From positions 1 through 52,764 of the forward strand of contig SGZH01000005.1 of assembly GCA_004214175.1 (NCBI GenBank): a stretch of 52,764 bases of DNA. The letters run 5' to 3'. This DNA comes from Flavobacteriales bacterium. Its GTDB lineage: Bacteria > Bacteroidota > Bacteroidia > Flavobacteriales > Flavobacteriaceae. A program made the position numbers and the translations under genes. Below the pieces are notes generated by a model. It ran no database searches. It saw nothing but the letters and a program-made list of their open reading frames with translations, and was not told the DNA's origin. This document shows, piece after piece, positions 1 to 52,764 of the stretch (its first letter is position 1; the number at the start of each line of letters is the position of its first letter).

Positions 1-2
1 TG

Positions 3-980
3 TTAGGAAAATATGAAAAATATATAACTGAATTATTTGGTTACGATAAAATATTACCAATGAATACTGGTGTCGAAGGTGGTGAAACTGCATTAAAATT
101 ATGCAGAAAGTGGGCTTATAAAGTAAAAGGAATTAAAAAAAATAAAGCAAAAATTTTATTTGCTGAAAATAATTTTTGGGGCAGGACTCTGGCAGCGGTA
201 TCTTCATCTACCGACCCAAGTGCATTTAATGACTATGGACCATATTTACCAGGTTTCGAAATTGTAAAATATAATAATTTAAATGCTTTAGAAAAGGCTT
301 TGGAGGATCCTAATATTGCTGGTTATATGGTAGAACCTATACAAGGAGAGGCTGGAGTTTTAGTTCCTGATGATGGATATTTAAGAAAGGCATATGACTT
401 ATGCAAATCAAAAAATGTTCTTTTTATTGCAGACGAGGTTCAAACAGGAATTTCAAGAACAGGAAAATTATATTGCTGTCAGCATGAGGGTGTCAAACCA
501 GATATTTTAATTTTAGGTAAAGCTCTATCTGGAGGAGTTTTTCCAGTTTCTGCAGCTTTAGCGAATGATGAAATAATGATGACAATTAAACCAGGAGAAC
601 ATGGTTCTACTTTTGGAGGTAATCCTTTAGGTTGTAGTATTGCTATGGCAGCATTAAAGGTAGCTGTTGATGAAAACTTAGCAGATAATGCTGAAAAATT
701 AGGAATTATTTTTAGAAAAGAATTATCTGATTTTGCTTTAGAAAACAATTTAGTTAAATCTGTTCGAGGTAAAGGTTTGTTAAATGCCATATTAATTAAT
801 GATACTGAAGAGAGTAAAACAGCTTGGAATATTTGTCTAAAGCTAAGAGATAATGGTTTGTTAGCAAAACCAACACACGGTAATATAATTCGTTTTGCAC
901 CACCTTTAATAATTACAGAAAAACAACTTTTAGAATGTATTTCAATAATTAAAAAGACCATTAACGAATTTGAATACTAA
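3..980 (+). CDS. rocD: Ornithine--oxo-acid aminotransferase (class III PLP aminotransferase), 5' truncated by window start
   Basis: Frame is open from base 3 ([37 protein letters not shown]), so the ORF-track start at 60 is internal. PLP-lysine region [15 protein letters not shown] and [14 protein letters not shown] motif typical of ornithine aminotransferases. Confidence 0.9.
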
Positions 981-983
981 TAG

Positions 984-1532
984 ATGAAACTTGGTGATTA
1001 TGTTTCGGTTTTGGATGAAGATGTTTATGGAAAAGTAGTATCTATTGTAGGGAATAAAATTACTATAATTGACTTGGACGGTTTTGAACAACAATATTTA
1101 AAAAATGAATTAGTCTACCAATCGCAAGAACTTCCTGACTTAGCAAATTCCCTTGAAAATATTTCAGAGATTATCACTGAAAAAGAACAAAAAAAACATA
1201 ATTTTTCTTCAAAAATAAAACCAAAAGAAAGAAAGTCTGCTCAAATGGAAGTTGATTTGCATATTCATCAACTGGTTTCAGACACTAGAAATATGGATAA
1301 TTTTGAAATGTTAAATTTTCAATTAGAAATAGCCAAAAGAAAAATAGCTTTTGCAATAAGAAAAAAAATACAGAAAATCATTTTTATTCATGGTGTTGGT
1401 CAGGGAGTTTTAAAGTATGAATTAATCAGAGTTCTCAAAGAATACGAAGGGCGCCTTGAGTTTTATGATGCTGATTATCAAAAATATGGGCTAGGCGCTA
1501 CAGAGGTTTATATTTTTCAGAGTAAATATTAG
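984..1532 (+). CDS. Smr-domain (MutS2 C-terminal-like) protein
   Basis: C-terminal EVDLHIHQLV...KIIFIHGVGQGVLKYELIRVLKEY...YGLGATEVYI, the Smr signature (LDLH...HGxGxG). Confidence 0.8.
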   Translation: MKLGDYVSVLDEDVYGKVVSIVGNKITIIDLDGFEQQYLKNELVYQSQELPDLANSLENISEIITEKEQKKHNFSSKIKPKERKSAQMEVDLHIHQLVSDTRNMDNFEMLNFQLEIAKRKIAFAIRKKIQKIIFIHGVGQGVLKYELIRVLKEYEGRLEFYDADYQKYGLGATEVYIFQSKY

Positions 1533-1536
1533 CTTT

Positions 1537-2415
1537 TTAAAATTCGGGTGTGAGCGATACGGTTCCGTCAATAATATTATTCTGGTTCCCAAGTATCATA
1601 GTTTCTTTAGTTATTTGTTCTGTTCCGTTAATAAGAATAAGATTGTTAATTATTAATTCAATATCACTTGTTAGTCGGTAGGTATGGATTCTATATTGAT
1701 CAATGGTATTATTGTTGGTCATGTTTTCATTTAAATAATCAGGGATATTAGAGATAGTAAGATCATTTGTTGGATCTAAATCACCATTAGCATCTTCATA
1801 TCTTGTTAAAATAGAGTCGTTGTCATCATCCACATCTAAATAATCAGGGATTAAATCACCATCTGTATCCAAAGGAAATTCAGAAATTCCTTCTAAAAAA
1901 TCGGGCCCTAGTTCATTAATAGTAGGAACATTATCTCCATCATCATCGTTATCATAATAATCTAACAGACCATCATTATCAGTATCTAAGGCACTATTTA
2001 TATCTTCTATAATTCCATCATTATCATCTTTAATTACCGTTGTTGTAAGCTGAACTAAACCAGATGCTCCAAAATATTCGTTGATTACATTTGGTGTGAT
2101 TGGTGGGATACTACTACAAAAATAATCATCATCTATATCATCATCATATTTTCTGTAATTAACTAGGTATGTAGTGCCATTTAATGCATATTCATTGATT
2201 CCATTCTCAATAAACAAAATATCATTTGTTTCTAAAACAAGAGATATGCTTTCTGCAGCAAATGAGTTATTTATATTATAAAAAGTATAAGAACCAATTC
2301 CGCCACAAGTTTTTAAATTGTTACCGATAAAATTAAAATCAGTAATGATGACGTCGCCATCGTCACATGATGTTAATAGGCTTATAATTATTAAAATAAA
2401 AAAAAAATTACGCAT
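1537..2415 (-). CDS. Putative lipoprotein with thrombospondin type 3-like Asp-rich (calcium-binding-like) repeats
   Basis: Internal Met (MRNFFFILIIISLLTSCDD) gives a lipobox-type signal peptide; repeats DTDNDGLLDYYDNDDDGDN and DTDGDLIPDYLDVDDDNDS. Confidence 0.65.
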   Translation of the reverse strand: MRNFFFILIIISLLTSCDDGDVIITDFNFIGNNLKTCGGIGSYTFYNINNSFAAESISLVLETNDILFIENGINEYALNGTTYLVNYRKYDDDIDDDYFCSSIPPITPNVINEYFGASGLVQLTTTVIKDDNDGIIEDINSALDTDNDGLLDYYDNDDDGDNVPTINELGPDFLEGISEFPLDTDGDLIPDYLDVDDDNDSILTRYEDANGDLDPTNDLTISNIPDYLNENMTNNNTIDQYRIHTYRLTSDIELIINNLILINGTEQITKETMILGNQNNIIDGTVSLTPEF

Positions 2416-2487
2416 AAAGAAATATATTATACAAAGAAACAATTTTTCTTTATTATGAAACTATAATAAATTGTATTTTTGACCATT

Positions 2488-3636
2488 ATGAGAAAAATCT
2501 ATTTTGATAATGCTGCGACAACTCAGGTCAGAAAAGAGGTAGTAGATAAGGTAGCAGAAATATTAAGTACCGAATTCGGTAATCCTTCCTCAACTCATTC
2601 TATCGGAAGATCTTCTAAATCTATTCTTGAAAATTGTAGAAAAGAAATTGCTGCTCATTTTAAAGTGACTGCAGCAGAAATAATTTTTACTTCAGGAGGA
2701 ACAGAAGCAGATAATTTAATAATAAATAGTTGTGTAAGAGATTTAAAAGTAGAGCGAATAATAACAAGTAAAATTGAACATCATGCTGTTTTACATACAA
2801 TACAGGATATAAGTAGTGAACTTAATATTCAAATAGATTATGTTGAATTAGGCCAAAATGGGATGGTCAATTATGATCATTTAGAAAATCTTCTCCAAAA
2901 ATCTCCATCAAAAACTTTAGTTAGTTTAATGCACGTTAATAATGAAATTGGGAATATTTTAGATATCAATAAAGTAGCAACTATTTGTAAGCATAATAAT
3001 GCTTTGTTTCATAGTGATACTGTTCAATCTGTAGGTCATTATAGTTTAGATTTTTCAAAAATACCAATTGATTTTGCAGCTGTTGCAGCACATAAATTTC
3101 ATGGTCCAAAAGGGATAGGATTTGCATTTGTCAGAAAAAATTCAGGCTTAAAATCCTCTATAAAAGGAGGTGAACAAGAGCGTGGTTTAAGAGCAGGTAC
3201 GGAGGCTGTTTATGCTATAGCAGGCCTTAATGAAGCTTTGAAATTATCTTATCAACACCTTACAGAAGAAAGAAACTACATTAAAACGATAAAAAATTAT
3301 TTTAAGGATACTTTATTAAAAGAAATTCCAGATGCTAAACTAAATGGTTGCTGTGGTGATGATGATTTTAGCACCTACACATTACTAAATGTTTTATTAC
3401 CTATACCGGCAGAAAAAGCGTCCTTGTTATTATTTCAGCTTGATTTAAAAGGAATCGCTTGCTCTAAAGGTTCTGCTTGCCAGAGTGGAAGTTTAAGTGG
3501 ATCACACGTTTTGTCAGAAATTCTATCAAAAGAAGATATGCTAAAACCATCGATACGTTTTTCTTTCTCAACCTACAATACTATCGAAGAAGTAGATTTT
3601 GTAATTAAAACGTTGAAAGAATTAATAGATTCTTAA
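2488..3636 (+). CDS. Cysteine desulfurase (NifS/IscS-like)
   Basis: MRKIYFDNAATTQVR start, HKFHGPKGIGF PLP-lysine motif, GSACQSGS active-site Cys loop. ATG at 2488 is preferred over the TTG at 2479. Confidence 0.9.
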   Translation: MRKIYFDNAATTQVRKEVVDKVAEILSTEFGNPSSTHSIGRSSKSILENCRKEIAAHFKVTAAEIIFTSGGTEADNLIINSCVRDLKVERIITSKIEHHAVLHTIQDISSELNIQIDYVELGQNGMVNYDHLENLLQKSPSKTLVSLMHVNNEIGNILDINKVATICKHNNALFHSDTVQSVGHYSLDFSKIPIDFAAVAAHKFHGPKGIGFAFVRKNSGLKSSIKGGEQERGLRAGTEAVYAIAGLNEALKLSYQHLTEERNYIKTIKNYFKDTLLKEIPDAKLNGCCGDDDFSTYTLLNVLLPIPAEKASLLLFQLDLKGIACSKGSACQSGSLSGSHVLSEILSKEDMLKPSIRFSFSTYNTIEEVDFVIKTLKELIDS

Positions 3637-3639
3637 AAT

Positions 3640-6105
3640 CTAAAATTTCATAGTCGTTCTGACATTAAATACACGAGGAGTTAAATAGTTGGGAATTGCA
3701 TACTGAACCTTTGTATAAACATCTCTTACAAAGGTATTAGTGATTGAGTTTTGAACATCAAAGATATTGAATATTTCAAGACCAATGGTTAACTCTTTAA
3801 AAGCTTTTAGGAATCCTGATTTTTTTAATTTTTTATTGTTTATTAAGATGTACGAAAATCCAACGTCAGCTCTCTTATAGTCAGGTAATCTTGTTTGATA
3901 ATTATAAGGATCTGCATAACTAGGAGACCCACCTGGCAAACCAGTGTTATAGGTTAGGTTTAAGTATAGTTTTAAATCAGGTATTACTTTTACATAGTCT
4001 TGAAATAAAACTGAAAATTTTAATCGTTGATCAGTAGGCCTAAAAATATATCCTCTACCATCAATATTCTCTTTTGTTTTTAAATAACCAATACTAACCC
4101 AACTTTCAGTTCCAGGCACAAACTCCCCAGCTAGTCTCACATCAGCTCCATAAGCGTAAGCAACTGCATTATTTCTAGCTCGATAACGAATCCTTACATT
4201 TTCTAAAGTATAAGGATTTACATCAGTGAGTGACTTGTAGTACAGTTCAGTATTTAAAGAAAACGGTCTACCCCATAGGTCAAAACTATAATCGTTACCT
4301 AATACCACATGAATTGATTGTTGTGCTTTTACCTCAGGATTTACAATGCCCAGTGAATCTCTTAGTTCTCTATATAAGGGAGGTTGATGGTAAAAGCCGC
4401 CTGAGACTCTAAAAAGTATATCAGCTTCCCAATCAGGTTTCAAGGAGGCTTGAACTCTTGGACTGAAAACAGTTTGAGAGTTGCTATTTAGCCCTTTTCC
4501 TCCAACGGTCCAGTGGTGTGCTCTAACTCCAGCATTAAGCCAGAGATCACTATTGCCAAGGTTAGCTCTTTTACTCCATTGAATAAATCCAGAGATTCGA
4601 TCAATTTGAACATCATTAGTTGCTCTAACAGATGTATATGGTAAAATAGGAGAGGTGAAGGGATCATAAGGTTCGTTATTTCCAAGGTCTCCAATTGGTG
4701 GACGAATAGAAAATCCAGCTGAATCAATGACTTCATACTCTTGGATTCTATCTCGAATATCTTCATGGGTGTATTTTATTCCGTAATCAATTTTATTATC
4801 ATCAATTGATAAAATTCCTTTGTGTTCTAAATTGATAAACAGTGCATCTAGATCGTTCCTTGCATGAGTTAACTGAGAACCAATGCCTTCTGTAAATTCA
4901 ACCTCACCAAGATTTTCTCCACCAATATCAGTGTTCACCTCACCCAATCTGTATTCAGCAAAAATATCATAATGCTCTTGTTCTTTTGAGTGGTATATTG
5001 AACCAATTAGCTTGGCAGTATAATCATCAGATACAACATAAGTACCCTTTAAAGCTCCAAAATAAGTTTGGTATTGATCTACTTCTTGTCCTTCATAAAA
5101 AACTAGTAGTGCTACAGGATCGGTAATAGTTCCAAAGTTAGTCTGTCTTGTTAATGGTTCAAATTGATAATCGTTAATAGATATATTTCCAAGAAAATTT
5201 AATTCAAATTTATTGGTAATTTTATAACTTAAATAAGCTTGAGCATCTGCAAATACAGGTTTATAATTTGATTTAGTTTCTGTTGAATTTACAAACAGGC
5301 TATTGTTTCTGTAACGTGCTCCAACAATACCGTTGAATCTACCGTTTTTGGAAACCCCTCCAGAAGAAATATTAGCGCCTAATAAACTTATGTCTGCAGT
5401 GGCTTCAAAAGCAACTGGCTTTCGATATGTGATATCCAAAACAGAAGAAAGCTTATCTCCGTATTTTGCTTGAAAACCTCCAGCTGAAAAATCAACTTTG
5501 GAAGTTAAGTCGGTATTTACAAAACTAAAACCTTCTTGCTGACCACTTCGTATTAGAAAGGGTCTATATACCTCGATTTCATTTACATAGACCAAGTTTT
5601 CGTCGTAATTACCACCTCTTACTGCATATTGTGTACTTAGTTCATTATTACTATTTACACCTGGTAAAGATTTAATTAAATTTTCCACTCCTGCATTTGC
5701 TCCAGGAATTTTTCGGATAGCTTCAGGACTTATAGTAGTAATTCCTTCAATTCTTTTTCTTTTATTTCTTGAAATTACCACCTCTCCAATCTGTTCAATA
5801 GCTAAACTCATTACCGGATTAATTTCAAAGTCTGAATTAGCGCTTAAAGCTGGAACAGAGATTTGAATATTTTTAAAAGTTACATGAGAAAACACTAAGG
5901 TTAATTGCTTTTTTGATGGCACTTCAAGAGAGTAAAATCCATCAAAATTTGTTTGTGTGCCTTCATTTCCAACAGTGACATTTACTTTAGATATAGGTAT
6001 GTTGTTTTCATCAAGAATGATACCTTTTATAATAGCATTCTGAGCTGAGAGGCTACAAAAAGAAATGGTAAGTAGAAATATAAGAAGCGAAGTATATGTT
6101 TTCAA
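3640..6105 (-). CDS. TonB-dependent receptor with N-terminal carboxypeptidase-regulatory-like domain
   Basis: Signal peptide, IIKGIILDENNIPISKVNVTVGNEGTQTNFDGFYSLEVP, plug motif, C-terminal beta-barrel ending MKF. TTG at 6105 sits directly before LKTYTSLLIFLLTISFCSLSAQ; the longer ORF start overlaps the upstream gene. Confidence 0.85.
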   Translation of the reverse strand: MKTYTSLLIFLLTISFCSLSAQNAIIKGIILDENNIPISKVNVTVGNEGTQTNFDGFYSLEVPSKKQLTLVFSHVTFKNIQISVPALSANSDFEINPVMSLAIEQIGEVVISRNKRKRIEGITTISPEAIRKIPGANAGVENLIKSLPGVNSNNELSTQYAVRGGNYDENLVYVNEIEVYRPFLIRSGQQEGFSFVNTDLTSKVDFSAGGFQAKYGDKLSSVLDITYRKPVAFEATADISLLGANISSGGVSKNGRFNGIVGARYRNNSLFVNSTETKSNYKPVFADAQAYLSYKITNKFELNFLGNISINDYQFEPLTRQTNFGTITDPVALLVFYEGQEVDQYQTYFGALKGTYVVSDDYTAKLIGSIYHSKEQEHYDIFAEYRLGEVNTDIGGENLGEVEFTEGIGSQLTHARNDLDALFINLEHKGILSIDDNKIDYGIKYTHEDIRDRIQEYEVIDSAGFSIRPPIGDLGNNEPYDPFTSPILPYTSVRATNDVQIDRISGFIQWSKRANLGNSDLWLNAGVRAHHWTVGGKGLNSNSQTVFSPRVQASLKPDWEADILFRVSGGFYHQPPLYRELRDSLGIVNPEVKAQQSIHVVLGNDYSFDLWGRPFSLNTELYYKSLTDVNPYTLENVRIRYRARNNAVAYAYGADVRLAGEFVPGTESWVSIGYLKTKENIDGRGYIFRPTDQRLKFSVLFQDYVKVIPDLKLYLNLTYNTGLPGGSPSYADPYNYQTRLPDYKRADVGFSYILINNKKLKKSGFLKAFKELTIGLEIFNIFDVQNSITNTFVRDVYTKVQYAIPNYLTPRVFNVRTTMKF

Positions 6106-6118
6106 TTTAATTTTATAT

Positions 6119-7804
6119 TTATTTTCTATAAAAAGTCGATTCAAATGTAGCATTATTTCCAACATTATCAATGACAATTAGTTTCAAATTATTTTCCACT
6201 TCAGAGATAATTTGATCTTTGAAATCATAAGTTAAAACGTCTTTTTTGTAATCATATTCCATCAAAATAAATTGTCCGTTAATAGTAGCTCTATAGGAGC
6301 TTATTCCACTTAAATCATCAGTTATTTTTATTTTTAAAGTTTTATTTTTACTAATCCACTTTTTGTTTAGAAAATTAATAGGTTTTATTTCTGGATTTTT
6401 TGTGTCGACTGCTAAAACGAAGGTGCCCAACTTTTTTGTTTTTGCAATCAATTTATTTCCTTTTCTGAATGTTTTGATGTAATAAGGAATCTTTTTATAA
6501 TTGAGCCTACCAATATAAAGTTTATCAATATCTGTTTTATTATAATTTGATATATCTATACTGATAGAGAGTTTTTTATGAAGAGGAATAACATCTTTAT
6601 GAAGTTTTAGAGTATCAACTTTTGCATCAATATCGAGATAGGTGTCTTCATATAAACTATTTGCTGGAATATAAATATTAAATTTACCTTTTGTTATAGA
6701 ATACCCTTCTTGAGTATATACAAAATCTTCTGTTTTATTAGTTATTTCAGGTGTTAATGTTTCAGGCCGTTCCCCTATAATAGGGATTGAAATGAAAATA
6801 GTATTTTTATTAAAATCTCTCACTTTTATTAAATAGGTGGAATTTAATCGATGTTGAATGTCTAGAATTCCATTGCCATTTTCGTTTTTAATAATACTTA
6901 GAGGGTTATTTGATTCTCTAAAAAGTTTTTGAATACGAATCTTATTATTTTTATAATACTTATAATCAATATATCTATTTATATAACTAGTTTCAGCAAA
7001 TGAAAATTTTTCAAAGACAACTTTAAAATTTTGCTTACCATTGTAAAAAGTATCAATTTCATAAACGCCATTTTTATTTGAAGCTCCATTTTGTTGGTCA
7101 AAGGTAGAAATGCCAAATCCAATTTTTCCAAATGCAGTTATATTTTCAGCCTTATAAGATCCATCTTTTTGGGAAATAAGTCTTATTTTAATAGGATTTT
7201 GAGATTGATTAATTTGAGAATCTTTTGTAAGAGGGTATGCATACAAATTTGTTGCAATCGGATTTTCGGTATCTGGGATTATAATTCCGAAAAGAAGCGG
7301 ATTCATTGGACGTGAATTTTTATCCCGTATTTCAAAATGTAAATGAGGTCCATCACTACTTCCGCTGTTTCCAGTATACCCAATTAAATCTCCTTTTTTT
7401 ACTCTTAGTTGATTTGCCTCAGGGAATATTTCAATTTCATAAGATTCTTTTTTGTATTGAGCATTTTTAACAAATTTTTGAATGGTATCACCGTATTTTT
7501 TCAAATGTGCATATACTGTTTGGTATCCATTTGGATGTTTTAAATAAAGAGCTTTACCATAACCAAAATGAGAAACTTTTATCCTGTTGATAAAACCATC
7601 AGCCGGAGCGTAGATCGGAATTCCTGATTGTTGTTGTGTTTTTATATCCAATCCACTGTGGAAATGGTTATTTCTTAATTCTCCAAAATTTCCAGAAAGA
7701 ACAAGTGGGATTTTTACAGGATTACTAAAATAATTATCTGGAAGCTCTTCCTGAGCAAATAAAGAAACATAGCATAGAAAAAATAAAACTTTAATCTTTT
7801 TCAT
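6119..7804 (-). CDS. M23 family metallopeptidase
   Basis: HSGLDIKTQQQSGIPIYAPADGFI and GDSDGPHLHFEIRD-type LytM/M23 motifs (HxxxD...HLHFE). Confidence 0.88.
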   Translation of the reverse strand: MKKIKVLFFLCYVSLFAQEELPDNYFSNPVKIPLVLSGNFGELRNNHFHSGLDIKTQQQSGIPIYAPADGFINRIKVSHFGYGKALYLKHPNGYQTVYAHLKKYGDTIQKFVKNAQYKKESYEIEIFPEANQLRVKKGDLIGYTGNSGSSDGPHLHFEIRDKNSRPMNPLLFGIIIPDTENPIATNLYAYPLTKDSQINQSQNPIKIRLISQKDGSYKAENITAFGKIGFGISTFDQQNGASNKNGVYEIDTFYNGKQNFKVVFEKFSFAETSYINRYIDYKYYKNNKIRIQKLFRESNNPLSIIKNENGNGILDIQHRLNSTYLIKVRDFNKNTIFISIPIIGERPETLTPEITNKTEDFVYTQEGYSITKGKFNIYIPANSLYEDTYLDIDAKVDTLKLHKDVIPLHKKLSISIDISNYNKTDIDKLYIGRLNYKKIPYYIKTFRKGNKLIAKTKKLGTFVLAVDTKNPEIKPINFLNKKWISKNKTLKIKITDDLSGISSYRATINGQFILMEYDYKKDVLTYDFKDQIISEVENNLKLIVIDNVGNNATFESTFYRK

Positions 7805-7897
7805 AGTGTAAAATTAGTGATACGCTATAAATAATTGTTGGGAGTTAATCAATTTATCAGACAAGTTATCAATATTACAAAATTATTTGCATTTTAA

Positions 7898-7928
7898 TTG
7901 GCTTTTCATCATGCGATTGTTAACTTTG
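7898..7928 (+). promoter_or_regulatory. Putative Bacteroidetes sigma promoter (TTG-N20-TAACTTTG)
   Basis: TTG at 7898-7900 and TAACTTTG at 7921-7928 match the Bacteroidetes TTTG/TTG-N19-21-TAnnTTTG consensus, 27 bp upstream of the ORF at 7955. Confidence 0.5.
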
Positions 7929-7954
7929 TAGAAATAGTATTGAATTAATTATTA

Positions 7955-8245
7955 ATGAGTAATTTATCAGGAATTGTTGATTCTTTGGAGAATAGGGTCA
8001 TTAAACTCCTCCAAGAATACGAAATTTTGAAGAGTTTGAAGATTAAATTGGAAGATGAAATTACAATTTTAAAATCTCAACAAGATCAAAATATTATAGA
8101 AATCGATTTTTGGAAAGACGAATGTAATACGTTAAGAATTGCAAATTCAATGCTTGGCAGTAATAAAAATAAACGAGAAACAAAACTCAAAATAAATGAA
8201 TTAGTTCGGGAAATTGATAAATGCATAACCCAACTTTCCGAATAA
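7955..8245 (+). CDS. Short coiled-coil protein, ZapB-like by context (directly upstream of zapA)
   Basis: 96 aa, heptad-rich, immediately before zapA. Confidence 0.6.
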   Translation: MSNLSGIVDSLENRVIKLLQEYEILKSLKIKLEDEITILKSQQDQNIIEIDFWKDECNTLRIANSMLGSNKNKRETKLKINELVREIDKCITQLSE

Positions 8246-8251
8246 ATTAAA

Positions 8252-8536
8252 ATGTCAGACCAACAAAAAATTAAACTATCAATAGCAGACAGAGTGTATC
8301 CATTAACAACTACACCTGAACAAGAAGAAGCTCTAAGAAAGGCTACAAAAAAGATAGATGAAATGATTAAAAGGTTTGAAAAAAGTTATGCTGTGAGAGA
8401 TAAGCAAGACGTATTGGCCATGTGCGCATTACAATTTGCAACTCAAGTAGAACAAAAACAAATAGATAAAATAGAAGATAGCCAACACATTGAAAATAAA
8501 ATTCAAAAATTAAATCAAATGTTGCACGATTTTTAA
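8252..8536 (+). CDS. zapA: Cell division protein ZapA
   Basis: KIKLSIADRVYPLTTTPEQEEALRKATKKIDEMIKRFE...DVLAMCALQFA pattern typical of Bacteroidetes ZapA. Confidence 0.85.
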   Translation: MSDQQKIKLSIADRVYPLTTTPEQEEALRKATKKIDEMIKRFEKSYAVRDKQDVLAMCALQFATQVEQKQIDKIEDSQHIENKIQKLNQMLHDF

Positions 8537-8565
8537 ATCGTAACGTTCTTTAAAATAAGGTTACT

Positions 8566-8738
8566 GCCTACATTAATACTATTTTTGGTAAACTCAACGC
8601 GAATTCTTTAAAAAGGGTGAGTTATAGTTGTAAAAGCGAGCCGTGTCCCTTGGGAGGGCGGATACTTGATCAACTAATTAACCCTAAACTTGTTTTAAGG
8701 AGTTTATACAAAACCAGCTATTAATGTAGGCTTTTTTT
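8566..8738 (+). ncRNA. ssrS: 6S RNA-like structured RNA (Bacteroidetes 6S / 6S-Flavo type) between zapA and rny
   Basis: Perfect 13-bp closing stem GCCTACATTAATA (8566-8578) / TATTAATGTAGGC (8719-8731) followed by T7; second stem TAAACTC (8589-8595)/GAGTTTA (8700-8706); internal bubble; then GGGTGAGTTATAGTTG (8615-8630)/CAACTAATTAACCC (8671-8684) and an apical CCCTTGGGAGGG hairpin. Confidence 0.78.
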
Positions 8739-8787
8739 ATGAATAAAACTCAAGTATACTAGTACTTAAAGTCTAAAGAATATAGAT

Positions 8788-10353
8788 ATGAATGATATAA
8801 TATTACCCATAATAATAGGAATAGTAGCAGTTATTGTAGGTTACGGTATTGCAAAAATCCTTGAAAAAAATAAAGCCACACATATTATTAAGTCCGCTAA
8901 AAAAAGAGCTACTTCTATTGCTAAACAAGCCGATAAAGAAGCAGAATCACTTAAAAAGGATAAAATATTGCAGGCAAAAGAAAAATTTTTAGAATTAAAG
9001 GCTGAGCATGAAAGAGTCATTTTGAATAGAGATAAAAAAATATCTGAATCTGAGAAAAGAACAAGAGAAAAAGAATCTAAAGTAACTAGTGAATTAGCGA
9101 AAACTAAAAATTTAAATATAACTTTAGAGTCTAAGAAAAATGAATATAATGAAAGATTAACCTTTCTTGATAAAAGACAAGTAGAAATAGATAAAATGCA
9201 TCGCAGACAAATTGAACAACTTGAAGTTATTTCGAGTCTTTCAGCTGATGATGCAAAGGCTCAATTAATAGAGAGTATTAAAGATGAGGCTAAAACCGAT
9301 GCCATGGCTTACATACAAAACTCGCTAGAAGAAGCTAAATTAACAGCCCAGCAAGAGGCAAAAAAAGTTGTCATTAATACGATTCAGCGAATAGGTACTG
9401 AAGAAGCTATAGAAAACTGTGTTTCAGTTTTTAATTTAGAAAGTGATGATGTAAAAGGACGAATTATTGGACGTGAAGGTAGAAATATTCGTGCTATAGA
9501 GGCTGCAACTGGAGTAGAAATAATAGTTGATGATACTCCAGATGCAATTATATTATCTTGCTTTGATTCCGTTAGAAGAGAAATAGCTCGCTTATCATTA
9601 CATAAATTAGTGACAGATGGGCGTATTCACCCCGCCAGAATTGAGGAAATAGTTAAAAAGACCAAAAAGCAGATAGAAGAGGAGATCAAAGAAGTAGGAA
9701 AAAGAACCGTAATAGATCTTGGTATACACGGACTTCATCCAGAATTAATTAAAGCTGTTGGTAGAATGAAATTTCGTTCTTCATATGGTCAAAACCTATT
9801 ACAACATTCTAGGGAGGTTGCAAAACTTTGTGGGGTAATGGCTTCTGAGCTTGGTTTGAATCCAAAATTAGCCAAAAGAGCCGGTTTATTGCATGATATA
9901 GGAAAGGTTCCAGAAACAGAAACTGAATTACCTCATGCTCTATTAGGGATGCAATTAGCAGAAAGACATGGTGAAAAGCCAGATGTTTGTAATGCGATTG
10001 GAGCTCACCATGATGAAATTGAAATGAACACTTTGTTGTCACCAATAATTCAAGTTTGTGATGCAATTAGTGGAGCAAGACCTGGAGCAAGACGACAAGT
10101 TTTAGACTCTTACATCCAACGTTTAAAAGATTTAGAGGAAGTGGCGTTTGGGTTTAAAGGTGTAAATAAGGCATATGCTATACAAGCTGGTCGTGAACTA
10201 CGTGTTATGGTAGAAAGCGAAAAAGTAAGTGATGAAAAAGCATCAGAATTATCTTTTAATATTTCTCAAAAAATTCAAACAGAAATGACATATCCAGGTC
10301 AAGTAAAAGTTACTGTTATAAGGGAAACAAGAGCAGTGAATATTGCAAAGTAA
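8788..10353 (+). CDS. rny: Ribonuclease Y
   Basis: N-terminal TM helix, coiled coil, KH domain ([29 protein letters not shown]) and HD domain (LLHDIGK). Confidence 0.95.
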
Positions 10354-11250
10354 TTACCTTCTTGGATGAAAATTATTAATGATTTGAGTTAAATGACTTT
10401 TATCGATGTGAGTATAAATTTCAGTAGTAGTTATACTTTCATGACCTAACATTTGTTGAATTGCCCTCAAATCAGCACCGTTTTCAAGTAGATGAGTAGC
10501 AAATGAATGTCTGAAGGTATGTGGACTGATTTTTTTGCGAATTCCTGCTTTGACTGTTAACTCCTTTATAATATGAAATATCATAGCTCTCGTTAAATTA
10601 TTTCCTCTTCTATTTAAAAATAGGGTATCTTTTGCTGAAGGTTCTATTTTTTGGATTGCTCTGATTTCGTTTTTGTAAATACTAATGTATTTTATAGTTA
10701 AATTTCCTATTGGAATAAACCGTTGTTTATTTCCTTTTCCTGTAACTTTAATAAAGCCCTCTTCAAAAAATAAATCGGATAGTTTAAGATTTATTAATTC
10801 TGAAACACGTATACCACACCCGTAAAGTAATTCAATAATAGCTCTATTTCTTTCTCCTTGTGGGGTGCTTAAGTCAATGGTAGTAATTAAAAGATCTATT
10901 TCATTTACAGATAGCGTATCTGGCAACTTTCTTCCGATTTTGGGGCTTTCAATATGATCTACAGGATTTGATGTTCGATATTCTTCAAAAACTAAATAAT
11001 TAAAAAAACCTTTCAGCCCAGAAATTATTCTGCTTTGTGAACGGGGATTCACCTCTTTCGCAATATGATAAATAAATTCTTGGATAATTTTTCTCTTTAT
11101 TATTAATGGTGAATCTTTAATTGAGAAATCCTTAAGCCATTTTACTAACTTTTTTATGTCATAAGAATAGTTTGAAATTGAATTTTCTGACAAACCTCTT
11201 TCTATTTTTAAATAATCCTGATAATATTTTAAAGCATCCAACCAGTTCAT
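10354..11250 (-). CDS. xerD: Tyrosine recombinase XerC/XerD family
   Basis: ELLYGCGIRVSELINLKLSDL, HTFRHSFATHLLENGADLRAIQQMLGHESITTTEIYTH catalytic motifs. Confidence 0.9.
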   Translation of the reverse strand: MNWLDALKYYQDYLKIERGLSENSISNYSYDIKKLVKWLKDFSIKDSPLIIKRKIIQEFIYHIAKEVNPRSQSRIISGLKGFFNYLVFEEYRTSNPVDHIESPKIGRKLPDTLSVNEIDLLITTIDLSTPQGERNRAIIELLYGCGIRVSELINLKLSDLFFEEGFIKVTGKGNKQRFIPIGNLTIKYISIYKNEIRAIQKIEPSAKDTLFLNRRGNNLTRAMIFHIIKELTVKAGIRKKISPHTFRHSFATHLLENGADLRAIQQMLGHESITTTEIYTHIDKSHLTQIINNFHPRR

Positions 11251-11355
11251 TTTTAAAATTAAGATGAATTATAATTCCTAAACATAATGTATAAATAATT
11301 ATTAGACAAACGACTGAATTAATTATATTTGAAAAACTTAAAAATAAAAACAATT

Positions 11356-11871
11356 ATGAAAAAAATAATTTTTTTAATACTCCTAGTTTTATTTACTACT
11401 AAATCCTTTTCACAAGGAGTGGATTTAGGGATCAAGGTTGGAGCAAATTTTGCTACGTTAACAGATGATGTTGAGACTAGAACTGGTTTAAACTTTGGGG
11501 CGTTTGCCACCATAAAATTTAATGATAAGATAGCATTACAAGGAGATTTACTCTATTCTCAGCAAGGTGCTGAACTTCTTGATATAGGAAAAGTTGATTT
11601 AGACTACATAAATGTCCCCATAGTACTAAAATATTATCTAGTTAAAAAATTAAACATTCAAGTTGGTCCTCAATTTGGCTTTTTAGTAAATGATGATGAT
11701 TTAAATTCGGAATCAATGGATATTGCAGGTGTTGTAGGAATCGGTTTAGATTTACCTTTAGGATTTAGAATTGATGGGCGTTATAATTTTGGTTTGACAG
11801 AAATTTTCCCAGATGTATCTGGTTTAAAAAATAATGTGTTTAGCCTGTCAGTTGGATGGTCAATTTTATAA
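11356..11871 (+). CDS. Porin-family outer-membrane beta-barrel protein
   Basis: MKKIIFLILLVLFTTKSFSQGVDLGIKVGANFATL; beta-barrel pattern. Start chosen at the Met preceding the signal peptide. Confidence 0.75.
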   Translation: MKKIIFLILLVLFTTKSFSQGVDLGIKVGANFATLTDDVETRTGLNFGAFATIKFNDKIALQGDLLYSQQGAELLDIGKVDLDYINVPIVLKYYLVKKLNIQVGPQFGFLVNDDDLNSESMDIAGVVGIGLDLPLGFRIDGRYNFGLTEIFPDVSGLKNNVFSLSVGWSIL

Positions 11872-12125
11872 TTCTTTTAATTAGTTATTTCATTTTTAAT
11901 GTTTTTGTGAGTATTATTAATTGTTCATAATTCATAATAGTAATTTTAATCAATTTAAAAAAAACCTCATTTTTAACTACAAACCCTTAATAATTAGCTT
12001 GTTATAGTGCTTACAGGTGTTAAAAGTTATTAACAATCAATTGTTAATAACCTATTTTGCCACTACGTAAAATAGTATTTGTCTTTATTTAAATTTGTAA
12101 TATAATAATCAAAATTATAAACATT

Positions 12126-12683
12126 ATGAAAAATTTATTACTTTTTATTGCTTTAGTAAGCTTTAGTTTTGCTTCAGCACAAATTACAACCAATGCAGGA
12201 ACTTTTAATAAACCTGGAGAAGGTGAAACTGCTTTTGAATTTCAATTCATGCCAAATTTAGATGGCACTGCAATGTTTGCTGATAGAGCAACCGTTATGA
12301 TGAGAAAATTTAAGTCTGATTCTAGAGCTGTTCGCTGGTCTGCTTCTTTAAATGTAGCTGATACTGGAGAAGAAGGATCTGATATGACTTACGATTTTAG
12401 TCTGGGGTATGGTATTGAGAATCATCTTGCAGGCGCTGAGCGTTTATCTACTTATTGGGGATACGGTGGTGCAATATCTTATGCTGATATGGGTGGAGAC
12501 TCAGATGGAGCACTTGGAGTTGGAGCTGGCGTATTTATTGGTGCAGATTACTACATAATGCCAAAAGCTTACATTGGAATCGAAATGGGGTATGGTTTAT
12601 CAGTTGCTTCAGGAGATGATATCACAGCTTGGGGATTATCAGGTGGAGTAAATGGAATGATGAGAGTAGGATTTAGATTATAA
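12126..12683 (+). CDS. Outer-membrane beta-barrel protein (hypothetical)
   Basis: Signal peptide MKNLLLFIALVSFSFASAQ; Gly/aromatic beta-strand pattern; C-terminal MRVGFRL. Confidence 0.65.
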   Translation: MKNLLLFIALVSFSFASAQITTNAGTFNKPGEGETAFEFQFMPNLDGTAMFADRATVMMRKFKSDSRAVRWSASLNVADTGEEGSDMTYDFSLGYGIENHLAGAERLSTYWGYGGAISYADMGGDSDGALGVGAGVFIGADYYIMPKAYIGIEMGYGLSVASGDDITAWGLSGGVNGMMRVGFRL

Positions 12684-12702
12684 TCTAAATAAAAATAATT
12701 TT

Positions 12703-12730
12703 AAAAGGAGCCTTTGGGCTCCTTTTTTTT
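12703..12730 (+). terminator. Rho-independent terminator after the OMP gene
   Basis: AAAAGGAGCC TTTG GGCTCCTTTTTTTT. Confidence 0.85.
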
Positions 12731-12785
12731 TAACCGAAATTTTTATTTAAGTCTTTTAACACCATAACTTTTGTATTTTTACTTC

Positions 12786-13202
12786 ATGAAAAACTTTATT
12801 ATTATCAATGGTCCCAATTTAAATTTATTGGGTAAACGAGAGCCACTTATTTACGGTGATCAAACCTTTGAGGATTTTTTTATTAGTTTACAAAAAAAAT
12901 ATCCCTCACTTAACTTATCTTACTTTCAATCTAATATAGAAGGAGAGCTCATTGATAAGCTTCAGAAGGTTGGATTCACATTAGATGGAATTATTTTAAA
13001 TGCTGCTGCTTATTCGCACACTTCAGTTGGTATAGGAGATGCAGTGAAGGGCATTACAACACCTGTAGTGGAGGTACATATATCTAATACTTTTTCTAGA
13101 GAAGAGTTTAGACACCATTCTTATATTTCACCAAATGCAAAAGGAATTGTATCGGGCTTTGGCCTGAAAAGCTATGAATTGGCATTAAATAGTTTTTTAT
13201 AA
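12786..13202 (+). CDS. aroQ: 3-dehydroquinate dehydratase, type II
   Basis: MKNFIIINGPNLNLLGKREPLIYG...SNIEGELIDKLQ...ILNAAAYSHTSVGIGDA...EVHISN. Confidence 0.95.
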   Translation: MKNFIIINGPNLNLLGKREPLIYGDQTFEDFFISLQKKYPSLNLSYFQSNIEGELIDKLQKVGFTLDGIILNAAAYSHTSVGIGDAVKGITTPVVEVHISNTFSREEFRHHSYISPNAKGIVSGFGLKSYELALNSFL

Positions 13203-13231
13203 AAAAAGCGCCCTATTTTAATAGAGCGTTT
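13201..13231. terminator. Bidirectional terminator between convergent aroQ and lpdA
   Basis: AAAAAAAGCGCCCTATTTTAATAGAGCGTTTC: CGC-x-CTATT/AATAG-x-GCG stem flanked by A- and T-rich runs. Confidence 0.6.
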
Positions 13232-13251
13232 CTTAATTATTTAGTGAAATT

Positions 13252-14628
13252 TTAAAGATGTATTACTTCATCATAGGCATCTGCAACAGCTTCCATTACT
13301 GCTTCACTCATGGTGGGGTGCGGATGTATAGCTTTCAATACTTCATGGCCAGTAGTCTCTAATTTTCTTCCCAATACAGCCTCGGCAATCATATCGGTCA
13401 CTCCAGCACCAATCATATGGCATCCTAACCATTCTCCATATTTGGCATCAAAGATTACTTTAACAAAGCCATCTTTAGTGCCAGCTGCACTTGCTTTTCC
13501 GGAGGCAGAAAAAGGAAATTTACCAACCTTGATGTCATATCCTTCTTCTTTTGCTTGTTTTTCGGTATAGCCTACAGAAGCTATTTCTGGTGTTGCATAG
13601 GTACAACCAGGAATGTTGCCATAATCAATAGCTTCTACATGCATTCCTTTTATTTTTTCAACACAAGTAATTCCTTCAGCTGAGGCAACATGAGCTAATG
13701 CTGGTCCAGGAACTACATCACCTATAGCATAATAACCGGGAATATTTGTTTGGTACCAATCGTTGACAATTATTTTGTCTCGATCTACCATGATTCCTAC
13801 TTCTTCCAATCCAATATTTTCTATATTAGATTTTATACCTACCGCAGAAAGAACGATATCTGCTTCTAGGACCTCTTCTCCTTTTTTTGTTTTGACCGTA
13901 GCTTTTATTTTTTTACCAGTAATGTCTACACTTTCAACCGAAGCATTGGTCATGACTTTAATCCCTGCTTTTTTAAAAGATCTTCCAAATTGCTTGGAAA
14001 CTTCTTCATCCTCCAAAGGTACTAGGTTCGGCAAGTATTCAACAATTGTTACATCCGTTCCCATGGCATTATAAAAATGGGCAAATTCAACTCCAATAGC
14101 ACCACTTCCAACAACAATCATACTTTTTGGTTGTTTTTTTAAAGTCATCGCCTCTCTATAGCCAATAACTTTTTTGCCATCTTGCGGTAAATTAGGTAAT
14201 TGTCTTGATTTTGCACCTGTTGCAATGATAATATGGTCAGCACTATATTCAGTTCCGTCTACATCCACTTTTTTCCCTGGTTTTAATGTTCCATAACCAT
14301 CAATTACATCAATTTTATTTTTTTTCATTAAAAATTGTACGCCTTTACTCATTCCGTCAGCTATACCGCGACTACGCTCCACTACTTTTGTGAAATCTTT
14401 GTCAGGATTATTAAGACGCAGTCCATAATCTTCCGCATGTTTTAGGTAATCAAAAACTTGAGCACTTTTTAGTAGGGCTTTTGTTGGGATACATCCCCAG
14501 TTAAGACATACACCTCCTAGGTTTTCTTTTTCTATAACAGCAGTTTTAAATCCTAGTTGAGAAGCTCTTATGGCAGTAACATAACCTCCTGGGCCACTCC
14601 CTAAAACTATAATATCGTATTTGCTCAT
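13252..14628 (-). CDS. lpdA: Dihydrolipoyl dehydrogenase
   Basis: GSGPGGYVTAIRASQLG, GGVCLNWGCIPTKALL redox motif, C-terminal HPHPTMSEAVMEA. Confidence 0.93.
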   Translation of the reverse strand: MSKYDIIVLGSGPGGYVTAIRASQLGFKTAVIEKENLGGVCLNWGCIPTKALLKSAQVFDYLKHAEDYGLRLNNPDKDFTKVVERSRGIADGMSKGVQFLMKKNKIDVIDGYGTLKPGKKVDVDGTEYSADHIIIATGAKSRQLPNLPQDGKKVIGYREAMTLKKQPKSMIVVGSGAIGVEFAHFYNAMGTDVTIVEYLPNLVPLEDEEVSKQFGRSFKKAGIKVMTNASVESVDITGKKIKATVKTKKGEEVLEADIVLSAVGIKSNIENIGLEEVGIMVDRDKIIVNDWYQTNIPGYYAIGDVVPGPALAHVASAEGITCVEKIKGMHVEAIDYGNIPGCTYATPEIASVGYTEKQAKEEGYDIKVGKFPFSASGKASAAGTKDGFVKVIFDAKYGEWLGCHMIGAGVTDMIAEAVLGRKLETTGHEVLKAIHPHPTMSEAVMEAVADAYDEVIHL

Positions 14629-14734
14629 TTTGTTCTAAATTTTAAGTTACAAAATTACAAAATGTATATGTAACGAAGTAATAAAAAAAATAAATTGACA
14701 ATAAAATTTTTATAGAGTGGTAGCTTATAAAAAA

Positions 14735-15136
14735 CTATTCTTTCTTGAAGTCTACAGATAAGGAATTAACGCAATAACGTTGACCAGTTTTAGTCGGACC
14801 ATCGTTAAAAACATGTCCTAGATGACCACCACAATTATTACAAACGATTTCTGTTCGGATCATTCCATGACTTTTATCTAGAACGTTTCTGATGCTTCCT
14901 TTAATGGCGTCATCGAAAGATGGCCAACCACAACCACTGTCAAATTTTTGTTCGCTTTGAAAAAGAGGGTTTTCACATGCTTTACATTGATAAGAGCCAT
15001 TTTCAAAATGAAAATTATATTTACCTGAGAAGGGAGGTTCTGTACCTTTTTCTCTAAGAATACGATAGGATTCCTCAGAAAGATTTTCTTTCCAGTATTT
15101 ATCTGTCGCTTGTTCTGGGAATATATTATTTTTCAT
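14735..15136 (-). CDS. msrB: Peptide-methionine (R)-S-oxide reductase MsrB, apparently cytoplasmic
   Basis: GTEPPFSGKYNFHFENGSYQCKACENPLF...GCGWPSF...CNNCGGHLGHVFNDGPTKTGQRYCVNSLSVDF. Confidence 0.93.
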   Translation of the reverse strand: MKNNIFPEQATDKYWKENLSEESYRILREKGTEPPFSGKYNFHFENGSYQCKACENPLFQSEQKFDSGCGWPSFDDAIKGSIRNVLDKSHGMIRTEIVCNNCGGHLGHVFNDGPTKTGQRYCVNSLSVDFKKE

Positions 15137-15617
15137 TTGATGCTTTAGTAGGTGTAAATTTTAATGAGATTCCATTTATACAATGCCTTTTTCCGGTTGT
15201 ATTAGTAGGTCCATCATTAAAAACATGTCCTAAATGTCCACCGCAATTTGCACAGTGTTCTTCGACTCTTGTGTATCCCAAATCATTATCTGTAGAATAA
15301 GCTACATTTCCTTTGATTTCACGATCAAAACTGGGCCACCCTGATCCACTATCATATTGGTAATCACTTTCAAAAAGGGCTGTACCGCACGCTTTGCAAG
15401 AATAAACTCCCTCTTTATCATTAAAATTAAACTTACTTGAATATCGTGGTTCCGTACCTTTTTCACGTAAAATATAGTATTCATCCTTACTTAATGAGTT
15501 TTTCCATTCGGCTTCCGATTTAGTTATTTTAAAAGTCACCTTTTCCTTATTTGATTGTGCTTTGCTTTGACAACTCATCACTAAAACAGCTATTGATATA
15601 ATAATTATCTTTTTCAT
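15126..15617 (-). CDS. msrB: Peptide-methionine (R)-S-oxide reductase MsrB, lipoprotein-like
   Basis: MKKIIIISIAVLVMSCQSKAQ lipobox; SGSGWPSF...CANCGGHLGHVFNDGPTNTTGKRHCINGISLKF. Confidence 0.92.
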   Translation of the reverse strand: MKKIIIISIAVLVMSCQSKAQSNKEKVTFKITKSEAEWKNSLSKDEYYILREKGTEPRYSSKFNFNDKEGVYSCKACGTALFESDYQYDSGSGWPSFDREIKGNVAYSTDNDLGYTRVEEHCANCGGHLGHVFNDGPTNTTGKRHCINGISLKFTPTKASNEK

Positions 15618-15720
15618 TTTTTTGCTTTATAAACCTAAATTTTTATAAGATAAAAATTAGGGTAAACTAGGATAAAATTAAAGGTAGCTTAGAACACTTT
15701 TACTATAAATTTATTAAAGA

Positions 15721-16215
15721 CTAATTGTATAACGAAGAAATATCAGAATCCTGAATATTTAAATTATTCATTAATTCATTCATACTTAAATTGCTGCTGC
15801 CATACTCAGTTGGAAGAATAGCAATTCTAAAAACTTGATTGTCTGTATAGTTAGATCCTAGTGTGTTTAAATTAAAATTAGCATCTAAAAAAATATTGAC
15901 ATCTAAAAAAGTATGATCAAATGTGTAGAGTAAGGTTCCTTGATTTAAAAAATATGTTTGTGGAAGTTGACTCCAGACATCAATATCTCCATCTACGACT
16001 TCTTCAAGCATATAAACCATTACAACATCCGATTCATAAACCACTATATCTGAAGGAAATGTAACAAGTCTTGCGTAACCATTACCTTGATTAAAATTGA
16101 TAGTAGTTTCAAAAACCTTACCTAAGTTGTCGTATCCAGGAGGACCTTCTGGGCCTGTACATGATGTAATAAAAGTTATTAAGCAAAGTACTATAGGTAT
16201 AAATAATTTTTTCAT
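15721..16215 (-). CDS. Hypothetical lipoprotein
   Basis: MKKLFIPIVLCLITFITSCTGPEGPPGYD lipobox and short collagen-like GPEGPPG. Start set at internal ATG 16215. Confidence 0.65.
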   Translation of the reverse strand: MKKLFIPIVLCLITFITSCTGPEGPPGYDNLGKVFETTINFNQGNGYARLVTFPSDIVVYESDVVMVYMLEEVVDGDIDVWSQLPQTYFLNQGTLLYTFDHTFLDVNIFLDANFNLNTLGSNYTDNQVFRIAILPTEYGSSNLSMNELMNNLNIQDSDISSLYN

Positions 16216-16449
16216 AATATAATTTTTATTCAATATAATCAAAATCTGTTCCAAAAAAAAGAAGAAAAATAAATTTAGTTAAATAAAAATATTATGAATC
16301 CTTTTTTTCGAATAAGTCATCAAATCATATTTAAATTTTGGATGATAATTAGAACTTAAATTCTATTAAAATTTAGTTTAAAACATTAACAAAAGAATGT
16401 TTATTTTTGTTTAAGTCTACATCTCACAATGTAATTCTATTAAAATAAG

Positions 16450-17760
16450 ATGCAAACACTAAAAAAAGGTAGTAAAAAGTTGTTAAATGCCTGGGCATTC
16501 TATGATTGGGCAAACTCCGTTTACAGTTTGGTTATAGCTTCATCAGTATTTCCAATTTATTATCAAGCTTTATTTAGTTCTGCTGGTATTGAATACATCA
16601 CTGTTTTTGGAGGCACTATTAGAAGCACTCCGCTTATAACCTACACCACTGCAATTGCATTTATTTTTATTTCTTTACTAATTCCGATACTTTCTGGGAT
16701 TGCCGATTTTGTTGGAAACAAGAAAGTGTTTATGAAATTTTTCTGTTACCTAGGTGCGTTTTCCTGCATGGGGCTTTACTTTTTTAGTTTAGAAAATATT
16801 TTAACAAGTTTATTATTTTATTTTTTAGCCCTAATAGGTTTCTGGTGTAGTTGGAATTTTTACAATTCATACTTGCCAGACGTAGCTTATCCTGAGCAAC
16901 AAGATAAATTAAGCGCCAAAGGATTTTCATTAGGCTATATTGGAAGTGTATTATTGTTATTATTTAACTTAGCAATGATCATGTTTCCTGAAAGTTTTGG
17001 ATTTGGAGATGATGGAGAGTCAAAGATGAAAGCAATGCAAATTTCATTTATATCCGTAGGTCTATGGTGGTTACTCTTTAGTCAGTATACCTTTTATTAT
17101 TTGCCAAAAGGAAATATAACTACTAATACAGTTACTTGGCATATTCTTTTTGATGGTTATAGGGAATTAAAAAACGTATACCGTTCCCTCTCTGAAAATA
17201 GAGTTTTAAAAAGATATTTATATGCTTTCTTTGTATACAGTATGGCAGTTCAAACAGTAATGCTTGTAGCTACTTATTTTGGGGAACAAGAAATTAATTG
17301 GGGTAACGATAATCAAAAAACAATAGGTTTAATTTCTAGTATACTAATTATTCAGTTGGTTGCCATAATAGGAGCGCAATTAACCTCAAAAGCCTCAAGT
17401 AAATTTGGTAACTTACCTACTTTAATTGTAATAAATGGAATTTGGGCATTAATTTGCGTAGCCGCTTTTTTTATGACGACAGCATTGCAATTTTATATTA
17501 CTGCTGGATTTGTAGGTATGGTAATGGGTGGTATACAGGCACTGTCTAGATCAACCTATTCAAAATTCCTACCCAATACAACGGATACAACATCTTATTT
17601 TAGTTTTTATGATGTTTCTGAAAAAATAGGGATTGTAATTGGAATGTTAATTTATGGTTTTATTGATCAATTCACAGGGAGTATGCGAAATTCAATAGTA
17701 TTTTTAATGTTGTTTTTTATTGTAGGAGCACTTTTATTATTGAGAGTTCCAAAGAAATAG
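16450..17760 (+). CDS. MFS transporter, UMF1 family
   Basis: LNAWAFYDWANSVYSLVIASSVFPIYY start is characteristic of the UMF1 family; about 12 TM segments. Confidence 0.85.
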   Translation: MQTLKKGSKKLLNAWAFYDWANSVYSLVIASSVFPIYYQALFSSAGIEYITVFGGTIRSTPLITYTTAIAFIFISLLIPILSGIADFVGNKKVFMKFFCYLGAFSCMGLYFFSLENILTSLLFYFLALIGFWCSWNFYNSYLPDVAYPEQQDKLSAKGFSLGYIGSVLLLLFNLAMIMFPESFGFGDDGESKMKAMQISFISVGLWWLLFSQYTFYYLPKGNITTNTVTWHILFDGYRELKNVYRSLSENRVLKRYLYAFFVYSMAVQTVMLVATYFGEQEINWGNDNQKTIGLISSILIIQLVAIIGAQLTSKASSKFGNLPTLIVINGIWALICVAAFFMTTALQFYITAGFVGMVMGGIQALSRSTYSKFLPNTTDTTSYFSFYDVSEKIGIVIGMLIYGFIDQFTGSMRNSIVFLMLFFIVGALLLLRVPKK

Positions 17761-17819
17761 TATATTCTTCACAATTTTTATTTATGTTTGTTGTTATTAC
17801 AAAAAATAAATTGCTGTTT

Positions 17820-19217
17820 ATGAAAATTTTAAAATACGTTAAGTGGACCATTGCACTTTTCATAGTTTTTACCCATATTTCTTGTGTAAATGAACCTTTA
17901 GAAGGAGATTTTCCTCAAGATGATGGTTCTATAATTATTGATGATGGAGAATTTAGAGCTAATGTTGGTATTAACAATTTTTCTACAAACCTAGCCGCAG
18001 GAGTTTTAAATAGTACTAATTTACTGACAATCATAGGAACAATAGCTGATACAGGTGAAAGTATCATTCTAACAATAGAAAATCCTGGAGTAGGAACTTA
18101 CAATCTGACTGCTGGCCTGGGTACTCTTAATAGTGGTGCGTATATTCAAACAAGCTCAGGAAATCCATATATATCAGATGGAACTTTTGGAGTTTCTGGA
18201 CAATTAAATATTACAGATTTCGATACTGAAAACACTAAAGTTTCTGGGACATTTAGTTTTACGGGAGTACGAGTTGCTCTAGATGTCGACGGCAATCCAG
18301 TTTTGGACAGTAATGGTCAGCCCACTCTTGAGACTCAGGAAATAACGGATGGTATTTTTAGCAAAATACCTTATACTACAGAAGACCAAGGTGGTGGAGG
18401 TACCCCAATTACTGATGAATTTTTTGCCAAAGTCGATGGAGTTAATTTTGATGCTGAATCAGTAACGACATCCCTAAATACAGTAGCTGGTGTATCGGTA
18501 GTAAAAATAGTAGCTGTTAATGAGCTAGGAGAGATTATTAGAATCGATATACCAGAAGATCTCGGAATTGGAACTTATGCCATGGAATCACTTTCAGATG
18601 GAACGAAATTGATTGGCTTGTTTAATCCAGCAACAGTTGGAGAAAATTTAACCTCTAATCCTGGAACTATAAATATTACAAGATTCAATATTTTTACTGG
18701 AGTTATTGAAGCGACTTTTGAGTTTACTGCGACAGATCCCTTAGGACAAGATCCGAGTATTGCAGAAATAACAGAAGGTTCTTTTAAAGTAGATTATATA
18801 TCTTCTCCTGGAGATACAGTTACGAGTTTTGCTGCATTTATTGATGGCGATTTTTTTGGTCCGGACTCTATCTTTGTGGGAGAGACTATTTTTAATGGAT
18901 TATCTCGTTTTAATATAACAGCAATAATATCTGATACAGGTCAAAAGATGGGATTATTTTTTCCAACTGATATTGAAATAGGAACCTATGAAATGACAAC
19001 TAACTTAATAGATGGCTCTGAAAAATTTTGTCAATACACACCAGAAATTGGTGAAACGATAACTTACATATCAAATCCCGGAACCTTAACTATTTTGGAT
19101 TATGATCAAGAAGCAGGTTTTGTAGAAGGAACTTTTACTTTTACTGCCGTTGATTTAACAAATCAAGACCCAGTGATATTCGAAATTACAGAAGGAGAAT
19201 TTACTATCGAGTTTTAG
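17820..19217 (+). CDS. Hypothetical lipoprotein with three tandem homologous ~120-aa repeats
   Basis: Start at MKILKYVKWTIALFIVFTHISCVNEP (lipobox). Three copies sharing F.A.(V/I)DG.nF...GTY.(L/M)(T/E)...EIT(D/E)G.F. Confidence 0.7.
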   Translation: MKILKYVKWTIALFIVFTHISCVNEPLEGDFPQDDGSIIIDDGEFRANVGINNFSTNLAAGVLNSTNLLTIIGTIADTGESIILTIENPGVGTYNLTAGLGTLNSGAYIQTSSGNPYISDGTFGVSGQLNITDFDTENTKVSGTFSFTGVRVALDVDGNPVLDSNGQPTLETQEITDGIFSKIPYTTEDQGGGGTPITDEFFAKVDGVNFDAESVTTSLNTVAGVSVVKIVAVNELGEIIRIDIPEDLGIGTYAMESLSDGTKLIGLFNPATVGENLTSNPGTINITRFNIFTGVIEATFEFTATDPLGQDPSIAEITEGSFKVDYISSPGDTVTSFAAFIDGDFFGPDSIFVGETIFNGLSRFNITAIISDTGQKMGLFFPTDIEIGTYEMTTNLIDGSEKFCQYTPEIGETITYISNPGTLTILDYDQEAGFVEGTFTFTAVDLTNQDPVIFEITEGEFTIEF

Positions 19218-19302
19218 AATATACGACTTATTAAATCATAAAGCATATTTTACGGTATAACCCATTATTGGAAGATCATAATACCCTTCTTTGTCTAGGG
19301 CC

Positions 19303-19332
19303 CCTCACATATTTTTATGGAGGTTTTTTTTT
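19303..19332 (+). terminator. Rho-independent terminator
   Basis: CCTC(a)CATA TTTT TATGGAGG followed by a T-tract. Confidence 0.65.
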
Positions 19333-19583
19333 AGATTATTAAAATGGTCCATTATTTATTAATCTAAAAATTTTAGAACCAAATTAATTTTAAACATCAA
19401 TACAAAAAAGTAGTTATGGCATTAAATAAAATGGCATAACAATTGACTTATTATTATGAATAAATATCTAAAATTAGTTTGAATGCCTAATTTTAGATAT
19501 CTAATTGATAAATAATAAAAATAAAGGATAACATCATTATTTACTAGATGTAAATTTTGTGACATAATGTCCTAAATAATTAT

Positions 19584-22037
19584 ATGGCTAGATCAAAAGT
19601 AACATCTCTCGACAGTTTGTCATTTCAAGATATTAATGAAGATGCAGAATTAATACCCTTAATGACACCTGAAGATGAAGAGGCAATGAATAAAGAAGAA
19701 TTACCTGAAATTTTACCAATATTACCTTTGAGGAATACTGTATTATTTCCAGGAGTTGTTATCCCCATTACTGCTGGAAGGGATAAATCAATTAAATTGA
19801 TAAATGAAACTAATAAAGGAAATAAGATAATTGGGGTAGTTTCTCAAATTGATGAAAATATTGAAAACCCTGAATTAAAAGATATTAATAAAGTTGGAAC
19901 TGTTGCTAAAATTTTGCGAGTATTAAAAATGCCTGACGGTAATACTACCATTATTTTACAAGGTCAGAAAAGATTTGAAGTAAATGAAATAATTACTTCA
20001 ATCCCCTATATGACCGCTACTATAAAAGAGGTTCCAGAGGCAAAACCCGCTATTGAGAATGAAGAATTTAAAGCAATAATTGATTCAATAAAGGAAAAGT
20101 CACTTCAGATTATTAAAAGCAGTCCTAATATTCCTTCAGAGGCTGCCTTTGCTATTAAAAATATTGAAAGTTCTTCATTCCTAATAAATTTTGTTTCATC
20201 CAATCTCAATGTTTCAGTTGAGGATAAACAAAAACTATTAGAAATTAGTGATTTAAAAGAGCGTGCTATGGAAACATTGCGCTTCATGGAAATTGAATTA
20301 AAAAAATTATCACTTAGAATTGATATTCAGTCGAAAGTAGAAAGTGATATTAGTCAACAACAAAGGGAATATTTTCTTCATCAACAAATGAAAACAATTC
20401 AAGAAGAATTGGGAGGTAATACTTCGGAGGAAGAAATAGAAGAAATGCGTCATAGATCCAAAAAGAAAAAATGGAATCAAGAGGTAGCTAAACATTTTGA
20501 TAAGGAATTGGCAAAATTACAAAGGATGAATCCTCAAGTTTCTGAATACGGTATACAACGTAATTATTTAGAATTATATCTAGATCTTCCTTGGGATGCT
20601 TATAGTATTGATAAATTTGATTTAAAAAAAGCTCGTAAAATTTTAGATAGAGATCATTTTGGATTAGAAGATGTTAAAAAACGAATTATAGAATACTTAG
20701 CGGTGTTAAAACTTCGTAACGATATGAAATCTCCAATACTTTGCCTGTATGGCCCCCCAGGAGTAGGTAAAACCTCTCTTGGTAAATCAATTGCAGAAGC
20801 TTTAGGTAGAAAATATGTAAGAATGTCATTAGGCGGATTAAGAGATGAATCTGAGATAAGAGGACATCGTAAAACATATATTGGAGCTATGCCTGGTAGA
20901 ATTTTAAAAAACGTAAAAAAAGCAGCAACTGGTAACCCGGTTTTTGTTTTAGACGAAATAGATAAACTATCTACTGGAATTCAAGGAGATCCTTCTTCTG
21001 CTATGTTAGAGGTGCTTGATCCTGAACAAAACAATTCCTTTTATGATAATTTTTTAGAAGTTGGTTATGATTTGTCAAAAGTTATGTTTGTAGCTACTTC
21101 AAATAGTTTAGGGACTATTCAGCCTGCTCTTCTTGACCGTATGGAAATTATCAATGTATCAGGATACACAATTGAAGAAAAAGTAGAAATTGCAATAAGA
21201 CATTTATTACCCAAGCAGCTGCTAGATCATGGTCTAACAAATAGTGATTTAAAAATTGGAAAACCACAATTAGAAAAAATAATAGAGGGATATACAAGAG
21301 AAAGTGGTGTTAGAGGATTGGAAAAACAAATTGCCAAAATGGTTCGATTTGCAGCTATGAAAATTGCAATGGAAGAGCAGTATAATGCAAAAATATCAAA
21401 TGAACAAATTATTGAAATATTGGGTGCCCCAAAACTCGAAAGGGATAAGTATGAGAATAATGATGTGGCTGGAGTAGTTACAGGTCTCGCATGGACACGA
21501 GTTGGAGGTGATATTTTATTTATTGAATCAATCATTTCTAAAGGTAAAGGAGTACTTACTTTAACTGGAAATTTAGGGAAAGTAATGAAAGAATCCGCTA
21601 CTATAGCGATGGAATATATTAAGGCAAATGCAGGTTTATTAGGGCTTTCAGTTGATGTCTTTAAAAAATATAATGTCCACATACATGTTCCTGAAGGAGC
21701 TACACCAAAAGATGGTCCAAGTGCAGGTGTTACGATGCTAACCTCACTAGTTTCTTTATATACTCAAAGAAAAGTTAAGCGTAGTATTGCAATGACTGGA
21801 GAAATAACCTTGAGAGGTAAGGTTCTTCCTGTAGGGGGAATAAAAGAAAAGATATTAGCTGCTAAAAGAGCTCACATAAAAGAAATTTTACTTTGCGAAG
21901 AAAATAAGAGAGATATTGAAGAAATTAAGCCTGAATATATTAAAGGTTTAAAATTCCACTATGTTAAAGATATGAGCCAAGTAATTGACCTTGCATTAAC
22001 AAAACAAAAAGTGAAAAATGCCAAATCGATTTCTTAA
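19584..22037 (+). CDS. lon: ATP-dependent Lon protease
   Basis: [17 protein letters not shown], Walker [16 protein letters not shown], catalytic [15 protein letters not shown]. Confidence 0.96.
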
Positions 22038-22194
22038 ATTTAAAATACTTATTAAGAAAACCTTTTTTTTGTAACCCTAAAAAAACAGTATTTATAGTAG
22101 TATTTATAACTTTTTATTAATATCATTTATTAATTTATTTGAAATAAAATAAAATTGAAATCGTTAAATCTTCAGATAAAGCAATTACGCTTAA

Positions 22195-23211
22195 ATGAAT
22201 AAAAATATTATTTTATTTTTTATTGTATTTTCATCATATTTGACAAATGCTCAAATTGGTGGTAAGAACGCCTATCAATTTTTAAACCTTACAACATCTC
22301 CAAGAATGGCAGCATTGGGAGGTAAAAATATTACTAATTACGATTACGATCCCACACAAGCTCTAATAAATCCTGCTACGATTAATCCTTCTATGGATAA
22401 TCATTTATCTGTAAATTATATTAATTATATAGGTGATATCAATTATGGTTCCGCTGCTTACGCTTATCTATGGGACAGAAGAACACAAGTGCTTCATGCT
22501 GGAGTATCTTATGTGAATTATGGAAATTTTGATGGTTACGATGAACAAGGAAATACAACCAATAACTTTTCTGGTTCAGATATAGCTTTTTCTGTTGGTC
22601 ATGCAAGAAATATTGCTTTTACTGATTTTTATATTGGTGCAAATTTGAAATTTATATCTTCAACTTTAGAACAGTATTCTTCTTTTGGTATAGCTTTAGA
22701 TATAGGAGTTATTTATGTTTATAAGGATTGGGATTTAAATATTTCAGGGGTTGTTAGGAACATAGGAACCCAAATTAAACCCTATGACGCAGTCAATGAA
22801 CCCTTGCCTTTAGAGGTAATATTTGGAATATCTCAATCTTTATTAAATGTTCCAATTAGATGGCATCTTACTTTTGAGAATATGCAGGTTTGGAATATTG
22901 CTTTTGCAAATCCAAATAGAGATGAAACCGATTTAGAGGGAAATGTAACTACTGAAAAAATAAATTTTATTGATAATATTTTTCGACATACTATTATTGG
23001 TATAGAATTATTTCCAGATAAAGGATTTAACTTGAGATTGGGGTATAATTTTAGAAGGGGAGAAGAGTTAAGAATTATAGAAAAAAGAGCTTTTGCTGGG
23101 ATTAGTGCAGGATTTTCAGTAAAGTTTAACAAATTAAGACTAAGTTATTCCTATGCTAAGTATAGTTCTGCAGCTGCTTCAAGTTATTTTGGACTCATAT
23201 TAAATCTTTAA
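22195..23211 (+). CDS. porQ: Type IX secretion system protein PorQ
   Basis: AQIGGKNAYQFLNLTTSPRMAALGGKNI...DPTQALINPA, beta-barrel; adjacent to cmk as commonly seen in Bacteroidetes. Confidence 0.82.
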   Translation: MNKNIILFFIVFSSYLTNAQIGGKNAYQFLNLTTSPRMAALGGKNITNYDYDPTQALINPATINPSMDNHLSVNYINYIGDINYGSAAYAYLWDRRTQVLHAGVSYVNYGNFDGYDEQGNTTNNFSGSDIAFSVGHARNIAFTDFYIGANLKFISSTLEQYSSFGIALDIGVIYVYKDWDLNISGVVRNIGTQIKPYDAVNEPLPLEVIFGISQSLLNVPIRWHLTFENMQVWNIAFANPNRDETDLEGNVTTEKINFIDNIFRHTIIGIELFPDKGFNLRLGYNFRRGEELRIIEKRAFAGISAGFSVKFNKLRLSYSYAKYSSAAASSYFGLILNL

Positions 23212-23264
23212 TAATTTTATGCTTTATTTTTAATTAACTAACTTATACCCATTATAAAATAATA

Positions 23265-23960
23265 TTGAAGAAAATAATAATAGCAATAGACGGATATTCT
23301 TCCACTGGTAAAAGTACTGTAGCTAGACAATTAGCAGATTATTTAGATTATATTTATGTTGATTCTGGTGCTATGTACAGAGCTGTAGCCTTATTTGCTT
23401 TACAAAATAACTACCTCTCTAAAGATCATTTTGATAAACAATCACTCTTAAAATCGTTACCTGATATTAAAATAGAATTTAAAAAAGAGGATACAAATTG
23501 TCATGCAGATATATTTTTGAATGATAAGAATGTAGAAAAAGAAATCAGAACGATGTACGTATCCAACTTTGTGAGTCCAATAGCAACTCTATCAAAAGTT
23601 AGAAAAAAGTTAGTTTCTATACAGCATCAAATGGGAATTAAAAAAGGAATAGTAATGGATGGTCGAGATATTGGTACTGTTGTTTTTCCTGATGCAGAAT
23701 TAAAAATATTTATGAATGCCAATACCCAAGTTAGAGCATTGCGAAGGTACAACGAATTAATTCAAAAAGGACAAAATGTTAGTTATGATGAAATTCTACA
23801 TAATGTAAAAAAAAGAGATTTGATGGACACAACAAGAGCTGATTCACCGCTTGTTAAAGCTAAAGATGCTATAGAAGTTGACAATTCTGAAACCAACAGA
23901 GAAGATCAATTTCACACCATATTACAATTGGCGAAAGATAGAATTGCAAAAAGAATTTAA
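23265..23960 (+). CDS. cmk: Cytidylate kinase
   Basis: KKIIIAIDGYSSTGKSTVARQLA, MDGRDIGTVVFPDAELKIFM, YDE...RDLMDTTRADSPL. TTG start codon. Confidence 0.92.
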   Translation: MKKIIIAIDGYSSTGKSTVARQLADYLDYIYVDSGAMYRAVALFALQNNYLSKDHFDKQSLLKSLPDIKIEFKKEDTNCHADIFLNDKNVEKEIRTMYVSNFVSPIATLSKVRKKLVSIQHQMGIKKGIVMDGRDIGTVVFPDAELKIFMNANTQVRALRRYNELIQKGQNVSYDEILHNVKKRDLMDTTRADSPLVKAKDAIEVDNSETNREDQFHTILQLAKDRIAKRI

Positions 23961-23991
23961 ATTATTAGAAAATTTCTAATTGTTACCCTAG

Positions 23992-26418
23992 TTATCGTAA
24001 TATGGCTCCAAAATCTTTTTCAAAATTCTGTTGAAGCTTTTTCATGATCTTATCAATTTGCTTGTCTGTCAGCGTCTTTTTTTCGTCCTGCAAAGTAAAA
24101 CTGATAGCGTAGGACTTCTTATCTTTAGGTAATTTACTTCCAGTGTATACATCAAATAAATTGATGTTTTTAAGTAAATTTCTTTCTGATTTTATAGCAG
24201 ATTCTCTTATAGAGTTAAAGGAAATATTTTTATCTAGTAACAAAGCAAGATCTCTTTTTACTTTTGGGAATTTAGGGATTGTTTTTAACTTAAAGTTTTC
24301 AGTTTCTATCTGTTCTAGAACACTATCCCACTTAAAATCTGCATAAAAGACTTCGGAATCAATATCAAAATGGGATGTGATATTTTTGTTTAAAATTCCA
24401 TAATCAACAATTAATTTATCATCAATTTGGTATGCTAATCCTTCTGAAAAAATAGGATCTTTTGTTTCTATTTCTTCAAAATTAACGATTCCTAGGCGCT
24501 CTAAAAGAGCATTTATTACACCTTTAAAATAGAAGAAATTACTTTTTTGAGAATCTAGTGTCCAGTTTTCATTGTTTTTCAAACCAGAAACAATAATTGA
24601 CAAATGTTTAGGTTCTTGAAGACCTTCTTTAAAATTATGATATGTTTTACCAAACTCAAATAGCTTTATATTACTATTTTTTCTATTTTTATTATACATT
24701 AAAGCCTCTAAAGCACTAAATAACATAGATTGCCGCATAATTGACAAATCATTACTCAATGGGTTAAGCATTTCTACATTATGATTTGGAATTAAATTGT
24801 CTGATAATTCTATATGTTTGGGAGTAGTAAGAGAATTACCCATCATTTCGTGAAAGCCCAGTGCTGTTAACTGATTACTAATTTTATTTTGTATTTGATA
24901 ATCTTCAATAATTTGATTAGATGAAATGGATGCTTTTAATTTTTCTGTGAATTGAATATTGTTATAACCGTAAATTCTTAAAATTTCTTCAATCACATCG
25001 GCTTCGCGAGTTACATCGTTTCTATATGCAGGAATAGTCATTCCTAAACCGGCTTCAGTAACATTATTAATTTTAATTTCTAAAGATGTTAAAATTTCTT
25101 TTATAGTTTCTCTAGGGATTTCTTCACCAATAAGATTTGTTGTACTTTCAAAGTTTAAAATTACTTGATGATCTTCAATTTTTTTCGGATAGATATCGAT
25201 AACATCACTAGTAATTTCTCCTCCTGCAATCTCAGTTATTAATAAAGAAGCTCTCATTAACGCGTATTCAGTTATATTTGGATCGATACCTCTTTCAAAA
25301 CGAAAAGATGCGTCTGTGTTTAATCCGTGACGTTTTGCAGTTTTACGAATACTAACCGGATTAAAGTATGCGCTTTCTAAAAAAATGCTCTCTGTGGATT
25401 CGGAAACACCACTATCGATTCCACCAAAAACTCCTGCAATACACAGAGGTTTTTCGATATCACAAATCATTAAGTCATCTTTATGTAGTTCTCGCTCAAG
25501 ACCATCCAAAGTGATAAATTTAGTCCCTTTTTTGACATTTTTTACAATAATTTTGTCGCCAGAAATTTTACTACTATCAAAAGCATGAAGAGGCTGACCT
25601 AACTCATGTAACACATAATTAGTAATATCGACAATATTATTGATAGGAGTCAAGCCAATTGCTTTTAATCTATTTTGCAACCATTGTGGAGATTCAGTCA
25701 CTTTAATTCCACTAATTGTTACACCACAATATCTTGGTGCCAAATGATTGTTCTCTACTTGAACATCTATTTTGTGAGTTCTATTCTCAACTCTAAAATT
25801 ACTATTTGAGGGAGTGATTAACTCTAATTTAACGTCTTTCCTCAATAAACCTGCCTTCAAATCTCGAGCGACTCCCCAGTGGCTCATGGCATCTGCTCTA
25901 TTAGGAGTTAAGCCAATTTCAAAAACCTGATCATTTTCTATATTAAAAATTGTTGAGCATAAAGTCCCTGGAATTAACATATCATCCAAAACCATAATTC
26001 CTTCATGATTTTTCCCCAGTCCTAACTCATCTTCTGAGCAAATCATTCCATGACTTTCTTTTCCGCGTATTTTTCCTTTTTTAATTTTTAAAGGACTTCC
26101 ATCCTTTTCATAAAGTATCGTGCCGATTGTAGCTACAGGTACTTTTTGATTGATAGCTATATTAGGAGCTCCACAGATTATTTGAACAATACCAAAAGTT
26201 CCAATATCTACTTTTGTAACTTTTAAACGGTCCGCATTTGGGTGTTGTTTACATTCTATAACATGTCCAACCACAATTCCTTTAAGGCCTCCCTTTACAG
26301 AAACGAAATCCTCAATTCCTTCAATTTCTAATCCTAGGTCCGTTAATAAATCACCAGTTTTTTGGGCATCCCAATTTATATTAATAAATTGTTTTAACCA
26401 GTTATATGAAATTTTCAT
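23992..26418 (-). CDS. pheT: Phenylalanine--tRNA ligase beta subunit
   Basis: MKISYNWLKQFI, tRNA-binding domain HPNADRLKVTKVD, C-terminal FDX-ACB domain FPKVKRDLALLLD. Confidence 0.95.
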   Translation of the reverse strand: MKISYNWLKQFININWDAQKTGDLLTDLGLEIEGIEDFVSVKGGLKGIVVGHVIECKQHPNADRLKVTKVDIGTFGIVQIICGAPNIAINQKVPVATIGTILYEKDGSPLKIKKGKIRGKESHGMICSEDELGLGKNHEGIMVLDDMLIPGTLCSTIFNIENDQVFEIGLTPNRADAMSHWGVARDLKAGLLRKDVKLELITPSNSNFRVENRTHKIDVQVENNHLAPRYCGVTISGIKVTESPQWLQNRLKAIGLTPINNIVDITNYVLHELGQPLHAFDSSKISGDKIIVKNVKKGTKFITLDGLERELHKDDLMICDIEKPLCIAGVFGGIDSGVSESTESIFLESAYFNPVSIRKTAKRHGLNTDASFRFERGIDPNITEYALMRASLLITEIAGGEITSDVIDIYPKKIEDHQVILNFESTTNLIGEEIPRETIKEILTSLEIKINNVTEAGLGMTIPAYRNDVTREADVIEEILRIYGYNNIQFTEKLKASISSNQIIEDYQIQNKISNQLTALGFHEMMGNSLTTPKHIELSDNLIPNHNVEMLNPLSNDLSIMRQSMLFSALEALMYNKNRKNSNIKLFEFGKTYHNFKEGLQEPKHLSIIVSGLKNNENWTLDSQKSNFFYFKGVINALLERLGIVNFEEIETKDPIFSEGLAYQIDDKLIVDYGILNKNITSHFDIDSEVFYADFKWDSVLEQIETENFKLKTIPKFPKVKRDLALLLDKNISFNSIRESAIKSERNLLKNINLFDVYTGSKLPKDKKSYAISFTLQDEKKTLTDKQIDKIMKKLQQNFEKDFGAILR

Positions 26419-26492
26419 GCTTGCATAAAGTTACAAAGGTCAAATATACTACTTCACATGTGTTTTTTGGACATTTTTAAATATAAAAATTT

Positions 26493-27077
26493 TCAATATA
26501 GTTCAACTACAACTTCATTTTTACGATTAAATATTTCGTAAGGAGGATTGTATCCAAAAAAATAGAATTGGTTTTTATAGGAGATGTTTTTAGCTTCTAA
26601 AGCTAATTTTAATTTTTGCTTATATTGTTCGATATTTTCATCATTAGCCCAACCTGTAAAACTGATTGCAGCAATTTTTTTTAAGGGTTCTTCCACAAAA
26701 TTTATTTGCGATTGATTTGGTTTAGGGAGTGTTTTTTTATTAAATTCTCTTGGAACCATAAACATCATAGTAACGGAATCTTCAATAGTCATAACAACGG
26801 GAGAAGTCATTGCTATTTTTTTATTTTTATTATTATCACCAAATATATAGCCAGCTAAAATTGAAAACCCTTTTCTAGAAGAGTTTTTATAGTCATTTGA
26901 TGAAAGCTTTACTGATGTAAATAAGCTTGCCTCATAGTTTCTTATTTCAAAATTTTCATGTTTTTTTATAACTTTATACGTGTAAGATTCAATGTTTTTT
27001 CTACTTCTGTATGCAAAGACTTGGACAATAACGAATACTGATAAAATTACTCCTAGAATAATTAATGATATTTTCAT
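26493..27077 (-). CDS. SOUL family heme-binding protein
   Basis: FEIRNYEASLFTSV...GFSILAGYIFGDNNKNKKIAMTSPVVM...MMFMVPREF, canonical SOUL/HBP motifs. Confidence 0.88.
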   Translation of the reverse strand: MKISLIILGVILSVFVIVQVFAYRSRKNIESYTYKVIKKHENFEIRNYEASLFTSVKLSSNDYKNSSRKGFSILAGYIFGDNNKNKKIAMTSPVVMTIEDSVTMMFMVPREFNKKTLPKPNQSQINFVEEPLKKIAAISFTGWANDENIEQYKQKLKLALEAKNISYKNQFYFFGYNPPYEIFNRKNEVVVELY

Positions 27078-27142
27078 TTTCTTTATAATTTAACTTTGGG
27101 TCTAATTTACAGCTTTACTTTTAAGTTGATAAGTTAGTGTTC

Positions 27143-29248
27143 TTATGATATAAAGTTCCATATGTTTTTATATTTTGTCAATTGTATATACGTCATTTTA
27201 ATCGGTAAATTTTTAGATAATGAAAGGGAGGGGTCATTTCTTAGTGTATCGCTTGCTATATTTCTAGCTATATTTAATATATCATGATCCTTTACTATAT
27301 CTGCTATTCGAAGATTTAAAACTCCACTTTGTTGAGTACCCATCAGGTCTCCAGGACCTCTTAATTTTAAATCTACTTCTGCAATTTCAAAACCATCACT
27401 AGTTTTTACCATGGTTTTTATTCTTGTCTTAGCATTATCAGATAATTTATGACTCGTCATTAGTATGCAATAGCTTTGATCTGCACCTCTACCCACTCGA
27501 CCTCTTAGTTGGTGTAGTTGAGATAAACCAAAACGTTCAGAGCTTTCAATCATCATTACACTCGCATTTGGGATGTTAACGCCAACTTCAATCACAGTAG
27601 TCGCAATCATGATCTGAGTTTCTCCTTTTAAAAAGCGGTTCATCTCAAAATCTTTATCTTTTGATTTCATTTTTCCATGAACGATAGAAATTTGATAGGT
27701 TGGTTTTTGAAATTCTCTTGAGATACTCTCAAAGCCATCCATAAGATCCTTGTAATCTAGAGCTTCGCTTTCTTGTATGAGAGGATAAACAATATAAACT
27801 TGTCTTCCTTTAGAAATTTCATCTCTAATAAATTTAAAAACACGTAGTCTATTTGCGTCAAATCGATGTACTGTTTTAATCTCTTTTCGTCCTGGAGGAA
27901 GTTCATCAATTATTGAAATATCTAGGTCTCCATAAATACTCATTGCAAGTGTTCTTGGAATAGGTGTAGCAGTCATTACTAAAATGTGAGGAGGGAGGGT
28001 GTTTTTATGCCAAAGTTTACTTCGCTGTGCAACTCCAAATCGATGTTGTTCATCTATAATTGCTAGACCTAAATTTTTAAATTTGACCTTATCTTCAAGT
28101 AATGCATGAGTCCCAATTAGAAGATTAATCTCTCCGTTTTCTAGTTTTTTGTATATTTTTTTTCTATCTGAAGTTTTTGTTGAACCAGTTAGAATAAATA
28201 TACTGATATTAAGGTTTTTACATAATTCAATTAATCCGTTATAGTGTTGGACTGACAAAATTTCAGTTGGAGCCATTAAACAAGCTTGAAATCCATTGTC
28301 AATGGCTATTAATACTGACATTAAAGCTACTATTGTTTTACCTGAACCTACATCCCCTTGCAACAACCGATTCATTTGTGCAAAACTTCCTAAATCAGAT
28401 CTAATTTCTTTGATAACTCGTTTTTGTGCAGTGGTTAATTTGAAGGGTAAATAATTTTTATAAAATAAGTTAAAATTATCCCCGATCTTAGAGAATGGAT
28501 ACCCTTTAATTTTTGATTTATGGAGTAGATTTTTACGTATTAATTGTAATTGAATGTAAAAAAATTCTTCAAATTTTAATCGATATTGAGCCCTGGAGAG
28601 TAAGTGTTGATTTTGAGGGAAATGGATGTTTATAAGTGCTTCTTTTTTTGATAATAACTTAAGGTCTTCTAGAATATTTATTGATAGCGTTTCAACGATA
28701 TAATGTTTAGACTCAGCGAATAAATTTTCCATTAGGTTATTTATTACCCTATTTGAAATTCCTCGAGAGGATAATAGCTCCGTCGAGGGGTATACTGGTT
28801 GCATAGCCGGACGTAAACTTTTTTCGTAATTTTTTAATGTTTCTAATTCTGGATGTGGCATAGAATATGCTCCGTTAAACCAGTTGGTTTTACCAAAAAT
28901 AACATAAGATATATTAAGTTTTAAATTTTCTTTTATCCACTTATGCCCTTTAAACCAGACTAACTCCATTGTTCCTGAATCATCTTTAAAATTGGCAATC
29001 AAGCGTTTTTTGTTTTTTTTAGTAACAGTTTTAATTTTTGTTATTTTACCGATAATTTGTACTTCTGCATTGGTTTTTTGTAGTTGGCTAATTTTATAAA
29101 ATTGAGTACGATCTAAATAACGATTTGGAAAAAGATTCACTAAGTCTTGAAAAGTAAATATTCCTAATTCTTTTTTTAACAAATCTGCTCTATTGGGCCC
29201 TACACCTTTTAGATATTCAATTGAAGTTTGAAAAAAATTTGAATTCAC
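27143..29248 (-). CDS. recG: ATP-dependent DNA helicase RecG
   Basis: LLQGDVGSGKTIVALMS, DEQHRFGVAQR, ATPIPRTLAMSIYGDL, FGLSQLHQLRGRVGRG. Confidence 0.95.
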   Translation of the reverse strand: MNSNFFQTSIEYLKGVGPNRADLLKKELGIFTFQDLVNLFPNRYLDRTQFYKISQLQKTNAEVQIIGKITKIKTVTKKNKKRLIANFKDDSGTMELVWFKGHKWIKENLKLNISYVIFGKTNWFNGAYSMPHPELETLKNYEKSLRPAMQPVYPSTELLSSRGISNRVINNLMENLFAESKHYIVETLSINILEDLKLLSKKEALINIHFPQNQHLLSRAQYRLKFEEFFYIQLQLIRKNLLHKSKIKGYPFSKIGDNFNLFYKNYLPFKLTTAQKRVIKEIRSDLGSFAQMNRLLQGDVGSGKTIVALMSVLIAIDNGFQACLMAPTEILSVQHYNGLIELCKNLNISIFILTGSTKTSDRKKIYKKLENGEINLLIGTHALLEDKVKFKNLGLAIIDEQHRFGVAQRSKLWHKNTLPPHILVMTATPIPRTLAMSIYGDLDISIIDELPPGRKEIKTVHRFDANRLRVFKFIRDEISKGRQVYIVYPLIQESEALDYKDLMDGFESISREFQKPTYQISIVHGKMKSKDKDFEMNRFLKGETQIMIATTVIEVGVNIPNASVMMIESSERFGLSQLHQLRGRVGRGADQSYCILMTSHKLSDNAKTRIKTMVKTSDGFEIAEVDLKLRGPGDLMGTQQSGVLNLRIADIVKDHDILNIARNIASDTLRNDPSLSLSKNLPIKMTYIQLTKYKNIWNFIS

Positions 29249-29326
29249 AAGAATAAATTTATTTAATCTTAATTATATTGTAATTTGCAAACTACAATTT
29301 TTTATAAACCTTAAAAAAATAATTTC

Positions 29327-31609
29327 ATGAAAAAATATTACTTTTTACTTGTTTTATTAATCAGTATAAAATCATGGGCCCAATGTGATATATCTCTTTT
29401 AAACTCAGATTCCTGGACAGTAGTTTATACTGATAGTGAATGGTCTGCAGACTATTTAGGTGAATTTGCGATTGATGGAGACCCTTCTTCTATCTGGCAT
29501 ACTGGTAGTGGAGTACCTTATCCTCACGAGATACAAGTTGATTTAGGGGCTGAGTACCCGGTTTCTGGTATTGGTATTTTGCCGCGACAGAGTCCTACAA
29601 ATGCAAAAGTTAAAGATCATGAGATTTTTTTAAGTAACGATGGTATTTCTTGGTTAGTTCAGGGTGGGGGAACTTTTAATTATATAGATGATAGTGATAC
29701 AGCTTTAAAACAGTCTACTTTTCATGCGGTTGATGCAAGATATCTAAAAATTATTGGACTTTCAGGTTACGCTGATGATTATATGGCTATAGCAGAATTA
29801 GAAGTTTACCAAGATTTACTTTGTTCACCTACTGGTCAAAATAATCAACTAATCACTTTTGAGGAGATATCTGATAAAGGGACTGAGGATGATCCTTTTG
29901 AGGTGATTGCATCTTCAAATTACGGATTAGACCTTACTTTTGAAATTGTATCAGGTCCAGCATCAGTTAATAACAATATAATTACATTAACCGGAGCTCC
30001 AGGAGTTGTTGAGTTAAAAGCTACACAAGCTGGGAATGAGGATTATTATCCATCAGAAAATTCTACTTATTTTGAAGTTATTGATCTGTCTTTGTATTAT
30101 CCGGAGGTAACAACTTCATTCATAGATGATTTTCCGCTAGAAATGCCCTCTTTGATGGCATATCCTATTTATATAAATTCTTCAATAATTATATCAGATG
30201 ACTTAATCGATATTCAACAAGTGGATTTACTTATTGGAGGAGAGACTTTTACTGCTGAAGAACAAAATGGTTTTTATTACCATCTTTGGACTCCCACTTC
30301 TTATGGAAGTCATACAATAGATATAAAAGCAATTGCTAGCAATGGAAATGAGTCGATAATTACAAGAAACATTGATGTTACAGATTCTTATGCTACTCAA
30401 ACAGTTGGAACTTTAGAGGATATAGTTATCGAATTTGGAGGAGAAAATAGTCGTTGGTATTACGGAACCTACAACCTACCTCAATTTGTTGGAGTTTATA
30501 ACAATTTAAATGCTTTTTTAGATGTAGAATGCCCTAACATTTCAGGTGGTTGCGATGATTGGGACCGATGGGCACATATCGATATAAAAGCTCCAGACGG
30601 AAACTGGGTACAGTTGATCCGATATATAACACCCTATGGGGTTGGATGCGATCACGAATTAGATGTAACGGATTATTCTTCTTTATTACAAGGCCAAGTA
30701 GAATTTAGAGTTTTTATTGATACCTGGGGAACAGGAGGTTGGCAACTAACTTTAGATATCGATTATACTGTAGGAATACCAACTTTTCCTTACAGCACAG
30801 TTACAGAAACTTGGGATGGAAGTTATAGTTTTGGTAATCCAGCGAATTTACAGCCAGTAGAAACTTATACTGCTGGTCTTACAGATGAGGTTGAGGCATC
30901 TTTTTTAAGATTATCTAATACGGGTCACGGTTGGGGAAGTAATAATACAGGAAATGCTGCAGAATTTTTTAGTGCCTATCATTATATTGATGTAGATAGT
31001 GAACAAATTTTTATTCAACACTTATGGAACTATTGCAACCCTAATCCCGACAATTGTACAGGGCAACAAGGTACATGGCAGTATAACAGGGCAGGCTGGT
31101 GCCCTGGGGCTATTGCACCTCCACATATTTACGATTTAACACCTTATATCGGAACCTCTATTGATATAGACTATCGTTTTCATCCTACTTATGAAGATTT
31201 TTGTCATCCAAATAATCCGGAATGTATTTCTGGTGTAACCTGCTCAGATTGTAATGATGGTTATAACCCTGTATATTACGTGGATGGTCAAATAATTAAC
31301 TATAGTAGTCAGCCCATTGTTTATGGAAATTATTTAGGAATTAATTCTACTAATGAATTAATTTTTAATGTTTCTGTCTATCCAAATCCCTCAAACGGGT
31401 TTTTTAATATTCATACTGATAGTTTTGATGGTAATACAAGGGTTACTGTGTATTCTATAGATGGAAGTTTAATCAAATCTTATTATTTTAATTCTAGCTC
31501 AGAGATGTCTAATACAAAGTTTGATTTATCCAATCTTTCTTCCGGCATTTATTTTGTTAATATTGATAATAATAAAGGTACTGGAACTAAGAAAATAATA
31601 ATTGATTAA
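29327..31609 (+). CDS. Secreted PNGase F-like protein with discoidin-like, Ig-like and T9SS C-terminal domains
   Basis: Signal peptide; F5/8-type DGDPSSIWHTGSG..PHEIQVDLG; PNGase F-like CDDWDRWAHIDIKAPDGNWVQLIRYITPY...ELDVTDYSSLL...FIDTW...NAAEFF...YNRAGWCPG; C-terminal SVYPNPSNGFFNI...SLIKSYYF...LSSGIYFVNI. Confidence 0.85.
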   Translation: MKKYYFLLVLLISIKSWAQCDISLLNSDSWTVVYTDSEWSADYLGEFAIDGDPSSIWHTGSGVPYPHEIQVDLGAEYPVSGIGILPRQSPTNAKVKDHEIFLSNDGISWLVQGGGTFNYIDDSDTALKQSTFHAVDARYLKIIGLSGYADDYMAIAELEVYQDLLCSPTGQNNQLITFEEISDKGTEDDPFEVIASSNYGLDLTFEIVSGPASVNNNIITLTGAPGVVELKATQAGNEDYYPSENSTYFEVIDLSLYYPEVTTSFIDDFPLEMPSLMAYPIYINSSIIISDDLIDIQQVDLLIGGETFTAEEQNGFYYHLWTPTSYGSHTIDIKAIASNGNESIITRNIDVTDSYATQTVGTLEDIVIEFGGENSRWYYGTYNLPQFVGVYNNLNAFLDVECPNISGGCDDWDRWAHIDIKAPDGNWVQLIRYITPYGVGCDHELDVTDYSSLLQGQVEFRVFIDTWGTGGWQLTLDIDYTVGIPTFPYSTVTETWDGSYSFGNPANLQPVETYTAGLTDEVEASFLRLSNTGHGWGSNNTGNAAEFFSAYHYIDVDSEQIFIQHLWNYCNPNPDNCTGQQGTWQYNRAGWCPGAIAPPHIYDLTPYIGTSIDIDYRFHPTYEDFCHPNNPECISGVTCSDCNDGYNPVYYVDGQIINYSSQPIVYGNYLGINSTNELIFNVSVYPNPSNGFFNIHTDSFDGNTRVTVYSIDGSLIKSYYFNSSSEMSNTKFDLSNLSSGIYFVNIDNNKGTGTKKIIID

Positions 31610-31631
31610 ATAAATTATCAGAACTTGTATT

Positions 31632-31668
31632 AAAAGATTATTTTTAAAATTGAAATAATCTTTTTTTT
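31632..31668 (+). terminator. Terminator-like hairpin with T-tract abutting the next start codon
   Basis: AAAAGATTATTT (31632-31643) / AAATAATCTTTT (31653-31664), 12-bp perfect stem, T8 to 31668, ATG at 31669. Confidence 0.7.
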
Positions 31669-33783
31669 ATGAAAATTAATTTTTGGATTGAATCAATTGC
31701 AACATTTGTCTATAATAAAGTTTTTTTAAGCTTATTGATATTCATAATTGGTTTTTTTACTTCTTATTCTCAACAAACCGAAAAAGTTGATTTCATAAAT
31801 ATTAATGCAACGGTACAACCAATATTTACTGAAAAAAAAGTTAAAGCTACTGCAACTTATACTTTTAAAATTTTAAAAAACTGCGATTCAATTTATTTGG
31901 ATGCACCCAATATTATTTTATTGAGTACTAAAAATTTTAATTCAGAAATTAAAGTGATATCAAAAAATAAAAAAATATGGTTATTCGCTGATTTTAAATT
32001 AAATAAGACATACAAGATTTCATTTAGTTATGAGGCTATTCCAAAAAAAGCCTTATACTTTTTTAAAAATCAGATATGGACTCAAGGTCAAGGTAAATAC
32101 ACCTCTAACTGGCTACCTAGTATCAATGATATGAATGATAAAATTTGGTTTCATATAAGTTATATAATTCCTTCTGAAAAAAAAATGGTAGCAAATGGTG
32201 TTTTAAAATCAATTACTAAAAAAGAAAAATTTAGTATTTGGGAATATAAAATGACTAACCCAATATCTAGTTATTTGGTGGCATTTGCAGTTGGAGATTT
32301 TTCAAAAAAAATCATAAAATCAAGCAGTAAAATTCCAATTGAATTATATTATCCAACCAATGACTCTCTTTATTTTGAAACTACCTATCGATATTCCGAG
32401 AAAATTTTTAATTTTTTAGAAAATGAAATTGGTTTTAAATATCCATGGGCAAATTACAAACAAGTTCCTCTACATGATTTTATGTACGCTGGAATGGAAA
32501 ATACTTCTGCTACTTTTTTTTCCGATGATTTTATAGTCGATTCAATAGGGTTTAATGATAGAAATTACATCAATGTTAATGCTCATGAATTAGCACATCA
32601 ATGGTTTGGTAATTTAGTTACCGAACAATCGAGTTCAGATCATTGGTTACATGAGGGTTTTGCTAGTTATTTTGCGTTATTGGCGGAAAAAGAAATTTTT
32701 GGAGAAGATTATTATTATTGGGAATTATATCAATCTGCTGAACAACTAAGATCTCTGAGTGAAGAAGGAAAAGGAGAGGCTTTAAATGATCCACAAGGAA
32801 GCTCAATAACTTTTTATGAAAAGGGTGCTTGGGCATTACATATTCTTAGAGAAAAAGTTGGCGATAAGGTATTTAAAAAAGGAATAAAAAATTATTTGTT
32901 TAAGTATCAATTTCAAAATGTAAAAATTAAGGATTTTCTGATCGAAATAGAGCTAGTTTATAGAATGAATTTAAATGATTATGAAAATGATTGGATAAGC
33001 CAAACTGAATTTCAATATGAACAAGTATACATTTCCTTAATGAAATCGAAATTTATGAGGGATTACTTTAATCTTTTATCTCTTAGACCACTCTCTATTT
33101 CTTCGAAAATAATTGATTTTGAAAAAGCATTAAATTCTTCAAATGATTTTCTTGGGCAAGAAGTTGTGTATCAACTTCAAAATGAACCGATTTCAAAAAC
33201 ATTGCCATTTTATAAAAAGGCTTTCCAAACAAATAACATAAAAATTAGACAAGCTATTGCACTGTCTATGGATAAAATACCAACGGAATTAAAAACAGAT
33301 TATGAAAGTCTGTTAAATGATAAGTCTTATATAACACAAGAAATTGCTTTCGGGAATTTATGCGCAAACTTTTATACTGAACGACCTAAATATTTAAATA
33401 AAATCGATAAAGTTATTGGTTTTAGAGATAATAATGTAAGACAGTTCTGGTTGTTTATGGCTATAATTACAAAGAAGTATAAACCAGAAAAAAAAGATTT
33501 ATATATCAACGAACTAAAGCAATATTCGTCTTCAAATTATGGATATGCAGTTAGAAAGAAAGCATTTGAGTTTATTGATTATTTAAACCTATGGGATCAT
33601 GAAACTATTTATAATTTGATCAATGCAAGTCAGCACCACTATTGGAAATTTAGAGCTTCCTCTAGAAAAATATTAAATAAATTATTAACAAATGAAACCT
33701 TTAAAAAACAAATAATTTTATTAAGAAATACATTGGATGATAAAAGCCAAAATTTTTTAAGTAAAGTGCTGGAAGAAAATTAA
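31669..33783 (+). CDS. M1 family zinc metallopeptidase (aminopeptidase)
   Basis: GMENTSATFF and VNAHELAHQWFGNLVTE...WLHEGFASYFA (GAMEN-like and HEXXH-E motifs); N-terminal signal peptide. Confidence 0.92.
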   Translation: MKINFWIESIATFVYNKVFLSLLIFIIGFFTSYSQQTEKVDFININATVQPIFTEKKVKATATYTFKILKNCDSIYLDAPNIILLSTKNFNSEIKVISKNKKIWLFADFKLNKTYKISFSYEAIPKKALYFFKNQIWTQGQGKYTSNWLPSINDMNDKIWFHISYIIPSEKKMVANGVLKSITKKEKFSIWEYKMTNPISSYLVAFAVGDFSKKIIKSSSKIPIELYYPTNDSLYFETTYRYSEKIFNFLENEIGFKYPWANYKQVPLHDFMYAGMENTSATFFSDDFIVDSIGFNDRNYINVNAHELAHQWFGNLVTEQSSSDHWLHEGFASYFALLAEKEIFGEDYYYWELYQSAEQLRSLSEEGKGEALNDPQGSSITFYEKGAWALHILREKVGDKVFKKGIKNYLFKYQFQNVKIKDFLIEIELVYRMNLNDYENDWISQTEFQYEQVYISLMKSKFMRDYFNLLSLRPLSISSKIIDFEKALNSSNDFLGQEVVYQLQNEPISKTLPFYKKAFQTNNIKIRQAIALSMDKIPTELKTDYESLLNDKSYITQEIAFGNLCANFYTERPKYLNKIDKVIGFRDNNVRQFWLFMAIITKKYKPEKKDLYINELKQYSSSNYGYAVRKKAFEFIDYLNLWDHETIYNLINASQHHYWKFRASSRKILNKLLTNETFKKQIILLRNTLDDKSQNFLSKVLEEN

Positions 33784-34304
33784 AATAATTCACTCACCTC
33801 TTTTTTTAATAATAGTAAAGCTTTATGAGATGGTGTTTCCTCATCGATAAAGTGATTTAATAAAAATGCTCTTAATTTTTCTGAATTATCCACTTTTTTA
33901 TTCATTCCTGATTGTCTTAGAACCTGAATAGTTGCATTTTTAGCTGCGGTAATAAGATTCCAGCATTCTGGACTTACATATATTTGTTGGGATAAATTAT
34001 GTTCGTACTCATTATCAATATTTTGTATTAATAAAGTCTCATATTTTTGTAATTCATCAGAGTATGGTTTTACTCTAAGTAATAGTTTATTGGGGTCAAT
34101 ACGCTCTAAAAATAGAGTTAAACGTTCATATGCTTTTAATCGAATTGGTAATATCTTTTTCTGTGCTTCTTTTTGTATTAAATAGCGTCTTCTCCCTTCT
34201 TCATTTGCCGTATGACTTTTGAAAAAATAAAATGCTACTAAACCTACTACAATAGCTGGTAACAAATAAGAAAAATAACTTAAAACAACTGTAATGTCTT
34301 CCAT
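33780..34304 (-). CDS. Conserved hypothetical protein with N-terminal membrane anchor
   Basis: Single TM near N-terminus, then charged helical region; overlaps the convergent aminopeptidase stop by 4 bp. Confidence 0.65.
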   Translation of the reverse strand: MEDITVVLSYFSYLLPAIVVGLVAFYFFKSHTANEEGRRRYLIQKEAQKKILPIRLKAYERLTLFLERIDPNKLLLRVKPYSDELQKYETLLIQNIDNEYEHNLSQQIYVSPECWNLITAAKNATIQVLRQSGMNKKVDNSEKLRAFLLNHFIDEETPSHKALLLLKKEVSELF

Positions 34305-34538
34305 AAATAATTATCTATTTAACAAATTTACAGTGTTTAATTTTATTTTACAATATTGATACTAACAATCTAGAAGTTTTAAAATAATATACGGTGACTA
34401 TAAATTGGTCAGAAAAATGTTTAGACAACTAGGTATTTATTTTTTAAAAACTGTTTATAAATTGTATATAAACCATTGAAATAATTTTGATATTTTCTTT
34501 AATTTCACAGCGATTATCCTCAAGAACACCTCTTAACA

Positions 34539-36857
34539 TTGCAAGAATATTTAAATCAACTTAATGAAGCACAATTAGCTCCTGTTTTACAGCAGCAAGG
34601 CGCTATGATTGTTATAGCAGGTGCTGGTTCTGGTAAAACAAGAGTTTTAACTTTTAGAATTGCTTATTTGATGTCTAAAGGTATTGATCCTTTTAATATT
34701 TTGGCTTTAACCTTTACAAATAAAGCAGCTAGAGAAATGAAATCTCGAATTGCACAAATTGTTGGAGGTAGTGAGGCTAAAAATTTGTGGATGGGTACAT
34801 TTCATAGTGTATTTGCAAAAATTTTGAGATTTGAAGCAGACAGATTAGGATATCCTTCTAATTTTACCATTTACGATACCCAAGATTCACAAAGTGTGGT
34901 TAGGTCAGTCATAAAAGAGCTGTATCTTGATAAAGACATCTACAAGTACAAACAGGTTTATTCTAGAATTTCTTCATACAAAAATAGTTTAATAACGGTA
35001 AAAGCTTATTTTAATAATTCCGAATTAATGGAAGCAGATGCTATGGCTAAAATTCCAAGAATGGGTGAAATTTACAAATCTTATGTAGATAAATGCTTTA
35101 AAGCAGGAGCCATGGACTTTGATGATTTATTATTAAAAACTAATGAGCTTTTAACTCGTTTTCCTGAGGTACTTGCTAAATATCAAGATCGATTTAGATA
35201 TATTCTAGTGGATGAGTATCAAGATACCAATCATAGTCAATATTTAATTATAAAAGCATTGAGCGATCGATTCCAAAATATTTGTGTAGTTGGTGATGAT
35301 GCACAAAGTATTTATGCTTTTCGGGGAGCTAATATTAATAATATTTTAAATTTTCAAAACGATTATGATAATGTTCAAGTTTTTAGATTAGAACAAAACT
35401 ATCGATCTACTAAAAATATTGTTAATGCTGCTAATAGTATTATAGAAAAAAATAAAACAAAATTGGATAAAATTGTTTGGACTGAGAATGATGAAGGTTC
35501 TAAAATATTAGTAAATCGTAGTATGACTGATGGTGACGAGGGTAGGTTTGTGGCGAGCACTATTTTTGAACAGAAAATGAATCAGCAATTAGCTAATGGA
35601 AACTTTGCAGTTTTATATAGGACCAATGCTCAATCCAGAGCCATTGAAGATGCCTTAAGAAAAAAAGATATTCCTTATAGAATTTATGGTGGCCTAAGTT
35701 TTTATCAACGAAAAGAAATTAAAGATGTATTATCTTATTTGCGGATACTTATCAACTCAAAAGATGAAGAGGCATTAAAAAGAATTATCAATTTTCCTGC
35801 ACGAGGTATTGGGCAGACAACGATTGAACGATTAATTGTGGTTGCAAATAAATACAATAGATCGATTTTTGAAGTGATGCAAAATTTGGATAAAGTTGAA
35901 ATTCAGATAAATAAGGGAACTAAATCTAAATTACAAGATTTTGTAACAATGGTTAAAAGTTTTCAAATATTAAATGAAGGTTATGATGTTTTTCAAATTA
36001 CAGAGCACGTAATTAAAAAAACAGGTTTGTTTACAGAACTTAAAAAAGACGGAACTCCTGAGGGTATAGCAAGGATTGAAAATATTGAAGAACTCTTAAA
36101 TGGTATGCGAGATTTTGTTGAAGAACAAAAGGAGTTGGCAGATACCACAGGTTCCTTAGCCGAATTTTTGGAGGATATAGCGCTTGCTACAGATTTAGAT
36201 AAAGAAACAGGCGATGAAGATAAAGTTGCTTTAATGACGGTTCATTTAGCAAAAGGATTAGAATTTCCATATGTTTTTATTGTGGGTATGGAAGAAGATT
36301 TGTTTCCAAGTGCTATGAGTATGAACACTAGGAGCGAATTAGAAGAGGAGCGAAGATTATTTTATGTAGCTATTACTAGAGCAAAAAAGCGAGCTTATTT
36401 AACTTACACGCAATCAAGATATCGTTGGGGTAAATTAATTGATGCTGAACCAAGCAGATTTATTGATGAAATAGATGAAAGTTTTTTAGAATATTTAACT
36501 ACTACAACAGAAAATAGGTATAAGCCTTTATTGGATACTGATATTTTTGGTGAGTTTGATAAAAGTAAAATAAGACTTCGAAAACCTTTAACTAATTCCC
36601 CTCCTAGAAGCCTTGGTGGTAATAATTTAAGAAAACTCCGAAGAATAAAACCAGTAACTAGCTCAGCATCAAAAAATATTGATGCTAAAGATTTAAATAT
36701 ATCGATAGGAACTATTGTTGAGCATGTCAGATTTGGCAAGGGCAATGTTATAAGAATCGAGGGATCTGGCGCAGATACAAAAGCTGAGATAAATTTTAGT
36801 AACGGAGGCCTTAAAAAGTTATTACTACGCTTTGCAAAATTAAAAGTAATAGTATAA
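34539..36857 (+). CDS. UvrD/PcrA-type ATP-dependent DNA helicase
   Basis: LNEAQLAPVLQQQGAMIVIAGAGSGKTRVL, LALTFTNKAAREMKSRI, VDEYQDTNHSQY, LMTVHLAKGLEFPYVF. TTG start. Confidence 0.94.
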   Translation: MQEYLNQLNEAQLAPVLQQQGAMIVIAGAGSGKTRVLTFRIAYLMSKGIDPFNILALTFTNKAAREMKSRIAQIVGGSEAKNLWMGTFHSVFAKILRFEADRLGYPSNFTIYDTQDSQSVVRSVIKELYLDKDIYKYKQVYSRISSYKNSLITVKAYFNNSELMEADAMAKIPRMGEIYKSYVDKCFKAGAMDFDDLLLKTNELLTRFPEVLAKYQDRFRYILVDEYQDTNHSQYLIIKALSDRFQNICVVGDDAQSIYAFRGANINNILNFQNDYDNVQVFRLEQNYRSTKNIVNAANSIIEKNKTKLDKIVWTENDEGSKILVNRSMTDGDEGRFVASTIFEQKMNQQLANGNFAVLYRTNAQSRAIEDALRKKDIPYRIYGGLSFYQRKEIKDVLSYLRILINSKDEEALKRIINFPARGIGQTTIERLIVVANKYNRSIFEVMQNLDKVEIQINKGTKSKLQDFVTMVKSFQILNEGYDVFQITEHVIKKTGLFTELKKDGTPEGIARIENIEELLNGMRDFVEEQKELADTTGSLAEFLEDIALATDLDKETGDEDKVALMTVHLAKGLEFPYVFIVGMEEDLFPSAMSMNTRSELEEERRLFYVAITRAKKRAYLTYTQSRYRWGKLIDAEPSRFIDEIDESFLEYLTTTTENRYKPLLDTDIFGEFDKSKIRLRKPLTNSPPRSLGGNNLRKLRRIKPVTSSASKNIDAKDLNISIGTIVEHVRFGKGNVIRIEGSGADTKAEINFSNGGLKKLLLRFAKLKVIV

Positions 36858-36925
36858 TTATTATTTGATTTTATAATTTTACACCTATCCTCCTTAAGAA
36901 AAAATTTCTATTTAAAAATAACTTT

Positions 36926-37543
36926 ATGGCTGAAATGATTAAAATTTATGAGGAAAATCCTAATTCAAATGATATAAAAAAAGTGGTTTCTGTACTCAGG
37001 AAAGGAGGACTTATAATTTATCCGAGTGACACGGTTTACGCCTTAGGTTGTGATATTTCAAATTATAAAGCACTAGAAAAACTTGCAAGAATTAAAGAGG
37101 TAAAATTAGAGAAAGCTAATTTTTCATTTGTCTGTGATAGTATCAGTAATATCTCCAATTATGTAAATCATATAAGTACACCCATATTTAAGATATTAAA
37201 AAGATCTCTTCCGGGTCCCTATACATTTATTTTAAAAGGAAACAACAATCTTCCTAAAGCATTTAAAAAGAAAAAAGAAGTGGGAATAAGAGTCCCTAAT
37301 AATGAAATAGCATTAGCTATTGTAAGAGAACTTGGAAATCCAATCGCCTCCACATCAATTTACGATGAAGATGAAATTGTTGAGTATACAACAGATCCTG
37401 AGCTAATTTATGAAAAATGGAACAATCGAGTAGATTTAGTTGTAAATGGAGGATATGGTGATAATATTCCGTCTACAGTAATCAATCTTTGTGGTGAAGA
37501 ACCTTTATTAATTAGGCAAGGAAAAGGAGGATTAGATATATAA
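36926..37543 (+). CDS. L-threonylcarbamoyladenylate synthase (Sua5/YrdC/YciO)
   Basis: LRKGGLIIYPSDTVYALGCD...LPGPYTFILKG...GIRVPNNEIALAIVRELGNPIASTS. Confidence 0.9.
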   Translation: MAEMIKIYEENPNSNDIKKVVSVLRKGGLIIYPSDTVYALGCDISNYKALEKLARIKEVKLEKANFSFVCDSISNISNYVNHISTPIFKILKRSLPGPYTFILKGNNNLPKAFKKKKEVGIRVPNNEIALAIVRELGNPIASTSIYDEDEIVEYTTDPELIYEKWNNRVDLVVNGGYGDNIPSTVINLCGEEPLLIRQGKGGLDI

Positions 37544-37576
37544 AAAGAGGCCGAATAAAATCAACCTCTTTTTTTA
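37543..37576. terminator. Bidirectional terminator between convergent genes
   Basis: AAAAAGAGG...CCTCTTTTTTT stem spanning the gap between the Sua5 and OmpA genes. Confidence 0.55.
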
Positions 37577-37590
37577 TATTGTCTAAATTT

Positions 37591-38451
37591 CTAGTTAATT
37601 GCAGGATCGTTTAAACCTTCTTCAATCATTGAGTAAAATTGATCAAGCTTAGGAAGAACTACAATTCTTGTTCTTCTGTTTTTAGCTCTAGTTTCTGAGG
37701 TTTCGTTTGAAGCCTTTGGAATGTATTGACTACGTCCTCCAGCAGTCATTCTTTCAGGAGCTACACCAAAATCATCTTGTAATATTCTAACTACAGTAGT
37801 TGCTCTAAGAACACTCAAGTCCCAATTATCTTTCATGCAGTCTGTTTTTATTGACTGAGAATCGGTATGACCTTCTACTAAAAATTCGAAATCTGGTTTA
37901 TTATTAACTACAGTAGCTATTTTTCCTAGAACTTCTCTAGCCTTACTAGATACATTTATACTTCCACTTTTAAATAACAATTTATCAGAAATACTCACAA
38001 AAACGACACCTTTTTCTACATTGACTTCAATATCTGTATCGTTTAGGTCTCCAAGAACGCCTTTTAAACTTTGTACAAGGGCAAGATTCACAGAATCCCG
38101 ACGGGTGATAGCATCCCTTAGCTTATTTATAGTCACATCTTTCTCTTTCATGCTTTCTAGTGACTTTTCTAGGTTCTCTGCGCCTTTAATTGTTAAATCT
38201 GTAAAGTCCCCAATTTGCTTAATTAAATCTCCGTTAGTGGCGTTTAAAGAATTAACTTGGTTTTTCAAGGTGCTGTTTTCAGCAGATAAACCTGATTTTT
38301 CAGATAAACAATCGTTTAATTTAACAGTTGCTGTGTTCAATAAATCTTGAGTATTTTTTTGTTTACTTTCAAGTTCAGCATATTTTTTACTGGTAACACA
38401 AGATGTTAAAAGTAAGCTAGAACAAGCCGCTAGGATTAGAAAATTTTTCAT
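37591..38451 (-). CDS. OmpA family lipoprotein
   Basis: Lipobox LLLTSCVTSKKY, coiled coil, OmpA domain FEFLVEGHTDSQSI...LSVLRATTVVRIL...RTRIVVLP. Confidence 0.9.
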   Translation of the reverse strand: MKNFLILAACSSLLLTSCVTSKKYAELESKQKNTQDLLNTATVKLNDCLSEKSGLSAENSTLKNQVNSLNATNGDLIKQIGDFTDLTIKGAENLEKSLESMKEKDVTINKLRDAITRRDSVNLALVQSLKGVLGDLNDTDIEVNVEKGVVFVSISDKLLFKSGSINVSSKAREVLGKIATVVNNKPDFEFLVEGHTDSQSIKTDCMKDNWDLSVLRATTVVRILQDDFGVAPERMTAGGRSQYIPKASNETSETRAKNRRTRIVVLPKLDQFYSMIEEGLNDPAIN

Positions 38452-38531
38452 AAATATTTAGTTTTAGATAAAGTTTAAAAATATTAAAACGTAGGATAGA
38501 AAAAAAAAGTATTGATGTTTTTCTAAAATTA

Positions 38532-39527
38532 TTAATTAACTTCTTTAAAAATACGATTTTTTCTTATAAAATAATTCCAAACAATCGATTTTATATGATA
38601 GTATTTAATTTGTTTTCTATTTTTAGATTTTTTGTTAATATAACTTGGAAGTAGTCTATAAAAACTTAAATGTGCTTTTATAATTGCTAATGTATGCTTC
38701 CACTTTCCTTGAATTAGAAAGTGTAATCCAGCAATACCGTCTAATAAAAGTCTAGTTAATAAAATCGTATAAACTTTTGGACTTTTTATATTTTTAACAA
38801 GCATTAAAAGGGAATTTCTAAAATTATAAAAGGTTTTTGTTGGGTTTAAATTGGATAGTGTTGCGCCGCCAACGTGATATACAGTACTATTTCCTATATA
38901 TTTTATAGTTCCACCGGTTAGTTGAATTCTCCAGCATAAATCTATTTCTTCTTGATGTGCAAAGAAGTTTTCATCAAATCCATTTAATTTTTTGAATTCA
39001 TTATTTTTTATAATTAAACAGGCACCAGTAGCCCAAAATATTTTTTTTATGTCGTTGTATTGACCCATATCTTTTTCAATAGTGTTAAAAATTCTTCCAC
39101 GGCAATAAGGGTATCCTAGTTGATCTATAAACCCACCTCCAGCACCCGCATATTCAAAATATTTTTTATTATTAAAATCTAGTATTTTTGGTTGCGCAGC
39201 AATTAAAGAAGAGTCGCTTTTAAATTCATTAATGATAGGTTCTAGCCAATTTTTAGTAACTTCTACATCATTATTTATTAAAATTAATAAGTCTTCAGTT
39301 ATATTTATCAAAGCATCGTTATAGCCTTTAGCAAATCCTCCGTTTGTTTTATTTTGGATAATAATTACCTCATTAAATCTTTCTTTTAAAAATGGTATAG
39401 ATTCATCTGTAGATGCATTGTCAGCAATATAAATGGTTGCTTCTTGAGAGTATTCAAGAACTGAAGGTAAAAATTGTTCTAATATTTTTTTCCCATTCCA
39501 ATTAAGTATGACAATAGCAACTTTCAT
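38532..39527 (-). CDS. Glycosyltransferase family 2
   Basis: KVAIVILNWNGKKILEQFLPSVL...IYIADNASTDESIPFL...LILINNDVEV...WATGACLIIK. Confidence 0.9.
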   Translation of the reverse strand: MKVAIVILNWNGKKILEQFLPSVLEYSQEATIYIADNASTDESIPFLKERFNEVIIIQNKTNGGFAKGYNDALINITEDLLILINNDVEVTKNWLEPIINEFKSDSSLIAAQPKILDFNNKKYFEYAGAGGGFIDQLGYPYCRGRIFNTIEKDMGQYNDIKKIFWATGACLIIKNNEFKKLNGFDENFFAHQEEIDLCWRIQLTGGTIKYIGNSTVYHVGGATLSNLNPTKTFYNFRNSLLMLVKNIKSPKVYTILLTRLLLDGIAGLHFLIQGKWKHTLAIIKAHLSFYRLLPSYINKKSKNRKQIKYYHIKSIVWNYFIRKNRIFKEVN

Positions 39528-39578
39528 ATCAATAAACTATTATATAAATTTAATATACAGATTCTAATTCGATTAATT

Positions 39579-40031
39579 TTATTTGAGTCGGTCATATTTA
39601 GGTAAATCAGGCAAGAAAAGATATTTTTTATTTTTAATATCCATTTTACAAAAATAATGTGTTAATCCATTGGTTAACATTAGTAAATTTGAATTTAAAG
39701 CTAGGTTATAGCGCGCAATTTGATCAAAAGTTATTTGATTAATAGATACGCTTGGGGCTTTGCATTCGATTATAATCTCAACGTTTCCATTATTTTTAAA
39801 AGTTATAATATCGTATCTTTTTAAAGTATCATTCAACAATAACTGTTTCTCTACATTAATATAAGAAACTGGATATTTTTTTTCAGTGATTAAAAAATGC
39901 AGTGTGTGTTGTCGGACCCATTCTTCTGGTGTTAGAACCACAAATTTTTTTCTAATGATATCAAAAATCAACGTTTTATTTTCGTTACTTTTGAATCGAA
40001 AATTATATTTTGGAAAGTTGAGTTTTTGCAC
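39579..40031 (-). CDS. Standalone HsdR N-terminal-like (PD-(D/E)XK) domain protein
   Basis: PEEWVRQHTLHFLITEKKYP...KRYDIITFKNNGNVEIIIECKAPSVSI: D...ECK nuclease-fold core. Confidence 0.75.
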   Translation of the reverse strand: MQKLNFPKYNFRFKSNENKTLIFDIIRKKFVVLTPEEWVRQHTLHFLITEKKYPVSYINVEKQLLLNDTLKRYDIITFKNNGNVEIIIECKAPSVSINQITFDQIARYNLALNSNLLMLTNGLTHYFCKMDIKNKKYLFLPDLPKYDRLK

Positions 40032-40081
40032 GTTGCAAGGTACTTATTTTTTAAAAAAAAATTAAATAATCTGTCGGATAA

Positions 40082-41083
40082 ATGCCTTTAGACAAAGTAA
40101 AACATATTATTTCAGCGATTAATAAGGGAGATATTAAGCCAATCTATTTTTTAATGGGCGAAGAGCCATATTATATAGACATAATTTCTAAATTTATTGA
40201 AAAAAATATACTTTCAGAAGAAGAGAAGGGATTTAATCAAACACTTTATTATGGTCGTGATACAAAAATAGAAAATATTGTTAGTGCTTCTAAAAGATTT
40301 CCAATGATGGCAGAGCGTCAAGTTATTATTGTTAAAGAGGCACAAGATTTATCTAGAACTATTGAAAACCTTATTTCGTATGCTGAAAACCCTCAGCCTA
40401 CGACAGTATTAGTATTTTGTTATAAATTTAAGAAGTTAGATAAGCGCAAAAAAGTCTTTAAAGCAATTCAAAAAAATGGAGTCATTTTTGAAAGTAAAAA
40501 AATTTATGACAATCAATTACCCGATTGGATTAGAAAAGTACTTGCACAAAAGGGATATACCATATCTCCAAAAGCTTCTCAAATGTTAGTTGAGTTTCTA
40601 GGTAATGATTTGTCAAAAATAGACAACGAATTACAAAAAATTCAATTGATCGTAAAACCTGAAAATCAGATTTCAGCTCAGATAATAGAGAAGAATATTG
40701 GAATTAGTAAAGATTACAATAATTTTGAACTAATTAATGCCTTGGCTCATAAGAATATTAAGAAAGCATTTGGTATTATTCAATATTTTTCACAAAATCC
40801 AAAAAATCATCCAACCGTAGTTACTCTTTCGATTTTATTTGGATTTTTTTCTAAGGTAATGAAATACCATGCATTATCAAATAAAATGCAAGCACCAAAA
40901 AAATTAGGTGTTCATCCATATTTCATAAAAGACTATCAAGTAGCTGCTCGAAATTATCCAATGAAAAAAATAAGTGCTATAATCGCTTCTATTCGAGAAG
41001 TTGATATAAAAAGTAAAGGAGTTGGAGCAAATTTATCTCATGCGGATATTCTTAAAGAACTTTTAGTTGAGGTGATAAAATAA
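40082..41083 (+). CDS. holA: DNA polymerase III delta subunit
   Basis: IYFLMGEEPYYIDIISKFIEKNIL...LIVKEAQDL...FLGNDLSKIDNELQKI. Confidence 0.9.
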   Translation: MPLDKVKHIISAINKGDIKPIYFLMGEEPYYIDIISKFIEKNILSEEEKGFNQTLYYGRDTKIENIVSASKRFPMMAERQVIIVKEAQDLSRTIENLISYAENPQPTTVLVFCYKFKKLDKRKKVFKAIQKNGVIFESKKIYDNQLPDWIRKVLAQKGYTISPKASQMLVEFLGNDLSKIDNELQKIQLIVKPENQISAQIIEKNIGISKDYNNFELINALAHKNIKKAFGIIQYFSQNPKNHPTVVTLSILFGFFSKVMKYHALSNKMQAPKKLGVHPYFIKDYQVAARNYPMKKISAIIASIREVDIKSKGVGANLSHADILKELLVEVIK

Positions 41084-41121
41084 TTTAATAAATGTATTTT
41101 TGTAAAAAATAAATTTATTAA

Positions 41122-42015
41122 ATGCTAAAGTTAAAAGCATGGATAGCTGCAGCCAGATTAAGAACGTTGCCTTTGTCAGTTTCTGGAATAATTGTTGGCT
41201 CAGCTATAGCAAAAAATAATTCATTGTTTCAACCTGAAATTTTTTGGTTAGCTATTTTAGCAACCATAGGATTCCAAGTGCTATCAAACTTTGCTAATGA
41301 TTATGGCGATGGAATTAAAGGTGTCGACGATCATCGTGAAGGTGAAAAAAGGATGGTCGCTTCTGGACTGATTTCCGCCAAGAAAATGAAATACGGTATT
41401 ATAATGACTGCTTTGGTGACTTTATCAATTACTGTGATATTAATCTACACGGCATTTGGTTGGAAAGATTTTTTTAATTCTCTGTTGTTTTTTTTATTGG
41501 GAATCATTTCAATTGTTGCAGCATTAAAATATACAATTGGAGAAAATGCATATGGGTATTTGGGACTTGGAGATATATTTGTTTTTTTATTTTTTGGTCT
41601 TTTAAGTGTTTTAGGAAGTAATTATTTGTTTACTCAAGTAATAAAATGGGATGTTCTATTGCCTGCATCAACTATAGGTTTATTTAGCATGTCAGTTCTA
41701 AACTTAAACAATATGCGAGATATTGAAAATGACACAAAAAACAATAAAAAAACCTTAGCGGTCAGTATAGGTTTTTTAAATGCTAAAAAATATCACTACG
41801 TTATAATTATTTTAGCAATTGTATTCGCTTTAGCGTACACTTTAAAAAACTTTCAATCAATAAGTCAATTTATTTATGTTATTGCATTTATTCCTTTATT
41901 GTTTAATTTAGTAACAGTTTATAAAAATAAAGATCCAAAATTATTAGATGGAGAACTTAAAAAAGTGGCGTTAAGTACTTTTGTCTATTCTTTATTATTT
42001 AGTTTTTTTATTTAA
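41122..42015 (+). CDS. menA: 1,4-dihydroxy-2-naphthoate octaprenyltransferase
   Basis: AARLRTLPLSVSGIIVGSAIA...NFANDYGDGIKGVDD...NNMRDIENDTKNNKKTLAV, UbiA family. Confidence 0.92.
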   Translation: MLKLKAWIAAARLRTLPLSVSGIIVGSAIAKNNSLFQPEIFWLAILATIGFQVLSNFANDYGDGIKGVDDHREGEKRMVASGLISAKKMKYGIIMTALVTLSITVILIYTAFGWKDFFNSLLFFLLGIISIVAALKYTIGENAYGYLGLGDIFVFLFFGLLSVLGSNYLFTQVIKWDVLLPASTIGLFSMSVLNLNNMRDIENDTKNNKKTLAVSIGFLNAKKYHYVIIILAIVFALAYTLKNFQSISQFIYVIAFIPLLFNLVTVYKNKDPKLLDGELKKVALSTFVYSLLFSFFI

Positions 42016-42021
42016 TTTTTT

Positions 42022-42702
42022 ATGAAAATAACATTCTACGGTCATAATTCTCTTTTATTAGAAGTTTCTGGCACATATATTTTGATAGATCCTTTCATTA
42101 CTGGAAATCCATTACATAAGGATAAGCTGGATATTAAGTCATTAAAAGCAGATTATATTTTGTTAACTCATGCACATCAGGACCATATTTTAGATGCAGA
42201 AAAAATTGCAAAAAATACCGATGCTATAATTGTTAGTAATTATGAAATTGCAATGCATTATCAAGAAAAGGGGTTTAAAGTTCACCCAATGAACCACGGT
42301 GGCAATTGGAAATTTAATTTTGGAAATTTAAAATTTGTTAACGCAGTTCATACAAGCTCTTTCCCTGACGGTAGTTATGGTGGTCAGCCTGGGGGTTTTG
42401 TTATAGAAGGAGAACATAAAAATATATATGTAGCAGGTGATACCGCTTTGACTATGGACATGAAATTAATCCCTTTACAAACAAAACTAGATCTAGCTAT
42501 TTTACCAATTGGTGATAATTTTACAATGGGAATTGAGGATGCAATTATAGCAAGTGAATTTGTTGCATGTGAAAAGGTGTTAGGAGTTCATTTTGACACT
42601 TTTGGTTATATAGAAATTAATCATGATGAAGCAAAAAAGAAATTTAATGATGCAGGTAAAGATTTAATATTACTTGATTTTGGCTCGTCTATAGTCCTTT
42701 AG
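42022..42702 (+). CDS. UPF0173-type metal-dependent hydrolase (beta-lactamase fold)
   Basis: MKITFYGHNSLLLEVSG..ILIDPFITGNP...LLTHAHQDHILDA...VAGDTALTMDMKLI. Confidence 0.9.
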   Translation: MKITFYGHNSLLLEVSGTYILIDPFITGNPLHKDKLDIKSLKADYILLTHAHQDHILDAEKIAKNTDAIIVSNYEIAMHYQEKGFKVHPMNHGGNWKFNFGNLKFVNAVHTSSFPDGSYGGQPGGFVIEGEHKNIYVAGDTALTMDMKLIPLQTKLDLAILPIGDNFTMGIEDAIIASEFVACEKVLGVHFDTFGYIEINHDEAKKKFNDAGKDLILLDFGSSIVL

Positions 42703-42727
42703 ATTTTTAAATAATTAATTATTTTAT

Positions 42728-43765
42728 TTGAAAGCAACGTATAAAAAATATACATTAGAATTTAAAATTCCTGGAGGTACTTCAAGAGGGATTCTTCATA
42801 CTAAAGACACTTTTTTTTTTATAATTACAGAGAATAGAAAGCTTGGTGTTGGAGAATGTTCTTTGTTAAGAGGTTTAAGCTTTGATGATCAGCCAGATTA
42901 TGAAACGAAACTTAAATGGACTTGTGAAAATATACATCTGGGAGTTGAGGTGTTGTGGAATAAATTAATAAAATATCCATCAATTCAATTTGGTATAGAA
43001 CAAGCATTTTTATCATTAAATTCAAATTTTAATTTATTTCCTTCAGATTTTACTAACGGAAAAGATTTTATTAGTATTAATGGTTTAGTTTGGATGGGAG
43101 ATGAGTTATTCATGAAAAAACAAATTAAGGAAAAATTAAATCAAGGTTTTTCATGCATAAAACTCAAAATAGGTGCTATTGATTTTGAAACAGAGATTAA
43201 TTTATTAAAATCTATTCGAAAGGAATATTCTAAATCTGATATTGAATTACGTGTAGATGCTAATGGTGCATTTACTTCTCAAAACGCTTTAGAAAAATTA
43301 AAAATACTATCAGATTATGATTTACATTCTATAGAGCAGCCAATTAAACAAGGTCAATGGCAAGAAATGGCTAGATTGTGTGAAGATTCTCCATTAGCTA
43401 TTGCATTGGATGAAGAATTGATTGGAGTTTTTAATACATCAAAAAAAGAAAAAATTCTAAAAACTATAAAACCCCAATTTATTATTTTGAAACCAAGTTT
43501 AGTTGGTGGTTATAAAGGAAGTAATGAATGGATTTTAACTGCAAATAAATACCATATTGATTATTGGATAACAAGTGCATTGGAGAGTAATATAGGTTTA
43601 AATGCTATAAGTCAATGGACTTACACTCTTAAATCAAAACTTCCTCAAGGACTTGGTACAGGAAGTTTATACAAAAATAATATACCATCGCCATTAGAAG
43701 TTTGTAACGGAAATTTAAATTACAATACTAATAAAAAGTGGGATTTAGATTTGATTAAAATCTAA
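42728..43765 (+). CDS. menC: o-succinylbenzoate synthase / enolase-superfamily enzyme
   Basis: CIKLKIGAIDFETEI...LRVDANGAF...SIEQPI...ALDEEL...ILKPSLVGG; located in menA-menE context. TTG start. Confidence 0.85.
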   Translation: MKATYKKYTLEFKIPGGTSRGILHTKDTFFFIITENRKLGVGECSLLRGLSFDDQPDYETKLKWTCENIHLGVEVLWNKLIKYPSIQFGIEQAFLSLNSNFNLFPSDFTNGKDFISINGLVWMGDELFMKKQIKEKLNQGFSCIKLKIGAIDFETEINLLKSIRKEYSKSDIELRVDANGAFTSQNALEKLKILSDYDLHSIEQPIKQGQWQEMARLCEDSPLAIALDEELIGVFNTSKKEKILKTIKPQFIILKPSLVGGYKGSNEWILTANKYHIDYWITSALESNIGLNAISQWTYTLKSKLPQGLGTGSLYKNNIPSPLEVCNGNLNYNTNKKWDLDLIKI

Positions 43766-43783
43766 ATAATTTAATTTTTAACT

Positions 43784-44725
43784 ATGTATATAGAACAGGC
43801 ATTTAAATTTAAACAAGACCTTTGGCGTTATTTACTGGGGATATTAATTGTTTTCATATTGGGATGGCAGATTATAGGAGTGATTCCATTAGGAATTGTT
43901 TCTTGGTTTAAAGCTAGCAATGCAGAAGAATTTATAACTGCTAGTGAATCTGCTTTTTCTACTTTATTTCCTTTAAAAAGTAATCTCTATCTTTTTTTAA
44001 TGCTGTTGACTTTTTTAGGAGGATTTGTTGCATTATTAGTAGTTATTAAATTATTACATCATCAGTCTTTTATTCAACTAACAACCTCCAGAGATAAAAT
44101 TGATTGGGGACGTTTTTTCTTTGGATTTAGTATCATAGCTTTTTTGACTATCACCACAACAGCATTAGATTTTTTATACAATCCTGAGAATTATTTGATT
44201 CAGTTTGAATGGAAATCTTTTTCAATCATGTTTCTAATAGCCATTGTTTTTATTCCATTACAAACTAGTTTTGAGGAATATTTTTTTAGAGGTTATTTAA
44301 TGCAAGGAATTGGAATCGCTTCAAGAAATAAGTGGATTCCATTACTATTGACATCTTTTATATTTGGAAGTTTACACTTTTTTAATCCAGAGGTAGATAA
44401 GATTGGAAATATAGCCATGGTTTATTACATAGGAACTGGTTTTTTTTTAGGAATAATTACGCTAATGGACGAAGGAATGGAATTGTCTTTGGGTTTTCAT
44501 GCAGGTACTAATTTGATAATCGTATTGTTAGTGACGAGTGATTGGACTGTTTTTCAAACTAATTCTATTTTATTAGATCTTTCAGATCCAAGTAAGGGAA
44601 TTGAGGTAGTATTACCTGTATTCATATTGTATCCAATATTATTGGGAGTGATGTCCTGGAAGTATAAATGGACTGATTGGAAAGGTAAACTATTTGGAAA
44701 GGTTTTGCCTTTGAAAAAATATTAA
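43784..44725 (+). CDS. CPBP family intramembrane metalloprotease
   Basis: FEEYFFRGYLMQGI (EExxxR), SFIFGSLHFFNPE, GFHAGTNLI; multiple TM helices. Confidence 0.88.
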   Translation: MYIEQAFKFKQDLWRYLLGILIVFILGWQIIGVIPLGIVSWFKASNAEEFITASESAFSTLFPLKSNLYLFLMLLTFLGGFVALLVVIKLLHHQSFIQLTTSRDKIDWGRFFFGFSIIAFLTITTTALDFLYNPENYLIQFEWKSFSIMFLIAIVFIPLQTSFEEYFFRGYLMQGIGIASRNKWIPLLLTSFIFGSLHFFNPEVDKIGNIAMVYYIGTGFFLGIITLMDEGMELSLGFHAGTNLIIVLLVTSDWTVFQTNSILLDLSDPSKGIEVVLPVFILYPILLGVMSWKYKWTDWKGKLFGKVLPLKKY

Positions 44726-44748
44726 ATTAGAAAAACTACATTTAAACA

Positions 44749-45834
44749 TTGACATCTTTTAGCACATATGTTCATCCAAAATTTAAATTAAACGGTCTTC
44801 CATACCGATTTGGTGATTTATATGAATTGGCTCTAGATTTCGAGAAATCTCTGGTACCTTACGAGATAGAGATTGGTAAATTTTTAACAGAATGGCTAAA
44901 TAACAACGATTATATAAGAGTTCATACTTCTGGATCTACAGGAACTCCAAAAAAAATAAATATTTTAAAAACCCAAATGATCAACAGTGCGATAGCTACG
45001 GGTATATTTTTTAAATTAGAAAGTGGTACTAGAGCTCTATTATGTTTACCAGCTAGTTATATCGCTGGTAAAATGATGTTGGTGCGAGCGATGATCTTAG
45101 GTTGGGATCTTCATGTTAAAGCACCTGAAAAAAATGCTATTGGACAAAATGATCAGGTATATGATTTTGTTGCGATGGTACCTTACCAAGTTCATCATTC
45201 TTTAAAACACTTAAATAAAGTTAAAAAACTAATAATCGGAGGAGCTGCTATTTCTGAGAAGTTAATAAAAGAGTTAAAAAATATTGATACCGAAGTTTTT
45301 GCTACTTATGGAATGACTGAAACAGTAAGTCATATAGCAATAAGACCCATAAACGGTTTAGCAAAATCGAATTACTATCATGCTTTACCTGATGTTAAAT
45401 TTTCTATTGATCAGCGAGAGTGTCTAGTCATTGAAGCTCCACAAGTATCAAAGCTTGAGATTCTAACCAATGATGTAGTAAAATTAATTTCAAATAATAC
45501 CTTTGAATATTTAGGTAGATTTGATAATATTATTAATAGTGGAGGAATAAAGTTATTTCCTGAACAGATAGAAGTTAAATTAGCTAAATTTATAAGTCGT
45601 CCATTTATAATTGCTTCAGAAAAAAACGAAGCATTAGGTGAACAATTGATCTTAATTTTTGAAGAAGACTCATCAGAATCAATTCCCGATATTAAAGAAG
45701 CTTTTAGTATTCTATCAAATTATGAGAGGCCTAAAAAAATATATTCTTTTTCAAAATTTCCTATTACTGAGACTCAAAAGATTAAACGGTCAGAGATTCT
45801 TAAGAACTTAGACCAAGCTGCTCAAATAATATAA
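44749..45834 (+). CDS. menE: o-succinylbenzoate--CoA ligase-like AMP-binding enzyme
   Basis: HTSGSTGTPKKINI, ATYGMTETVSHIA, YLGRFDNIINSGGIKLFPEQIE. TTG start. Confidence 0.85.
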   Translation: MTSFSTYVHPKFKLNGLPYRFGDLYELALDFEKSLVPYEIEIGKFLTEWLNNNDYIRVHTSGSTGTPKKINILKTQMINSAIATGIFFKLESGTRALLCLPASYIAGKMMLVRAMILGWDLHVKAPEKNAIGQNDQVYDFVAMVPYQVHHSLKHLNKVKKLIIGGAAISEKLIKELKNIDTEVFATYGMTETVSHIAIRPINGLAKSNYYHALPDVKFSIDQRECLVIEAPQVSKLEILTNDVVKLISNNTFEYLGRFDNIINSGGIKLFPEQIEVKLAKFISRPFIIASEKNEALGEQLILIFEEDSSESIPDIKEAFSILSNYERPKKIYSFSKFPITETQKIKRSEILKNLDQAAQII

Positions 45835-45866
45835 AAAAAGCACAAGTAATCTTGTGCTTTTTTTTT
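45833..45866. terminator. Bidirectional terminator
   Basis: AAAAAAAGCACAAG TAAT CTTGTGCTTTTTTTTT. Confidence 0.9.
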
Positions 45867-45877
45867 AAGTGTTTGAT

Positions 45878-45895
45878 TTATTATTATTATTATTA
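45878..45895. repeat. (TTA)6 trinucleotide repeat at the 3' end of the NTF2-like gene
   Basis: Six consecutive TTA units; on the minus strand six in-frame TAA codons. Confidence 0.9.
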
Positions 45896-46387
45896 TTCTT
45901 CCTCTTCTTGAACTTGATCGTAAACACCACCAAGATCAAACCATTCCATAGTTCCTTTTCCTAGATTGTTTTCATCATACTCAATTACAGCATAATATTT
46001 TGTTTCAGTATTTTTACCTGTAGCTTTGTGAGTTGAACTCCAGGTTCCATAAACTCTAACAGACCCATTTGGTACAAACTCTTCATCTACCCCAGGATAA
46101 TATTGGCGATCAGAAAATTTAAAGTTTTCAAATTCTGCATGCCATCCTTTCATTGCTTGTTTCCATTGATCTTTAGACAGAGAGTCATTTGTATTAGCAG
46201 GAGACCAAAACATATCTTCTGACCACATAGCAGCCATGCTTTCTATATCTCCAGCTTCAAAAAGATTATAAGCATTATCTGCAATTTTCATGTTAGTATT
46301 AAAATCCTTAAAGGGATCAGAAGTTTCAGTTGTTTCTTGGCAGCTCCATAAAGCTATAAAGGCAATAATAAATGTAAGTTGTTTCAT
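45893..46387 (-). CDS. SnoaL/NTF2-like lipoprotein
   Basis: MKQLTFIIAFIALWSCQETTE lipobox; AYNLFEAGDIESMAAMWSEDMFWSP...DQWKQAMKGWHAEFENFKFSD. Confidence 0.75.
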   Translation of the reverse strand: MKQLTFIIAFIALWSCQETTETSDPFKDFNTNMKIADNAYNLFEAGDIESMAAMWSEDMFWSPANTNDSLSKDQWKQAMKGWHAEFENFKFSDRQYYPGVDEEFVPNGSVRVYGTWSSTHKATGKNTETKYYAVIEYDENNLGKGTMEWFDLGGVYDQVQEEEE

Positions 46388-46480
46388 GATTTTTATTTTA
46401 GTTCATTAATATTGAGCAATTTAGTATTTTTTATGTTATCTAAAAATTAATTTTTTTCGTATTTTTAATTAACTTCTATT

Positions 46481-48109
46481 TTAAACCTGAATCACTCCCA
46501 AATTAAATTTCTTTTTAATGGGTGCGTGGTTAGCTGCCTCAATTCCCATAGAAATCCAGCTTCTAGTATCTAGAGGATCAATGATTGCATCAGTCCATAA
46601 TCTAGAAGCAGCATAATAGGGAGATACTTGTTCGTCGTACCTTGATTTTATTTTTTTATAAAGTTCTTTTTCTAATTTTGGAGTAATTTTTTGCCCTTGT
46701 TTTTTTAGGGATGCTGTTTCAATTTGAAGTAAAACTTTTGCAGCACTGTTTCCACTCATCACTGCTAATTCTGCACTCGGCCATGCAGCTAATAATCTTG
46801 GGTCATAAGCTTTACCACACATTGCATAATTTCCAGCACCGTAGGAATTTCCGATGATAATCGTAAATTTAGGGACGATACTGTTACTTACGGCGTTCAC
46901 CATTTTAGCTCCATCTTTTATGATACCTCCATGTTCACTTTTACTTCCTACCATAAATCCAGTTACATCCTGAAGAAATACCAAAGGGATTTTTTTCTGA
47001 TTGCAATTAGCAATAAAACGAGTTGCCTTATCACTACTATCACTATAGATGACCCCTCCAAATTGCATTTCGCCTTTTTTAGACTTTACCAATTTTCTTT
47101 GGTTAGCTACAATACCAACAGCCCATCCATCAATTCTAGCATAACCTGTTAAGATTGTTTTTCCATAATCTTTTTTGTACTCTTCGAATAAAGAATTGTC
47201 AACAATACGTTTAATAATTTCAAGCATATCGTATTGATCAGCTCTTGATTTTGGGAGAATTCCATAAATTTCTTTTGGATCATTTTTAGGTTTTAATGAT
47301 TTTTCTCTGTTAAAACCAGCTTTTTCATAATCTCCAATTTTTGATAAGATATTTTTAATAGTATCTAAAGCTTCTTTATCATTTTTAGATTTATAGTCGG
47401 TAACACCGCTAATTTCACAATGTGTTGAAGCTCCCCCCAAAGTTTCATTGTCTATAGTTTCACCAATAGCAGCCTTTACTAAATAGCTTCCAGCTAAAAA
47501 TATACTTCCTGTTTTATCAACAATCAAAGCTTCATCACTCATAATAGGTAAGTAGGCGCCACCTGCCACACAACTTCCCATCACAGCAGAAATCTGTGTG
47601 ATACCCATACTACTCATGACAGCATTATTTCTAAAAATACGTCCAAAGTGCTCTTTGTCAGGAAATATTTCATCTTGCAGAGGAAGATATACTCCTGCAC
47701 TATCAACTAAATAAATAATAGGTAAATTATTTTCAATAGAGATTTCTTGTGCCCTTAAATTCTTTTTTCCTGTTATTGGAAACCAAGCACCGGCTTTAAC
47801 AGTGGCATCATTGGCCACAACTACACACTGTTTTCCACTAACATAACCGATTTTAACAACAACACCTCCACTTGGGCAACCGCCATGTTCCTCATACATA
47901 AGGTATCCAGCAAAACCACCAATTTCTATACTTTTTGATTTAGGATCTAATAAATAATCAATTCGTTCACGAGCAGTCATTTTACCTTTAGCGTGATGTT
48001 TTTTGATTTTATCTTTACCACCCCCAAGCTTAACTTTTGCAAATCTTTGCTTTAAGTTGGAGCTTAATAGTTTGTTATGATCTTCGTTTATATTGAAGTC
48101 TAAATCCAT
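46481..48109 (-). CDS. Acyl-CoA carboxylase carboxyltransferase (beta) subunit
   Basis: GKMTARERIDYLLD, GGAYLPIMSDEALIVDKTGSIFLAG, GNSYGAGNYAMCGKAYDPRLLAAWPSAELAVM. Confidence 0.92.
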   Translation of the reverse strand: MDLDFNINEDHNKLLSSNLKQRFAKVKLGGGKDKIKKHHAKGKMTARERIDYLLDPKSKSIEIGGFAGYLMYEEHGGCPSGGVVVKIGYVSGKQCVVVANDATVKAGAWFPITGKKNLRAQEISIENNLPIIYLVDSAGVYLPLQDEIFPDKEHFGRIFRNNAVMSSMGITQISAVMGSCVAGGAYLPIMSDEALIVDKTGSIFLAGSYLVKAAIGETIDNETLGGASTHCEISGVTDYKSKNDKEALDTIKNILSKIGDYEKAGFNREKSLKPKNDPKEIYGILPKSRADQYDMLEIIKRIVDNSLFEEYKKDYGKTILTGYARIDGWAVGIVANQRKLVKSKKGEMQFGGVIYSDSSDKATRFIANCNQKKIPLVFLQDVTGFMVGSKSEHGGIIKDGAKMVNAVSNSIVPKFTIIIGNSYGAGNYAMCGKAYDPRLLAAWPSAELAVMSGNSAAKVLLQIETASLKKQGQKITPKLEKELYKKIKSRYDEQVSPYYAASRLWTDAIIDPLDTRSWISMGIEAANHAPIKKKFNLGVIQV

Positions 48110-48227
48110 TGTATTTATTGATTTGGGCTAAAATACAAAACTTTAAATTGAAATACTCCCATGGAACTATAAACTAAGAATTATAAGTATATTTTATGTA
48201 TAATTGTATAATTATATTTTTAAAAAG

Positions 48228-48758
48228 ATGAAAAAAATTATCGCTTTTGCAGGTAGTAATAGTAGAGAATCAATTAATAAAAAACTTGTAGTTCTTACTG
48301 CAAATAAAATAAAGGATATTTCTATTAAGGTTTTAGATTTAAACGAATATCAACTTCCACTTTATGGTATTGATCACGAAAATGAGTTTGGCATTCCAAA
48401 CAATGCTCAAAAGTTTTTTGATAAAGTTAAAAGTGCTGATGGTATTATTTTATCCTTAGCAGAGCATAATGGCGCCTATACTGCTGTTTTTAAAAATATG
48501 TTTGATTGGATGTCTCGAATTGATGGAAAGTTATGGAATTACAAACCTATGTTCTTAATGTCCACTTCTACAGGAGAAAGAGGAGGTAGGTCAGTTCTAG
48601 AAATTGCAAAGGCAAGGTTTCCCTTTATGGGAGGAAATATTGTTGCAGAATTTTCATTGCCATTTTTTGAAAAAAACTATTCGTATGAAGGTCTCCTAGA
48701 TAGCGCATTAGAAGATTCTCTAAATTTTGAAATATCTAAATTTAAAAAAGCTTTATAA
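48228..48758 (+). CDS. NADPH-dependent FMN reductase-like flavoprotein
   Basis: KKIIAFAGSNSRESINKKLV...DLNEYQLPLYG...LSLAEHNGAYTAVFKNMFDWMSR. Confidence 0.88.
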   Translation: MKKIIAFAGSNSRESINKKLVVLTANKIKDISIKVLDLNEYQLPLYGIDHENEFGIPNNAQKFFDKVKSADGIILSLAEHNGAYTAVFKNMFDWMSRIDGKLWNYKPMFLMSTSTGERGGRSVLEIAKARFPFMGGNIVAEFSLPFFEKNYSYEGLLDSALEDSLNFEISKFKKAL

Positions 48759-48901
48759 TTTCTTATCATAGAAATAAAATATACTTTTTACCTTTTCAAT
48801 AATTAAGCTTTTATTTAAACATTTTATTTTAAAAAAACACGATATTTGCTTTTCAGCAATAATAATTTTTCTAAATAGGAATTTTTTTAATTTGATTTGA
48901 T

Positions 48902-49084
48902 ATGAGTATGAATAAAAATACAGTTTTAGCCTGGGCAACATTTATTATGACAATAATGGGTCTAGTATTGATAGGCCTTGGCGCATTTCGTTATGATGAT
49001 GTTGCAGGATGGGGTTTTGCTTCTGTTGGAATTGGGTTTTTTGCCAACGCATGGGTTTTCAATGCGTTGAAAGGGAGAGTTTAG
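48902..49084 (+). CDS. Small 60-aa two-TM membrane protein (CAL67264-family-like)
   Basis: MSMNKNTVLAWATFIMTIMGLVLIGLGAFRYDDVAGWGFASVGIGFFANAWVFNALKGRV; two hydrophobic helices, directly upstream of ettA. Confidence 0.65.
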   Translation: MSMNKNTVLAWATFIMTIMGLVLIGLGAFRYDDVAGWGFASVGIGFFANAWVFNALKGRV

Positions 49085-49116
49085 TCTAAGTATAATTTCT
49101 TGTAAAAAGTAGATTT

Positions 49117-50808
49117 ATGTCAGATGATAAAAAAGTAATTTTCTCCATGTCTGGAGTCACCAAAGCCTACCAGAATTCACAAACACCTGTTCTTAAAAAT
49201 ATATATTTGAGTTTTTTTTATGGAGCAAAAATTGGAATTTTAGGTTTAAATGGTAGTGGTAAATCTACCCTTTTAAAAATTATAGCAGGTGTTGACACCA
49301 ACTATCGTGGAGATGTTGTTTTTGCTGATGGTTATTCGGTTGGCTACTTGGAACAAGATCCTCAATTAGATGATTCAAAAACTGTCATAGAGATTGTTAA
49401 AGAAGGCGTTCAAGAGGTAGTGGATGTTCTTGATGCGTATAATAAAATTAACGATATGTTTGGCTTACCCGAAGTCTATGAGAATCCTGAAAAAATGGAA
49501 GAACTCATGACTAAACAGGCTGAATTACAGGATAAAATTGATGCTACCAATGCCTGGGAGTTAGATACCAAATTAGAAATAGCAATGGATGCGCTACGAA
49601 CTCCCCCTGGAGAGACTCCAATTAATGTCTTGTCTGGAGGAGAAAGAAGAAGAGTTGCATTATGTAGGTTATTGTTGCAAGAACCCGATATTTTGTTACT
49701 TGATGAGCCTACAAACCATTTAGATGCAGAAAGTGTTCATTGGTTAGAGCATCATTTATCTCAATACAAAGGAACCGTAATTGCTGTTACTCATGATCGA
49801 TATTTTTTGGATAATGTAGCTGGTTGGATTTTAGAGTTGGACAGAGGAGAAGGAATTCCATGGAAAGGAAATTATTCGTCTTGGTTGGATCAAAAGTCTA
49901 AAAGATTAGAACAAGAAAGTAAAACCGCATCTAAACGTCAAAAAACATTAGAACGAGAACTAGATTGGGTTCGACAGGGTGCAAAGGGAAGGCAAACGAA
50001 GCAAAAAGCAAGACTTAAAAACTATGATAAGTTAATGAGTCAAGATCAGAAACAATTGGACGAAAAATTAGAAATCTATATTCCAAACGGGCCAAGATTA
50101 GGAACAAATGTCATTGAAGCAAAAGGAGTGTCTAAAGCATTTGGAGATAAATTATTATACGAAAATTTAAACTTTAACCTACCTCAAGCAGGAATTGTCG
50201 GAATTATTGGACCTAATGGTGCTGGAAAGACGACTATTTTTAAAATGATCATGGGACAAGAAAAGCCTGACAGCGGAGAGTTTAATGTTGGCGAAACTAC
50301 TCAGATAGCTTATGTAGATCAGGCTCACGAAAATATCGATATAGAAAAATCGATATGGCAAAATTTCTGTGATGGTCAGGAATTAATCATGATGAGTGGA
50401 AAACAAGTAAATTCAAGAGCTTACTTGAGTCGTTTTAATTTTGGTGGAAGTGAACAGAATAAGAAAGTCTCTATGCTCTCAGGTGGAGAAAGAAATCGTC
50501 TGCATTTAGCAATGACATTACGAGAAGAAGGTAATGTTTTGTTATTAGATGAACCTACGAACGATCTAGATGTTAACACGCTGCGTGCTTTGGAGGAAGG
50601 ACTGGAAAATTTTGCAGGATGTGCTGTAGTTATTTCACATGATCGATGGTTTTTAGATCGAGTATGTACCCATATTCTTGCCTTTGAGGGAGATAGTCAA
50701 GTCTATTTTTTTGAAGGCGGATTTAGTGAATATGAGGAAAACAAAAAGAAACGTCTTGGTAGTGATTTGTTACCCAAACGTATCAAGTACAAAAAATTAG
50801 TAAGATAG
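49117..50808 (+). CDS. ettA: EttA-like ABC-F translational throttle ATPase
   Basis: Two ABC cassettes (GLNGSGKSTLLKI, GPNGAGKTTIFKM; LSGGERRRVALCRLL, LSGGERNRLHLAM), KGNYSSWLDQK linker. Confidence 0.93.
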   Translation: MSDDKKVIFSMSGVTKAYQNSQTPVLKNIYLSFFYGAKIGILGLNGSGKSTLLKIIAGVDTNYRGDVVFADGYSVGYLEQDPQLDDSKTVIEIVKEGVQEVVDVLDAYNKINDMFGLPEVYENPEKMEELMTKQAELQDKIDATNAWELDTKLEIAMDALRTPPGETPINVLSGGERRRVALCRLLLQEPDILLLDEPTNHLDAESVHWLEHHLSQYKGTVIAVTHDRYFLDNVAGWILELDRGEGIPWKGNYSSWLDQKSKRLEQESKTASKRQKTLERELDWVRQGAKGRQTKQKARLKNYDKLMSQDQKQLDEKLEIYIPNGPRLGTNVIEAKGVSKAFGDKLLYENLNFNLPQAGIVGIIGPNGAGKTTIFKMIMGQEKPDSGEFNVGETTQIAYVDQAHENIDIEKSIWQNFCDGQELIMMSGKQVNSRAYLSRFNFGGSEQNKKVSMLSGGERNRLHLAMTLREEGNVLLLDEPTNDLDVNTLRALEEGLENFAGCAVVISHDRWFLDRVCTHILAFEGDSQVYFFEGGFSEYEENKKKRLGSDLLPKRIKYKKLVR

Positions 50809-50815
50809 ATTTATT

Positions 50816-51505
50816 ATGTATCAAAATATAAAAGTGATTGCATTTGATGCAGATGACACTTTATGGGTAAATGAGCCTTTTTTTAGAGATGCCGAAAATG
50901 AATTTTGTAAACTTTTAAAAAATTACATTTCTAGAGAAGATTGTAAGCAACTTTTATTTGAAGTTGAAATTAATAACTTACCTATTTATGGTTATGGAAT
51001 TAAACCTTTTACCTTATCTTTAATAGAAGCTGCTATCTCACTTTCTAAAAATAGTATTCCACTAGAGACAGTATCTAAAATTATAGAATTAGGTAAAGAA
51101 ATGCTTTCTAAGCCAATTAAATTAATAGATGGAATTGAAGAAACCTTAATAAAACTTTCTTCTAAATATCGTTTGGTCATGGCTACCAAAGGAGATTTAT
51201 TGGATCAAGAGCGTAAATTAAAAAAATCAGGTTTAGAAAATTATTTTCATCACATAGAGGTGATGAGTGATAAACAACCTGATAATTACCAAAAATTACT
51301 AAACCATTTAGATATTAACTCAAATCAATTTTTAATGATAGGTAATTCTATTAAATCAGATATTCTTCCAGTTCTAGAAATAGGTGCTTATGCTATTCAT
51401 ATTCCATTCCATATTACTTGGGAACATGAAAAGGTAATAAAAAAAGTAAGTCATCATCAATTTAAAAAAATTGAATTAGCCTCTGAACTACTAGAGTTAT
51501 TATAG
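50816..51505 (+). CDS. HAD family hydrolase
   Basis: IKVIAFDADDTLWVNEPFF (DxDxT), VMATKGD, MIGNSIKSDILPVLEIG. Confidence 0.9.
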   Translation: MYQNIKVIAFDADDTLWVNEPFFRDAENEFCKLLKNYISREDCKQLLFEVEINNLPIYGYGIKPFTLSLIEAAISLSKNSIPLETVSKIIELGKEMLSKPIKLIDGIEETLIKLSSKYRLVMATKGDLLDQERKLKKSGLENYFHHIEVMSDKQPDNYQKLLNHLDINSNQFLMIGNSIKSDILPVLEIGAYAIHIPFHITWEHEKVIKKVSHHQFKKIELASELLELL

Positions 51506-51655
51506 ATTTTTAGTAATAGAGTAGTTTTCTTTTTTAAAATCTGCTGCTCTATTAAATTTCATTATCTTATGGGTAATAGGATGCTTAAACTCTAAACTAT
51601 CAGCATGCAAATACAAACGTTTTGATTTATTACCATACAAATCCACAAGAGCTAA
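51500..51655 (-). pseudogene. C-terminal remnant of RluA-family pseudouridine synthase
   Basis: Minus-strand translation LALVDLYGNKSKRLYLHADSLEFKHPITHKIMKFNRAADFKKENYSITKNL*, preceded in frame by a TAA at 51658-51656; no catalytic domain upstream. Not in the supplied ORF track. Confidence 0.72.
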
Positions 51656-51785
51656 TTAATGATATAATAAAGATACTTTTATCCTCTATAAATATGGTTA
51701 AAGTATTGTAATCATTACTAATTTTTAATATTTTTGATAATTATGGTGTTTAACAAAGCTACTGCCAACCTTTAAAAATTTTTAA

Positions 51786-52764
51786 ATGAAATTTTATTAT
51801 CTATTACTTTGCTTGTCACTTTTTTTTTCAACATCAATATATAGTCAAGTAATGCCGCTTGATTTTTCTGATTCCTCAGACGAGTTCATTCCTTTTGCAG
51901 GTTCAGAATTTACTTTTTTTGAAGACCCTGATGATAACGAAAATATAGTTGGTAATTTTTTTAATGATGGTTCAGAACCGTGGCAAGGTTTTTATATCGA
52001 TTTAGATAATCCTATAGATTTGGATTTTCAAAATACGATTTCTTTATCGTTTTATGGATTTGATTCCGAAACACACACTATTTTATTGAAATTAGAAAAT
52101 GGTGAAAATCCAGACGTACAAGTAGCCTTAGATATTCCATATAGCGCTGGATGGACAGACAATGTTATTTTTGATTTTTCTGATGCCGTATTGAGTTCAG
52201 ATGGCACTACACCTGTTAATGCAACAGGTAACTATAACCGACTAACTATTTTTATAGATGGAGGATTTTCTCTCTCAGGATCTTTTTTGATAGATAACAT
52301 TGAAGATGGATCTTCACCATCAGATCCCAATGAAGTTGATGTTGAATATAACTATTTGGTTTGGGAAGATAATTTTGAAACCCCAGGGGTAGTTAACTCT
52401 TTAAAATGGCACCATCAAACCCAGGTTATTATTCCCGGAGTTGGTTGGGCAAATGGTGAGGAGCAGCATTATACTAACCGAATAGATAATTCGTTCGTTG
52501 ATAATTCAGGATACTTAAATATTGTTGCAAAAAAAGAAACATTTACAGATCAAAATTTGACAAAAAATTATACTTCTGCACGACTTAACTCCAAATTTGC
52601 CTTTACTTATGGTAGAGTTGATGTAAGAGCAAAGTTGCCAATAGATATAGGGACTTGGCCAGCAATTTGGATGTTAGGAAAAAATATAAATGAAAATGGT
52701 GCTTATTGGGACCCAGTTTTTGGTACTACAAATTGGCCAGCTTGTGGGGAAATTGATATTATGG
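51786..52764 (+). CDS. GH16 family (laminarinase-like) glycoside hydrolase, 3' truncated by window end
   Basis: MKFYYLLLCLSLFFSTSIYSQ signal peptide; LVWEDNFETPGVVNSLKWHHQ..GVGWANGEEQHYT..YTSARLNSKFAFTYGRVDVRAKLPIDIGTWPAIWMLG...WPACGEIDIM. Not in the ORF track because it runs off the end. Confidence 0.9.
   Translation, partial: MKFYYLLLCLSLFFSTSIYSQVMPLDFSDSSDEFIPFAGSEFTFFEDPDDNENIVGNFFNDGSEPWQGFYIDLDNPIDLDFQNTISLSFYGFDSETHTILLKLENGENPDVQVALDIPYSAGWTDNVIFDFSDAVLSSDGTTPVNATGNYNRLTIFIDGGFSLSGSFLIDNIEDGSSPSDPNEVDVEYNYLVWEDNFETPGVVNSLKWHHQTQVIIPGVGWANGEEQHYTNRIDNSFVDNSGYLNIVAKKETFTDQNLTKNYTSARLNSKFAFTYGRVDVRAKLPIDIGTWPAIWMLGKNINENGAYWDPVFGTTNWPACGEIDIM

What the first reader, a model, noticed from the sequence alone, without database searches (positions are those of the whole stretch)
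29327..31609. Secreted PNGase F-like protein with discoidin-like and T9SS modules, and an apparent E118-to-D change
The 760-aa product combines a discoidin-like N-terminal domain, an Ig-like spacer, a PNGase F-type two-domain core and a Por-secretion-like C-terminus. Aligned by eye to the PNGase F sequence I recall, D60 (DWDR; codon 30563-30565) and E206 (AAEFF; codon 30962-30964) are kept, but E118 (YTETW) is Asp (FIDTW; codon 30719-30721). It could be an N-glycan-releasing enzyme for eukaryotic or algal glycoproteins with altered specificity, or a homolog with a different function.
Basis: partly seen in the sequence, partly recalled or inferred. Interest (0 to 1): 0.68.

Follow-up and report, generated by a model that had tools for sequence, protein, structure and literature searches.

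The report
Ordinary secreted PNGase F-family glycan-removing enzyme

Summary
The 760-aa ORF at 29327-31609 (+) holds a signal peptide, a discoidin/CBM32 module, two Ig-like spacers, a PNGase F two-domain core and a T9SS type A tail. The core matches PNGase F at E 1e-32 by sequence and TM 0.85 by model. D60 and E206 are kept as D413 and E546; E118 is D465, all at the stated codons. E118-to-D is not a departure: in 98 aligned sequences D60 and E206 are essentially invariant, whereas position 118 is D in 40, G in 22, E in 12, and all 20 rows of this protein's own supported clade have D. Group 1 Bacteroides PNGases also carry Asp there, and BF0811 acts like PNGase F, without activity on plant N-glycans (PMC9522356). 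The same domain order recurs across Bacteroidota. The gene sits between recG and an M1 peptidase, and was lost in sister species, once with a visible deletion scar. Verdict: new member of a known family; low interest.

The parts
29327..31609 (+). Whole ORF, 760 aa: secreted modular PNGase F-family protein
29327..29383 (+). Sec signal peptide (about residues 1-19, MKKYYFLLVLLISIKSWAQ)
   Evidence: read from sequence; hydrophobic helix 2-15 in model; boundary inferred
29435..29800 (+). Discoidin/F5-8C module, CBM32-like (residues 37-158), with H58, R87, N92 matching the canonical galactose-binding His-Arg-Asn
   Evidence: residue roles from PMC5291390
29852..30085 (+). Ig-like spacer 1 (about residues 176-253)
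   Evidence: strand pattern in model; boundaries approximate
30098..30385 (+). Ig-like spacer 2 (about residues 258-353)
   Evidence: strand pattern in model; Big_7 in 5 of 56 relatives
30398..31306 (+). PNGase F-type two-domain catalytic core (about residues 358-660)
30563..30565 (+). D413 = PNGase F catalytic D60 (in DWDR, with W412 and R414)
30719..30721 (+). D465 at the PNGase F E118 position (FIDTW); clade default
30926..30928 (+). H534 at the PNGase F W191 position; His is the family norm
30962..30964 (+). E546 = PNGase F catalytic E206 (AAEFF)
31088..31099 (+). R588 and W591 = PNGase F R248 and W251 (RAGWCPG)
31202..31270 (+). Cys-rich insertion (residues 626-648), absent from PNGase F-like L012, with conserved Cys in most relatives
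   Evidence: function unknown
31376..31603 (+). T9SS type A C-terminal sorting domain (residues 684-759)
31669..33783 (+). Downstream M1-family aminopeptidase, 59 bp after the PNGase stop; neighbour in all close relatives

Best explanation
The protein is a functional peptide:N-glycosidase of the PNGase F family. It is exported by Sec and then by the type IX system through its C-terminal tail, to the cell surface or medium. There it hydrolyses the amide bond between Asn and the first GlcNAc of N-glycans on eukaryotic (probably algal, animal or dissolved marine) glycoproteins. D413 and E546 do the catalytic work of D60 and E206, and D465 takes the E118 place near C3 of the first GlcNAc. The CBM32-like discoidin module probably tethers the enzyme to galacto-configured sugars, and the Ig-like modules are spacers. 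Freed glycan and peptide feed nutrition. Shown: family membership, residue identities, architecture, clade-wide conservation, gene loss in sisters. Inferred: activity, location, substrate preference (not core-alpha-1,3-fucosylated, probably high-mannose), and role in feeding.
For: PNGase F matches at E about 1e-32 and 6e-72 with a profile. AlphaFold2 model mean pLDDT 88.6; best PDB match 1png, TM 0.85 by target, rmsd 2.8 A, 27% identity, and the other PNGases (4r4z, 7zgn, 9lwg, 3ks7, 4qhb) are also in the list. W59, D60, R61, E206, R248, W251 kept, and the Asp/Glu pair is also essential in zebrafish Ngly2 (PMC12753239). Asp at 118 throughout the clade and in active BF0811. T9SS tail, with 28 such tails in the genome. 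GH20 in the same genome and in G001 and G016, GH92 in relatives G001, G016 and G017, no GH29 fucosidase in five genomes, which fits use of unfucosylated or high-mannose N-glycans.
Against: No member of this exact clade is known to me to have been assayed. PNGase F S155/I156 fall in a gap here, and six other family members were modelled with an open space under the chitobiose (PMC12381499), so exclusion of core alpha-1,3-fucose is not certain. GH92 was not found in the window's own assembly (69.6% complete). No N-glycan operon surrounds the gene. Inter-domain arrangement is uncertain (pTM 0.69).
Confidence: 0.85

Rival explanations
1. The Asp at position 118 opens the pocket enough that this enzyme accepts core alpha-1,3-fucosylated (plant, algal or invertebrate-type) N-glycans, unlike PNGase F.
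For: Asp is one methylene shorter than Glu; PNGase F S155/I156 are in a gap here; some family members with other active-site loops accept alpha-1,3-fucose.
Against: BF0811 has Asp and does not release plant N-glycans. The acceptors EMTypeII and group 2 Bacteroides enzymes have Gly, and Gly is what most of the sister LamG-type clade carries. No GH29 fucosidase in five relatives.
Confidence: 0.2
2. A non-catalytic PNGase F-fold protein that binds N-glycans or has another function.
For: Modular architecture with a binding module; one relative (L047) has Gln at E206, so loss of catalysis may occur in the wider group.
Against: D60, E206, R61, R248 and W251 equivalents are all kept here and in essentially all relatives.
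Confidence: 0.05
3. The PNGase and the downstream M1 aminopeptidase form a dedicated glycopeptide-degrading operon.
For: Same strand, 59 bp apart, order recG-PNGase-M1 kept in the window and 12 related loci including Aequorivita.
Against: The M1 gene is next to recG in sister genomes without the PNGase (G007, G009-G012, G018), so it does not depend on it; more distant PNGase loci lack the M1 neighbour.
Confidence: 0.2

Closest known systems
PNGase F (Elizabethkingia meningoseptica; 1PNF, 1PGS, 3PMS)
   Same: Two-jelly-roll core; D60, E206, W59, R61, W120, R248 and W251 equivalents; 27-32% identity
   Different: E118 is Asp, W191 is His, Cys-rich insertion at 626-648, added discoidin, Ig-like and T9SS modules
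BF0811 PNGase, group 1 (Bacteroides fragilis; 3KS7) and BVU_2763 (4QHB)
   Same: YIDTW/FIDTW: Asp at the E118 position and His at W191; BF0811 has PNGase F-like activity
   Different: Far in sequence (15% by structure); no discoidin or T9SS modules are described for it
PNGase F-II / group 2 (4R4X; B035DRAFT_03341, 7ZGN)
   Same: Same fold and catalytic mechanism class
   Different: Gly at the E118 position and a fucose pocket; N-terminal bowl-like domain instead of discoidin
PNGaseL and PNGaseDo (PMC12381499)
   Same: Bacteroidota PNGase F-family enzymes with T9SS tails; mostly orphan genes
   Different: Accessory modules differ; their residue at position 118 was not checked here
Orthologues in Aequorivita, FRAM18_bin221, MED-G119
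   Same: 68-95% core identity, Asp, T9SS tail, recG-PNGase-M1 order
   Different: Aequorivita and some others lack the discoidin module

Membership tests
PNGase F family (PF09112 + PF09113) | Matches to both N- and C-domain models over cut-off | tested here: met
   PF09113 33.5 bits (cut-off 25), PF09112 23.1 bits (cut-off 22.4)
PNGase F family (PF09112 + PF09113) | Two side-by-side jelly-roll fold | tested here: met
   Model matches 1png, TM 0.85 by target length, rmsd 2.8 A
PNGase F family (PF09112 + PF09113) | Catalytic D60 and E206 | tested here: met
   D413 and E546
PNGase F family (PF09112 + PF09113) | Amidase activity on N-glycoproteins | not testable with these tools
   needs an enzyme assay
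Type I (group 1) PNGase | Acidic residue (E or D) at position 118 | tested here: met
   D465; Asp in group 1 per PMC9522356
Type I (group 1) PNGase | Does not release core alpha-1,3-fucosylated glycans | not testable with these tools
   needs an enzyme assay
Type II (group 2) PNGase | Gly at position 118 | tested here: not met
   Asp here
Type IX secretion cargo, type A | C-terminal sorting domain TIGR04183/PF18962 plus Sec signal peptide | tested here: met
   signal peptide read by eye from the sequence
CBM32, galacto-specific | His, Arg and Asn of the canonical galactose site, plus stacking aromatic | tested here: inconclusive
   H58, R87, N92 correspond to His1671, Arg1702, Asn1707; stacking aromatic not identified

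The most novel reading that the evidence does not exclude
This clade (discoidin or LamG, Ig-like, PNGase, T9SS, with a Cys-rich insertion at 626-648) is a surface PNGase group adapted to marine glycoproteins. In it, paralogues with Asp (this type) and Gly (LamG type) at position 118, both present in G005 and G017, divide unfucosylated and core-alpha-1,3-fucosylated N-glycans between them, as groups 1 and 2 do in Bacteroides.
Probability: 0.2. Interest if true: 0.4.

Novelty: new member of a known kind. Interest (0 to 1): 0.17.

Why it matters
If active, it is one more PNGase for glycobiology and a sign that marine flavobacteria strip N-glycans from proteins outside the cell. The useful negative result is that Asp at the E118 position should not be read as a specificity change, since it is the norm in this large Bacteroidota clade and in a characterised enzyme. 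The more informative contrast is Asp against Gly between paralogues in one genus.

Tried and rejected
E118-to-D as a unique change: rejected, it is the clade default and known from Bacteroides. W191-to-H as a departure: rejected, His is the family norm (PMC12381499). PNGase-M1 pair as an exclusive functional operon: weakened, M1 stays next to recG where the PNGase is missing. Phage or viral origin: no relative in viral contigs. The single Glu at D60 in the 98-row table is an artefact of the BF0811 fragment, which begins after that residue. One paper search for catalytic residue names gave only an unrelated paper, and two for marine or discoidin PNGases gave nothing useful. BF0811's place in the tree is unreliable (fragment, very long branch).

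Full report
Observation. The window carries one intact ORF at 29327-31609 (+), 760 aa, ATG start. Pfam finds F5_F8_type_C at residues 37-158, N-glycanase_N at 428-480, N-glycanase_C at 520-616 and Por_Secre_tail at 684-759, all over their cut-offs; NCBIfam confirms a T9SS type A tail. The three best PDB matches to the core are PNGase F entries at E about 1e-32, 6e-72 with a profile of relatives. The alignment to PNGase F has no gap around FIDTW/YTETW, and D413, D465 and E546 sit at D60, E118 and E206.

Structure. Foldseek against the PDB returns PNGase F first (1png, TM 0.85 by target, rmsd 2.8 A), with PNGase F-II, the B. massiliensis enzyme, zebrafish Ngly2, BF0811 and BVU_2763 also in the list, and CBM32 modules for the N-terminal part. 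Residue-level superposition was not printed, so the position of D465 rests on sequence alignment within a matching fold.

Is the Asp special? I aligned the core with relatives from the window's genus, family and order, 80 loci from named genomes, PNGase F and a BF0811 fragment. In 98 rows W59, D60 and E206 are essentially invariant, but position 118 is D 40, G 22, E 12, S 6, Q 4, others. The tree needs at least 28 changes at that column, and the 20-row supported clade that holds the window protein is all Asp. Among 44 sequences with the [DE]xW motif, 39 have Asp. The literature says the same: group 1 Bacteroides PNGases have Asp in place of E118, and BF0811 removed complex and high-mannose but not plant N-glycans, very like PNGase F (PMC9522356). 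[quoted passage not shown] So the Asp is ordinary and argues mildly for type I behaviour.

Architecture. The T9SS tail is found in 55 of 56 aligned relatives and F5/8C in 25; 16 have a LamG module instead, and the Gly-type L009 is one of these. Aequorivita orthologues lack the discoidin module, so it is an exchangeable accessory. It keeps H58, R87 and N92, matching the His-Arg-Asn trio of canonical galactose-binding CBM32 modules (PMC5291390); the stacking aromatic was not identified. A Cys-rich insertion at 626-648 is absent from the PNGase F-like L012 and kept in most relatives; its role is unknown.

Neighbourhood and history. The gene lies between recG (-) and an M1 peptidase (+) in the window and in 12 related loci, including Aequorivita. 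In sister genomes without it, recG and M1 are adjacent. In G018 the flanks are 87-89% identical to the window, while about 1.95 kb (window 29484-31436) is missing and decayed pieces of the first 50 and last 56 residues remain; G007 keeps a possible trace of a spacer. Since Aequorivita has the same order, the simplest reading is an old gene repeatedly lost. G005 and G017 carry both an Asp-type and a LamG/Gly-type copy. The rest of the window is mostly housekeeping genes with no N-glycan locus; orphan PNGase genes are usual (PMC12381499). GH20 is in the same assembly, GH92 in close relatives, GH29 in none of five.

Mechanism. The best reading is a surface or released PNGase that cleaves GlcNAc-Asn with D413 and E546, tethered by a CBM32-like module, feeding on N-glycoproteins. 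Family, residues and architecture are shown; activity, location and substrate are inferred. Substrate range regarding core alpha-1,3-fucose remains open, because the PNGase F S155/I156 residues have no counterpart in the alignment and other family members have an open site.

Verdict. New member of a known kind, low interest.

Noticed in passing
L112 (G018:C6:91000-96500), about 2750-3015: Deletion scar of the PNGase gene in a close sister species: first ~50 and last ~56 codons joined and decayed, flanks 87-89% identical. recG in the same contig is also frame-broken, which may be natural or an assembly fault.
   Followed up: yes
L047, core (NAAQFFE): A relative (Flavobacteriaceae MAG AB_MB149_2) has Gln at the catalytic E206 position with the rest of the site kept; may be a natural inactive homologue or a sequence error.
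   Followed up: no
L118, L119 (G005, G017): Second PNGase paralogue with a LamG-like module, next to uracil-DNA glycosylase- and nucleoside-phosphorylase-like genes (names by eye), in genomes that also carry the Asp type; its residue at 118 was read only in the close homologue L010 (G013), where it is Gly.
   Followed up: partly
31202-31270: Cys-rich insertion with conserved cysteines late in the C-terminal jelly roll, shared by most of the Asp- and Gly-type relatives and absent from PNGase F-like L012; role unknown.
   Followed up: partly
L077: Two PNGase F-family genes in tandem on one contig, the second with a divergent active-site region (EEWDTN, FPAKS).
   Followed up: no
14735-15617: Two adjacent SelR (methionine sulfoxide reductase B) genes that overlap by a few bases.
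   Followed up: no
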